Part shown: positions 1 to 64,000 of the stretch, one piece after another
Layout of the letters: each line of letters begins with the position of its first letter
Numbering within the stretch: position 1 is the stretch's first letter
Assembly: GCF_032118995.1 (NCBI RefSeq)
Contig: NC_092663.1
Location: forward strand, 186,001 to 250,000
DNA length: 64,000 nt
Source of the DNA: Asterias amurensis
Lineage: Eukaryota; Echinodermata; Asteroidea; Forcipulatida; Asteriidae
Direction of reading: 5' to 3'
Translations under genes and position numbers: made by a program
The notes under the pieces: model-generated
Database searches by the model: none
Told to the model about the DNA's origin: nothing
What the model saw: the letters and a program-made list of their open reading frames with translations, nothing else

Positions 1-1800
1 TTCTTCCTCCATGCTACGACCAAGTTACTTAAAACGTACGTGACCGCGACTCCGCCTCCGCGGAGGCACAGATAGAGCTCCGAGTGTACCTGTATTCTAT
101 AGTTACTCCCAATTTTCCTGTTATCCTACTGAAAACACATGACACCAGGATATTAATAATAATGCACTAGTGATTAGTAGTACTATAGTACCAAAAATCA
201 ATCATTTTATAAATGTTTGTTTGAGCATAACCAACGACAGGAAACTTTATTCTCAGCATGATTAAGCCTGATGAAAATACAGACCGTGAGTAAACTGCAT
301 AGCTTCTGTCACCGGTGCAGCTTGCACAATCTCGCGGTAAACGGGAATCAAAGTTGGGGACCGACAACATATGACTATAATTATGAGGGTCGATAACGTA
401 TGACGCTACGATAGAGTTTAGAGGCGTAGACCAAACCAAAGAGAACGCATTTAAAAGTAGCCTCTCTCGGGCGGACGGCGGAATGAATAGCTTGACTTGT
501 GTGCTTTAGTTACTTCATAAATAATACTTTACACAGATATTAACAGTAAAAATTGTCAACTTACTCATTTTGTACTTCCCGCGATGTTCACCATCTTGGA
601 ATGATCACGGAATGCAATACTAAACAAAACTAGTCTACAGAGGGCGCTAGCCAGAAATTAACAGGGCCCTATTAATTCTGGAACTAATAGCTATTTTGGG
701 GGGTTTATCAGAATAAGATGTACAGCTTGTGAGTGGTATCCAGCTTATTTCTGCTAAGCAACAATTCTATGAAATAATGGGCCCTGGATACCAAGCCACC
801 TAGGTCCCAGGGAGGGGAGGGGGAGGGGAGGGGAGGGGAGGGTGAGGGGAGGGGAGGGGGAGGGGGAGGGGGGAGGGGAGGGGGAGGGGAGGGGAGGAGC
901 AAACTCGGAAAAATGTTCAGGTCCTTGGGAGAATAGAGATCCTTTTTGACCATTAATATTGCCTTGCCAGGAAAAGCCCTGGATTAATAATGTTATAGTA
1001 TTTATAATGTTAACAAGTTGACAATTTTGGTAACGCTTCTCAGGTTGTGTATTATTCAGCTTCCTGTGTGGTAGAAAGTTTTTGTTATTGCGGTAGATGC
1101 ATGGTTCTACGAAGATATTAGTAGTTTTCAGCCAAACATAGTTTTCGGCAAGAGTCGGCCCATACCAAGGGGATCACAACCGTCCTCAAAGCCGACGCAA
1201 AGGCAGATGAGGCCAAATAATATCATTACCCTCGCAGAACCATCCGTCATCTAAACTGACAACCCCATTAAGATTCGCTACAGAGTTTTGGCGACATAAA
1301 TCTCAAAAGTATAAGAAGCATAACGCGTTAACACTTCTCAGACTGTGACGTCTCCCTCCTGACTTCTAGAGACAATTGCTATGTCAAATGCTTTGGGGCA
1401 AGCTAATGTGATATATTAACCGACTCTTAGTCGTTTACCGTTTAGAAGCAGCTAGTGGGCAACTTGACCAGAAGAGACGTTGTTGTGCTGTTTGGGCTTT
1501 GTTGGGTCGCCAGACAGCCTCTTGATGGTGGACCAGGCTTTCTTGCTGTTATGGGTCATGTTGACATTACTGATGAGATCTTCTCATGATTTACGGCGAG
1601 AGCTTATCGCGGGAGCTTATCGCGAGGTGTTATTTTACAGTAATGCATTTAATACTCAATGTAAAAATATACCTTGCACATACACAAAGACATCATACGG
1701 ATCAATTCAGTCATTTATTTCCTTTGCTTCAAGAGATATAAGTACAGTTTTTTTCAAACTTATTTTTCAACCAAAGAACTTAACTTTGGCTTTCTAGTTC
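1..1800. other. Left intergenic stretch, no gene recognised
   Basis: Apart from the purine tract at 811-898 nothing codes convincingly here. Around 1090-1260 there is a loose inverted repeat whose ends (tgcatggttctac and gcagaaccatccg) resemble the element at 42793-42993. A CTCF-like string cagagggcgctag lies at about 638-650. ORFs are short and unlike known proteins. Confidence 0.5.
811..898 (+). repeat. Homopurine G-rich minisatellite
   Basis: About 88 bases made almost only of GGGGA and GGGGGA units on the plus strand, with one T. There are many runs of four or more G, so G-quadruplex or triplex formation is plausible. The opposite strand gives a spurious polyproline reading frame. Not linked to any gene in the window. 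Confidence 0.9.
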
Positions 1801-2295
1801 TAAAGACAGCAACAAAAGTAACTAAGCTGTTGTAAAAGCACCTATAGTTTTAAATTTGTAACTCGTAATCTAAAAATGAAAATACCAGGATACAGCAAAT
1901 TTTATTACAGGGAGTTTGACACCTTGTGTGTTACAATCGGTCAAAGTATTGTTGTCGCGGATAGTGCTTACAGGTGAAAAGTGCCGATTTCCAATGTTGC
2001 AGTAACTCCTATTGACATGATTGATCTTTCCTCTGATTCAGCGTGAGGCTAATAGCAGGAATTTTGAAAAGCTGTTCTTGTCAATAGGAGTTACTGCAAC
2101 AATGGAAATGGGCACTTTTCACCTGTAAGCACTTACCCGCGACAACAATACTCGACTGATTGTAACATACAAGGTGTCAAAATCACCGTAATTAAATTGT
2201 TCGTCTCCTGGTATTTTCATTTTTAGAATAGGAGTAACAACATTTAAAATATAGGTGCTTTTACAACAGCCGAGTTACTTTTTTTGCTGTCTTTA
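1801..2295. mobile_element. Foldback (long inverted repeat) element
   Basis: The outer ends taaagacagcaac and gctgtcttta are inverted copies, followed by inverted aagcacctat and ataggtgctttt. The two arms, roughly 190 bases each, mirror each other with scattered mismatches through tgacaccttg/caaggtgtca and agtaactcctattgac/gtcaataggagttact near 2060. No coding capacity; a non-autonomous DNA transposon by structure. No clear target-site duplication was seen. Confidence 0.8.
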
Positions 2296-3295
2296 TTACA
2301 ACTACCATACTTTCAAACTAATTGGACAAAATAGGACTTTTGTCTTTTATGGCATTTAAAAATTTAACTTGAAATTAAAATGCTTTGTAGCACAATAAAA
2401 TTCTTGCTATAATTGTTACAAAGAAAGGATTTATTAAAACAGCAATGTCACAATACCAACCATTGATGCACATGTTTATCAATGTATAAACAAAGCAACT
2501 GAAATGTTATTTTTTTATTAACAAAATCACTTAACACACACACACTCAAAGCCTTTTATAATGATCCTTATATGTCAAATCATTCATGGTTCATTCTTGA
2601 AATGAAATTCATTGCCTTCTTTTGTGAATCTGTCCAGAAAGATGAAGAATTTCCTTCATTTAACATGTTTAACAACTATTTATAGGACTTTAGACTACTT
2701 GTAATGTCACAGTCAATTGGGTCATTCACACTATATAATATACAAAGTCATTCCAGCCCATCAGCATTGTAAAGGCTGAGTCACATTGCAGCGATAACGA
2801 AAAACGAAAACGATCACGACCTAAAGAGTTGAATTGCTCCACGTACTCATACAACCAATAGAATGCCTTCTCTTTGCGCCGTGATCGTTATCGATTTCCT
2901 TAATGCTGTAGTTGACTCCGCCTTCACTCTGGGTTAACTTTGTTGGGTAGATGTAGATGGATAGGTTTTACCAACATAACAATTCAACACATTACATTTT
3001 TAAAAGACTGTGTTTAAAGTACACCTACATGTACCTTTCACGTTTCAATTCACTAAATCATCAGTCATATCTTTCATATCAGTCATATCTTTTCAACCAA
3101 TTTGTAAATGAACGTTTGATTCTCTTCTTAACTTTTGCCAAATTCGCAAGATATACAACAACTATCTTGAGAATTCCAAATACTGAAATAAACATTCAGA
3201 AGATAGATACAATTGACGCGTCAAATTAAAAGAGAGTTCTCAACAAAATCTGACTATTAAAGCCAGTTCAAACTCTGAATCCAGTTAAACCAACA
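2296..3295. other. Intergenic, nothing recognised
   Basis: AT-rich sequence without a supported gene. A short inverted motif (gataacgaaaaacgaaaacgat near 2790 against atcgttatcgatttcc near 2885) could mark a small degraded element. Confidence 0.4.
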
Positions 3296-3536
3296 GGGCC
3301 CAATTTCATAGAGCTGCTAAGCACGAAAATTTGCTTAGCATGACATTTCTTCCTTGATAAAAACAGGTTTACCAACCAAATTTCCATGTGATTTTCAGGA
3401 TAAGCAAACAAAAGCTGAATACCAGTAACAAGCACTGTGTAACAAATGGAAATTTAGCTGGTAATCCTGTTTTTATCTGGGAAGAAATTTCAAGCTTAGC
3501 AAAATGTTGTCTTAGCAGCTCTATGAAATTGGGCCC
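3296..3536. mobile_element. MITE with GGGCCCAATTTCATAG ends
   Basis: Starts gggcccaatttcatagagct and ends agctctatgaaattgggccc, a 20-bp perfect terminal inverted repeat. The arms stay complementary inward (gctaagc/gcttag; aaaacaggtttacc/ggtaatcctgttttt). About 240 bases, non-coding. It is a sister family of the gggcccaatttcatggctctgc elements at 4203, 18732 and 28308. Confidence 0.88.
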
Positions 3537-4202
3537 AGGGGTTGATGATGCCCTGATTGCTCTTCTTACATTTAAGGGTTGTTCCATTTCATGTCTGTTT
3601 GGTCTTATCATACATTCATATCTTTACAAGTAAACTTAGCAATTGGTGTTGTTCCTGTGAACGATCTCTCGTATGACAATCATACTAAGTTGCCCTTTAA
3701 TGTAAGGGACATTTTCCATTGTTCTCACATAACAACAATGTTTATCAGTCCAACTTCCTACTCCTTTTTTTTCTCAGATATAAAAACAATTCAAACTGCA
3801 TTGTACACATCACTCAAAATTTCTTCTAAAAAATAAAAACAAATAAAACCAAATTTTGTACAGTTGGTCCAGTGCAATAATAATAATAAGAAAATGGATC
3901 AATAATTGATTTCTTTGGTATTAAAGTTTTGTCTGTTTGTGGTGGAAAGGCTTTGCCCAGAGCATGCATAAATTAAAGAACACATGTTGCCTTACATTTC
4001 ATTATGTACATTATAGAAAGGTTTGCAGTAACACCATGTAATGACTATCTCTAATGAGTTGGGGTGGTTCTGAAAAGAACTGTTGGTTTTTAACTGGACG
4101 TTTCGATCAGTATGCTCTGATCGTCTTCAGGAGAAAAGCAATTATGCACACTGTTGTATAACTTGTATGTTGAGTGATGTAGCACAATGATAGAAAGTAT
4201 CT

Positions 4203-4461
4203 GGCCCCTATTTCATGGCTCTGCTTACCGCAAAAATATGCGCTGATGACAATCACGATTCCCCGCTTACATGCTAGCGCAAACTTCTGCGCTAGACCTG
4301 TAAGTGTAGAATGCCTACATGTATGTAACGTGGAGTATGCATGCGCAGAAGCCAAAATTCGCCACTAACTTGTGAAATACGCTTGCTGTAAGCACAGAAT
4401 TCCTTGCTTCTTTAAGTGTTGATTCTGTGCATACGTAAAGCAGAGCCATGAAATTGGGCCC
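4203..4461. mobile_element. MITE, GGGCCCAATTTCATGGCTCTGC family
   Basis: Bounded by a degenerate left end (gcccctatttcatggctctg) and a right end agagccatgaaattgggccc. The interior is partly self-complementary and repeats words seen in the other copies (acttgtgaaatacgcttg, cacagaattcc). Non-coding and non-autonomous; other copies lie at 18732-18946 and 28308-28711, with a lone end at 54001. Confidence 0.85.
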
Positions 4462-4802
4462 TGTTCTATACTTTATTTCTAATCAGTTGGTTGTGTCAAA
4501 AACAAATCAAGATAATGCAACAGTACAGATTATTAAGCGCCATTCAGAAAAGCAGCCTAAAATAAATCATGGACACTGAAATACAAGGGTTTCTCAATTA
4601 CAGTTAACTTGGAACTAGATTATATAGTTGAATAAAAAAAAGCACAAAATGATATATACATTGAATACAATGATGGTTGTGTTTTGGGGGAAAATTCATT
4701 CAAACCATCTATACTATCAAATAAAAATAACAAACATCTTTTAATACAGCAGTACCAAACATCAAGTTAGATTGGGGACACTGTGCCTTACTGTAGGTCG
4801 AG

Positions 4803-5699
4803 TAACCCATGATGGGTCAAAGTTCATTGTACAAGCTGAGAGGGATAACCCATGATGGGTTAAGTTCATTGTACAAGCTGAGAGGGATAACCCATGATAG
4901 GTTAAGTTCATTGTACAAGCTGAGAGGGATAACCCATGATGGGTTAAGTTCATTGTACAAGCTGAGAGGGATAACCCATGATGGGTTAAGTTCATTGTAC
5001 AAGCTGAGAGGGATAACCCATGATGGGTTAAGTTCATTGTACAAGCTGAGAGGGATAACCCATGATAGGTTAAGTTCATTGTACAAGCTGAGAGGGATAA
5101 CCCATGATGGGTTAAGTTCATTGTACAAGCTGAGAGGGATAACCCATGATGGGTTAAGTTCATTGTACAAGCTGAGAGGGATAACCCATGATAGGTTAAG
5201 TTCATTGTACAAGCTGAGAGGGATAACCCATGATGGGTTAAGTTCATTGTACAAGCTGAGAGGGATAACCCATGATGGGTTAAGTTCATTGTACAAGCTG
5301 AGAGGGATAACCCATGATGGGTTAAGTTCATTGTACAAGCTGAGAGGGATAACCCGTGATGGGTTAAGTTCATTGTACAAGCTGAGAGGGATAACCCATG
5401 ATAGGTTAAGTTCATTGTACAAGCTGAGAGGGATAACCCATGATAGGTTAAGTTCATTGTACAAGCTGAGAGGGATAACCCATGATGGGTTAAGTTCATT
5501 GTACAAGCTGAAGCTGACAGGGGTATCCCATGATGCATCAAGTTCACTGTACAAGCTCATGTAACCATCAGGGGTAACCCATGATAGGTCAAAGTTCACT
5601 GTACCAGATGGGTCAAGAAGCAGACAGGGGTAACCAATTGGTCAAAGTTCACTGTGCAAGCTGATGAAACCATCATGAGTAACCGATGATGGGTTATTT
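4803..5699. repeat. 42-bp minisatellite
   Basis: About 17 nearly identical 42-bp units (core aacccatgatgggtt, then aagttcattgtacaagct) run from 4803 to about 5514, followed by several diverged units to 5699. Because 42 is a multiple of three and the unit lacks stops in several frames, both strands show reading frames of about 260 residues with a 14-residue period; these reflect the repeat, not a gene. Units differ mainly at one base (gatgggtt or gataggtt). The diverged right flank looks like the older part of the array. Confidence 0.95.
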
Positions 5700-6650
5700 T
5701 CAATGATACCATAAGGAGTATTATGTAGTCAACTCAATTTCATGCACAAACAATGGAGGCTTCAACAACATTTGAAGTAGCTTGTGTCCTAAACCACCCA
5801 ATAACACTGTCCAAACAAAAATCACAAACACACAAAGCCCCTAAAAATGTCTAGCACTAATAAGTATTACAAGTACACATAGACAAGCAGAAATCTGTAC
5901 ACACAGTCCTATTGGATTGTGTTATAAGGTGTAGACTATCTCACAATAATTCTCTCATCATAAAATGCCTTGCTCAATGTACATGTACACATTGTACAAT
6001 GAAGTCTGTTCTTGTTCTTGTGCTACCAACATGACCAATGAGAAACACTAAGAAAAGGCAGACTTACATGTAACTGCAGGAATTGACTGATCTTGAATGT
6101 ACACATTATTACCAAATACGTGATCGCATGTCTATTGCAACCAAGAATCTTTTTGCTTTGCCTTTTATCAACAAGAAACCCAGGCCACTTTACTTGAATA
6201 GCATGAATTCAAACTTGAATCCTACAAATCAGTGGTTTTAGTCCTGAGATGAGAGTTAAGACTTTTGGTCTGACAAATAATTGCCCAACCTGAACAGACA
6301 AACCTTCAGCTCAACTGTGAATGTGTTATCAAAATACACAGCTTCAAATGCCACAAAAGGATGTAACTCAACTTGAGTTGCATCAAATTAAGTGCATTTT
6401 TGGCTGTAAAACTTACACATAAAAAAACACAGAGAGAGAAATGATGAGAGAGAAATGAAATGACCAAGTCATTCCAAGTTATTATTGAGAGGATTCTACA
6501 TGTACCTAGCTAGCACTGTTTGGAGGTATTATCTACCATTGAACCAAAGGCCTCAAATCCAGTCATTTCAGCACTGGCCAGTAACACAACAATCCAGGCG
6601 ACCAAAGGATTTTCCAAACATTATTTTTGAGATTTACTTCAATTTAGGCT
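5700..6650. other. Intergenic, nothing recognised
   Basis: AT-rich sequence without coding signal or clear repeat structure. Confidence 0.4.
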
Positions 6651-7112
6651 TTTTAAAGACACTGGACACTATTGGGAATTGTAAAAGACTACTCTTCTCA
6701 CTCAGTGTATCTCAACATACATGTACACGCTTTAAGACACTGGACACTATTGGTAATTGTCAAAAAGCAGTCTCCTCACTAGGTGTATCTCAACATATGC
6801 ATAAAATAACATACCTGTGAAAATTTGAGCTCAATTGGTTGTTGAAGTTGCGAGATAATAATGAAATAAAAAACACTCCTGTCACACAAAGTTGTGTACT
6901 TTCAGATGCATGATTTTGAAACCTCAAAATCTAATTCTGAGGTCTCAAAATCAAATTTGTGAAAATTACTTCTTTCTCGAAAACTTTGTTACTTCAGAGG
7001 GAGCTGTTTCTCACATTTTATACTATCAACAGCTCCCCATTACTCGTTACCATGTAAGGTTTTATGCTAATAATTATTTTGCGTAACTACCAGTAGTGTC
7101 CACTGCCTTTAA
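6651..7112 (+). mobile_element. MITE, GGACACTATTGG family, with an extra left end
   Basis: A complete element runs from about 6730 (ctttaagacactggacactattgg) to 7112 (ccagtagtgtccactgccttt), with inverted ends of about 20 bases. Immediately before it, 6651-6729 repeats only the left end, as if one copy landed beside or in another. The interior carries ctcaacatatgcataaaataac and gcgagataataatga, also found at 25033, 49116 and, inverted, at 54530. Non-coding. Confidence 0.87.
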
Positions 7113-8730
7113 GCCTATAAACCCTCCTCCTACAGGTTGGGCAAGGATGAATAAAAAAAATGGTAGAAAACATAATTATTTGCTTCAATGAAGTTTGTTA
7201 GCTGCAAGACCAGTGGCCAAGTGGCCCTATTACTGCATTAACATAAACATACATCCAAACGACCTCTACTATTTGATGCATTAGATGACAATTAAGTACA
7301 GATTCTGAAATGCACCCAAATTAAACATTGAGAGTAGCTAACTGGCTGGAAATATATGTCCACCCAAAACTTGTCCTGTACATTGGGATTTCCTGCTCTT
7401 TTCAGGTCGTTATATTTGATGACAGGACAAGGATTTGACAGAGAATTTCACTATATAAAAATGGCTATTATTTTGATTTATTAATATTATTATATTTTTA
7501 TCAATGCCTCATTTTGCATAGTTTTGACCTGCTTGCATGTAGTGTCTTTTTTATGGCCACATCACAAAAATGAACAATTGTGGCAAAACTCTGTACGATT
7601 GTCCAAAGTGGTAATAATAGGTATGACCAGTCAATGTGGTGGGGCCAGTACTATAGCTACATGCATTGCTGCATGTATGTGTTGAACTGGGAAAAGGTCT
7701 CAAATGTTTTTAACCCGCTCAGTTACTTTCTCCGCAGTTCAGTGTTTTGAGAAGTGTTATAACACAGCATTATGAGTAAATGCTCATATGTAATTTGGTT
7801 GATTTCATTTATTTTATTTGTACCACAAAAATAAAAAGATAAAATAAACCCATTTTGATGGATTGTTTTAATCTGAATTGTCTACAAGTAACTTTCGATG
7901 AGCCCTTTTTTGCATAATTTGTTTTCGAAGTCTAAGATGACAATACAATTTTAGAGTTTAGTGATATCAATGTAATTCATCTTGAATGCATTGCAATGTA
8001 TAACTTTTTAACTCACTTGTTTCCAAGATTATACCAGTCAACTAATTATTGTTTGTAAATGCATGTTTTTTGACAATAAGGGATATATACAGAGAAGAAC
8101 ATCTCGTTCTTTCAAAATTAGTCTTTTGCATTGTTTCTGCAGAAACAGAAAAACCTTAATCGGTTTTTTGTGTGTGATTTTGTTAGAGGTCAAGTTCCAT
8201 TTTCTCCAATGGTATTTTACAACAAGGAATAACTGTCAAAACAAAAGTACAGTAACTACAATTGGTTCTACCTTTTGTTAAGTGTTCTTGGTTCTAACTG
8301 TGGTTTATTGGAAACAAAAACTTGAGTTTCCTTAAATGGGAGAGCACTCCAAATACAAGATTTGCTTCAGAAGCAAAACTGCTGCAACTGTTGTGACCAT
8401 AGACCCTTAAAAGATGACATCACTAGTATTACTCCCCTTGATACAGTACCTACATGTGCACGTCAAGCACATTACATTAGGAAAACTGTACAAACATACA
8501 TTGTACATGTAATCCACAATGGCAGACCTCAATGTTCCAATACAAATAATAACATCACTGGGAAGGGTCTATGGTTAGACAATGGATTGTAATGAAAATG
8601 GACTGTTTGTATACAATACATGATATGATGAATACTGCATGTACAATGAATAGATTCATCTGGTGTAGATACCACTCATCAACCATAGCAGCACATTGGT
8701 CTCTACATCAGGCTGAAATGAAACTAATAC
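7113..8730. other. 3' flank of GLCCI1; possible poly(A) signal
   Basis: This stretch lies downstream of the GLCCI1 stop codon on the minus strand, so part of it should be 3' UTR. A candidate AATAAA (tttatt on plus) sits at 8304-8309, about 420 bases after the stop; others lie further on. No other gene is visible. The position of the true cleavage site cannot be read from the sequence. Confidence 0.35.
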
Positions 8731-11700
8731 CTAGTCTCCACATCCAGCCGTTTGAGTTTGTGTAGCAGCAACTGCAGCTTGTGGTGACTTGGTGAATTCT
8801 CCTGGTGGGTAGTTAGGAAGCAGAGGACAGAAGGCTGAACTATCACTGGGTTTTAACTTGAATGATACCTTCTTGTCTGGACAATACTCTTGTGTTCCTT
8901 CAATGAATAGTGGAATTCGACTGAAACAAAATTAAGAATAATAATAATATTTATAATAATGCCTTCCATGTCACACACATCACAAAGCATAATAATAACA
9001 AAGTTTTGAAGGGCACATTTTAACTTGGTGTCAAATCCAAATGACTACAGTTAAAGGAGTACATTGCAATGAAAAAGAGGCAATTGCACACTGTGACTGT
9101 AAAATTCAACTAATAATAACAGACCCTTGGACAACCCGTAACCGGCTCCAAACAATGTGCATCTACCATTACTGTCTTTTTGGGAATCAATTCCTTTGTG
9201 CACATTTTGACTCTGAAATAGATTCCCAAAATGGCAGAGAGGATTGCCGCGTGTAGGTGCGTTGCGCATTGTGCAAGGGGTCTATATTTAACTAGCTTTA
9301 TGATTTGAAATACTCCATTCTAATTGTCAGAAGAATCGCGTGGCCAAGCTAGCATGAATCGCGGGGCCAAGCTAGCATGAATCACGGGGCCAAGCTAGCA
9401 TAAATCGCGGGGCCAAGCTAGCCTGAATTGCGGGACAAAGCTAGCATGAATCGCGGGGCCAAGCTAGCATGAAACGCGGGACCAAGCTAGCATGAATCGC
9501 GGGGCCAAGCTAGCATGAATCCATGAATGAGCCCAATTTGGAGCCCAAGCCGTGGTTTCGAAAAGTGTAATGGTCTGACTTGATGCTAAAACCTAAGCAG
9601 CTTGCTAAGAAGGCAAATAAACTACTGGAAGCTGAATGCTAAAACCTAAGCAGCTTGCTAAGAAGGCAAATAAACTACTGGAAGCTGAATGCTAAAACCT
9701 AAGCAGCTTGCTAAGAAGGCAAAGAAACTACTGGAAGCTGAATGCTAAAACCTAAGCAGCTTGCTAAGAAGGCAAAGAAACTACTGGAAGCTGAATGCTA
9801 AAACCTAAGCAGCTTGCTAAGAAGGCAAAGAAACTACTGGAAGCTGAATGCTAAAACCTAAGCAGCTTGCTAAGAAGGCAAAGAAACTATTGGAAGCTGA
9901 GTGCTAAAACCTAAGTAGCTTGCTAAGAAGGCAAAGAAACTATTGGAAGCTGAGTGCTAAAACCTAAGTAGCCTGCTAAGAAGGCAACGATACTGGAAGC
10001 TGAATGCTAAAACCTAAGCAGCTTGCAAAGGCAAAGAAACTATTGGATGCTGAATGCTAAAATCTAAGCAGCTTGCAAAGAAGGCAAAGAAACTACTGGA
10101 CGCTGAATGCTAAAACCTAAGCAGCTTGCTAAGAAGGCAAAGAAACTACTGGAAGCTGAATGCTAAAACCTAAGCAGCTTGCTAAGAAGGCAAAGAAACT
10201 ACTGGAAGCTGAATGCTAAAACCTAAGCAGCTTGCTAAGAAGGCAAAGAAACTACTGGAAGCTGAATGCTAAAACCTAAGCAGCTTGCAAAGGCAAAGAA
10301 ACTATTGGAAGCTGAATGCTAAAACCTAAGCAGCTTGCTAAGAAGGCAAAGAAACTATTGGAAGCTGAATGCTAAAACCTAAGCAGCTTGCTATAAAAGC
10401 AAAGAAACTACTGGAAGCTGAATGCTAAAACCTTAGCAGCTTGCAAAGAAGGCAAAGAAACTACTGGAAGCTGAATGCTAAAACCTAAGCAGCTTGCAAA
10501 GAAGGCAAAGAAACTATTGGAAGCTGAATGCTAAAACCTAAGCAGCTTGCAAAGAAGGCAAAGAAACTACTGGAAGCTGAATGCTAAAACCTAAGCAGCT
10601 TGCAAAGAAGGCAAAGAAACTACTGGAAGCTGAATGCTAAAACCTAAGCAGCTTGCTAAGAAGGCAAAGAAACTACTGGAAGCTGAGTGCAAAAACCTAA
10701 GCAGCTGGCTAAGAAGGCAAAGAAACTACTGGACGCTGAATGCTAAAACCTAAGCAGCTTGCTAAGAAGGCAAAGAAACTACTGGAAGCTGAATGCTAAA
10801 ACCTAAGCAGCTTGCTAAGAAGGCAAAGAAACTACTGGAAGCTGAATGCTAAAACCTAAGCAGCTTGCTAAGAAGGCAAAGAAACTACTGGAAGTTGAAT
10901 GCTAAAACCTAAGCAGCTTGCTAAGAAGGCAAAGAAACTACTGGAAGCTGAATGCTAAAACCTAAGCAACTTGCTAAGAAGGCAAAGAAACTACTGGAAG
11001 CTGAATGCTAAAACCTAAGCAGCTTGCTAAGAAGGCAAAGAAACTACTGGAAGCTGAGTGCTAAAACCTAAGCAGCTTGCTAAGAAGGCAAAGAAACTAT
11101 TGGAAGCTGAGTGCTAAAACCTAAGTAGCCTGCTAAGAAGGCAACGATACTGGAAGCTGAATGCTAAAACCTTAGCAGCTTGCTAAGAAGGCAAAGAAAC
11201 TATTGGAAGCTGAATGCTAAAACCTAAGCAGCTTGCTAAGAAGGCAAAGAAACTCATCTGATCATCTGAAAAGTTGCATGCTTGAAAGGTATGAGAATAG
11301 TTTGTGCATCTTGCATAACTGACTGTCAAGGTACAATAACACTCCTTAGAACATTGTGGTGATTCAGAACACAAATCAGTTTTTATGTAAACAATAGGCT
11401 TTTTACACTATTGACCTTCGATCCGTGTCGAACCTTATCCGGATAGGGTCCGTGTTGATACGGTAAAATTTCAACACAGATACAAACAGCTTTGCTCTAA
11501 CACTAGCTCTGCAGGAAATCAGCTTTTTGGTTACACGTGTAACTTTCCATACGGATTAAGTGTGACCATTTCACATTACAATGTCTTACACGGATCGAAG
11601 CAGGACGCATCGCGGCGCGAGTAGTTGCGTAGTGTGTGGATGACGCCACGCACACTCAACATGGGTTGAAAACACCCAGAGGTGTTCACACTACAGCTTT

Positions 11701-14700
11701 CGATCCGTGGTGGGATCTTCGACACGAATAGAGATTTATCAAACCACCCCAGGGCAGGGTTGGTTTCGCCACGGATAAACACCATATCCGGATCGACACC
11801 GTGTTGAAAAATTTTTATGTGAAGAGGTCAGTGCACATTGTCCAGACTGTATTCATGTGTGAAAAGGCCTAATGTTCAGATAACCTACCTTGGTTCTTCA
11901 ATTGATCGGACTTTCTCACAGCCATCAGGTGGGTCTCTGGTTAGTTGATACGTGTTATTATGACTAGGGGAGGATGAATACTTGCAACTCTGTAGTTCTG
12001 ATGGTGAGGATTCTTCTAAAACAAAGAACAACAGCATTTTCAGTAAACAAGATCTATTAATGTTTGCCAGATATCAGGTCTCAACCTTAAAGAAATTAAG
12101 GGCAAGCCACTTGGCTTCATCAAAATTCCACAGGGCTCACATCCAATTAAATTGTCTACATTTTCCCAGACCACTTACATTCATATCAGACAGGCGTGCC
12201 AGAGTCGCGCCGAACCAAATAGATTAAAAGTGACTCTAGGTGGACCCAAATAAATGTTGGTTTCAGACGGACAAACTTAAACCTAATATATACATTGGTT
12301 CAGCTCATGACAAGATCTACGTTAGAAACCAAGGCGCTCCAGGGTCGTTCCGAACTACTGCAACAGTCGATCTTTCCACTTCAAGTGCGTCCAGTCAAAC
12401 TTTCATGAAATTAATTCAGAATTTGGAACTCATAACACAGTTTATAAGTCTAGAGTTCATGTTATATATTCACATATCTCCCTGGTCAATTATTACCTAC
12501 AAAACAATCACTGCTTAAATTGCATATACTGCATACATCTTGGGACGGTACCCACCTTTTTCTACTTTGACCTCTCCATTACCCGTTGAGCTTGACCTAC
12601 TAGAAGGTCGTGATGGTGAGCCATCCATTTGAAACGTTGGTGATGTAGAATGACTGCGACTACCTGAGCCTCTACTTCCTGTCTCTTCACTAATATTGCC
12701 ATCATCCTGGTTCCCTGCAGGAGTCTGGGTACCAGTGTCATTAGTATGTAGAACAGGGGGTGGTGCACGACGCCCATCACATGTTGGTTCCTGAGTTTGT
12801 ATAATTACTCCTCTCTATAAATGTAAATCAAAGCATGACCAGTGAGGTAATGTACTTGAGAACAATCAGGGATATCAGAAGCATTTAACTCTGAGCTGGA
12901 AAAATGTGAGGGCATTTTTAATTAGCTTCCCTGTTCTGGGAAGAGTTTTTCCAGTATAACACAATAACAAAGACTTTCACATCAATCACGTGTCAATAGC
13001 AAGAAACTGGTGCCCCCACAGCTTTCTAACCTTAAGAAAATCCTGATTTAATCGTATTCTCACAGTCTGCCAGGCGTACTCAAGACGCACATCGCGCATA
13101 TCCCTTCGATGCGTTTGCTTGTTAAGGCTGTCTTGCGTCTTACAAGCGAATGTACTCATACCCATGTACTCGGCAGCAGACAACACTGTGAGAATGCGAT
13201 CAAAAATTGCATTTTCTTTAACATTGGGAGCTGCATTATACGAAACTCACGAAATAGCGGATTTGTGAGGAACGTATAACGACCAAAACCCACTGAGAAA
13301 AATGCATGCTGCCATTGAATATGAATCTGTTGAAATTAGTGACTTCTTGCAGGTAAGACCTGAGTTATGAAGCTTTGAAAATTTTCCGCCCCAGAAATGG
13401 ACCCTGACATCCAGGGCGTTACTGTTTTATAATGCGAAAGTGTTAGGCCGCCAGGGCTTATGTAATTCCTACTATAATAGAACTAACCTTTTCTCCCTCC
13501 TCTTCTTGATGCACACCATGAAGGACTAATCTCTCAATCTCTTGATTTAAACCTTCAACACTTCCTCTGATCTTAGGTGTAGGTGCCTTCAAGGAATTAT
13601 TAGGCACCGCGATGGCAGTAGAACGAGGCAAAGTCTGGTTAGTTGGTGCTGCTGATGGGCTGTTTGAGGGTGTTGTGTAAGTGGTTGGGGTGGAATGATT
13701 AGCATGTACAGGTGAAGCTCGTTGAGTGCTGGCAGTAGACTGGCGATTACCCTGTTTACGAAGCTGCTGCCTTAGTTTCTGACAGAAATGATAAACATCC
13801 AATGATAAACAAATATTACTTCGGATTATAAATTTGTTTGAGAAGAAACATAGTCATTTGCACACTTGAGTAGGAGACTCTCTGGGACAATAGGTGGCAG
13901 CAGACTTACCGGGTAAAGCCATTGTTCTCGGAACTACGTAAACAATGGAAATTTACCCGGTAAGTCTGCTGCCACCTAGCGTTGGAAAGTCTCCCATTGT
14001 CGCCGAATTGCAGACCACATTGGGCTCATATTACACAAACCACAACCCATCAAGTACCGTTTGCAGGGAATGAGGAAGGTCCATGTGCATTATGGTTGCT
14101 TATTGGTTAACTAGAATAAAATGGGCGAGATCTAGCTAAATATGCACACATGTAAGAACAGACATGCGCAGTAGACACTTTAAAAGACACTTAATGTGTG
14201 TGTAACTAATAGGCCCATGCTTTAACACCATGGGTAGACCAGGCCTTGCACTAACTTTTTTCCTTAACTAGCCCATCGGGCTAGTCAGCTGTACTCAGCC
14301 CGCATAAATTTTCACAAGCCCTTGGTGGTGACTTGGCACTCTTGACTAGTGATTGCACGCCGGGCTAGTGTCTAAATCGAGCCCTGTAGACAGTACACCC
14401 GAAAAATGTATACCTCCATCATTTTTTTATATAAATTTAAAATGCTTTGTGAGACGTCAGAATTTAAGACTTAAAAAATAAAATGCGATATCATTGAATA
14501 TCCTGATATATTTTGGATACACCGTGGGTTAAAAAAATCAATATCGCCCAAGCTTCTTACTTCCTTCAAGTTGTCTGCACTTCCCCAAGACGATGACCTC
14601 TTGTGTGATGACCCTTTTCTGTCCGATTCCTCTGTCTGAAAAAGGAATGAACAACAGTATACATTAATGAAGGTTTAAAAACCAATGATACATTGTAGCT

Positions 14701-17700
14701 ACAGGTCCTATATGTAGCTATACAAGAATAAATGAAAATAAATATGTAATTGTAGGGTTCTGACCGTCTACACTCACAGAATAATCCTCTACAAATACTA
14801 AAACACTAATTACATGTAGTCTTCTTTGAACCCACAAGCCACCTGTATACTTTAACAACAGTTAGGGAGTTTAACTACATGTAATTAAAACTTCATGGCA
14901 TTGTGCAGACCACAAACATTTCTTTGGCCACCCTGTGGTGCGTTTTCGCACTCAACTAATAAGGCCCAATAAATAAATAAAACAGTTGATCACACTCCGA
15001 CCTTTTTGGGGGGCCACGCATCTTTTTATAAACTATTTTTTTTCTTCTTCATGTTATGGTCTCCATGCCACTACCAGCTTGTTGGCAAACAGAGATAGTC
15101 TATTCTGTTGATACATTCTACATTGACCAAGCAGGAAGTGGATGTTGACCAGCCTTACCTGTGTAGATTGGTCTTTCTGGTTGGGTTCATGACTAGTAGT
15201 AGATGTGGTGGAAGAAGAATTGACAGTCTCTGATCGAGGCCAGTAACCTGACAAATAAGGTACAGCAATTGTATCCAGCGAGTTGGTACGACGTATAGGA
15301 CTAGCTCGTACTGCTTTCGGCTTTTCAACTGCAATTCAATTCAAAAACATCAGTATTAATTCAATGAGCAAGCTTACATGTTGATAGTGCCAGGCATTCA
15401 CCCATTAGTAAATACTTCATTATTGTATGAAGGTACACTTTAAGTCTTCAGCTTTGAAATACCTTGAAGTGTTTGCCATGCTGTCATTATTCCAAGCAAA
15501 ATGCAAGGGGAAAAATGGGAAAAAATGGGAAAAAACCCAGAGGGCCTACAAAAGCATTGTAAATGTATAATTAGTGTACATACATGTATTACGTATGTAA
15601 GAAATAAAGAATTTCATTTGCTGTATAAATTAATACAATAAAGTAAAAAAAACACAAAAGCGAGTAACTAATTATTATTTTCCAGTTCCAATTTACCTCC
15701 ATGGCTCAAGTTAACAAGACAGCAAAAAGAATGACGTTTGCTGTTTAGCAGATACAGTATGGTTTATTTCAGTGTTAAGCAAAATGTTGCACATTAATTT
15801 GACAACAGTCATAGCATGTCATTTCATTAAGTTCACCACAGATGATGACATCACTTACATGACTTAAGCCCGGTTCAGACTTCCTGCGAATCGAATGCAA
15901 AGTGAATGTTGACAAATGTTGACAAATTCGCAACGAAACGTTTTCGACAATGTATTTCAATGATGAAATAGAGGTCACTGATTTTGTTATATTTATTTTT
16001 ATAGGAACAATCATAAACATACTAAAAATGTAAAGGAAAAGACTGTAACAAAACAGTTACTTTAGTCTTGCTCTCACATGGCTATCTTACAAACCCTTTG
16101 GTCCATTAGTGTGGAATAGCCCATAATGAAATGCCATGTTCCTGTACATTGTATGATGCAATGTAAAGTGGACATACACTTGTTGGATTCCAGTGGATAA
16201 ATAACTATATAATTTTATATTATATATTTTTTACTGCGCCCAAAAGTTTGTATTATTGTAATGATATACAAAGCTTCTCCTTCACAAAGTATACATGGAT
16301 GTACCTATGTAGGATTCATGCTGATGTTGAACCCATCTCATAATTATATGCATGCATAGGGCTGTACATTTTTGATAACTGTTGTACATTGAACAGTATG
16401 CGTTTATATATATTGCATGAAACTAAATCCATATATGTATCTTAGGAAAAAACTGCGCATGAAGAAAACACAGTGCCTAGGGTGAAAGGATGGACACAAA
16501 CTTTACCTTTAGTGTGTAGCTTGTCTATACCCATGTACAATACAGCTTTACAATGCACGGTACATAGTCTTGACACTGTACTATAGGTACATTTTGGTAG
16601 AAATACATCAAGTTTATATTTGACATGTTTGAATGCAAGATTTACCTTGATATGAAAGCACTCAAAACCTTTACAGTACATGCATACATTATGCCTACAA
16701 CTGTACACATGCAAGAGTATTATTACATTTACATGTACAACTACAATACATTGTGGCATACATACATGTATCCTATATATATGTATTTAAACTATTTTAT
16801 GTTCTGTGTCATGTGGATGAAGCAGTACATGTATTTAAACCATAAGTGTGCCTTGGTTCATAGCTCTATGCTTGGTCACACGTCACACCAGTCACACTGT
16901 ACACTGATGGGTGTGTCTCCACAGTGTGCTACATCAGTCACATCATGGAGGTACAATTAGGTGGTCACACTGGATTTGTGATTAACAGTAACACTAAGGC
17001 AATCATATTGGTTTCGTGTCCAGCTTGGTTTTCACACTCAAAAGAACACTAGTTACAAAGTACAGTGTGTGTACACTGTATGTTAACTAGTTCAGTGTAC
17101 TATCCCTTGTATAGCCCGATCACATTAAGTCTAAGCCAAGGAGTCTATTAGGACGATGCCTTGACCAAACTACACTCCTCTAATCAAATGTTTTTATTAC
17201 TTTTTGATAAATGTTAAAATTGGGCGAAGGGGGGGGAGGCTGAGGGCTAGTGGGTGTATATATTTCACCACAATACATTTTTCAAATAAACACTGGCCAA
17301 TAACTGCTTACTGGCAACAGACTGCTTATTGGCAGCTGCAAGAAGTTATAACACACAGTGGAAAACGGAAACAAAAAGCGGCAGAGTTGGATATGGAACG
17401 CAGATGTGGTATATTTCCACGGACGTGCGAGTGGCAAACTTCAAGCAACACATGTGACGATCAGCATTTGACGCAAACGCGCCACTTTAGAATTAACTTT
17501 AACTTCTCTATTAAACTTCTCACAATACACATAGTTAGAACACACTGTACACAGGGTGTAACATGGGCTGTGCAAAAAGTCTACCAGCACCAACTTGCAG
17601 CATGTCCATGCTTCAGGGGCTTGTTATGTATGTAAGGCCTTGAACATGAGAATGATGACCTTGAAGTTGATCTATTGATGGATTGGAAGCCAGTCTACAT

Positions 17701-20700
17701 GTAGTTTGATGAGTTCCGGCTGATACTATAGAGTGGAACTTGCATTGCTTGTGATTATAGCCGAGCAGCAGTTCACTGAATGTTATTTAGCTTCCTTTTG
17801 AGTTTGTGACTGACTCAAATCAAAAGACTATTTCAAATCTTGACACTTGCGCAGACACGGTCATTGCTATTATTAGTCAAATAAGACCCCAAGATTGCTG
17901 AGCAGCTAGGTTTCAAATAAAGTTTCATCTCCAGCGAGCGATGGGTCGCTATTATGTCAAGCTTGACAAATTTGATGACATCCAAGTCTATATATGTACA
18001 ACAGTTCTGCAGCCTTTGACTTTGGACACATTTTGAAGGACCTCAGACCATTCGACAGGTCAAATTAAATTGTGTAGATCTGAGTGAGTGTCATGTTTAG
18101 GACTGGATAATCTGACCAAGAGGAAGGACTGACCAAGGACTGACCCCTGGGGAACACCAGACAGCAGATCATGGGGTGTTGAGAACTCATTTTTGATATG
18201 GAGACATTAGAGAGATTTCGCAAGCGTGCGGATACAGATACAGATACGGATATGATAACCGTATCCGTTCACGTCAGCTGCGTGTTGGATTTTGTTTCAC
18301 AAACTATATGTTTCACTTGAGTGCGCTCGCATTCATCATGAGTGTTTTTCTGACAAACATGACCGGTGATAGAGACCCCGTGTTTTATACACTGCATTTT
18401 CTCATCGTTCTCGACAGAACAAGCAGGAAACCTGGTTTCACGCTTAAACATCCTGATAGGAGGAACCAGGTCAGACACAATGGTGGCTGATTAACAAAGA
18501 AAACAAGGAAAACATCCAATAATGGGAAAAAAACATCATGGACAAAACATCTAAAAATTTATACATTGTCAGCCTGAACTCATCATTTCAACCCAATGTC
18601 TGTACAGTATGGGAATCTGGCCTAACATCATAATGGACTAAGTGCTCAGTATACACATCTGCGTGTGTAATTGTTTGTATTGAAGACTTGATTGGGACCA
18701 GCCGACTGGACTCAAGCTTTCCAACCAAGCAGGGCCCAATTTCATGGCTCTGCTTAGCGCTTACAGAAGCAGGGAATTCCGTGCTTACAGCAAGCGTATT
18801 TCACAGGTTAGTGGGGAATTATTGCGTCCGCGCATGCCTAGGCATTCTACGCTTAGAAGGCTACACAGAAATTTGGCTTGCAGGTTAGGGGCAAATTCGT
18901 TAGCGCAGAAATTCGGCGGTATAAGCAGAGCCATGAAAGTGGGCCCAGACCAATCATGTGCGGTTACCAGCATGTTCTTTGTCATTATTCATTGAAACTA
19001 CTACATGTTGTACCTCATGAACGAGTACAAGAAGGCAGATGTGTCTTGATAACATCAAGTTGTGCACAGAGGGAGCTGTTTTGGGGCAACTATTTTCTTA
19101 CAAATTACATGTACAGTGTGTGTGTCAAACAATGTATTGGCTGCAGTAATTGGAAAGCTCTCCAAGCTTTGCATTTCAATGTATTTCATGACCTTTCAAC
19201 TCTCACTATAGTTGTGACCTTGCTTCTTGCAGTGTCCCAGCACATGTACATGTACATGTAGTTACGTTCTGCGCAGATTAGAAAGATTGGTACAGTACAT
19301 GAGAGTGGTACATCAAAGTTACATTCATTCATTTCTTTACCCAAAGTTCATTTACCTGATGAAGTTATTCAAGATTAATTGTATAACTGGACAAATAGGC
19401 CTATATAAAAAGGAATGATTATAAATAGCTAATCAGTTACTATCAATGTCATGTCAACTGGCTATGAATTTTTCCTGGTGAAATATAGACCCATTGCATA
19501 TGACGTCACACTCTCAAAAAAGGAGGCAGATCATTGGACAATAACTGTTCTCTGTGCGTAAAAACATAAGCATGACCTCAGCGTACCTGTAGCGTTTCGC
19601 GTTATGCAAGGGGGAGCTTTTTATTTCGTACACTATAAAGAAAGCGCATCCAATTAATGCGCGTAAATTTGGGTGTCAACTCTCTTTTGTGCATATTTGT
19701 ATACAATTTTGAAACCCAAAATGACATCAAGGATAGGCACATGTGAGTACGCTGCATGTATTGCAAGGGGTCTATTCTGTATGAAACAACAATCCTTCAA
19801 GCGACAACACAAAAGTGTAAGGCCAGGGCTAGGAGACCACCAACATACGTAGGGCTATACTGCTGTAGATAGCTCAGTTGGGTAGAGCACTCGCATGTTT
19901 ACTCGGAGGCCGTTGGTTCAAATTACGTTCTCATAAATTTGTCTTTATTCAACCCCAAATTGTTTGAAGTTTAACCCAGTCAGTTTCACCTTACAAGTTG
20001 ATTATTACTCAAAGTTTTAAATGAATTAAAGAAGTGCGATGATAATTAGATTTATAACACCCCTTGCAAAGATTCTGCCTGCTCATTGGTTTAGAGCGCG
20101 TCACATGACATGTCTTAGTTTTGCTACACGACGGCCGTCGGTTTGCCATGCGCTAGTCCGAAGACTAGCACATGGCGTCGTGCGCTAGTCCGACAGACTA
20201 GCACACGGCTTGCAGTACCCAGACGTCCGTTGCGTGTACGAGTATGATAAATTAATAGTCTGTAACCATTTCGGATTGCACGACACGACATGCAACACAT
20301 TCAGCAAAAGTGTTTGCAATCTGTATTCGCGTCGTCCGTGGATTGTAGCATTCAGGTCTGTAACTTAATAATAATAGTACAGTATTTAGAAATGTTTGGG
20401 GTGTTATAAAACAAATATTGACTGCTTTTACTCGTGCAATGGTTAAAAACTATGACTCCCTCGGTGATCCCCGGAGCGTTCTATTTTCCCTCGGCTTCGC
20501 CTCGGGAAAACAGAACGCTACGGGGATCACCTCGGGAGTCATAGTTTTAACCATAGCACTCGAAGCAGTCAGTATTTGTATACTAACTTGAGTGATACAA
20601 TGACGTCATGTACTGTTCAGTCTGTTGCATGTTTATGGCAGCACACTCCACACTCTCCCTGCCCATGGCCCATGCTGCAATGTATACACTTGTTCCAGTT

Positions 20701-23700
20701 TCTTGGGGCATTGCCAAGTTCCCACAATGTAGTTTTCAATGTGCAATTAAATTAAGTTCAGTGGGCGGTTGCAAACTGCTGTGAAGGTTGTCCCATTATA
20801 AATGCACAATTCATCCATGACATAGCGTCAAAAATTACAAATTTTTGCAAATCGTTGTCAGTACCAAATCTTTACGCTGTCAATGATGACCTAATGTTGT
20901 TATATAATATTAAAGTGAAATACATAGGCCTACATGTAGTATTGGCAGGGTGCCGAAACAGACATGGTTTGACCATGGAGGTACAATGTAGAAGGTGACT
21001 CAATTGGTGTTCCCGGATTGGCAAATCTGTTCATTTTCTTATGCGAAGTATAAACAAACCTACAATGTAAGTACTTGTATATGGTTTGTGATGTATACAA
21101 AGGGGATTGTATTGATTTACTACACTGTATCTAATTCTAACCAAGACCATACACAGGTAGTTAACATTCCATTGGGTATATCTTACCAGTGTCAGCGCTT
21201 GGATTATTTGACGCAGGTATTAAATAAAGGAGGGTCCCCAAGACGATGGTGACTAAACATGCAAATTTTGCATGAGGGCACTATTACGTGTATGTCAGTG
21301 ACTTCTAACTGAATGGGACAATTAACATTTAACCAAGTAGTTTATCCTAGCTCATCAACAATGATTTCAGAGAAACACACCAAATAAACGTAAGAAAAAC
21401 AATGCAAGCAAATTTACGGGTGCAATTTCTGAGTTCTACAGTACATACATGTACATGTACCCTGCATACATACATGTACATGTACATGAGTGTGATTATC
21501 CCCGGCCAGTTTCTTCCTCCATGCGGCCAGTATGCAAGTTGTACTTGACTTGAACTGTGTGTCGTGCAATCATGGCTATGCAGAGCTATAACTGGACTTG
21601 GTACATGTATTTTACTGGCCGGTTTAACTATGACAATGCCTCCAAACAAGCCTCTTTGGTTCGGTAAATGGGAGTAGGAACGAGTGGAAAGTAAGTATTA
21701 AACCGAACAAGGAATACGGTAGCATACATGCTGTAGGCACACCAACCATGTACATGTTGCTACACACCAGGTACATGTACCCATGTACATGTAAATGTAC
21801 ACCCTCTTGCACGTGTTGCAGGGAAATCTTGCAGTAGCATGTGGTACTGTGTAATGCATTATGTGGTTCTCATGTCATGTGATGAAAATTAAAAATGGCA
21901 ACTATCATGCCTGTTGGCTGCACCAAAACAATTCACAAAATAAAATGCATTATGTGGCCTAATGTACATGGACACAATACATACATGTAGCCCCCTGATC
22001 TTCAACATTGTGAACAGTAGTTTCTGTTTTAAAGAAAAGTCTTCAAAAACATGAATTAACTTAAGAAAATGGAAAAAAGCAAAAGATTGAAGAAATACTG
22101 CAGACTGCCTGTTTATTTATAGGCCAACATGTATTTAATCCCTTCAAGATCATAATGAAATTAAGAGGGTTTCCTATCTTTGTATCCTTTGGTACAATAG
22201 CATACATGTACATACATGTGCAGTCAATGATAATTGTTTTAATCACACCAATAATTTACTGAAAAAATATGGGTCATATTTTACACTTTCTGAAAGATGA
22301 GGCAGCTGTTTAAATATGAGCAATTTTTGAATGTCCCGGTCAACACCAGCACAAAGCAATAAATTATGCACGATTGGTTGCTATGATCCCAGGCATCCAG
22401 CCTTTAAATAGACTTTTCATTCATACATTGTACGTATCTCACAGGAACAAGCCTCTGCGATGCTGGAAATGTAATAGGCATTCCATGATACAGAGGTCAA
22501 TTTTGCAATAGCTCAGTGCAACCCAAGCCACAACTCTTTGTCTATGTGCCAGGCAGTGGTTAATGGAACCATGGAACTGGGTGTTTATAAAACAGTTTCA
22601 GTGAGGATGGTGAATGTGTAAAGACAGTGCAAACACGAGTGTATTATTAAAAAGCTTTAAAAAAACTGATCATATTATAAATGTAATATTTATATTAAAA
22701 AACGTTTAATATTTGTAATTTATATTTATAGTGACGGCAGCATTGGACGAGGGACATGTAATAAGACATTGGAAGGTACAATTAAACAATATGGCATAAC
22801 CATGTAATGGGAGTTACTGCTTGGCTTGTAAGTTGTATTACATGGTACATGGTACATGTACAACAGGGGTGGCTCAGCGTAAACCGGCTGAAAAATTACC
22901 ATCTTATTGGACAATGTGTCAAAGTGCTCTCTACACTATGATTGATCAATTTGTCATTATTTTAGCCTACATGTTCTCAGGCCTGTATGCTTCGTTTTTG
23001 AAAGGGTAAGGGCACCAAGGCATTTTCTTCTGGGTAAAGGGCACCCTATGATGAAATTTCAAATTTGTACTGGAGCATTTCAAGGGCACCAAGGCAATGA
23101 CCAGGGGACACGGAGGCAATCGCCTTCGTTGCCCCCGTGAAGTATCAGGTCTGTGTTCTTGTTAAAATATATCCCAACATTAAATCAGGGCCTAAACACA
23201 GAAAAAGTTGCATGTTCAGCAACCCTGCGGCCGATTTCACGAAACGCTAGGATTAATCCTAACATGGGTTAGGCAGGTAACCCGTCCTAACTTAGGATGG
23301 GTTTAATTCCTCCAACGTACTTGGATACGGAACTGAACTCGTGTTAAGTCCTAAGATTAATCCTAAGTTAGGTACATGTAGAGTTTGGTGAAATCAACGG
23401 CTGACTACTTACAATTTACACTGCGTTAATGAGGAGTTTTTCCCTTTCTGATAAAAAGCAATTTTGGTCATAAAAAACCCACCCTTTGACAAGAAGTGTG
23501 TTTTCCCTCATTTGATAATAATAAATCCATCTTTTCTCAAGGTGCCCCTATGGAAATGATACACGGATATTAGAATAACGGAATACTATGAAGTCAGCCT
23601 TCCATTAGGCCTCATTGTATTGTAGTGCGAGTTACATGTAACATGGAATTGCACAACCAGTCTTGAGATTGAGCAATGCTATAGCCATTATGTATCTCAG

Positions 23701-24346
23701 GATTGAACCTGCACCCTGTGCTCAAATTGATGATCTTGCTCAATTTTAGGATTTTGTGAAAGATGGCTCTGAAACAAGATTTGTTTTAGCTGGGCTTTAA
23801 TGAAAAAAGTTGTTTGGATACCAACAAGCATTTCAAACATTCTCATCACTTATGCACTGCTAATAAACTGTGCACAAGAAACTCATCTTAAACAGTTTGA
23901 TGTGGGAACAAAAAATTGTTTTCCCCATATAAATACTGTTTTTCTTTTTAAATAACTTGTTTAAATAGCTTCAATTGTTGTCGAGTTTGTTAGCAGCTCT
24001 TAATCTATCAAATATCTATCTAGTGCTTCAAATTTTTTAATAGTTTAACTCAAAGTATATATTTATATTTGTTTATTTATAGTATCTAAGTGTTTATCAT
24101 TGTGATTTTTTTATTTATACTCTATTCGAGGATTGGATAAGCAGGCTTTTCAGTCATAGTGTAGTAGTACGCTTTTATTTATTCTGGCCGTCTTAGAATG
24201 GATTGTTGTCCTCCACATCCCGTACCTGTCCTGTACCCTTTTGTCTAATCCCGCTCCTCTAGTTACCCTGTATTTAAGTTACCTTTTTTGAAGTCTTATT
24301 ATCCTTGTTTTACTTGTATGTATTTGTTTTTGACACTGGCCGAATA

Positions 24347-24379
<33 letters not shown>

Positions 24380-27300
24380 TAAATAAGGGAAAAATGTTGC
24401 ATCTATGCGATTCCGTGTTTATGCTGTGATGGCTGTTGTAAACAAACCTTTTATCTACCTTATTGATCTACTAAAAAATTTCCCAGTAAAAAATCAACCT
24501 TTTTTCTAGCAATTTTGTCTGTCGATGAAACCAAGTTTGGACACCCGTAAGGGCCTATATTGGTGATATTTGTTCGCGGTCGTGTTTCTGAAGACCAAGC
24601 AGACAATTAGAAAGCTGTTATACATGTATAATAGCTGATTATCGACCCCCACCCAACCCAAGGGAAAATACGGCATCCAGGAGAGAGATGAAGGCAAAAA
24701 GAGGCTTTTCTCAACATGGCTTTTCTCAACAGCATTTTATCCTGTGTATAGACATATATTGTTCCAACTTTGAGTTTCAATCGCAATTGGACAAAATTGG
24801 TTCATGGCATGAACTTCATGGACACCTACATGTACGTATGTACACGTACAGCAACTGAAAATCAACCAGATTTAACCATTTCACACTGAAAATACCAATA
24901 CTGGTAACGTTATACATGCTAAAATAATGTTCATCTCACTGGGACAAACATTTTTTCGGGATAATGTTTTACTCATTTGAATTCTCAAATACTACAGCAC
25001 CGCAGCTTTATCACCAAGATCTTCAAACTGTTTAAAGGCAGTGGACACTATTGGTAATTGTCATAGACTAGCCTTCACAGTTGGTGTATCTCAACATATG
25101 CATAAAATAACTAAACTGTGAAAATTTGAGCTCAACCGGTCATCAAAGTTGCGAGATAATAATGAAAGAAGAAAAACAAGAAGTTGTGTGCGTTAAGATG
25201 GTTGATTTCGAGACATCAAGTTCTAAATCTGAGGACTCGAAATCAAATTTGTGGAAAATTACTTCTTTCTCGAAAACTATGCCACTTCAGAGGGAGCCAT
25301 TTCTCACAGCGTTTTATACCATCAACCTCTCCCCATTACTCCTCACCAATAGATGTTTTATGCTAATAATTATTTTGAGTAATTACCAATAGTGTTCACT
25401 GCCTTTATGTTTAACTTAAAATCTGTGGACACTGTGTTTTGTGTCCTACAAAAAGTACCAAAACCCTGATTTTATTAATTTTCCCAGTAAATGTATTTTC
25501 AATACTATTTGCTAACGGTACAAATTGTTTGTCTGGAATGTCGTTGATGATTCAGTAAGTTTCATTTAATGAATTTTCTTTTGCAAAAGTTGGATCCTTC
25601 ACGAAACAGCAAGAACACACCAATTGTTGGCGCTTCTATCACTTAATGTCGTACATGACTTATCTCAGCTGCCCATTGTGAACGTGCGCTTCAGTGCTGG
25701 GTCATTCCATGTCAAATCACCCCAAAAAAAGACAATTTTAAACCCTACCCTCTTTAAATTTGCTCAAATTTTTTATATTGGGTAATAATGGCTCAACAAG
25801 CTCAAATTTCAATTTTCAGCTCTATCCGATAAACTGTTTTCGTGCTACGGCATGCACTTTCTCGTTGATTTCGGTCAAAATGCGCCTGACCTCTGACATT
25901 CAAACAACCATAAATCGGTAACCATTGGGTCAAATTTGTTGAAACTGGTGTCTTTTGAAAGGAAATTGCATTAAGCTTTCCAAATCTGCCATTACTTTTT
26001 TTGTAGGAACATGTTTAGGTTTAGTAACCTTTTGACCTTTACTTTGACCTTGGATTTGACCTTGTGGATCACGTGATCTGGAGATGAACTTCGGTGAACA
26101 TTTACTCCCATATGTTTTCTCAACAATATAAAAAAATTAGAGATATAATAATTTTGGCTTGCTTTCAGGCTCCGCTCAAAGTTGCCCTTACTTGCCTATT
26201 CCTGTTCAAAGTACATGTACATTACATACATGTCCATACATATGTATATCATGATGTTGCTAGAGGTCCACTAGCCTCACTTGATATACATACGTATGGA
26301 CATGTATGTTATGTACATGTACTTTGCGTAGGAATAGGCCAGTAGGGCAACTTTGAATGGAGCTTGAAGGCAAGCCAAAAATATTATAACTCTAATTTTT
26401 TGATATTGTGGAGAAAACATATGGGGGTAAATTTTCACCGAAGCTCATCTCCAGATCACGTGATCCACAAGGTCAAATTCAAGGTCAAAGTAGGGGTCAA
26501 AAGGTTATCATACCTAAACATGTTCCTACAAAAAAAATAAAGACATATTTGGAAAGCTTACACAATTTCCTTTTCAAAGACACCAATTTCAACAAATTTG
26601 ACCCAATGGTTACCGATTTATGGTTGTTTGAATGTCAGAGGTCAGGCGCATTTTGACCGAAATCAACGAGAAAGTGCATGCCGTAGCACGAAAACCGAAA
26701 ACCGTTTATCGGATAGAGCTGAAAATTGAAACTTGAGCTTGTTGAGCCATTATTACCCCATAAAAAAAATTTGAGCAAATTTGAAGAGGGTAGGGTTTAA
26801 CCCATTGGGTGATTTGACACGGAATGACCCTGCTACTAATGTAGTGCTATGCCCAGATTCGCACAACTTGTTGTCAGGTTGAGTTTTGGTTTTGAGTGAT
26901 GAATAGTTAATTTTAAATGGTCAAATGTATGAATGTGGTCAAGGAGCCTATATGGTCTACTAACCGACTCACAGTTATGTACGTTAATGCATCAAATTGG
27001 TCTGATATCCACCGTATATCTAAAAACATTGATTGCCGGTACAGCACTAGCTAGCAAAACATTGCAGCGACCATGCAGGTGGTATGGACTGAATGATTTG
27101 GGCGCCATTGTTTTTTCCTTCAAAAAGAATTTTTTTGGGAGGCAACGATTCAATTCTGTAAGTGTGAAATCAGTTTAATTCAAGCTGAAAGGATTGAAGG
27201 ATTGTGTCATTGATGTCTGATTGTGTTTTGTAGTTATGTTGTTGTGACTAGTCGAGAGCGACACAATATGGTTCACCAAACAGGAATCAGCAATCCTGAG

Positions 27301-29185
27301 TCACAACTACGACACTAGTGGTCCAGGCCTAACCAATACACAAGTGGTGTTGCACCACCTACAAGCAAGTTGTGGCAATTTTGGTGCACAGAAAAAAAAA
27401 TTCCACGCGTATCTGAACAAGATTAAATATATCCCAACTGGGAACCTGTGTTTATCGCCTAAGTACGATTACGACAAACTAATACGTGACATTCAAACAG
27501 ACCCATTTTTAAGTGCAACTGCAACGATGATTTGATTAAGATGTTGTTTTTATTGGGCCTTTTATGAACAAAAATCTGCAGACAGGCATACAACAAAATG
27601 AACATTTTTGACGTTTTGCTACACGATACAGTTGGTCAATATTGGTCAGGAGGTCGTCGGAAGGCCTGCTCTTTGCATGATCGCATGCTGTTAACTCAAA
27701 ATCGTAGACTTAGTTCTTAATCTGCCATAAGTAGATGTTTTATAGATTCATAATTGGGACACTTTTGATTATGGGGCAGACGTCAAGGGGTGGAGGAGGG
27801 GTTTAAGAATAACCCATCCAAATGTTGAAAAAACGTTCAGTTTTACCCAGACTAGGGGCAGACGTCAAGGGGTGGAGGAGGGGTTTAAGAATAACCCATG
27901 ATCCAAATGTTGAAAAAACGTCCAGTTTTACCCAGACTACCCACGCCAGTGGTTAAAAAAAGAACAAGATGTTTAAGTTTATCCAATTCCAATGAATCAC
28001 AGAGGAGTAGGAAAAGTTTCCGTATGGCGCCACCACTTTTTCATTCGAAATAAAATAATATAGTATCTAAATTTCAAGTACCTGATTGATATATCCCTTT
28101 TTTTTTGTAAAAATGAGTGAAAAAGTGGTGGCGCCATACGGAAAGTTATCCGAGGAGTAAGATTACTATGGTAAAACTGAACACAGTCAAATCAGAATGT
28201 GAATTATGGGAACTGGCTAGTTTTTTTAAAAAGGTTGGCAAAGCATCAATCCGGAAACACCAGTGAAGTTGATTTTTTAACTTCAAATCAAGAGTTTCAA
28301 AAGTTCTGGGCCCAATTTCATGGCTCCTGCTTACCGTGCATAAAGCATAGAATCGGCGCTTACAGAAGCAGGGAATTCTGTGCTTACGTCAAGCGTATTT
28401 CACGAGTTAGCGTAGCTGCATAAATCGGTCCAATCCACTCCCTGTTACGTGTTAGCCCCATAAATTATGTCTCACAATCCACTTTGTATCCAATCTCAGG
28501 ATAGGGAGTGGATGGACCGATTTGTGATGGGGCTAGGGTTAGCGGGAATTTTGGCTTCTGCCCTTGCGTAATCCATGTAACTAGGCTTCTACATGTTCTA
28601 CGCTTACACAGAGCTAGCGCAGAAACTCATTGCTTGCACGTAACGTAAGCGGAGAATGGTGATCATAAGCGCAGAATTCGGCGGTAAGCAGAGAGCCATG
28701 AAATTGAGCCCTGCTCTACAAAATTACCAACCACCAACTTAATTAATTAAATTCATAAAATGAAATAACTAATACTATTATTTTATTAGGCCCTAAAAAA
28801 ATAATAGTAATGACTAATATATATAGGGCCTATAATCTCAACAAAAATCCCGAAATAATCTTGACTTTGTTGTGAATAGTTTGTAGACACGGAAAAAAAA
28901 CATAAAAACTAATCCCTCACCCCTGAAACCTGGTGAGCTAGGACTTCTTTCTGGTGATGCTCTATGATCTGGCGACCGCCTGTGTTTCACTTTATGATTT
29001 TCTCCGGTGGTCCATGGTTGCGTCGGGGACGAAGCTAGCGCTGGGCTAGAGCGTCGCCCATTGCTAGCCCGTGTTGGGCTGCTCTGTCTGACCTGTAACG
29101 TGACGGGTAGTGTAGCTCGCATCGGCTGAGGCCCTGCTCTGGGAGAAGCATTTCTTCGCGAACGCTGCGGTGGTTGTGAAGACAT
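8731..29185 (-). CDS. GLCCI1: GLCCI1 (FAM117/GLCCI1 family), complete, 7 exons
   Basis: Coding exons, N to C: 28921-29185, 15159-15328, 14561-14635, 13488-13778, 12556-12814, 11889-12015, 8731-8920. All junctions are GT-AG with matching phases and total 1377 bases, 458 residues (human protein about 547). Exon 1 gives a basic Ser/Pro/Arg N-terminus (MSSQPPQRSRR, then MRATLPVTLQ like human IRATVPYQLL). Exon 2 has the family signature RRTNSLDTIAVPYLSGYWP (101-119); exon 3 RSSSWGSADNLKE (158-170); exon 4 begins KLRQQLRKQ, a short coiled-coil. Exon 5 has CDGRRAPPP, exon 6 RDPPDGCEKV, exon 7 CPDKKVSF and SSAFCP, all aligning in order with human GLCCI1. TQT motifs (LC8-type) occur at 144-146, in exon 5 and twice near the C-terminus. 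The molecular role is poorly known in any animal; no enzyme domain is seen. It may equally be the single ancestor of GLCCI1 and FAM117A/B; gene order favours GLCCI1. Intron 1 is 13.6 kb. Confidence 0.95.
9333..9516. repeat. 23-bp minisatellite, 8 units
   Basis: Eight tandem units of 23 bases with core gcggggccaagctagcat, in GLCCI1 intron 6. Units vary at a few CpG-related positions (gcgtgg, cacggg, gcggga). Non-coding. Confidence 0.95.
9580..11253. repeat. 53-bp satellite array, about 31 units
   Basis: Tandem 53-bp units (core gctaaaacctaagcagcttg, then ctaagaaggcaaagaaact) fill most of GLCCI1 intron 6. The unit is not a multiple of three and carries stops, so it is not coding. Variant units carrying gtagcctgctaag and gcaacgatactgg occur at about 9971 and again at about 11128, showing a block-scale duplication inside the array. 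Some units lack a few bases (gcttgcaaaggcaaag). Confidence 0.95.
11390..11870. mobile_element. Probable foldback element, GLCCI1 intron 6
   Basis: The left part (ggctttttacactattgacc, then cttatccggatagggtccgtg) is mirrored on the right (cacggataaacaccatatccggat and gtgtgaaaaggcc). Internal words around gatccgtgtcgaa also appear inverted. Non-coding. Boundaries are approximate. Confidence 0.6.
12175..12412. repeat. Dispersed repeat, copy 1 (second copy at 52130)
   Basis: Shares a run of similar words with 52130-52402: cagacaggc, gccgaaccaaa, gactctagg/caactctagg, aacccaaataca-like, gttcggctcatga-like, gcgctccagggtcgttcc, actgcaacagtcgatc. The second copy has inverted ends (tttcagacaggc and gcctgtctgaaac), so this is probably a diverged DNA transposon. 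It lies in GLCCI1 intron 5. Confidence 0.65.
13060..13465. repeat. Dispersed repeat, copy 1 (longer copy at 61140)
   Basis: The stretch from tgggagctgcatta through tatgaagctttgaaaatttt to ggccgccagggct reappears at 61540-61765 in a MIOS intron with moderate divergence; words upstream (gcgtcttacaagcg; cagcagacaacactgtgag) match the other, inverted arm of that copy. The family is a foldback-type element; here it lies in GLCCI1 intron 4, ending about 20 bases from exon 4. Confidence 0.7.
13874..13993. mobile_element. Short foldback element, GLCCI1 intron 3
   Basis: The arms aggtggcagcagacttaccg and cggtaagtctgctgccacct are perfectly inverted and extend to gagact/agtctc at the outer edges, with gggtaaa/tttaccc inside. 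About 120 bases, non-coding. Confidence 0.88.
14484..14555. mobile_element. End fragment of AAGCTTGGGCGATA element beside GLCCI1 exon 3
   Basis: The plus-strand string atatcgcccaagctt at about 14541-14555 equals the terminal repeat of the element at 56907-57587. It ends four bases from the splice-donor dinucleotide of exon 3 (donor GTAAGAAGCTTGGGCG on minus). The rest of the fragment (gcgatatcattgaatatcc) fits the same family loosely. Confidence 0.5.
17634..18210 (-). mobile_element. LINE relic (CR1/L2-like reverse transcriptase)
   Basis: On the minus strand 18130-18200 reads LLSGVPQGSVLG, the reverse-transcriptase motif of non-LTR retrotransposons. About 450 bases downstream, 17640-17700 reads DWLPIHQ, stop, INFKVIILMFKA, the conserved block after the reverse transcriptase in CR1/L2 elements. 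In-frame stops and too short a distance between the blocks show it is decayed. Oddly the catalytic-box look-alike FDDIQVYI is readable on the plus strand at about 17970-17995, pointing to an internal inversion or a second fragment. Confidence 0.75.
18732..18946. mobile_element. MITE, GGGCCCAATTTCATGGCTCTGC family
   Basis: Left end gggcccaatttcatggctct, right end agagccatgaaagtgggccc. Interior words gcgcttacagaagcagggaa and ggtaagcagagcc-like are shared with 28308-28711. Non-coding, about 215 bases. Confidence 0.88.
19485..19776. mobile_element. MITE with TAGACCC(A)TTGCA ends
   Basis: Begins atagacccattgcatatgac and ends attgcaaggggtctat, imperfect inverted repeats. Related words occur at 9121-9290 (acagacccttgg and tgtgcaaggggtctat) and at 41357 (tagacccattgcaca), so it is a dispersed family. 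Non-coding. Confidence 0.7.
19862..19935 (+). repeat. tRNA-like sequence, probably a SINE head
   Basis: Contains box A-like tagctcagttgggtagagc and box B-like ggttcaaatta at tRNA spacing. The stems do not close properly (acceptor and anticodon stems mismatch), so a working tRNA is unlikely. A tRNA-derived SINE or tRNA pseudogene is the best reading. Confidence 0.55.
20051..20575. mobile_element. Composite foldback elements
   Basis: Two nested palindromes: 20051-20410 is bounded by tttataacacccc and ggggtgttataaa; directly after it, gactgcttttactcgtgc at about 20421 is mirrored by gcactcgaagcagtc near 20570, with an inner hairpin on actatgactccctcgg / ctcgggagtcatagt. No coding capacity. Confidence 0.78.
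23231..23405. mobile_element. MITE with GATTTCACGAAACGCTAGGA end
   Basis: Ends gccgatttcac and gtgaaatcaacggc are inverted; the interior is a run of taggattaatcctaa-type palindromes. It resembles the hairpin at 60431-60609 (ggatttcacaaaggtagtcc) in composition and design. Confidence 0.65.
24120..24380 (+). mobile_element. 3' tail of a retroposon with (AAT)n end
   Basis: Sequence ending gacactggccgaataaataa followed by about ten AAT repeats. A non-coding 3' end running into a short tandem repeat is typical of some LINE and SINE families. No coding part upstream was recognised, so the family is open. Confidence 0.45.
25033..25407 (+). mobile_element. MITE, GGACACTATTGG family
   Basis: Full copy: left end aaaggcagtggacactattg, right end caatagtgttcactgccttt. 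The interior has a nested inverted segment (gatttcgagacatcaag... ctcgaaatcaaatt). Non-coding, 375 bases. Confidence 0.92.
25699..26830. mobile_element. 1.1-kb near-perfect palindrome (long foldback element)
   Basis: Left arm 25699 to about 26247, right arm about 26286-26830, separated by roughly 38 bases. Outer ends gggtcattccatgtcaaatc and gatttgacacggaatgaccc are inverted copies; complementarity continues through the whole arms (for example gatcacgtgatctggagatg / catctccagatcacgtgatc; cggcatgcactttctcgttg / caacgagaaagtgcatgccg). Several tgacctt/aaggtca hexamers lie in both arms. A possible 4-bp target duplication (TGCT) flanks it. No protein is encoded. Confidence 0.92.
27774..27945. repeat. 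Tandem duplication, two units of about 82-85 bp
   Basis: The block beginning ggggcagacgtcaaggggtg and ending tttacccagacta occurs twice in succession, differing by a few bases (cccatcc against cccatgatcc). Within GLCCI1 intron 1. Confidence 0.92.
28017..28144. mobile_element. Short foldback element
   Basis: tccgtatggcgccaccactt at the left is mirrored by aagtggtggcgccatacgga at the right, perfect over 20 bases and slightly beyond; AT-rich spacer. Non-coding. Confidence 0.92.
28308..28711. mobile_element. MITE with a second element nested inside
   Basis: Outer ends gggcccaatttcatggctcc and agccatgaaattgagccc mark the GGGCCCAATTTCATGG family. At about 28418-28535 a separate inverted repeat (aatcggtccaatccactccc / gggagtggatggaccgattt) interrupts it, with words shared by the 18732 copy on either side. 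It lies about 210 bases from GLCCI1 exon 1. Confidence 0.85.
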
Positions 29186-29510
29186 TTTGGTGATAAAAAA
29201 TTACCACTGCTTCGTATTGGTACCTCTATAGGTAAGTTGTTCAGAGGAGCACACAAAAAGCAAGGAAAAGGATGGAAATCCAGCTGTTTTATACGAGGTT
29301 ACATTCTCACGACCGCTCGGGAAGAGCTAGCTGTCGGCCAGATCCACCACTGCTGATATTGTGTGTGTGTGTGTGTGTGCGTACCGTGTGTGTACTGTGC
29401 ATGCGGACGACGTACATGTACATCCCACTTCCAGTTCTCTTCCCTATACACAAGTCGTATCATAAAACACACGCACACGTACTCGATCGTGCGCCAAATA
29501 AAAAGTAGTC
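29186..29510 (-). promoter_or_regulatory. Likely GLCCI1 5' UTR and proximal promoter
   Basis: Position only: this lies directly upstream of the GLCCI1 start codon. It holds a GT microsatellite at about 29360-29380 and GC-richer DNA than the surroundings. No TATA box could be assigned with confidence. Confidence 0.35.
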
Positions 29511-29514
29511 TTGA

Positions 29515-29802
29515 CCCAAGACTATGGTGCTTGATATTGGATAGTGTACTACGCGCGGTTTGATCGCCAAAGCGCGCCCGCCACGGTATGATTTAGTGTA
29601 CTGGACGGCTTGAAATTTAGACTATATATAGAGTTAGCCCCATAGAGCTATATATAGCTCTATGAGTTAGTCTATGCAAGCTACACAGTATAGTCTAGAT
29701 TTCAAGCCGTCCAGTCAATTAAATCATACCGTGGCGGGCGCGCTTTGGCGATTTACAACTGCGCGTAGTACACTATCCAATATCAAACACCATAGTCTTG
29801 GG
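29515..29802. mobile_element. 290-bp hairpin upstream of GLCCI1
   Basis: Outer ends cccaagactatggtg and caccatagtcttggg are inverted; arms continue with ttgatattggatagtgtact / agtacactatccaatatcaa, gccaaagcgcgcccgccacg / cgtggcgggcgcgctttggc and gtactggacggcttgaaat / atttcaagccgtccagt. The loop carries gagctatatatagctc. A foldback DNA element by structure, about 330 bases upstream of the GLCCI1 ATG. Confidence 0.93.
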
Positions 29803-29809
29803 CACAGAC

Positions 29810-31700
29810 TAGATAAAAGGCGAACACGATAGTTTGGTATGCTGCGTATATGTACACGCATACCGTACCGCATACAATGTTAAATGAACCCGACTTTTAA
29901 GTATCGATACTTTTGAGTACCGATTACATTTTCGCGCTCTCTTTTTAATGAACAGCACTGCCGTGCGGGAAAGATGTTTTTTGTATTTTCGTCAATGTTG
30001 GATCAAATCTTGTGTGGAGGTCCATTAAACCCTAAAGAGAATGGAGAGAAACCCAACCTAATGTTATGTCAATGAATATTTTGCTTGCAAGCATCACAGC
30101 CCCCACCCTTCTTGAAAAACTTTTTTTTTTTTTTAAAGCAAACAACTTATTGATTGAAGGTAATTTAATTGGAGTCAATGACCTATCCTAACACACATCG
30201 ATGTATAATTATGGGTAAAACTAAAATTAATAACATTTACATTACAAGGTCGTTTCTCACAATGTGTTACACTATCAACTTCTCCCCATTAGTTTTTACC
30301 TTGTAAGCTTTAACGCTCATAATTATTCATTGTACACTTTGCCTCTGTCGAATATTAGCATAGATTGCACCAACCAAGCTTTGAACTCACAACAATAGCA
30401 GAAAGCATCCCTGTCCCCTGATCAAGTTACAAAGAGATGTTTTTATTTCAAGTTTATGTCCCCTCATCATCTAAAATTTCCCCCTTTTTCTTACAACTTG
30501 AAGTCCATTAAATAAACAGCACATTATTATTGCTCTTTACATGTATCATGGTGTCCCTATTCCATAACTGTTGTTTAAAGTACACAAAGCAAAAGACATA
30601 CTGACTTGCTGACTGACTTGCTGATGGTTCTTGTAAGTAGATGATGAATGATGCAGCAATGTATGCAAACTCATTGTGAATGCTCACATACATACATGTA
30701 CATTGACAAGTCTACCAGATTGTTAATGAACTACTTTAGATACTCTGATACGATGCACAATAAACTTGCTAACCCATAAACAGCTTTATCAAATTGACCC
30801 ACAGTTTTCATTGATTTTCAGACTTCTCTCCGTCTTACCCTATCCAGTTGGCAGTTAAACACATATAAAAACAACCTTTTCAAAAATTTACAATGAACAA
30901 TATGGTCTTCACAATTCTGAAGGAAAACAACAACCCTGAATACTGTTTATGTTTTGTTTGCGAGTTTTGTTGGCATAAAATGTTTACTTTTATTCCTAAT
31001 GCAAAAACTTAACATTACCAATTACTTTCATCCCACGATATGAGGCAACATATGATTAACAAGTATGATGTGAATCTTTGTAAATTGGGATCATACCTTG
31101 ATCAAGGCTTTGGACGGTTTGAACAATATTTTGTGAATATTGTTTTCAGTATATGTAACTGCTACTTTCCAGCCCGAGCTGTGTGTGCAGTAGTATTAGT
31201 GTGTGCGTGCTCTGGTGAGCTGTATGCGTGTACTCAGCGAATCAAAGCCTTCACGTTCCACTATTTTACCAATATTGGAATTTTGTTTAAGGAAATACAT
31301 TAAACTCAGAAGTAACAAACCTGACAAGGCTGTCGTCCTCTTTATCGAAGTGAATAATGCGACTGCCTTGAGCAAGGCTAGGATCATACTGAAAAATCTA
31401 TGCTGTGAGAGTAACTTCCCAAGACAACCTATTCAATCTTCTGGTAATGATCATACACTAAACATACTGTACTGAACATTATAAACAGATGACAATCGTA
31501 AACATGTGTCCTCTATTTTATATTGGAAACCCATTTTAAAAATACTGATAATTCTTTTAAATAGGAAATATAAATGACCCTTGAGAAACATTCACCAATA
31601 TTGGATTTGTACGTGTAGAAATAGAGGGTTTACTTATAGTACTGTAGATTATTTTTCATTAAAATAGAGCCTATATTATGAGAGAACAATATACAATAAA
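29810..31700. other. Spacer between GLCCI1 and UMAD1, no gene seen
   Basis: AT-rich. A short match to the GGACACTATTGG MITE interior (tttctcacaatgtgttacac and ctccccattagtttttacc) at about 30250-30330 marks a remnant. No coding region is supported. Confidence 0.45.
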
Positions 31701-31704
31701 ATAA

Positions 31705-32290
31705 AACGCATTCATAAATACCTCGGACAGTTTCGCTATTCCTATTGGTGGAGAGCGCGTAACGTGGAGGTGTTTAAACCTTTGATAATGACCAGTGTTT
31801 TTAACCAGTTGTGAGCGGATACTCCGAAGACGTTTCTTGTTGCGGGCAATGCAGGTGCTGTCCGTGAGTTGGCCGCGCTGTGTGTGAAAGGAAAACCAGC
31901 ATGTTGCACAAAGACTAAATGTGCATGCGCACAAACGGAACCCGAAACTGTCGGAAATAGGCATGCATAGGCATGCATGTATGGACGTCGTTCATGTAAC
32001 ATGTACTGTACACACTATGGAGGTGGAAACATACAGAGCTCAAGCACTCGGAAACGGATAAGTTTTACAGAGTTTCTTACTATATTACGCCTTTTAACCA
32101 AAAAGGTATTTATGAATGGGAATAAAAGGGTAGCTACTAGTTCTTTAACTGCCATTTAAAACCTTGCAGGGTCAAATTGCCGTGTGATAAAGGCCCGAGC
32201 CAAAGGCGAAGGCCTTTATCACATGGCAATTTGACCCTGCCTGTTTTAAACGGCCGTGAAAGAACTAGTCGATATTCCCTTATATGTAAA
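31705..32290. mobile_element. Dispersed foldback family F, copy 1
   Basis: Begins near attcataaatacctcggacag, includes gctattcctattggtggaga and tgtgtgtgaaaggaaaacca, then gccttttaaccaaaaaggtatttatgaatggg and a hairpin whose arms are gcagggtcaaattgcc...gtgataaaggcc and ggcctttatcac...ggcaatttgaccctgc. Related copies at 35975, 45270, 50810 and a piece at 41620. Non-coding. Confidence 0.75.
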
Positions 32291-32755
32291 ATATCCAAAA
32301 GCCCCAATGTTTTAGATTAGTACAGCAGTGGAGGAAGAAACAGACAGCAAGCTGCAATGAAACCAAACTTTAATTGAACTGGTTGTAGAAGAAGACAAAC
32401 CTAATAGATAGTTCCCACATAATGTAAATCGGCCATCTTTACGGGCAATTTTGAACACACATCCATGCGTTTCGCGCGAGAACAACATGCACCACGCGCA
32501 CATTCCACAAAACTCGTTGCCTGATTGGTTATTAAACAGCGTGGTTGCGTTAATAAACTGGCGCTTGACGCACCTGCAAGCCTAAATACAATTTGCCCGT
32601 AAAGATGGCGTCTATTGCAACTTATCTATATTTAATAGTCTCAGAGATGATACATAGCTTGAGATAAGGTGATCCTTTTCCATTTCCTAAAGTAAATTGG
32701 TGACACTGTGCAGAGTGTTTGACCATTATTGACATCCAGCGATTTGTGATGACAG

Positions 32756-34115
32756 TCAAAATGATATTAGGTCTTGAACACCCGAGCACTGGTTACCTCT
32801 TGAGTCCATTCCTTTAAAATCAAACATCTCCTGTGCGACAACTGCTTGCTGGCCAAATTGCTGAATTAAATGCCCCTCTTGGAAATGGTCGCTGCTATCA
32901 TCACATGCAATATCATTCTCTTCACTGCAACATTGTTTCAATAAAGCATGGGATAATAACATTTGATGCTCAACAGAGAAATCATATGTCAGTTCTGACA
33001 AGTCTAAATGGGGTATATAATCCCTATAGAATGTGTCCTCAGTATTAAGGGTGTCAATGCGTGGGGACAGTTTGAATGGCACATCATGCAGGTAAGGATG
33101 ATTTGAGCTGCAGTTGGTAACATGAGGTTGACTATAGTCTGTGTTGATGTCTTGGCTAATGAGTCCGTTTGGAGTTTGTTGTAATGGACCATCTGTGGAA
33201 GATGGAGGCTCTGACCAGCTCCTACTAACATCCTTGTACTCGGGAAGACGATATCCAGATACCTAGAGCAAAATCAAACAAAACAAACCATTGCTCAAGT
33301 CATTATGAAATATTTCATCCAAGTTATTAGACGCATCACATTTTCAAGTAATTAAATGAATACATGGAGCGTCTACGACAGTATTGCAAAAAAAGGATTG
33401 CGAATTACAAAGAAGGTTCTTCTGAAAGCCAGAACAGAAGAGGGTTTTGGGTTGCCCGTCGAAAAAGCACTCCTACGATAACAAAACAGGTCTTGTGAAT
33501 CTTTGATTACCATGCAGTGTGAAAATCAAACTTTTTTAACTGGGTGCCGAGTTTGTGTTTGTTGTACATGTGCCGAGTTTGTGGGTGCCGAGTTTGCAAG
33601 GTGCAGAATTGAAGGTTGGTATCGTAGCAGAGCAACGGAGACTCACGCCCGCAACGACAGCATACTACGTCGTCATTCCGGAGAGCTTGGCACGCCAGAG
33701 ATCCGAGACAGTGATTACTGCGTGCCGAAATCCCCGGTGACGTCACCCGGAGCTCTGAGGCCGCCACAGGGACCAGTGATCATTTGTCCTGGAAAACTCT
33801 GTATTAGTAGAGCATGATAGGAAATGTACCCTACCTGTTGATATGAGGGAGGTGGTGGTGATAGGAAATGTACCCTACCTGTTGATATGAGGGAGGTGGT
33901 GGTGATAGGAAATGTCACCCTACCTGTTGATATGAGGGAGGTGGTGGTACTGCTGGTGGGGGGTACAATGTGTTCCTCTCACTCCAAGATTGACCAACTA
34001 TGGTGAATCCATCTTCTTCCTCTTCAACATCTAACATTGCTGGCATAGCTTCAGGATTGAGTTGGAGTGGATCAGATCTTTTCCTAAATATTGAGAATGG
34101 TGAAGTAATTGCCCT
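32756..34115 (-). CDS. UMAD1: UMAD1-like, UMA-domain protein (5' end uncertain)
   Basis: Two coding exons are sure: 33924-34115 and 32756-33262, joined in phase 0 (GT-AG), 232 residues to the stop. The first reads PFSIFRKRSDP then EEEEDGFTIVGQSW, matching the human N-terminus (FHFFRKPP, ETEADGFVLLGDT), then a proline run ending PPPPSYQQ, a PPxY motif. The second carries DVPFKLSPRI and, 34 residues on, LTYDFSVEHQMLL, matching human DVPFTLAPHV and YDFTLENSVL, the two ends of the UMA (UBAP1-MVB12-associated) domain. UMA domains occur in ESCRT-I subunits MVB12 and UBAP1; a role of UMAD1 in endosomal sorting is inferred only. About 65 residues follow the domain, longer than in human. No ATG precedes FSIFRK in the exon; a leader exon may be 35117-35167. 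The donor of the first exon is tandemly triplicated (33834, 33878, 33923). Confidence 0.88.
33818..33950. repeat. 44/45-bp tandem triplication of the UMAD1 splice donor
   Basis: Three copies of a segment with tacctgttgatatgaggga and ggtggtggtga. Each copy contains, on minus, the exon end coding PPSYQQ and the donor CAG|GTAGGG. Donor positions: 33923-33922 (used), 33878-33877 and 33834-33833. The copy next to the exon has one extra base. Use of a distal donor would run into a stop two codons past the normal junction (GTA GGG TGA). Confidence 0.92.
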
Positions 34116-35116
34116 CTGGAAGAAAAATAAATATATTTTGTTTTTACTTTTAATGCCAAATACTATACACATATGGACTGGCAATGAGGTCAGTAGAGCA
34201 TGTCTATTCCCCTGATGAGGGACTGTGAGTGACCAGAAGAGGGCCTATTTCCAGAGGCCTCATCTAGTTGTGCCACATGGTAGTAATACATGTAGTTGGA
34301 TATCAACGCTTGTTTTCAATGCACCAGGCAAGCAATTAAAACACTTAAGTCAAACATTGGACCTTAAACAAGTGAATGCAATGCACCTACATGTAACTCT
34401 ATTGAAAACCTGTTGCAGTCAAAGAACACTGTTATTTGAAACAAGTGGTAATTGCATAGTTGGCAATGAGAGCTTTTTATATTGCCTTTAACAAGGACAA
34501 TGTATGACTCAACTAGTTACACTTACATTTAATGAGTTCATTTTGAATCAGCTACTACGCCACTGTCATCAACAGAGTCATTGGATGATGCTGCAGATTA
34601 CATCAGAAGACAACAGTCAAATGCTAAACGTCAAAACACAAAACAACATTTTTATAACTAGGATCCAATTTCAGTATAAAGTGCTATTATTTCAAGTGCA
34701 ACTACTAAGTTCTCTGAGTACCAAGCATTATCCAAGTACCAAGTGCACTAGTCGAGTACCAAGGACTTGGGTGCCAGATTTTGAGTACTTTGCAAAGAAA
34801 CTGCAAAAAGAGATCTAAAACATATTTTGCAGGGTAGGGTCTAGTTCTTAATAATAAAATAGATACATTGACTAAACATGGGTGATAATATGCTTGGCTT
34901 TACCTTTAGAAATTATTGAATCATGATACACTCCACAGAGATACATGTATGGCCCTTTTATCCCTTAAATCACACCCCACTAGCACAAAACAAAACTGAA
35001 ACTATTGAGATAATCTTACAACCTGAAGTCATTTAATGTTTTTTTCTTTAAAATTTAGGTCTGTCAACCACTGAAAAAGAATAAGTTTTAAAGCATTTTA
35101 ATAAGCGATGTCTTAC

Positions 35117-35167
35117 ATTATTCACAGCATGATGTTTGAGACAAGTCTGTCAGGATTCTTCATGGTT
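35117..35167 (-). other. Possible 5' leader exon of UMAD1
   Basis: A 51-base segment between a good acceptor (ttttgcag) and a good donor (GTAAGA) on the minus strand. It has ATG codons (ATGAAGAATCCTGAC) but every frame holds a stop, so it would be untranslated, or begin at the inner acceptor CCTGACAG as a 30-base in-frame exon. Evidence is splice motifs and position only. Confidence 0.35.
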
Positions 35168-35315
35168 CTGCAAAACAAATAATTTTAAATAGCTATTATT
35201 TGGATGCCTAAAACTATAAAATGAAACTATTTTAGGCTGTGTAAACAATACACAGACAATAAGTTCATACATCCTGCATGATTAACAAATAATCCTGACT
35301 CTAATATAGGCTTTT

Positions 35316-35632
35316 AAGCCATTGGACACTTTCAATAAACAGTATTATCCAAGGCCCATACTTCGTGTATCACAACTTAAATATATAAAATAACAAACCT
35401 GTGAAAATTTAGGCTGTGTCATGACATGTGTTTAAAATAAATCCATCGTAATTCTTGATATCGATAATTGATAATGTTTTAATGTTTTCTCAAAAAGTAA
35501 AGCATTTCATGGAATAGTATTTCAAGAGAAGTCTTTCACCATTACCTTCTGTAAACCCTGTAAGCTATTTGTAAATCTGTGAACTTTTTTCTTTTTTTTC
35601 TGTTCCGAAAGTGTCCAATGGCTTTGTCCTCA
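35316..35632. mobile_element. MITE related to the GGACACTATTGG family
   Basis: Left end aagccattggacactttc, right end gaaagtgtccaatggctt, perfectly inverted over 18 bases. Interior words (tgtatcacaacttaa, aaaataacaaacctgtgaaa) echo the other family. Non-coding, AT-rich. Confidence 0.85.
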
Positions 35633-35974
35633 GGCCTTTTATGCATTCCTGGTTTCCTGGCACCAATTGTAAATGAAACAATTATATTTCCATTATGCAG
35701 TTCTGTCAGTAAAATTCCAAAATATAAATAATAACGAGAAAATCAGAACTACATGTATGAGTTCTCTTCCGTCACCAGCTCTTTTGCAGTGAACTTTGAA
35801 GTATGCAAATAAGCCAGAAACTATCATATATGATTTTATATAGGGATGGTATGCATCGAGGTGACCATTGCTTGTACAGTAGGGGGTAGTTATTAGTTTG
35901 GATTATTTATTTTTTCTGTGCAATGGAGGAAGACAAATTGCGCAATAAATCATGATTATTATTATTAATAAGAG

Positions 35975-36410
35975 AATAAAAGTGTAGCGACGAGTTCTTA
36001 AACGGACATTTAAGAACGAGTCACTACTCTTTTATTCCCATTCATAAATGCCCTTTTGTTAAAAACGTTAAACAAAATACAGTTATAGACACTTTGACAA
36101 TTGAAAATTCGAGGTTTAAAATATTTTTTTCAAAAACTTTATGAAGAATTTGTTTGATGCGCGTGAGTTGTGTGTACGTGCGCGTTTATAAATAGATTAC
36201 GCGCACGCGCTTACATATATTACGCGCTGTATAACTATGAATTGCGTTCCGCATGATAATCTTGCGCGCGCGTGCCCGACACGCGAAAGCCAGCCGGTCT
36301 TTAACAGCTTCAGCTGTGTCTTTATCAACACCGTCACGTGACGCACTCTCCACCAATAATAGGAGTAGAGAAACTGTCTGGGGTATTTATTTTATGAATA
36401 TCATTTTTTA
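35975..36410. mobile_element. Dispersed foldback family F, copy 2
   Basis: Starts with the hairpin gagttcttaaacggacattt / aaatg-type inverted pair, then actcttttattcccattcataaatgccc, and ends cgcactctccaccaataat...gaaactgtctggggtattta. The order of parts is the same as at 45270. Non-coding. Confidence 0.75.
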
Positions 36411-36649
36411 GGCATGTTAGTTTTAGGGGAAAGTCCCTGACCCTGCTTAATTTAAACGATCAATGATCAGATGATGATGGTGGTTGGGGCATAGAGATGG
36501 TTGGGGCAGGACTCGAGATTGGGGGAAAACTGTGAGTGTGATTGTGAAACTGAAGTTAAGTGAAGACTGAAAGTAAATAACTAAAAAAGGGCATAATCAT
36601 TAAAATCAAAAATATTTATTTTTTCAGTTATTATAGATTCTACTTTACT

Positions 36650-37327
36650 TACTTTACACTATTTTCGTGGTCTAAGAGAAGTACATGTACTACCTCGATG
36701 GTATAATATTAATAACCATGACAACAAAGGTGTTGGCACACACGGACGTGACGACGGTGGTTCAAGTTTGAGGTTACATTCAGCAGAGACTTTATATTTA
36801 GACATGATGAGATCATCAAATCAGTGGAGACGTCAATCAAACAAACGAACTTCGTGAACTTTGTCCTAGAGCGCCGCCTACGACCGCCAGGTCAATGTAG
36901 CCTTTATACAGGGCGTTCAGAGCATATTGATGGTGTGTATTTATATTTATTTTGACATGTAAGTATTATTTTAAATTAAGTTTGTGTTATTTTTGTTCAA
37001 GTATTTTAATGAATATCTACTTATATTTATAATTCATTGATATGTTTGTGTAAATTGTTAGTTGAAAACAAAAAATCTGGACGTAAAATGCTGGGCGATT
37101 GATGCGCCTGGATTCAAAGGTTACACTTAGTAGGGTCATCGGGTTTCCTGACTACCATTAATAAGTTTATGACGAATAACATGATAGGTGATCTGGCTAT
37201 TGATGTAGAAGCGCGCCAGTAGTTGGATCACGTCAAAAAAGTCCAGCAGACAACACCACAACCACTATCTACTTCTACTTTTCCGCACTTGTTTTACGGT
37301 GTAAGTATCTCCAATTGATTGAGGACT
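36650..37327. promoter_or_regulatory. Divergent region between UMAD1 and RPA3
   Basis: RPA3 starts at 37328 on plus; UMAD1 runs the other way. The stretch around 36840-36910 is relatively GC-rich (agcgccgcctacgaccgcc) and has a minus-strand TATAAAGG at about 36898-36905. A shared promoter would fit the human arrangement, where UMAD1 was once named as the RPA3 opposite-strand transcript. No start site can be fixed from sequence alone. Confidence 0.3.
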
Positions 37328-40300
37328 ATGGATCAAGATACGCAGCCACAGCCAAGAGTGAACGGCTCAATGTTGCCGAAGTATCAAGGAAGTGTTGTGT
37401 GCTTGCTTGGGAGAGTTAAAGATGTAAGTAGGCAGTTTCATCAAGTTGATTTTACGTGTACCAAAACACACACACACACAGCCCCGAAAAAAAAGAACGA
37501 AATATATTAAATCATAACTCACATTTTGTACAACTCACAACTATGAGACTTGACAGCAGGCAGGAGCATTCTCTCCCCGTGCTTACATTTCAAAAATATT
37601 CGAAATCGGATGAATAGTTTCGGAGATATTGTAAAAAAAAGAGAGCAACGACAAAAAACAGAAGCTTGGCCTGGCGTGCAGCGCCCATTCGTTTGTGCAT
37701 GACGTCAACTTTGAACCCCGTGGACAACGGATTTCGGAAATCTTCGGAAAGCGCCGAAGAAGCCCGAAGACGGTTTTTTGCGATGCGGGAGCACATGTTT
37801 ACACAAAATGAGATAACGATTACATCATCGTGTAGCCGATAAAATTCCGCACATCGTACAGCTAGTCGCATAGCTTTTACCTTAAAAACCTATTTTTGTC
37901 GGCGTTTTCCATTTTTTGAATCAAGATTTCTTCCAGAGACAATCATCAAAATTGAATGCGACTTTGTCAGTGCTAATTCCCATACTTTTAAGTTTAACTT
38001 GTGAAAATTTGGTGTAATTTGATTATGTTTTCTTCTCCCGCAGAAAGGTTTTGTTAGACCATTTCTTGCAAAGTTGTCCTAAATACGCACGATTGTACAT
38101 GTACGTCGTACTCGTACATCTTCGTGTTTCCGTGATGTGCCACCACAAGAGGGCGTGTGTTACAATAAGTTTGATAGGCCGGGGCTCTAATAATAGAAAG
38201 CTGGAAAGCTGCCCGATCTTGTTTCTTTGATAATTTCTACGTTCTGAATTGATAATAACAGACTGCTCATCTTGAGTCAAAAGAAACTAGTATTGTTATA
38301 TACTTTTAGAGGCCTATACTAATTGAAACGAAAGTTGAACAAAAAAATTGATTGTATAATTATAGCCATTGGTTTTTAGAAATTGTCTTTGTAAATATAA
38401 CAAAAATAATCGATGTATACAAATGCCTTCATCCTCAAGTTTTTTAAAGATTGTTCTAATGTTTTACTGTGTTAATGCTACAATTTTAAATCAAAGGATC
38501 AACTGATCTTAAATTAAAGGAAACACCAGTCATAAACTCTTTAATTTTATTTCATTCTGGTTAATTTAATAATGCTATTTGTTGACATAATTAATAAAGA
38601 ATATTCACACAAACACCTGCAAAACTTAACACATATTTAATTTTTATAGTTAACAATTTTCCCCACGATGCCGCTCCTCAGTTTGATTCACAAAATATCA
38701 CTTTTTGCCGTTCATAAAAAATCATACTAGCGCCTCAAAGCACAGTTTGTAAGAGATAGAGGGCGCTCGCCTAGTGTGCGCCCTCTATTGCCATAGGCTG
38801 TGCATTAAACTTGGCCGTGGCCGATATGAAGAAAAACATAAGAATTGAACTTGAACACGGGTACGTTTTTTTCACGATCCACGCTCATTAAAAACGGTAT
38901 ATCTCTGCAACCAAACATCCGATTTCAAAATTTTAAATTGATTTTTACTTCTAAGAATACACCTTAACAGACTACATCTTGTCAGAGAAAAAATCACCTG
39001 CATTAAATTTGACTGAAACTGCCTAATGTAAGCAATCCAATCTACAACATAACAACTATCAATCATTCAACGATCATACCGATCGCATCTTCTTATATGT
39101 TGAGTGTAGTCTAAGTGTAGTATTATTATTAGTAATTGTAGGTCAATACGACAATTGTGTAACGGAAATTTCAAAGTCAGCTTTGAAAATAATACAATTT
39201 TCCAGAATTACTTATAAACGGCACAACTTTTTTTATCCAGTTCAGTGATTAATAAAAGTAAAAGTAAAACATCATCACACTTCTTGTTGACTAGTTCAAT
39301 ATGGTTCAATTCATTCAATCTTCATCATCACAATACATTCACACGTGCTGCACACACAGCTCAGACAGACAGTACACAATGAGTAGGCCTATCTCATCTG
39401 CCTAAATTTGCTTAAAAAAAGTATCCATGGTATAATCAAAATATTAATAATTAATAATTTTTTATACAATTTTCTATCATCGCCCATCCATCCATGACCA
39501 TAGGCCATACTCCCATATAGACATATTACTTTTCAATAAATAATAGGCCTGAATACAAAATCACACTCACATTCACACACCAGACAGTCACAGTCGCACC
39601 TGTAACAGAAATATTGTATTATTCGGGTGTTGGGTGGGATTCAAACCTATGATCGAGAACAACGCTGATTTATAAAACACTTCATTACAACAAAATAGAA
39701 ATGGGTGCCAGAATTATGACAACATTCGTCAGTAAGGATATTCGTCCCAAAACAACAATCTTTTTTAGTTAAACCAATTCACAAAAGCGCGGGAAATTTA
39801 TTGGTAACCAACACATGCATTAGCGATGTTATGCTAGCTGTGGGGATATCAGTGAAACGGACAATCATTATTATACCTCGGTAACAAATTGTGAAGTTGA
39901 GCAATAATTGTGTAATGTTGACCTTTAGCACCACACAGGACGTTGGTTTCTGTGCCGTGTGAAAGGTCCTGGTTGAGTTTGAAGATGACGTCCTTGGTCA
40001 AGACAACAGGCGCCCGAGATGACGTCCTTGGTCAAGACAACAGGCGCCCGAGACCAAGGACCCTAGTTTGACTTTGTTGTGTGAAGAGGGTTTTATTAGA
40101 GTAGATCAAATACACTACACATTGTGTTTGTTAATCCATAGATTTGTTGTCATGTATTCATTCCTGGTTTTAATAAATTCTTTTGTAATAATCAACCTGT
40201 GATTGTTCCCATAGATTGACCCCAATGGAACGTCCTTCATGCTGGGACTGAGTGACAATGTTGATGTTCAAGTGCAGTTGCAAGATCCAGTAAGAATATA

Positions 40301-41917
40301 CAAATTAATGCCAGTCAAAAAATAACATGCTTTTGCCATTTGCTGTTTTTCCTTTAATTTTTGTTCTTAAAGTAGTTGTTTTACAAATAGCAGACCTGGA
40401 ATTACATGCAGGCTACAGAGGCCATGGCCTTTATTGCCCCTTGACTTGGCCTTGGTGCCCCTTCAAAAGGTTCCTATTGACTTAAAGGTTTTCCATTGGA
40501 AGTGCCATTTACAAACTGGCCTTGCCCTTTCAAGGATATCCAGGCATGAAATAGTTTGTTTAGTTTTGTGTTTAGCAAAGATTGAATAAAATTCCTCCTC
40601 CAGGGAAAACAAAAGATTATTAATGCCATCATCTAGCAAGCCACTTTCCATGTATTCTTGTACAGTGTACAATATTGTTAGTAACCCCACAAAGAAAGCA
40701 AAATCAGGCTGAGACAAAGACAGGTTTTGATTTAACTTAATTTTGTTAGCTTTTAATAGAAAACAAACTGCATACTGAACACATTTGGTGGTACATGTAC
40801 ATGTACCTTGCATGCATTGACTGTGCGGAATAATTTTTGGCCAATAACCTTCTAACTTATCTTGTATTTTAGTTTAAAAATCTGCCGAGCATTATGTTGG
40901 ACCAGTGTTAAAGTAAGTGTTGCTATCTAATAATAACATGTAATGACTGTTGTGTCTTGACAGCTCCAAGACATGATTGAAGGCATCACCGAGGTCATAG
41001 GTCATGTCGGACAAAACTCAAGAGTCATTAACTGCATTCAATATGTCAACTTAGGAGAAATGGACTTTGGTAAGCCAGTAATATTACCTTAACAACTTCT
41101 TATACAAGTATTACATTATACAATTGTTGCAAGCTGTGACAGGGCGTTTTGTACACTAGAGGTGGAAAATGGCATCTGAGGCAAAGCCGAGTGCCATTTG
41201 CCCCCGGGGGTTTACAAAACCCATGGACCCCGTCACATTTGCAACAATTGTTTTGTTATACCATGGTAATAATTTTGCAGGAGGAAACAAAAATTAAATT
41301 AGTGATTATTGCGATGAGAGCAAAAAAAACAAAACTAAATGATCTGTGGCTACATAGACCCATTGCACAACGCGCATACATACATGCGTGTGTCTCCTAT
41401 CCGCCATTTTGGGGGAAAAAATGTGCACAAAAGGATGGAACACTTGTTTACGCTTCAATGCGCATGTAAACACATGTACCATCCTTTTGTGTATGTTTTG
41501 ACCCCCAAAATGGCGCACTGGAGACGCACATGCAAGTGGCTGCTCATTGTTCAATGTGTCTTTATTGCCGATATAGGTTGAATGGCTTCATACTTGTTTC
41601 CTACCCTACGCCTACTGCTCTCGACCAATAGAAATAAGGAAACTGTCTTATAAGCACAGGTGTCAGCTCGCATGTCACGCTTATGTTACTGGTTACTGGT
41701 TACATAAACAAAGGTTATACACCCCCATGTGACGCGCTCTCCACCAATAGGAATAGCGAAACTGTCTGAGGTATTTATGAATGATCATTTGATTCTTGAA
41801 TGTTCAAGTTAATACTGAATTGTTGATTTCTTGTTTTTCCCTCCAGACTTGACACTCTATGATGAAGCGCTTAAAATCACACATGACTTTGCGGAGTTCT
41901 ACATGCCAGGAGTGTAG
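37328..41917 (+). CDS. RPA3: RPA3, replication protein A 14-kDa subunit, complete
   Basis: Exons 37328-37423, 40215-40289, 40964-41069, 41847-41917; all GT-AG, phases 0, 0, 1; 348 bases, 115 residues (human 121). Exon 1: MDQDTQPQPRVNGSMLPKYQ then VVCLLGRVKD, as in human RINAGMLAQF and VCFVGRLEK. Exon 2: IDPNGTSFMLGLSDN. Exon 3: EGITEVIGHVGQNSRV, then IQYVNLGEMDF. Exon 4: DLTLYDEALKITHDFAEFY and a short end MPGV, as human DLGLYNEAVKIIHDFPQFY. It is one OB fold plus a C-terminal helix; in animals it forms the trimer core of RPA with RPA1 and RPA2 in the nucleus for replication and repair. The start is the ATG that gives the conserved N-terminus. Intron 1 (2.8 kb) has a CTCF-like string at 38143-38158 and a hairpin on agagggcgctcg / gcgccctct at about 38757-38788. 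Confidence 0.95.
41126..41265. mobile_element. Hairpin MITE, ACAATTGTTGCA family, copy 1
   Basis: Arms tatacaattgttgcaagctg and tttgcaacaattgttttg are inverted, with the inner pair gtgacagggcgttttgtac / gtttacaaaacccatgg...ccccgtcac. Two further copies are at 50046-50153 and 62032-62127, both in MIOS introns. It lies in RPA3 intron 3. Confidence 0.85.
41340..41790. mobile_element. Foldback element and partial family F copy in RPA3 intron 3
   Basis: From 41357 to about 41545, cattgcacaacgcgcatac and gcgccattttgggg-type words are mirrored (ccgccattttggggg against cccccaaaatggcg; aaaaggatggaacac against accatccttttgtg). From about 41620, tgacgcgctctccaccaata to gaaactgtctgaggtattta is the right part of family F. 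Non-coding. Confidence 0.7.
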
Positions 41918-43930
41918 CAGGATGACGTGGCAGTGTTTATATTCGATACTAGTGCTGTATGCCGATGACGTGTATGTAAATGTATCAATCAGTCATAGGC
42001 GCCTGTGTGGATGCACACACACAACACATAATGAAAAATGTACATTAAATAAACAGCTCTGTGTGGATGGCTTCAGGTTCAAATTGAAATTTGAATTCCA
42101 GAACATGTCCCTATTGGTACCTGATTATCTCTAAAGGAATCCACTTTCTATTGTTCAATGTTTTGAGTGTTTTAATCCAAGACAAATTATCAAACGTTTC
42201 ATGGTACTACTGTATGGCAATTCCCAAACAATTATTTCCAACCAATTACCTACATGTATTCTAGAAGGCGTCAACATGAATCATTGAGATTGCAATGCTC
42301 ACCAATCTACCTTTTAAAAAGACCAATCTGATATCGTTAAACTCTTACTAGTTTCACAATTACTCGCAGAGCACAAGTAGAGTATCAGCCAAGATGGCAT
42401 GTCATTTACATAGGTTGTTGTGACCACTGCTGACCAGTGCTATGCTGTTGTTTTGTGCCTCTGGTCATCATGCCATAATAATTTCATCAGAAATAAAAGG
42501 AGTATTTTGTTCATCTTTTTTGCCGCACATGGTGTGTGATCTTTTAACAAGAATTAGTGCCAGGCTAAGCAACTATTTAATAAAACAGGAAAAGACATTT
42601 TGAACAATTTTATTGAGCTGGTAACTTTATAAGCAGAAATTTTGCATCACAAAATCTTGTAACTTCTGATCTTACATGTTAAACAAATCCTTGTCACTTG
42701 TAAACTGTGAACATCATTTGGTTATTAAATAATAGGATTATAAATCCTCGCCACGTTGTTGTTTTTGGTATATTTGTTTGTGTATAGATAAATAAGAGGG
42801 ACCTTTCGTTTTGGACGATGGATGGTTCTGCGACATTAATTATGACATTTGGCGTCATCTGCGCATGAGTTAGCTTTGAGGCAGTCGTCCCTTATTTTCA
42901 AGACAGTACTTCTTGAGATAAATCTGCATTGTGCTGAAACCATCAACATTTGGCTGTAAAACGTCTCAGAACCATCCGTCGTCGAAAATGAAAACTCTGT
43001 TGATAGCTGATAGTACACTGTACAATGTTATTGAATGTACAACATTGTGGCTTCATGTACTTCCCAATGATATACACAACACAATATGTTATCATAGACA
43101 TACATTGTAGATTTTATTGATTTTAACAGATTTTATTGTCAATTTTCATTAATAACACATGGTGTTACCCAACAGCTATTTCATTAATTTAGACCTGGTT
43201 CCAAGTCTACCAGCCTGGGGCAATGAGAGTGTTGAATGAAATAGATTCATTTTGTAGATTAACCTTCAATCATACATTTGGGACTCCATATCATTATAAC
43301 AAACCTATACTCAGGCATGCAACTTTTTCTTTGATCAGCTGTTCCTCTTTTAGGTGAAGTTACAGTTGCATGCCTGTATACAATGGGATAAACATGTAGT
43401 GTAAAAATACAACATCGAGTGAGCAGGCAGTTACATTTGGCTGCTGCTCCATTAATTCTTATTTTTTTATTCAAAATACAAATACATTGGAATTTTGTTT
43501 AAAGATTTTTTATCAAATTATAGGCAACCCCTTTTTTTCTATTAAGAATAATGTATATTTCAGGCTACTTTAACATAAGGGTATATGTACTTTTTCCTAA
43601 CAAAAAACACAATTACCACAGATTTACATTAAAGGCACCTGGGAGTAGGATTTTTTTTCTTTTAAACATAAGAGTATATGTTTATTAACAATAAAACAAT
43701 TTTTTGAGTAATTGTTTGTCACAATTTATATGTTAAAAAAATTAATTAAGTGCTTGGGGGGTTGACTCCGGCTACCCCTTTTGTGACGTAGGAAAAGGAA
43801 GACTTTGCCTCGATCAAACATAGACCCCCCTCGATGCCTAGATAAACACACTTGCAAAAGTACATGTAATTCTAAGACGTGAGTTTGTACGCTGCGAAAA
43901 AAGGTTTTTTTTTCTGGCATTTTTCCGGCA
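41918..43930. other. RPA3 3' flank, no other gene seen
   Basis: Follows the RPA3 stop. A candidate AATAAA is at about 42046-42051. The rest is AT-rich with one foldback element (42793-42993). Nothing else recognised. Confidence 0.4.
42793..42993. mobile_element. Foldback element
   Basis: ttcgttttggacgatggatggttctg on the left is mirrored by cagaaccatccgtcgtcgaaaatgaa on the right (longest perfect pairings around gatggttctg/cagaaccatc). Inner part also partly inverted (catttggcg... / ...catttggctg is direct, not inverted). Similar ends occur near 1090-1260. Confidence 0.7.
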
Positions 43931-44293
43931 ATGCCAACCAGGTGTATTGCTGCTGGATGCAGCAAAACAACTAAAGATGGGGTCAGTCCTCATCTGTTTC
44001 CTGCAGAACCCAAGTATAGGCGGTTGTGGGCTGCGAAAGTCAGATTAACTAGAGCAAAGTGGTCCGGTCCGACGTCTTTTTCAGCGCTATGCAGCGAACA
44101 CTTCGAGCCGTCGTGCTTCGAATCCGGGATACACCACTCATTTGACATGACGAGAAGAGCCAATCTTAAACACGACGCCGTCCCAACAATTTTTCCAGCT
44201 AGTGAGAAGTCGAAGAAGGTATCTGAAAGACGTGACGAACCCAGAGGAGCATTTGCTAAACGTGAAAACAATTCGGGTAAGTTTGAACTTTGA
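43931..44293 (+). CDS. THAP-type zinc finger protein, first exon or short gene
   Basis: The frame opens with MPTRCIAAGC and carries a full THAP domain in residues 1-88: zinc ligands C5, C10, C54 and H57 (C-x4-C-x43-C-x2-H), the invariant W33, F58 after the histidine, and the closing AVPTIF (83-88). THAP domains bind DNA and are shared with P-element transposases. After 32 more charged residues the frame stops at 44293, but a good donor (TCGG|GTAAGT) at about 44279 suggests splicing to a further exon. A possible last exon begins after ctcag at about 44954 (LANWFKVHDGVRGD, stop), but support is thin and it would run antisense to the 3' UTR of MIOS. It is not part of the conserved gene group and could be a host THAP gene or a domesticated or solitary transposon-derived exon. 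Confidence 0.75.
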   Translation: MPTRCIAAGCSKTTKDGVSPHLFPAEPKYRRLWAAKVRLTRAKWSGPTSFSALCSEHFEPSCFESGIHHSFDMTRRANLKHDAVPTIFPASEKSKKVSERRDEPRGAFAKRENNSGKFEL

Positions 44294-45029
44294 GGGTATG
44301 TTTTAGCTTTTGCCAAGTGACACGATTTTTCGTTGGTACCGCATGCGATTCACCGTGCGTGCAGGTCCTATGTGACCGTCCGCACATTATACAGCAGCCA
44401 TAGTGCGTGCGTGCAGTCTGCTCCGTGGCCGTATTTCTATAATAATACGTAGGCAGACCCACATCTTACAACCCATTTGGTCACTAAAAAGTTGCATAGT
44501 TAAATAAAAATAGCAGCAATAGCTTTTGTAAAAACCACTAGTCGTTCAACATGTTCAAGTTTCTATGTACGTATGTGTGTAAAATCGTGTCTAAATTTGT
44601 TTTGATGTGCCATGTTCCCAGACGTAATATACGGGGGCCACAAATTTTCTCTTCAAATATAGCGCCTTGAATTACGTCACAAACAGCGCCCTCTTGGGTC
44701 GGGGCCTACTCGTAAATTTGTAAATACAATCAAAACTAATATTTTTAAACCTTAGTTAACTTTTTATTCACATTCCTCTCATAAAAACACATATTTTAGT
44801 GACAAAAGCTTTATTTAAAAAAAATACCACTTCCAGGTGACTTTAAACTTACACAGTTTGAAGATCATGATAGTAGAAAGCTTCCCTTGAAATTTTACTT
44901 ACTGAGGTGCTGTAGTTTTTGAGAAATTAGTAAAAGTAACAATTTTTGTCTCAGTTTTAGCAAACTGGTTCAAGGTGCATGATGGTGTTAGGGGAGACTG
45001 ATGAGGCAGTAGCTGGTGATGATGTCATT
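44294..45029. other. MIOS 3' flank and a dispersed repeat
   Basis: Minus-strand AATAAA candidates (tttatt) lie at about 44762 and 44811. Words such as ttaaacttacacagt...atgatagta at 44845-44875 also occur at 63520-63555, so a diverged repeat is present. No further coding region is firm. Confidence 0.35.
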
Positions 45030-48000
45030 TCATGTAACACTCTCAGTAGATGACACAGTTCCTACTGTATCCATTAACATACATTTACATACACAGCCTG
45101 TTACTGGACACTCTGGATGCTCTCTGAAAAAACCCAAGTTATATCAATAAACATTCTGCTTCTATGCAGTCTCACTCATAAGTCTTCCGAGTCACTTGTA
45201 TGGACAACATGTAATGTACAACGCAATGTGAGTACATGTAATAGTTATAATTTATACGCCATGATTGACTAAAAGGGTAGCAACGAGTTCTTAAACTGCC
45301 GTTTAAAAATGGCAGGGTCATGGACGAGTGATAAAGGCCCAAGCCGAAGGCATAGGCCTTTATCACACTGTTACGACCCTGCACGGTTTTAAAGACAGTT
45401 TAAGAATGAATCACTACTCTTTTATTCCCATCCATAAATGCCTTTTTGGTAAAAAGGCCTAATAAAGTAAGAAAATCTGTTAAACTTATCCGTTTTCCGA
45501 TGTCCTTGACCTCCGTTTTTATGACTGAGACAGTTTTTGGATATGCATTTGAGTGCGTAGTTACTCTCGGTGCAAGACGTTTCTTGTTTTCCTTTCACAC
45601 ACAACACGATCAACTCACCAACAGCACCCGCATCGTCCGTAACTAGAAATGTCTTGCACCAAGACTAACGGCTTATAAACAGAGTCCAGCTGGTCATTAT
45701 CAACGGTTTAAACACCCCCATGTGACGCACTTTCCACCACACTTGCTCCACCAATAGGAATAGTGAAACTGTCTGAGGTATTAATGAATGAATGGTTTTT
45801 TAAATGATAAGATTGCTACTTACTTGAACCAATCCATGAGATGACATGCATGACCACCATGTCTACAAGATTGACACCATGTAAACCACTGCTTGAAATC
45901 AGTCTGCTTGGACTCATCGTGGGGATCTGAGGAGCATACAATCAAACATCAAATCATGAAGGCTTAATTGCATGGTTTCAAGCAGTATCTTCTAAAACTT
46001 ATTTTTAGGAATACTAAAATGAATTGACAATAGTTGGATTAATTTGTGTTATAAATAGAGCCAGCATCAAGTTAGTGTGATAACACATTACATATCACAC
46101 CATGAACAATCTGGACAGGTCCAACCCTTGAGAAAGCCATTGTGGCATAGGACAGAAGCAACACACAACTCTACTCACATATGACCTTAGTTGGGAATCG
46201 AACCAGGACCACAGTGGTGAGAGGTGAGTGCTTTAGGCACATGCCAACCATGCCACCCAAATTGAAGATTAGGATCAAAATAAAAGCCTGCAGATTCTTT
46301 GCCTTGACTGATGGATGTCCAGCAACCATCCATGTTCTATTACTATCAGCAGAAGACCAAATACTAAAGATCTTTGGTAATCTCTCCAGGGAGTAGCTTC
46401 CCACTTAGGTTCTCACATAAATCATTGTATTATAACTCCCTCTTCAATCTGCTCTGAAATACAGTTACTGGATTATTGAAGACTTCATTCACTGATCAAA
46501 TCAGAGCATACAGATCGGAACGTTTAGTCATTAATAACCACTGGTGGTTTTTTAAGTTTCAGAACCATCATTACTCAAAAAGAGATTCACAATGCGCAAC
46601 GCAAACCTCTCTTAGTTTTACTTCTATTATGCAAAGTGTCAAATCCTACTTAATAATTGTGTTGTTTGTTTGTGTGGAAACAAATCCTTTATTGTTATAG
46701 AGAAGCTTTAACTAACCTGGTATTCTGTTTGGGCTGTCTGCCTTCGTGATTAAGAACAGCCAGAAAAGAGTTTCACAATGGGTTACCACAAACCTCTCTT
46801 AGTTTTACTTCTATCATGCAAAGTTTCAAATCCTATTGAAATGATCAATGCTGCCTGCATGTATATAGCATGATCCAGACTTACCTGTATTGAGGGCATT
46901 CTTGGCTGCATTATCATGTCGATCCTGAGGGTGAATAGACTTCAAGCCAGATAGTGTACCCATATTCATCAAACACAAAGCACAGCGAGGTAATGGCTTT
47001 CTGCATTTGTAGCATGTTGATGCCTGTTAAGAAGAACACATACAGTCATGGAAACAGGTTATAAGCAGGGTTTACAATTCCTCACTGGTTTCCACCAAGG
47101 GCAAACTTATCCACTGCAGCCAAACTTTCATGTTTGGAGAAAACCGCGTTTGAAGTTATACTTTTTTGAAATCATTGTTTCTGAGACTGTTTGCCAGTAA
47201 AACGTTGACATTTTTCAAATCACTGTATGTTCAATTATAAAAAACAACGCGAACAAGGTCCACAGCAGGCATCATGTACAAACCAATGTGTAAAAGATAA
47301 GTGTCTGTTCATGAAAACTAAAATTGTTCTACAATGTAGGTCACACAAATTGTCCATTCCTGAAAACAAAAGACACAGAGTAGTTGTTTTTAGCCCTATG
47401 CCAGCACTGTGTAGTAATGTTAAAAATGGCAAATCCAAATGTGGCTGTTTGTGTAAAAGGCAAAAGTGGGAGTTTGGTAAAATGGTCTTTTTGCTCATAA
47501 GTGTAGTTAGAAAAATATACATGTATAAAGGTTTAGAACTTAAAACTTGAGAGAAATGTTGATGCCAGTAATTCTAAATGTGCAAAAATATTGATTTGCC
47601 AAAATGAATAATTATTTGAAAAACTGCCTCTCCGTGAAAAACAATGCTGAATTGACAGTGACTGAGGGAAACCTTGCTAATGATTTACATTCTATCACTC
47701 TCTACTCTACAACAACTGCTTATTATTGCGTATCTAATGTAAAAGGAGTGCATACAGCTTGTAGTCATTGCATCACTAGTTCAAAGTAACGCAAAATGTA
47801 AATATGCCTTGTTTTTGTGTAGATCTTTAGAAATCATTTTGATTTGAAAAACAAGACTCTCCGATCTGCAAAAGATTGACCTTATTTGAACAAATCTTTT
47901 CAGGTTTTAAACAGTTTGCTTTTTATTGGTTTTATAACCTGGCATGGAGAGTTTTTTTCCATATGAGGACCATATGAAACGCAGTGCCCCCTTACCCTTA

Positions 48001-51000
48001 AAAATTGACCAAGATTTTAATATCACAATCAACTTCACCCTGTCTTTAATTTGTCCTAAACAAATAATTTCGGTGGTACAAACTGAACTGCATAGCACTG
48101 TTAAATCCCATGTTAAGCAAATGTTTTCAAACTTTCACATAATCTTCAATGATTACCAACTACATTGTTACATGGCTATTCTGTCTACAACATCATGCTA
48201 CTCTAGTAGGCAGGCAACTCAAGCAAGTGTTTATACATGCAGGCCTACAACTGTGGAACTCCTATGTTCCTCTTTTGTTTTAACTTTTTTTGCAACGGCT
48301 CCCATTTTGTACATGCTTTCTGACTGTGGACCCTTCCTGAACCATGGACCCTATTGTCCTCTTTTGTTACAGGCCCCTGGTTTGAATGTGTATACTAATA
48401 CTGACCTTGACTCGCTGATGCATAGGTACTCCTCGATGTGGAATGTTATGTAATGATCTCTGGGCTAACACTGTGGGTGATATAGCATTCTGACAAAAGT
48501 GACAATTGACGAAGATCTGTTGCTGGGGTGGAATCTTCACGTTACCTTGATGATAGTACACATCAAACCTTGCCCTGTCAAGTTACACAAAAAAGAAAAA
48601 CATTGAAACAGTACTTAACTACATAACCAGTATTTACTACCACAGAAATCCCCTATAATCAGTCTTAAAAGAGCAAGTGGTCATTCCCACAGCATTTATT
48701 ATTTTATCTTCAAGTACGCGCTAATTCTCCAATCAGATTTGCAGAATGGAATGGTGTTATAAACCTATATTGCACTGCTAATATCACTACATACGTCTTG
48801 TGTGTTCTATGTCACAAGCCAAGTTTGCTTGAAGATAAATACGTTATCACACTCGGCTCGTGGAAATACGGAACGATCTTCCCAAGATATTCCCATATCC
48901 AACTCAGCCTACGGCCTCATTGGATATGGGACGCAGAAGCGTTATATTTTGTCTGTATTCAACTCGCGCTTGTGTAATAACTTATATTGTTACAAAGTAC
49001 AAGGTTAACAAAATGATGTAATAATAGATGCAATTATTTTGAGTTTTAGGGAGATAAATATTAAAGCTGAAACTATCTTTGCAAAACATAACAATCCAAA
49101 TCCAGTTGTGTTTACAGACACTGGACACTATTGGTAATTGTCAAAGACCAGTCTTCTCACTTGATGTATTTCAAATGCATAAAATAACATACTGTTAGAA
49201 ATTTAAACTCAATCGGTCGTCGAAGTTGCGAGATAATAATGACAGAAAAAAACATCCTTGTAACAGGGAGTTGTGTGCTTTCAGATGCTTGATTTCGAGA
49301 CCTCAAATTCTAAATCTGAGGTCTCGAAATCAAATTCGCGGAAACTTACTTCTTTCTCGAAAACTACTCCCCTTCAGAGGGAGCCGTTTCTCACAATGTT
49401 TTATACAACCAAACTCTCCCACTTACTTGTTACCAAGTAAGATTTTGTACTAATAATTATTTTGAGTAATTACCACTAGTGTCCACTGCCTTTAACATAA
49501 TTTGTGTTCTTTTCAATTCAATAAATATTTTATTGTCTGATGGAATATTTTGACCCATCACTAACAATATTTCATGCCCCAGAATAACTGGATTTAATTT
49601 CTGATTGTAAGATCCAAGAGGAACTAACCTTTGATGCCATAGCCTCCATATATCCAGAAGACTTCTGTAACTCTCTATCCAATGCATGACTCGTCTGTCT
49701 TTACATAGCTCGGATGGTAGTGTACGTACAGCAACCCAGCTAGTGGTCTGAACATCAGCAGTCTAAGGATATCAATCATGTAGGTTATACCTCTGTTACA
49801 AATTGGCAAATTTTAGTGGTGGAGAACCAATAACGTGCCATGCAACAAATACGCATGTACCATGGCTAAGTGATGTTCACCAGTGTACATTACCTTGATT
49901 GTTCCAACCGTTGGTCCATTTCCAGTGCTCAGTACCAAAAAAATTTTGTGGGTTCGAGGGAATAGTGAAAAATTGTTTTAAACAATGTAATAATGTTAGA
50001 GGATGACAACAGAACTTCGAGAAGAGGAATAACTATGTTACCAAGGTATAACAAAACAATTGTTGCACGCTGTGACTGGGATGCATGACATTTTGTACAC
50101 CCGAGGGGAGAAAAATGGCATGGATCCCAGTCACAGCGTGCAACAATTGTTTAATGCTTCATTCTTTCAAGCAGTCACTGTCTTAGTGCATTCTGCTCTA
50201 GTACACTCAGCTTTGAAAGGACAGACAGCAGGTTGATATTGGGTTCCAAGTAGATTTTCTCATGTTTAGCTTGTTTTGTTTTATCTACCCAGAGACGATC
50301 AAATATGAGGTGTTAAATTGGTTAGATTTTGAATATTGGGGTTCATTTGGCTATAAACCTTCTCTAATCATTAACACTTTCATATTACATGTTTCAAATA
50401 TATTTACTGTACAATCTCTCTGACTTTGGAAATATGTACCAATGTCTGTAGAACAAGTAGCCATTGGATCCTCCACTGTATATGATAGCTAAGCAATGTT
50501 TACATACCCTATCAACATACGACTGTAGCAGCTCTACACCATCTTTAGTAAGCCCTGCTAGTAACATTCCTTCTAGATTGCCAGTCTGTATTACTTCATT
50601 CATTAACTCTTCAATGAAGGCGGGTAGTTGCTGATCATTTAGAAATAAACAGGCAAATGCAATACGGTCCTCCATACTCAAACCAGGCTCTTTCTAAAGA
50701 AATAAAAATACATAACGAATTATAATGTACCTTCAACAATTTGCTAAAGAACAGATTGTCTTTAATTATTTTTTTATTTTTTTTTGCTTTTTAGCAAAAG
50801 GGCATTATGAATAGAGTAGTGATTCATTTTATAAAATGGCTATTTATAAAAAAAAAACCAGACAATTATGTATTGGTTGACAGCATTTCACGTGGGGGTG
50901 TCTAAACGACTGAAAAAGACCAGCTAGAGCTGTTTAAGACCAGTTGTTTTCAGATGGCATTTCATCCGAAATCTGTCTCATTTTATACCACACACAGAAC

Positions 51001-54000
51001 AGATCTCAAGAACATTGGAAAACAGATAATTTTAAACAGACTTTCCCTACTTTATTACGCCTTTTAACCAAAATGGCAATTTTGAATGGGAATAAGGTTT
51101 TAAAAAGCTGTTTAATAAAGAGTCTCTACTCTTTTATTCCCATTCATAATGGCCTTTTTGGTTAATAGGCATAAAAAAAGTAAGAAACTTTGTAAAACTC
51201 ATCTGTTTCCAATGTGCTTGAGCTCTGTATGCCCGTGTGTTGCATTGTTATGACTGAAACGACAGTTTCCAGATCCGTTCGTGCGCGTATAGTCTTGGTG
51301 CAAGACGTCTCGTTTTCCTTTCACGCCCAACTCACCGACAGTGCCTGCATTGCCTGTAACAATTGAAGCGTCTTGCACCAAGACTAGCGTGTAATATCCG
51401 AAAACAATCGGTTTTAAACAGAGCTCCAGCTGGTCATTATCAACCATGTGACACCCCCATGTGACACTCTCTCCACCAATAGGAATAACGAAACTGTCTG
51501 AGGTATTTATGAATGGGTGTTTTAGAACTCATTGCCACTCTTTTATTCCTCTAGTAATATTTCACATATTGACAGCTCAATGATTGCATCAAATTTAATC
51601 AACAAAAAGCACAAGACCTATTCATCAAGTAAATAGACTTACCAAGACTACATCATAAGTGTCACCATCGGCAGTCAAGAATCCAAACATTGCTTGTAAG
51701 TATGGATGTTGAAGATTCTGTCTAAGTGTACTACACATCTCACACCATAATGTATTACGTTGCTGGGTAAACCCTGATAATGCCATGGCAATACCATTCA
51801 GATTCACATAACCTGCAAGTACAATAGATTCAATATCGAGATGATAGACTGACTCTACTGCTATACATATATGTACATGTACACAAACTCATACTGTCAA
51901 AGGTATGGCTCACTTCATTTGTTAAAGGAATTCAAACCTCTCATTCAAAACCCTTGCACCCCACTCCCACCCCGCAAGGACATTTTAAAAATGTACAACT
52001 GAATGATTGCTCAATCCTACCTTATGTAGGTTAGATGTGATGATTTCTAGTTGGTATAAAAAGAACTTCACTTTGCTTTCGCATTCTCTCATGTCGTTAT
52101 GAATATGGCTAAGATTATTTAAGCTCTAACCTGTTTCAGACAGGCCGAACCAAACAGATAAGGAGCAACTCTAGGTCAACCCAAATACATTTTGGTTTTA
52201 GACAGGTGAATGAAAACATTAACACTAGGTTCGGCTCATGAAAAGATCAACGTCTGAAATCAAGTCACTCCAGAGTCGTTCCAAACGACTGCAACAGTTG
52301 ATCCTTCGACTACCGGCGAGTCTAGTCACTCTTAACTGTTTCAGACATAGATTTGTTCATGCACTTAATTCAATAATTAAGCGCCTGTCTGAAACGGGTG
52401 TGACAGAGATATGTCTGCACTTGTCACATTGAGTAATAAAACATGATAATGGTGAGAATACAATCTTCAGCATGCACAGTTGCAGAGACTTGCCATTTTC
52501 TGTAGAATTCCCCTGTGGTGACTTATACTTGAACAAAATGTTGTGGGGACCTTTGTTTCAATGTGTATAGGTTCCCACAGCTGTATGAATGTTGACCCAT
52601 AATAAAGGACATGCAAATACACAGTGTGTATTCTAACCTACAATTCTTGGTTGAGATTTGTATTAATAATTGGGTGCTTTCGATTAGCTTCCACGGGTCG
52701 ACCCCGATCTGCCCCCGTCATTCCAGAGGGTCACCCAGGTCAGCCGCAAGTGCCCTGCTTGTGGAACGGGTCACTTGGGGCTGGTCCGAGGTGTATGACG
52801 TCACCATGAGAGGGCTCACCCGAATGAGCACCGCAGGGAACACAGGGAAGCTAATCTAACACACCCTATAGAAACCTATCCCATCCATCCTTTGTAATCA
52901 TTGCTTTACTAACAGTAATTCTTTTAACAATGGGTTTCTTAAATCAAAACTTGCTTTACAGATTGAGTATATAGCGGGGAGATACAATGAAACTCATGAT
53001 ATTTTACCGTTGTACGTTGTGTCCTTTGCTCCTCTGTTGAGTATATCAATAGCTTGTCTAATCCTGAGCTGAAATACACAGATTGCTGCTGCCCGCTCAT
53101 ACTCATTATCTTTCTCCAATCTAGTATTAAACACAACATATTAATCTGACTGGTTATATTTGTAAAAACACTATACATTGTCAAGAGGCCAATTTCACAA
53201 AGAGCTAAGATTGATCTTAACTGCAAATCAATCGTAGTTGTTTAGTAAAGTGTGATGTCACAATCTAAATCACTATGGTAATACTAAAAATTTGTCTGAC
53301 AATTTTGTTTCTTAGTGAAATCGTCCCAAAGGCTCCAGTTTGATGAGGGGGTTGCCCTAGGGCTCTAGTTTGATGAGGGGTTGCCCCGGGGCTCTAGTTT
53401 GATGAGGGGGTTGCCCTATGGCTCCAGTTTGATGAGGGGGTTGCCCCAGGGCTGCAGTTTGATGAGGGGGTTGCCCTAGGGCTCTAGTTTGATGAGGGGG
53501 TTGCCCTAGGGCTCTAGTTTGATGAGGGGGTTGCCCTATGGCTCCAGTTTGATGAGGGGGTTTCCCCAGGAATCTAGTTTGATGAGGGGGTTGCCCTAGG
53601 GCTCTAGTTTGATGAGAGGTTGCCCCAGGGCTCCAGTTTGATGAGGGGGTTGCCCCAGGGCTCTAGTTTGATGAGGGGGTTGCCCCAGGGCTCTAGTTTG
53701 ATGAGGGGGTTGCCTCAGGGCTCTAGATTGATGAGGGGGTGCCCCAGGGCTCCAGTTTAAAGAGGTTGCCCCATGGCTCCAGTTTGATGAGTGGGTTGCC
53801 CCAGGGCTCCAGTTTGATGAGGGGGTTGCCCCAGGGCTCTAGTTTGATGAGGGGGTTGCCCCATGACAACATATATGTATAACAAAATGTGCTGCAAACT
53901 AAAAACAAGGTGAAAGTAAAAAGATGTGTGTGGTAGACTCCTGTTCAGCTTCATGATACATGTAGCTTCCAAGGAAACGCACTGTTAACCATACTGAACT

Positions 54001-57000
54001 GGGCCCAATTTCATGGCTCTGCTCACCAGAACTCTGCATTAACGGTCCATGGATTCATGCTATTATGCAGATCACTGCAAACAGTGCCATCAATTGGACC
54101 CCTGTCTTTACCATGAGTTTATTGGTACACTGTTGAATAGATGTTTCATATCCAGTTAACCATTTTAGATTCAATTAATCATGGTGATACTGAACAGACT
54201 ATTAAAACTGGCATGTATTTACCTGAGAATGAATAACTGAAATGCTTGTTCATCTTGATCAAACTCCCATCCACACAGCTGAAGAGCACATGCCCTGTTG
54301 GGAACAACGAACCACAACTTGAAAACAGACACACACTAAAAACAATCCACTTGTGTCTACAAGTGAGTAATGGAATATTGCAGTTCATTCATCAATGGAA
54401 CAGCCACGTCCTTTACTTCCTCTCAGTGTTGCTTCAAACTATTGTGTACATATCTGCACACAATAACTTATCATAAATTGAATGCTGGATTGGTCAACTT
54501 CATACAGCCAAGTGAAGAGGTGTACTTGATTAATGGTAATTTGTAAATTTAAATGCAATGGAAACGTTTCGTAGTTACCCAACATGTAAATTAGCATAAA
54601 ATGTTATCTGGTAACAAGCAAAAGAGAGCTGTTGATAGTACAAAACATTGTCACAAACGACCCCCCTCTGAAGTAACGTAGTGTTTGAGAAAGAAAGCAT
54701 CTGAAAGCATGCACATCTTTTGCAACAAGGCCGTCTTTCATTATTTTCTTGACCAATTGAGCCAACATTTCTACAGGTTTGTTATTTTATGCATAATGTT
54801 GGGATGCAAAGAATGAGAATTCTGGTCTTTGACAAACACCGAAGGTGTCTATGCCTTTAACTGAAGCAAACTAAGGCTGGTTTTACAAACCAGCATTGGT
54901 GAGGACTGTGAAGTTTAGCAGATCAGCCCCCCATTTCACGAAACTCATCGCAAGTAGCAACGCATCTTCGCGGCTGCGACGAGTTCGCAACTTACGACGT
55001 GTAACCGGTCGCAACTTGCACTTGCGACGCGTCGCAGCGCTTTGTGAAATCAGGGGCTGAACAAAGTTACCAGCTAGAATAACATAACAATGTAAATCAA
55101 GTGTGACTAAAACCTTAAAGTATGTTCAACGATATTCCCTGTGAAGGTCATTTAAAGCTCTGACATTCAAGACCATTTTACTATTCAGTGTTGACTTTGA
55201 TACAGAATTATTGATGGTAGCCAAACAAAGAAAGTAACATTCCTTTGTCTCGTTTGCGATGACGACTTGATTTAGCTGAACAGCATGACATTATTTATCT
55301 GTGTCTATCTAGTTGGGCAGTCACAAAACTGACAAACATGTACAACATTAGCAGAGGATAGTGACATCACCGATACCAGTCACTCAACATATGGCAACTT
55401 GTGACATCGTATTCAACCTCTCTATATGCCGAGTCAATCTTTGACTTTAACAAATAAAAATACTTTATCACACGACTCACCTTTCTTTACTCCTAAAGAC
55501 ATTAGACTCAGAATACCAGTCCACTCCTTTCCAATCTATTGACTCAATCACACTTTTGAGTCCATCTTCACATTTGATGAGTGATTTGACGCCATAGCTT
55601 TTAATCCATCCTTTGGAAGTAGCTCTGTCTTCTTTTTGCAATGCCATGATTCGTGATCTAAATGTTAAGGAAGCTTTTCTTCAACATGTGAAACATACAT
55701 CAATAAAATCAATCAATATTCCTACTACATGTAATAAGTACTTCAGTAGATGATTTCAACCACTATCAGCTTCCAATCAGTAGCTGATAAGGCTCTAAAC
55801 AAATATTACTAGAGCAATTTAGCTCAAACATACATAGAATGGCTGTTGACAATTGTAGAGCATCACAAAAAAGCCAACATGACAAGCGGATAAGACTCTG
55901 GGTTTGAATCCAAAATACTATTGTCACTAGTCACTCAGAGCAAACGATGTACAGTATACCTGTTTGACTGATTTCTGAGATGCTTCTGGTCATTAATTTA
56001 CCTTTTTGGACTAATTTCTTAGAATTAAAAACAATAAAAGGCTTACTACAATTATTTGTTATTGGTGGAGCACACAAACTTAAGCTGTCTCTTTTTTTCA
56101 AAGAAAAACTTTACAAAAACAACATCATGGTCCAGATCAGACGTAGATCTTCTGAGACGCTGGCGGCAGCGGACTTAACAATCCTTTTTTGCAGCTCTTC
56201 AGTATCACGTGTGTAGGTCTGAGCACGCGCAGTATTGTGAAAAAGACCATCTAAAAGTCTCCCTTTGTCAATGGCTGGTAAACTAACTCCATAGACAATC
56301 ATTCAAAGTGTTGCAATGTTGCTTGATATTTCTTAAGTTCAATGTGCCATGGTACATGAACCATTGCCACTATATTGGGATATTAAACAACTAAAGATTC
56401 AGAAATGACAACAAAGTCTATCAATATGTCAACTTCAAAAGAATATGATCAAGCCATCTCCAAAACTTCTTAAGTTGGACCTCTTCTTCCGAGTCTCCCA
56501 CCAGATCACCATTCTTAATTAATAATTTCTGTAAATAGAATTCACAAACAGTGTATAAATTATAACTATGACAGAATTGAAGCACAATAAATGAATAGGA
56601 AGGGATAAAGCTACAATGTAAAGTTATCAAGGATACCAGTTTAGCATCAAACAAAAGAATAAATAAGCAAAGTTAGTAATCTTGGAAACAATCAATTTAA
56701 GTTTTTCCAGTATGCTACATCTACAACCATTTCCAGGAATTCATGCTTTAAGGATCAATTTTATCAGCTTATGACATATTTCGTACCTCTGAACAGGCTT
56801 TTGTGTCTTGTTCATAGGTAAGACTGATAGACTCTCAAAATACCATTGCTGCATGTTTTCCAAAGTAATGTTACCGCATTCAATAATGTTAAGATGCCAT
56901 CAGAATAAGCTTGGGCGATATTGCTTTTATTATCCCACGATATATCGTCCAAAAAGTATCGCGATATTCGATTAAATCGCGATGTGTATTTGAAGAAGAA

Positions 57001-60000
57001 TACTATGCCCAATTCCCATACTGTGAAAGTTCAAACAAATCGAAGTATGGATCTGTGAGGTTTACTGTCTACCCATGGTGTTGTAGCTCTATGAGTTAAA
57101 CACAAAGTGTCTTTTAAAGTGTCTACTACGCATGGCTGTTCTTACATGTGTGTGTATATCCTGCCCATTTCAACCAATAAGCATCCATAATGCACATGGA
57201 GTGACCTCTCATTCATAAAACGGTTGTGGATGGGTGGTGGTTTGTGTAATATGATCCCATTGTGGTCTGCAGTTCGGCGGCGAGGCGGCGCACAAGGCTC
57301 CCACACAGGGGAGGTAATTGATACATTGTGTTACTTCTAAAGTGTCTGTGGGAGACCGCCTGGGCGCTAAAGTGTTTGATGTTATTTTTTTCAATTGGGG
57401 GATCTTGAATTTTTTTTTTAAACAACCAGTTGTGGTTGCAAGACGTCTCAATTAGGGAAGACATCGCGATACTTCATCAAAACCACGATATGCCGATAAT
57501 TCGATTAACAAAAAATCAAGACGATATGGTAATCGTTAAAGAAATGGTATCGCGATTTTCGATTATATCGAGATATCGCCCAAGCTTACATCAGAATAAC
57601 CTTCATGAAGAGTGCTTGGGCATATAACTACTAAGAAACTGAAGGCTAGAGGGCATTTCTTATTATGGAAATACCTGTAATCCATATCCATCTATAGCTC
57701 TTTGTTTCATCTGAGCTGAGATATCTTTGACTTGATGACTCTTGGCTGGAGTGACTAGTAACAGATTCCTGCCTGATGCCAACATACACGTAGATTGAGG
57801 GGATACCGTCTACATAAACAAAACACATCCATGTATCAATCTAAAAGACACATAACAGATTCCTGCCTGATGCCAACATACATGTAGATTGAGGGGATAC
57901 CGTCTACATTAACAAAACACATCCAAAATATGTATCAATCTAAAAGACACATAACTAACTCTAAAAGACTCCACTCAATTGTTATGCAAAGTTAAAAGCA
58001 GCTAAATACCAGTTACAAGCCATGTATATGGCATATATTGACCATTAACATGTGTAAAATATGCGAGCTATTTTTGTGCCACAGCAATTTGTTTGCTTCA
58101 GCAACTCTATGAAATTGGTCCCAGGAGCAAACAACTCACCAATGGAGTAAACAACTCACCAATGGAGTAAACAACTCACCAATGGAGTAAACCACTTACC
58201 AATGGAGTAAACAACTCACCAATGGAGTAAACAACTCACCAATGGAGTAAACAACTCACCAATGGAGTAAACAACTCACCAATGGAGTAAACAACGCACC
58301 AACGGAGTAAACAACTCACCAATGGAGTAAACAACTCACCAATGGAGTAAACAACTCACCAATGGAGTATACAACTCACCAATGGAGCAAACAACTCACC
58401 AATGGAGTAAACAACTCACCAATGGAGTAAACAACTCACCAATGGAGTAAACAACTCACCAATGGAGTAAACAACTCACCAATGGAGTAAACAACTCACC
58501 AATGGAGTAAACAACTCACCAATGGAGTAAACAACTCACCAATGGAGTAAACAACTCACCAATGGAGTAAACCACTTACCAATGGAGCAAACAACTCACC
58601 AATGGAGTAAACAACTCACCAATGGAGTATACAACTCACCAATGGAGTAAACAACTCACCAATGGAGTAAACAACTTACCAATGGAGCAAACAACTCACC
58701 AATGGAGTAAACAACTCACCAATGGAGCAAACAACTCACCAATGGAGTAAACAACTCACCAATGGAGTAAACAACTCACCAATGGAGTAAACAACTCACC
58801 AATGGAGTAAACAACTCACCAATGGAGTAAACAACTCACCAATGGAGTAAACCACTTACCAATGGAGTAAACAACTCACCAATGGAGTAAACAACTCACC
58901 AATGGAGTAAACAACTCACCAATGGAGTAAACAACTCACCAATGGAGTAAACAACTCACCAATGGAGTAAACAACTCACCAATGGAGTAAACAACTCACC
59001 AATGGAGTAAACAACTCACCAATGGAGTAAACAACTCACCAATGGAGTAAACAACTCACCAATGGAGTAAACAACTCACCAATGGAGTAAACCACTTACC
59101 AATGGAGCAAACAACTCACCAATGGAGTAAACAACTCACCAATGGAGTAAACAACTCACCAATGGAGTATACAACTCACCAATGGAGCAAACAACTCACC
59201 AATGGAGTAAACAACTCACCAATGGAGTAAACAACTCACCAATGGAGCAAACAACTCACCAATGGAGTAAACAACTCACCAATGGAGTAAACAACTCACC
59301 AATGGAGTAAACAACTCACCAATGGAGTAAACAACTCACCAATGGAGTATACAACTCACCAATGGAGTAAACAACTCACCAATGGAGTAAACAACTCACC
59401 AATGGAGTAAACAACTCACCAATGGAGTAAACAACTCACCAATGGAGTAAACAACTCACCAATGGAGTAAACCACTTACCAATGATATTCGATCCTGGAT
59501 AGTAACATCTCTAAATGTGCCAGTAGGTGTGACTGTTAGAACACGATTCTCACATGTTGGATGCCAAGCAAACATAGATACCTCTCTTGCTCTACTAGCT
59601 GCAATACAAACGTATGCAAATCAGATCATTATTATCTGTATCAGTCAAATACTACCTCACAGGATATATAAGTTGCAGGTTTGGTGTGGCAAGTGGACAT
59701 AAGTTGGTGATGAGTTCCTCTTATGAAAGTGGTCATTTGGGTTTTATCTAGCCTAGTTTTGAATGAGTCTATTGAAGGAGCTTCTGTTATACGTACTGGT
59801 TGTTGGTTCCATTCAATGAGAGTTCTTGGCACAAAGGAAACATTTGTTGCAGTTCTTATTGGTTGAAGGGTGAGTAAACGAGATTAACGATGATTTTGCC
59901 CTGTGGTTTGAGTTGACACTGGTCTGTGTCGATAGCAGTTTTATGATGAACAGATTTATATAGGAGTGTTAAGTCGGAGATTCCTAGTACGTGTAGAAAG

Positions 60001-63000
60001 GCGATAGACAGCCCGTAACCCCTCTCACAGCAAGCCATTTGCAAGTTAAATTTGAATGTCTGATCTGATGACTCTCTTTTTAGTTACAATGCACCCTTTA
60101 AATTTGAATTCCTCAGACTATCGAGACAGTTGCTACGCCACGTGATTAGGGGTAAGCTTTTGTTTAGTAACCTCCAGGATAAGCAAACCCTGGTGCCATA
60201 CAGAATTGTGTATAGGTGTTTCTTATACGTAACCAAGCAAAACCTTGCCCCTAATCAGGTGTCGTATAATCCCCTAATCAACATTTCAAATGATCGCACC
60301 TGATCATGCACTTAAGGGTTCGGAAACTGGTTAACATTGGAAAATGCTAAACAATTGTTGGCATTAAATCAAATTTAGAGCTCAGAAGTTGACAATAAAT
60401 ACAGAATTCTGAGTTGCCAAGGCATTGGGCCCAGGGGTGGATTTCACAAAGGTAGTCCTAACTTAGGACTAGTCCTAGGCAACGCTAAGAGATAGGACCA
60501 GTCCTAAGTTAAGACCAGTAACTCATCCTAACTTAGGACTGGTCCTATCTCTTAGCATTGCCTAGGACTAGTCCTAAGTTAGGACTACCTTTGTGAAATC
60601 CATCCCTGGTCCTCATACTGCTATACATTCCTACTTACGTTGAAGATGACGTTCAGTATGTTCAACTTCACTATCTGTTGGGGATAGACATTCAATATTT
60701 AATGACATGAACTGTTAAGGCTTTGGAAGGCAATGTATCGGATGTATTTAGCAATTACACAGACCAATCTTTAAAAAACATAAATAGGTATGAAAAAGAA
60801 CAAAACCCACCAAGCCATTTGATTGACATGTACATGTACATGTAACCAAACTCTCCATATTTGTTGTTTCCTTTGCCATGTTTTCACTCCATACTCAGCT
60901 CATTATTTCTATGATCAGTTTTACACTACAAATACACAGCGCAAGAATCCAGAATATTTAAGAGCATACATGCATAAAACTATCGCAAAAGTAGAGTATA
61001 TAATATCATACAGTATTGGTATACACCGGTAACAAATTGTGAAGTTTGATTGGTCGAGTACAATCACGTGACGTGTAACAAACACGCATGTACTATGGTA
61101 GCCCTATATAGGACTCTTTCTCTGAACACAGATACAGAGTCCAACTATTAAGACCCGTTTCTGGGTTGGAAAATTTTCAAAGCCTCATAACAAGCCAATT
61201 ATTACAACAGATTCCCATTCTATGGGGGCATACATTTTTCTGCGGTGGGTTTTGGTCGTCATATCTTCTTCACAAATCCGTAATTCTCGTGAAATAATGC
61301 AGCTTCCAACGTTAAAAAATTCCCTTTCACTTTCTCACAGTGTTGTCTGCTGTTGAGCGTACGCATACTTATTCGCATGCATGGCGCAAGATGCAAGACG
61401 CATGAATTCTTGGTCACTGTATCTTGACTGCTGCACAGCCTTAACACACAAACGCAACGCAATATTTACGCGCAGTGCATCTTGCGTACACACGGCAGAC
61501 TGTTATAGTACGAACACAAATGGAAATTCCTTAACGCTGGGAGCTGCATTATTTCATGATAATGACGGATTTGTTTAGAATATATGACGATCAAAACCCA
61601 CTGCAGAAAAATATTTGCTGCCATGGAATGTGAATCTGTTGAAATTAGTGGTTTCTGACAGGTAAGATTTGAGTTATGAAGCTTTGAAAATTTTCCACCC
61701 CAGAAATGTACCCTGATATCCAGGATGTCACTGTAGTACAATGCGAAAGTGTAAGGCCGCCAGGGCTAGTACCATGGATGCACAGCGCGTAGGGTAACAT
61801 GAGTGATGTTAACCATGGTGTACATCACCTTGATCGTTCCTACCATTTGTCGATTTCCAGCGCCTAGTACGAAACGGCTGCGGATTCGTGGGAACAGTGA
61901 AGAATAAATTCTTATTTGAACAACTATTCGCCTGCTTGATAAACTATGCATACACCGTTGTAATAATGTTTGAAGATGTCAAGAGAACTTTGACAATAGG
62001 TATAAACATGTGACAAAGGTATAACATAACAATTGTTGCACACTGTGATTTGGACTTTGCTTCGAGTGTCATTTTCCCTCTCTGATGTACAAAACGCCAT
62101 GGAGCCTGTCACAGTATGCAACAATTATAAGCTGTAAAACCTTGAGTGTTGTCCTGAGTGGATTATTTTCTCCAGCCCTTTAAACTTAGTTTAGTCCAAT
62201 ATATAACCAGGAACATTGAGTAATAAATCATGTCAAATAGGCCAATAATTTCTTCATTTATAGCAGATAATTATACTGTAGTTCCTAAAAATATGTGCAG
62301 AAAGACTTTAGAGAACTTACCAACATGTTGGACATTGTATAGCTTGACAACGGAGCTGTCTCTGGCCAATGAGGCTAGTAACCCATAGCGGGATGGACTC
62401 CAAGCTAGCTTAACGATAGGCCGTGGTTCAGTAATTGTTAATACGTATATATCAATAGTTAAGGAGTTGTGGGTACATGTACATGTTAAAGCATTATCAA
62501 AGAATCACACATCTAACAGCACAAACAACAATAGACCAAGTTGAATAACAACTTTTTTGCTATGAAAGTCGCCATCTTGTAGGTCAAACCGTATGCGCGT
62601 CTAAACGAATACATGAAGCACGCAGCACGCAGTCTAAGGTAGACTAAACACAGTCATCCTCAATACATCTCGCTATAGAACTCTTGCACGCACATCACAC
62701 GCAGTGACTGTGCCAAGCTCACCGCTTTGGTGGTGAATTGGTTTATGTACACATCACTGAATAACGCACACAGTGACATTGCCCACCAATGTGGCACATC
62801 CAAGATTATTCCGACGATAACGTCAGGTGAATTGGGTCAATACCTTGCTTTCAAACCTATCATATTAAAGGATATTGGTTTATCGAAGTGTCTCCTGTCC
62901 CAGATATGAACCTGTGATTCATAATAGGATGCTAGACGATACTCTACTACTGGATCTGCTGTTAATCCATACACTGCCTTAGTTGCTGTCGCACTCTTAT

Positions 63001-64000
63001 AACTTGTTGTATCTAGAAACAAAATAGTACAACTCATCAGCACTAATGTTTGTAAGGCATGTCTCATGATCACAGGTTTTGCAACACAAATTCAATATCA
63101 CACAAAAATGTAATCAAAAAGTACATGTAAACCTTCAAATTATGACACTGGTATTAATCTACAACATTATTGTGTATTTGATTCATGAACAAGTGAATGA
63201 AATGTTACCTTTAAAAAAAATCTCCACCATAATAATTGTAACAAATTGAAAATCCTCATTTGATTTTCACTGCAATCAAAGGACAAAATATTTATCATTC
63301 AGCGCACTAATATAATAAAATCTTTTTGGGAGAAGCAAAACAATTAATTAAATTCTCTCAAAAGAAATGAAGATCTAAATCTTCTAAATAACTGTCCTGA
63401 ATGAAACTCTTCTTGTTTTTACTTCACTCTACTTTAGCAACTTATACTTTCGTTTTTTTCTGCTTAAAGGAATGTTACAGAATTGGTAAGAAACAAAAAT
63501 GGTGAGGACACAGATTTACATTAAACTTACACAGTCTAATGATGATGATAGTATTTGATGAGAAACAAATAATCTAATTTCGCGTTTGGAGTTTATCGCT
63601 CAGTGAGCGTTTTAGTCATTTTTGTTTTGTCATCGATGCAATGCAAAATTTGTAATCGTTTTTCACTATTCTCTCGTGACACAGATGGCTGATCGATCTC
63701 AAACTGCTACAGGTTTGTCAGTTGATGTATATAGTGGATTACATAAAGTGCTCACACTGCCAGCAAAACCAATTCAGTGATTTTCCTTTAAAGATACTCA
63801 ACATTTGGAAACAAAATTTAAGATGATAACGTTACTATTGATCTAACCTCTAATATCAAAGATACGAAGGTTCTTATTGCTCACACCAGCTACAATGCAT
63901 TGGGGTTGATGAGGTAGCCATGCCATGGAGTTCAATGCTTCTGCTTGGACTGTGTCAAAAAAAAAAAACATGGATTATTATAATAAGCAATCAAGAGTTC
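45030..64000 (-). CDS. MIOS: MIOS (GATOR2 subunit), 3' part, 18 exons; 5' end outside
   Basis: Exons N to C: 63848-63949, 62876-63012, 62321-62444, 60639-60674, 59480-59598, 57675-57809, 56787-56831, 56434-56528, 55481-55657, 54223-54294, 53008-53120, 51643-51812, 50508-50693, 49629-49762, 48406-48574, 46885-47023, 45824-45926, 45030-45123. Phases agree throughout; about 716 residues, aligning from human residue about 200 to the end (875). The first five exons give the later WD40 blades ([56 protein letters not shown]). The middle is the alpha-solenoid ([45 protein letters not shown]). The C-terminus has the zinc-binding part: [36 protein letters not shown] and [11 protein letters not shown]. 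In animals MIOS with WDR24, WDR59, SEH1L and SEC13 forms GATOR2 at the lysosome, which relieves GATOR1 inhibition of mTORC1. The intron after exon 2 is AT-AC. The 45-base exon at 56787 and the weak donor AA|GTTGAC at 56434 are the least certain parts. Confidence 0.95.
45270..45800. mobile_element. Dispersed foldback family F, copy 3 (MIOS last intron)
   Basis: Hairpin head (gagttcttaaactgccgttt; gataaaggcc...aggcctttatcac), then ttattcccatccataaatgcc, tcctttcacacacaacacg, gtcttgcaccaagactaacg, and the tail ccaccaataggaatagtgaa actgtctgaggta. It ends about 25 bases from the donor of the penultimate MIOS exon. Non-coding. Confidence 0.8.
46090..46265 (-). mobile_element. tRNA-derived SINE
   Basis: On minus: box A-like tggcatggttggcatgtgcc, then ctcacctctcaccactgtgg and box B ggttcgattcccaac at tRNA spacing; the following tail tgtcctatgccacaatggc resembles the conserved body of V/Deu-type SINEs. 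In a MIOS intron. Confidence 0.65.
46575..46840. repeat. Duplicated segment about 195 bp apart
   Basis: aaacctctcttagttttacttcta followed by atgcaaagt and caaatcctac/t occurs at about 46601-46655 and 46790-46845, with agagattcacaatg/agagtttcacaatg before it. A local duplication in a MIOS intron. Confidence 0.75.
49116..49495 (+). mobile_element. MITE, GGACACTATTGG family
   Basis: Left end agacactggacactattggt, right end accactagtgtccactgcct. The interior matches the 25033 copy nearly throughout. It lies about 130 bases from a MIOS exon (49629). Confidence 0.9.
50046..50153. mobile_element. Hairpin MITE, ACAATTGTTGCA family, copy 2
   Basis: acaattgttgcacgctgtga and tcacagcgtgcaacaattgt are exact inverted copies; ctgggatgcatg is mirrored by catggatcccag. 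Flanking plus-strand words (taccaaggtataacaaaac) recur near the copy at 62032. Confidence 0.9.
50810..51545. mobile_element. Dispersed foldback family F, copy 4 (composite)
   Basis: From 50810, attatgaatagagtagtgattc to about 51090 is a diverged inverted half (ggtgtctaaacgactg, gccttttaaccaaaatgg); 51100-51545 carries the usual order actcttttattcccattcat, tgcaagacgtctcgttttcc, ccaccaataggaataacgaa, tgtctgaggtatttatgaat. The two halves read like two copies head to head. In a MIOS intron. Confidence 0.75.
52130..52402. mobile_element. DNA transposon remnant with TTTCAGACAGGC ends
   Basis: Left end ctgtttcagacaggc and right end gcctgtctgaaacgg are inverted repeats. The interior matches 12175-12412. 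Non-coding. Confidence 0.78.
53330..53868. repeat. 30-bp minisatellite, about 18 units
   Basis: Units of 29-30 bases with core agtttgatgagggggttgcc and variable ends ccagggctct, ctagggctct, ctatggctcc. In the MIOS intron between 53120 and 54223. Reading frames through it reflect the repeat. Confidence 0.95.
54530..54862 (-). mobile_element. MITE, GGACACTATTGG family, inverted and diverged
   Basis: In minus orientation it begins aaaggcatagacaccttcgg and keeps ctttcattattttctt, caattgagcc and ttctcaaacactacg-like parts of the family; the far end is worn (ggtaatttgtaaattt). Non-coding, in a MIOS intron. Confidence 0.7.
54925..55058. mobile_element. Short hairpin MITE
   Basis: cagccccccatttcacgaaa and tttgtgaaatcaggggctg are inverted ends; the interior is built of gcgacg/cgtcgc palindromes (gcaacttgcacttgcgacg). 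About 134 bases. Confidence 0.8.
56907..57587. mobile_element. DNA transposon with 8-bp target duplication (hAT-like size)
   Basis: Ends taagcttgggcgatat and atatcgcccaagctta are inverted. The flanks read catcagaa on both sides, an 8-bp direct repeat as made by hAT-type transposases. Both ends carry runs of cgatat/atcgcg motifs. The middle (57130-57430) is unlike the ends and may be a further insertion. No transposase is recognisable, so the element is non-autonomous. Confidence 0.82.
57761..57952. repeat. 94-bp tandem duplication of a MIOS splice acceptor
   Basis: The block beginning acagattcctgcctgatgcc occurs at 57761 and again at 57855. Copy 1 holds the first 49 bases of the exon 57675-57809 and its acceptor; copy 2, upstream in transcription, keeps an intact-looking acceptor (GTTAATGTAG|ACGG). 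Use of the upstream acceptor with read-through would reach a stop in the copied intron piece. Confidence 0.93.
58124..59480 (-). repeat. 20-bp minisatellite made of splice-donor copies
   Basis: About 68 tandem units of exactly 20 bases, plus-strand unit AATGGAGTAAACAACTCACC. In gene orientation every unit reads ATTG|GTGAGT, a consensus-like 5' splice site. The array ends flush on the real donor of MIOS exon 59480-59598 (CATTG|GTAAGTGG). A minority of units carry the variant accacttacc, which is the real donor form (GTAAGTGG); others have gagcaa or gagtat. No spacers, no length variation. Confidence 0.97.
59640..60160 (-). mobile_element. LINE relic (C-terminal end of ORF2)
   Basis: On minus 59641-59832 reads [21 protein letters not shown] then FKTRLDK, the well-known block near the C-terminus of CR1/L2/Jockey-like polymerases (FPRTIREWN, APSLDSFK). 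59856-60044 gives [13 protein letters not shown] in another frame, resembling the RLTLMYKIVH block before it. A frameshift and stops show decay. In the MIOS intron between 59598 and 60639. Confidence 0.75.
60431..60609. mobile_element. Near-perfect hairpin MITE
   Basis: ccaggggtggatttcacaaa and tttgtgaaatccatccctgg are inverted; the arms continue with ggtagtcctaacttaggact / agtcctaagttaggactacc and agagataggaccagtcctaa / ttaggactggtcctatctct. It ends only 30 bases from the 36-base MIOS exon 60639-60674. Confidence 0.93.
61140..61770. mobile_element. Foldback element, full copy (family of 13060)
   Basis: The left arm (tgggttggaaaattttcaaag, ggtgggttttggtcgtcata, tccgtaattctcgtgaaata) is mirrored by the right arm (tatttcatgataatgacgga, tatgacgatcaaaacccact, ctttgaaaattttccacccc). 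The centre carries cgcatgcatggcgcaagatgc. Non-coding; in a MIOS intron. Confidence 0.82.
62032..62127. mobile_element. Hairpin MITE, ACAATTGTTGCA family, copy 3
   Basis: acaattgttgcacactgtga and tcacagtatgcaacaattat are inverted ends, with gtacaaaacgccatgg inside, as in copies at 41126 and 50046. Confidence 0.85.
62445..62875 (-). other. U12-type AT-AC intron of MIOS
   Basis: The 431-base intron starts ATATCCTTT (62875-62867), the exact U12 5' splice-site consensus, and ends AC (62446-62445). The branch-site string CTCCTTAAC lies at 62466-62458, one base off the consensus TTCCTTAAC, with the likely branch A about 14 bases before the 3' end. Splicing here joins DKP to VLTITEPRP, matching human EKPVLTLTEQPKP in frame. 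No usable AG acceptor exists between branch site and exon. Confidence 0.93.
63013..63847 (-). other. MIOS intron, partly repetitive
   Basis: Between exons 63848-63949 and 62876-63012. The part from about 63465 (aaaggaatgttac) to 63780 (gattttcctttaaag) has weakly inverted ends and shares ttaaacttacacagt with 44850, so it is probably a diverged DNA element. Otherwise nothing seen. Confidence 0.4.

Follow-up and report, generated by a model that had tools for sequence, protein, structure and literature searches.

The intron that follows one exon of MIOS opens with dozens of copies of its own 5' splice site, and the locus thus raises two questions: how such an array of donors arose, and whether the copies have any bearing on the gene. 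The data from the window (the whole stretch of 64,000 nucleotides that was analysed) and from the rest of the genome favour, with high probability, a presumptively neutral minisatellite of the kind known as mirages, in which a tandem duplication spans an exon-intron border.

The minus strand of the window carries MIOS (GATOR2), as the earlier note had it, and Pfam, PDB chains and tblastn agree on this identity. MIOS_WD40 was the best Pfam family for all four exon translations run and scored above the cut-off for two; exon 59480-59598 matches positions 284-314 of this family, its best, at a score under the cut-off. The MIOS chains of solved GATOR2 complexes were matched by each of the three exon translations run on PDB, with chain 9dx2_H, labelled WDR24 (another GATOR2 subunit), at the top for all three and the MIOS chains ranked lower. 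With human MIOS as the tblastn query, 12 of 16 matches were kept, which are collinear on the minus strand between 63025 and 45036, each with E <=0.037; three of the matches set aside were out of place (E 0.013, 0.55 and 1.6) and one was in place and too weak (54296, E 3.6). No kept match in the window covers human MIOS residues ~405-510. The border of the exon that precedes the array also stands as first described: its acceptor reads TATTGCAG/CTAG (a slash marks a splice junction), its 119 nt align to ...ERIS of MIOS chain 9lvj_A, and it runs in phase 0 into the exon that starts at 57809, the junction from ...QDRISL to TVSPQS requiring no gap. Human MIOS reads ...ERISLAWSPIT at this point. Because the protein is gap-free over the junction, the first donor would lie at the ancestral place, and this continuity suggests that normal splicing persists at the array. 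Two further features of the locus may be recorded here. The intron at 62445-62875 (minus strand) resembles a minor-spliceosome (U12, AT-AC) intron, CCA/ATATCCTTT ... TCCTTAAC ... ATATAC/GTATTAAC, when set against the consensus of that class. Directly upstream of exon 59480-59598, an open frame at 59641-59883 (minus strand) bears a likeness to the C-terminal part of LINE reverse transcriptases and had no Pfam match.

The array lies where the earlier note placed it. TRF delimits it at 58124-59484 (period 20, 68.1 copies, 96% matches, 0% indels), and when counted from the exon it consists of whole head-to-tail units, free of indels, that fall into six variants of 49, 8, 5, 4, 1 and 1 copies. In gene orientation the commonest unit is ATTG/GTGAGTTGTTTACTCC (49 of 68); unit 1, the one with the true donor, has the form ATTG/GTAAGTGGTTTACTCC that is found in five of the 68, and the context of the true donor at the exon end is CATTG/GTAAGTGG. 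Every unit is composed of the (C)ATTG with which the exon ends, followed by the start of the intron, and since the exon's own tail lies inside the repeat, the duplication must have spanned the border. The unit had been said to begin exactly at the border; its derivation from the border stands, while its start lies 4-5 nt inside the exon. Likewise, the tandem donors are real, and the count of one real donor plus about 68 copies becomes one true donor plus 67 copies. GTGAGT is the donor hexamer of 61 units, GTAAGT that of six (the true donor among them) and GTGCGT that of one, and GTRAGT is intact in 66 of the 67 copies beyond unit 1. The founder form ATTGGTAAGTGGTTTACTCC is indeed scattered through the array, at units 1, 20, 32, 46 and 65. 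A search of the whole 491.5-Mb genome with the unit, one mismatch being allowed, gave 67 matches, every one of them in the MIOS array, and the reversed unit gave none in the genome. As the unit is matched at the MIOS locus alone and no dispersed source was found, the array most likely grew at the junction, and the proposed origin by duplication of the junction is upheld by these matches and by the exon tail in the unit. Introner elements are dispersed copies that carry both splice sites into many genes; the MIOS unit, matched at one locus with no dispersed copies, is not one of them. Rfam returned no match on the window.

Table 1. Position, size and supporting evidence of the MIOS features, of other border-spanning repeats in the window and of donor-anchored arrays elsewhere in the genome
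Feature	Position in window	Strand	Size	Evidence
MIOS exon, end of WD40 propeller, ends ...QDRISL	59480..59598	-	119 nt	Pfam, 9lvj_A alignment, splice sites read
True donor GTAAGT, within array unit 1 (presumably used)	59474..59479	-		gap-free protein alignment RISL to TVSPQS
Minisatellite: true donor, then 67 donor-like copies	58124..59483	-	68 x 20 bp	TRF, unit count, genome search
Intron, phase 0, mostly array	57810..59479	-	1670 nt	
Next MIOS exon, ...DGYGLQ (donor end predicted)	57675..57809	-		collinear, phase-compatible tblastn match to human MIOS (E 0.037)
Second tandem duplication in MIOS intron, over acceptor and roughly 50 nt of next exon	57759..57955	-	94 bp x 2	
Donor-spanning array, ...CCTCATATCAACAG/GTAGGG repeated after probable exon	33815..33948	-	44 bp x 3	
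VWA_4 exon array (L030)			39 bp x at least 11	Pfam match under curated cut-off
EGF_laminin exon array (L031)			43 bp x at least 9	Pfam match just over cut-off
PP2A-A-like HEAT exon array (L033)			41 bp x 40	PDB match alone
WAP exon array (L034)			42 bp x 45	Pfam
LDLa exon array (L041)			33 bp x 15	Pfam
Porphobilinogen deaminase exon array (L043)			32 bp x 3	Pfam

Whether the copies could serve as donors was approached through their predicted pairing with U1. With the U1 5' end (5'-ATACTTACCTG) entered as unmodified U, the duplex energy was -10.2 kcal/mol for the true site as against -9.2 kcal/mol for the common GTGAGT decoy, which overturns the claim that the decoys come nearer to the donor ideal than the true site does; the GTAAGTTG decoy scored -9.1 kcal/mol and the single broken unit -4.8 kcal/mol. 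Five of the seven other MIOS donors scored, at predicted positions, pair with U1 more weakly than the decoys, and two about equally. Judged by U1 pairing, the decoys are thus credible candidate donors. The same U1 5' end was found in seven of eight U1 genes read, the eighth being without one T before ACTTACCTG; these eight were the readable ones among 17 matches to a U1 gene search of the genome. Nine U1 snRNA matches stand in a tandem cluster on contig 21 (3957739-3966534), at a spacing of about 0.8-1.5 kb. In predicted folds, 9 of 67 decoys equal or exceed the true site in openness, all values being <0.01. Any of the 67 decoys, when joined to the normal acceptor, leads to a stop, after six residues in one case and after seven in 66, and the normal splice product is open across the stretch tested. 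As all 67 would truncate MIOS, an intact MIOS would need donor 1.

The array itself shows no sign of upkeep or purging of its donor positions, as departures from consensus affect 7 of 408 cells in the donor hexamer and 18 of 952 at other positions. When seven arrays are pooled, MIOS included, the hexamer differs in 20 of 1110 cells and the other positions in 202 of 4965, which could hint at maintenance, in arrays that had been selected for intact donor motifs. These figures bear on the possibility that the array acts as a rheostat, whereby some transcripts would use decoys and pass to nonsense-mediated decay, and array length would tune MIOS output. Such a role could draw on decoys that outscore most of the other MIOS donors and on the early stop that follows each of them. 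However, it is unlikely, as U1 pairing favours the true site, the donor positions of the MIOS array show no sign of being preserved, and amphioxus mirages reportedly leave regular splicing undisturbed (PMC3087553; PMC3902484).

The MIOS array is accompanied by other repeats of the same kind. In the same intron, the acceptor has been duplicated as well: the acceptor reads TATGTAG/ACGGTATCC, the upstream copy reads AATGTAG/ACGGTATCC with its copy of the exon starting from 57903, and splicing to this upstream copy would yield a stop. The probable exon at the 33815-33948 array has a good acceptor (TTTTTCTTCCAG/AGGGC) and an open frame, and had no match in Pfam or PDB.

Across the genome, three spaced copies of GGTAAGT gave 182 matches versus 215 for the reversed motif, and three of GGTGAGT gave 166, many of them the MIOS array, versus 159 reversed; these counts are of overlapping matches and not of arrays, and set against the reversed controls they indicate no overall excess of donor-like arrays. 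A stricter motif, CAGGTAAGT taken twice, showed a small excess, with 12 matches at four loci versus four control matches. The 5' flanks were read of 22 donor-bearing arrays (12 + 10, MIOS excluded), chosen by eye among the matches listed and not at random, and six of the 22 begin at an exon of recognisable family, with the tail of that exon inside the unit (Table 1). A further array, L044 (41 bp x at least 2.6), probably begins at an exon, and its exon-like sequence had no family match; the copy numbers of L044 and of the VWA and laminin arrays are lower bounds, as these arrays are truncated by the end of the retrieved sequence. L046 is a coding repeat whose frame stays open and which matched no known family. 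In L048, a gap of 66 nt separates the apparent donor of a THAP exon from the first unit downstream, and the array is not anchored. L042 was counted neither with the exon-anchored arrays nor with those that lack an exon. In 12 others no exon was seen at the border, eight frames of at least 30 codons in seven arrays having no Pfam match. The WAP array (L069, contig 5:27913600-27915900) has a unit of 42 bp, a length divisible by three; by eye, some of its units seem to read on as protein and others hold an in-frame TGA.

Among the 17 reversed-motif arrays that served as controls, none begins at a family exon, and Pfam matched none of the 20 open stretches (each of 30 codons or more) that adjoin them; three of these arrays reach the edge of the piece, and one flank lies outside the view. 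The difference between 6/22 and 0/17 has a one-sided Fisher p of 0.023, and by Pfam alone (5/22 versus 0/17) a one-sided p of 0.046, in a comparison that was not blind and in which hit peptides were trimmed by eye and control peptides were left untrimmed. Minisatellites are also dense in this genome, with 24 arrays of at least four copies in 264 kb (about 91 per Mb) of a non-random sample, made up of the window plus 20 further 10-kb pieces. At that density and with units close to 30 bp, random placement alone would be expected to cover about 0.3% of donors with an array; if there are 200,000 donors, as is assumed here, this would amount to some hundreds of genes. Chance placement together with tolerance can account for the donor-anchored arrays observed.

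This abundance of minisatellites would also suit an alternate scenario, in which an ordinary intronic minisatellite expanded as far as the exon and then supplied the donor now in place, as might the four founder-type units within the array. This scenario is very unlikely, however, as the unit includes the exon bases for the conserved ...SL, the protein crosses the junction without a gap, and donor-anchored arrays recur at unrelated exons, each unit with the tail of its own exon. The suggestions that the array buffers loss of the true donor or supplies useful isoforms by staggered splicing, for which a decoy of almost equal score lies as near as 20 nt, are barely tenable and may be set aside, as every one of the decoys reaches its stop within six to seven added residues. 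A U1-sponge role would seem implausible on stoichiometry.

The likeness to mirages rests on comparison with amphioxus, on which a paper by Canestro and colleagues reportedly appeared in 2002. In a report on amphioxus globin genes, minisatellite-like duplications of intron-exon borders are described, such repeats having earlier been reported in Adh3, with units of 10-72 bp, and named "mirages"; donor and acceptor borders are both open to duplication, and the repeats seem not to interfere with regular splicing (PMC3087553). The globins concerned are BflGb6 and BflGb9, and BflGb6 has haplotypes of 3 and 6 copies (PMC3087553). Mirages have since been extended to troponin C and PGBD5 (PMC3902484). 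As in mirages, the MIOS unit takes in the splice signal together with some exon and some intron sequence on either side of it; its 20 bp fall within the range reported for Adh3; the acceptor of the MIOS intron is duplicated as well (94 bp x 2); and several unrelated genes are affected, namely MIOS and those of six of the 22 arrays, with one more probable. Unlike BflGb6, the MIOS array has reached 68 copies. Two human cases are also comparable. The minisatellite of IFI6 was reportedly described by Turri and colleagues in 1995, in a paper cited by PMC4526556 and PMC2572611. In that gene (6-16), two downstream repeat units reportedly serve as donor sites and three mRNA species arise (PMC4526556). 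Like it, the MIOS minisatellite supplies donor-like repeat units, and unlike it, all MIOS decoys would truncate the protein, there being no open frame in 67 of 67. In human segmental duplications, internal tandem repeats at exon-intron borders have been linked with new introns and with alternative transcripts (PMC2812944); what the MIOS array shares with these is the expansion of a minisatellite at such a border.

Unlike that of the reported mirages, the present host is not a cephalochordate. In its mitochondrial COX1, GFGNWLIP is encoded with AAA as N and TGA as W, and AGA is read as Ser, which is the echinoderm/flatworm mitochondrial code. Amphioxus, which the mirage literature brought to mind as a host, is set aside on this code; a LanYFP-type probe likewise had no match in the genome, in itself slight evidence. 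COX1 lies on contig 23, preceded by a tRNA cluster of mixed strands and by ND1 on the opposite strand and followed by ND4L and COX2 (the ND names being taken from translations), an order that fits that of a sea star. The 22 non-mitochondrial contigs, 19 of them of known length, also agree with the chromosome number of a sea star, and the host is most likely one. There are two more copies of COX1 in contig 5, at 658874 and 675294, 16,420 bp apart; this pair may mark a nuclear tandem duplicate roughly the size of an entire mitochondrial genome, or may be an artefact of assembly. Among the literature matches listed, which leave most subscription journals outside their coverage, there was no earlier report of border-spanning mirages in echinoderms.

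These observations allow a sequence of events to be proposed for the neutral, mirage-type origin favoured here. A 20-bp tandem duplication would have happened to span the donor of the MIOS exon, and would then have expanded to 68 copies through slippage or unequal exchange. The neutral slippage listed as one option in the earlier note is supported. With the exon-proximal donor presumably used, the mRNA would be unchanged, and every added copy would end up in the intron as a bystander. The array would be tolerated because a duplication over the donor leaves the exon-proximal donor intact. A bolder extension, improbable though not negligible, is that arrays at borders are frequent in this echinoderm genome, perhaps in hundreds of genes, and that donor 1 must prevail in almost all transcripts over 67 competitors further downstream, of which 66 are intact; any leakage would lead to decay, and copy number would then gently modulate a gene of nutrient sensing.

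The MIOS array is thus a known kind of duplication in what seems to be a new host group. Mirages, known from amphioxus, appear to be carried into a second phylum, where a single genome has them in several genes. Provided that donor 1 is cleanly used, the arrays would be natural experiments on how the spliceosome chooses among dozens of near-identical donors, and would also bear on how junction-spanning duplications survive. Their continuing interest lies in how cleanly a single donor is set against 67 copies of itself at MIOS, and in the recurrence of such arrays across genes.
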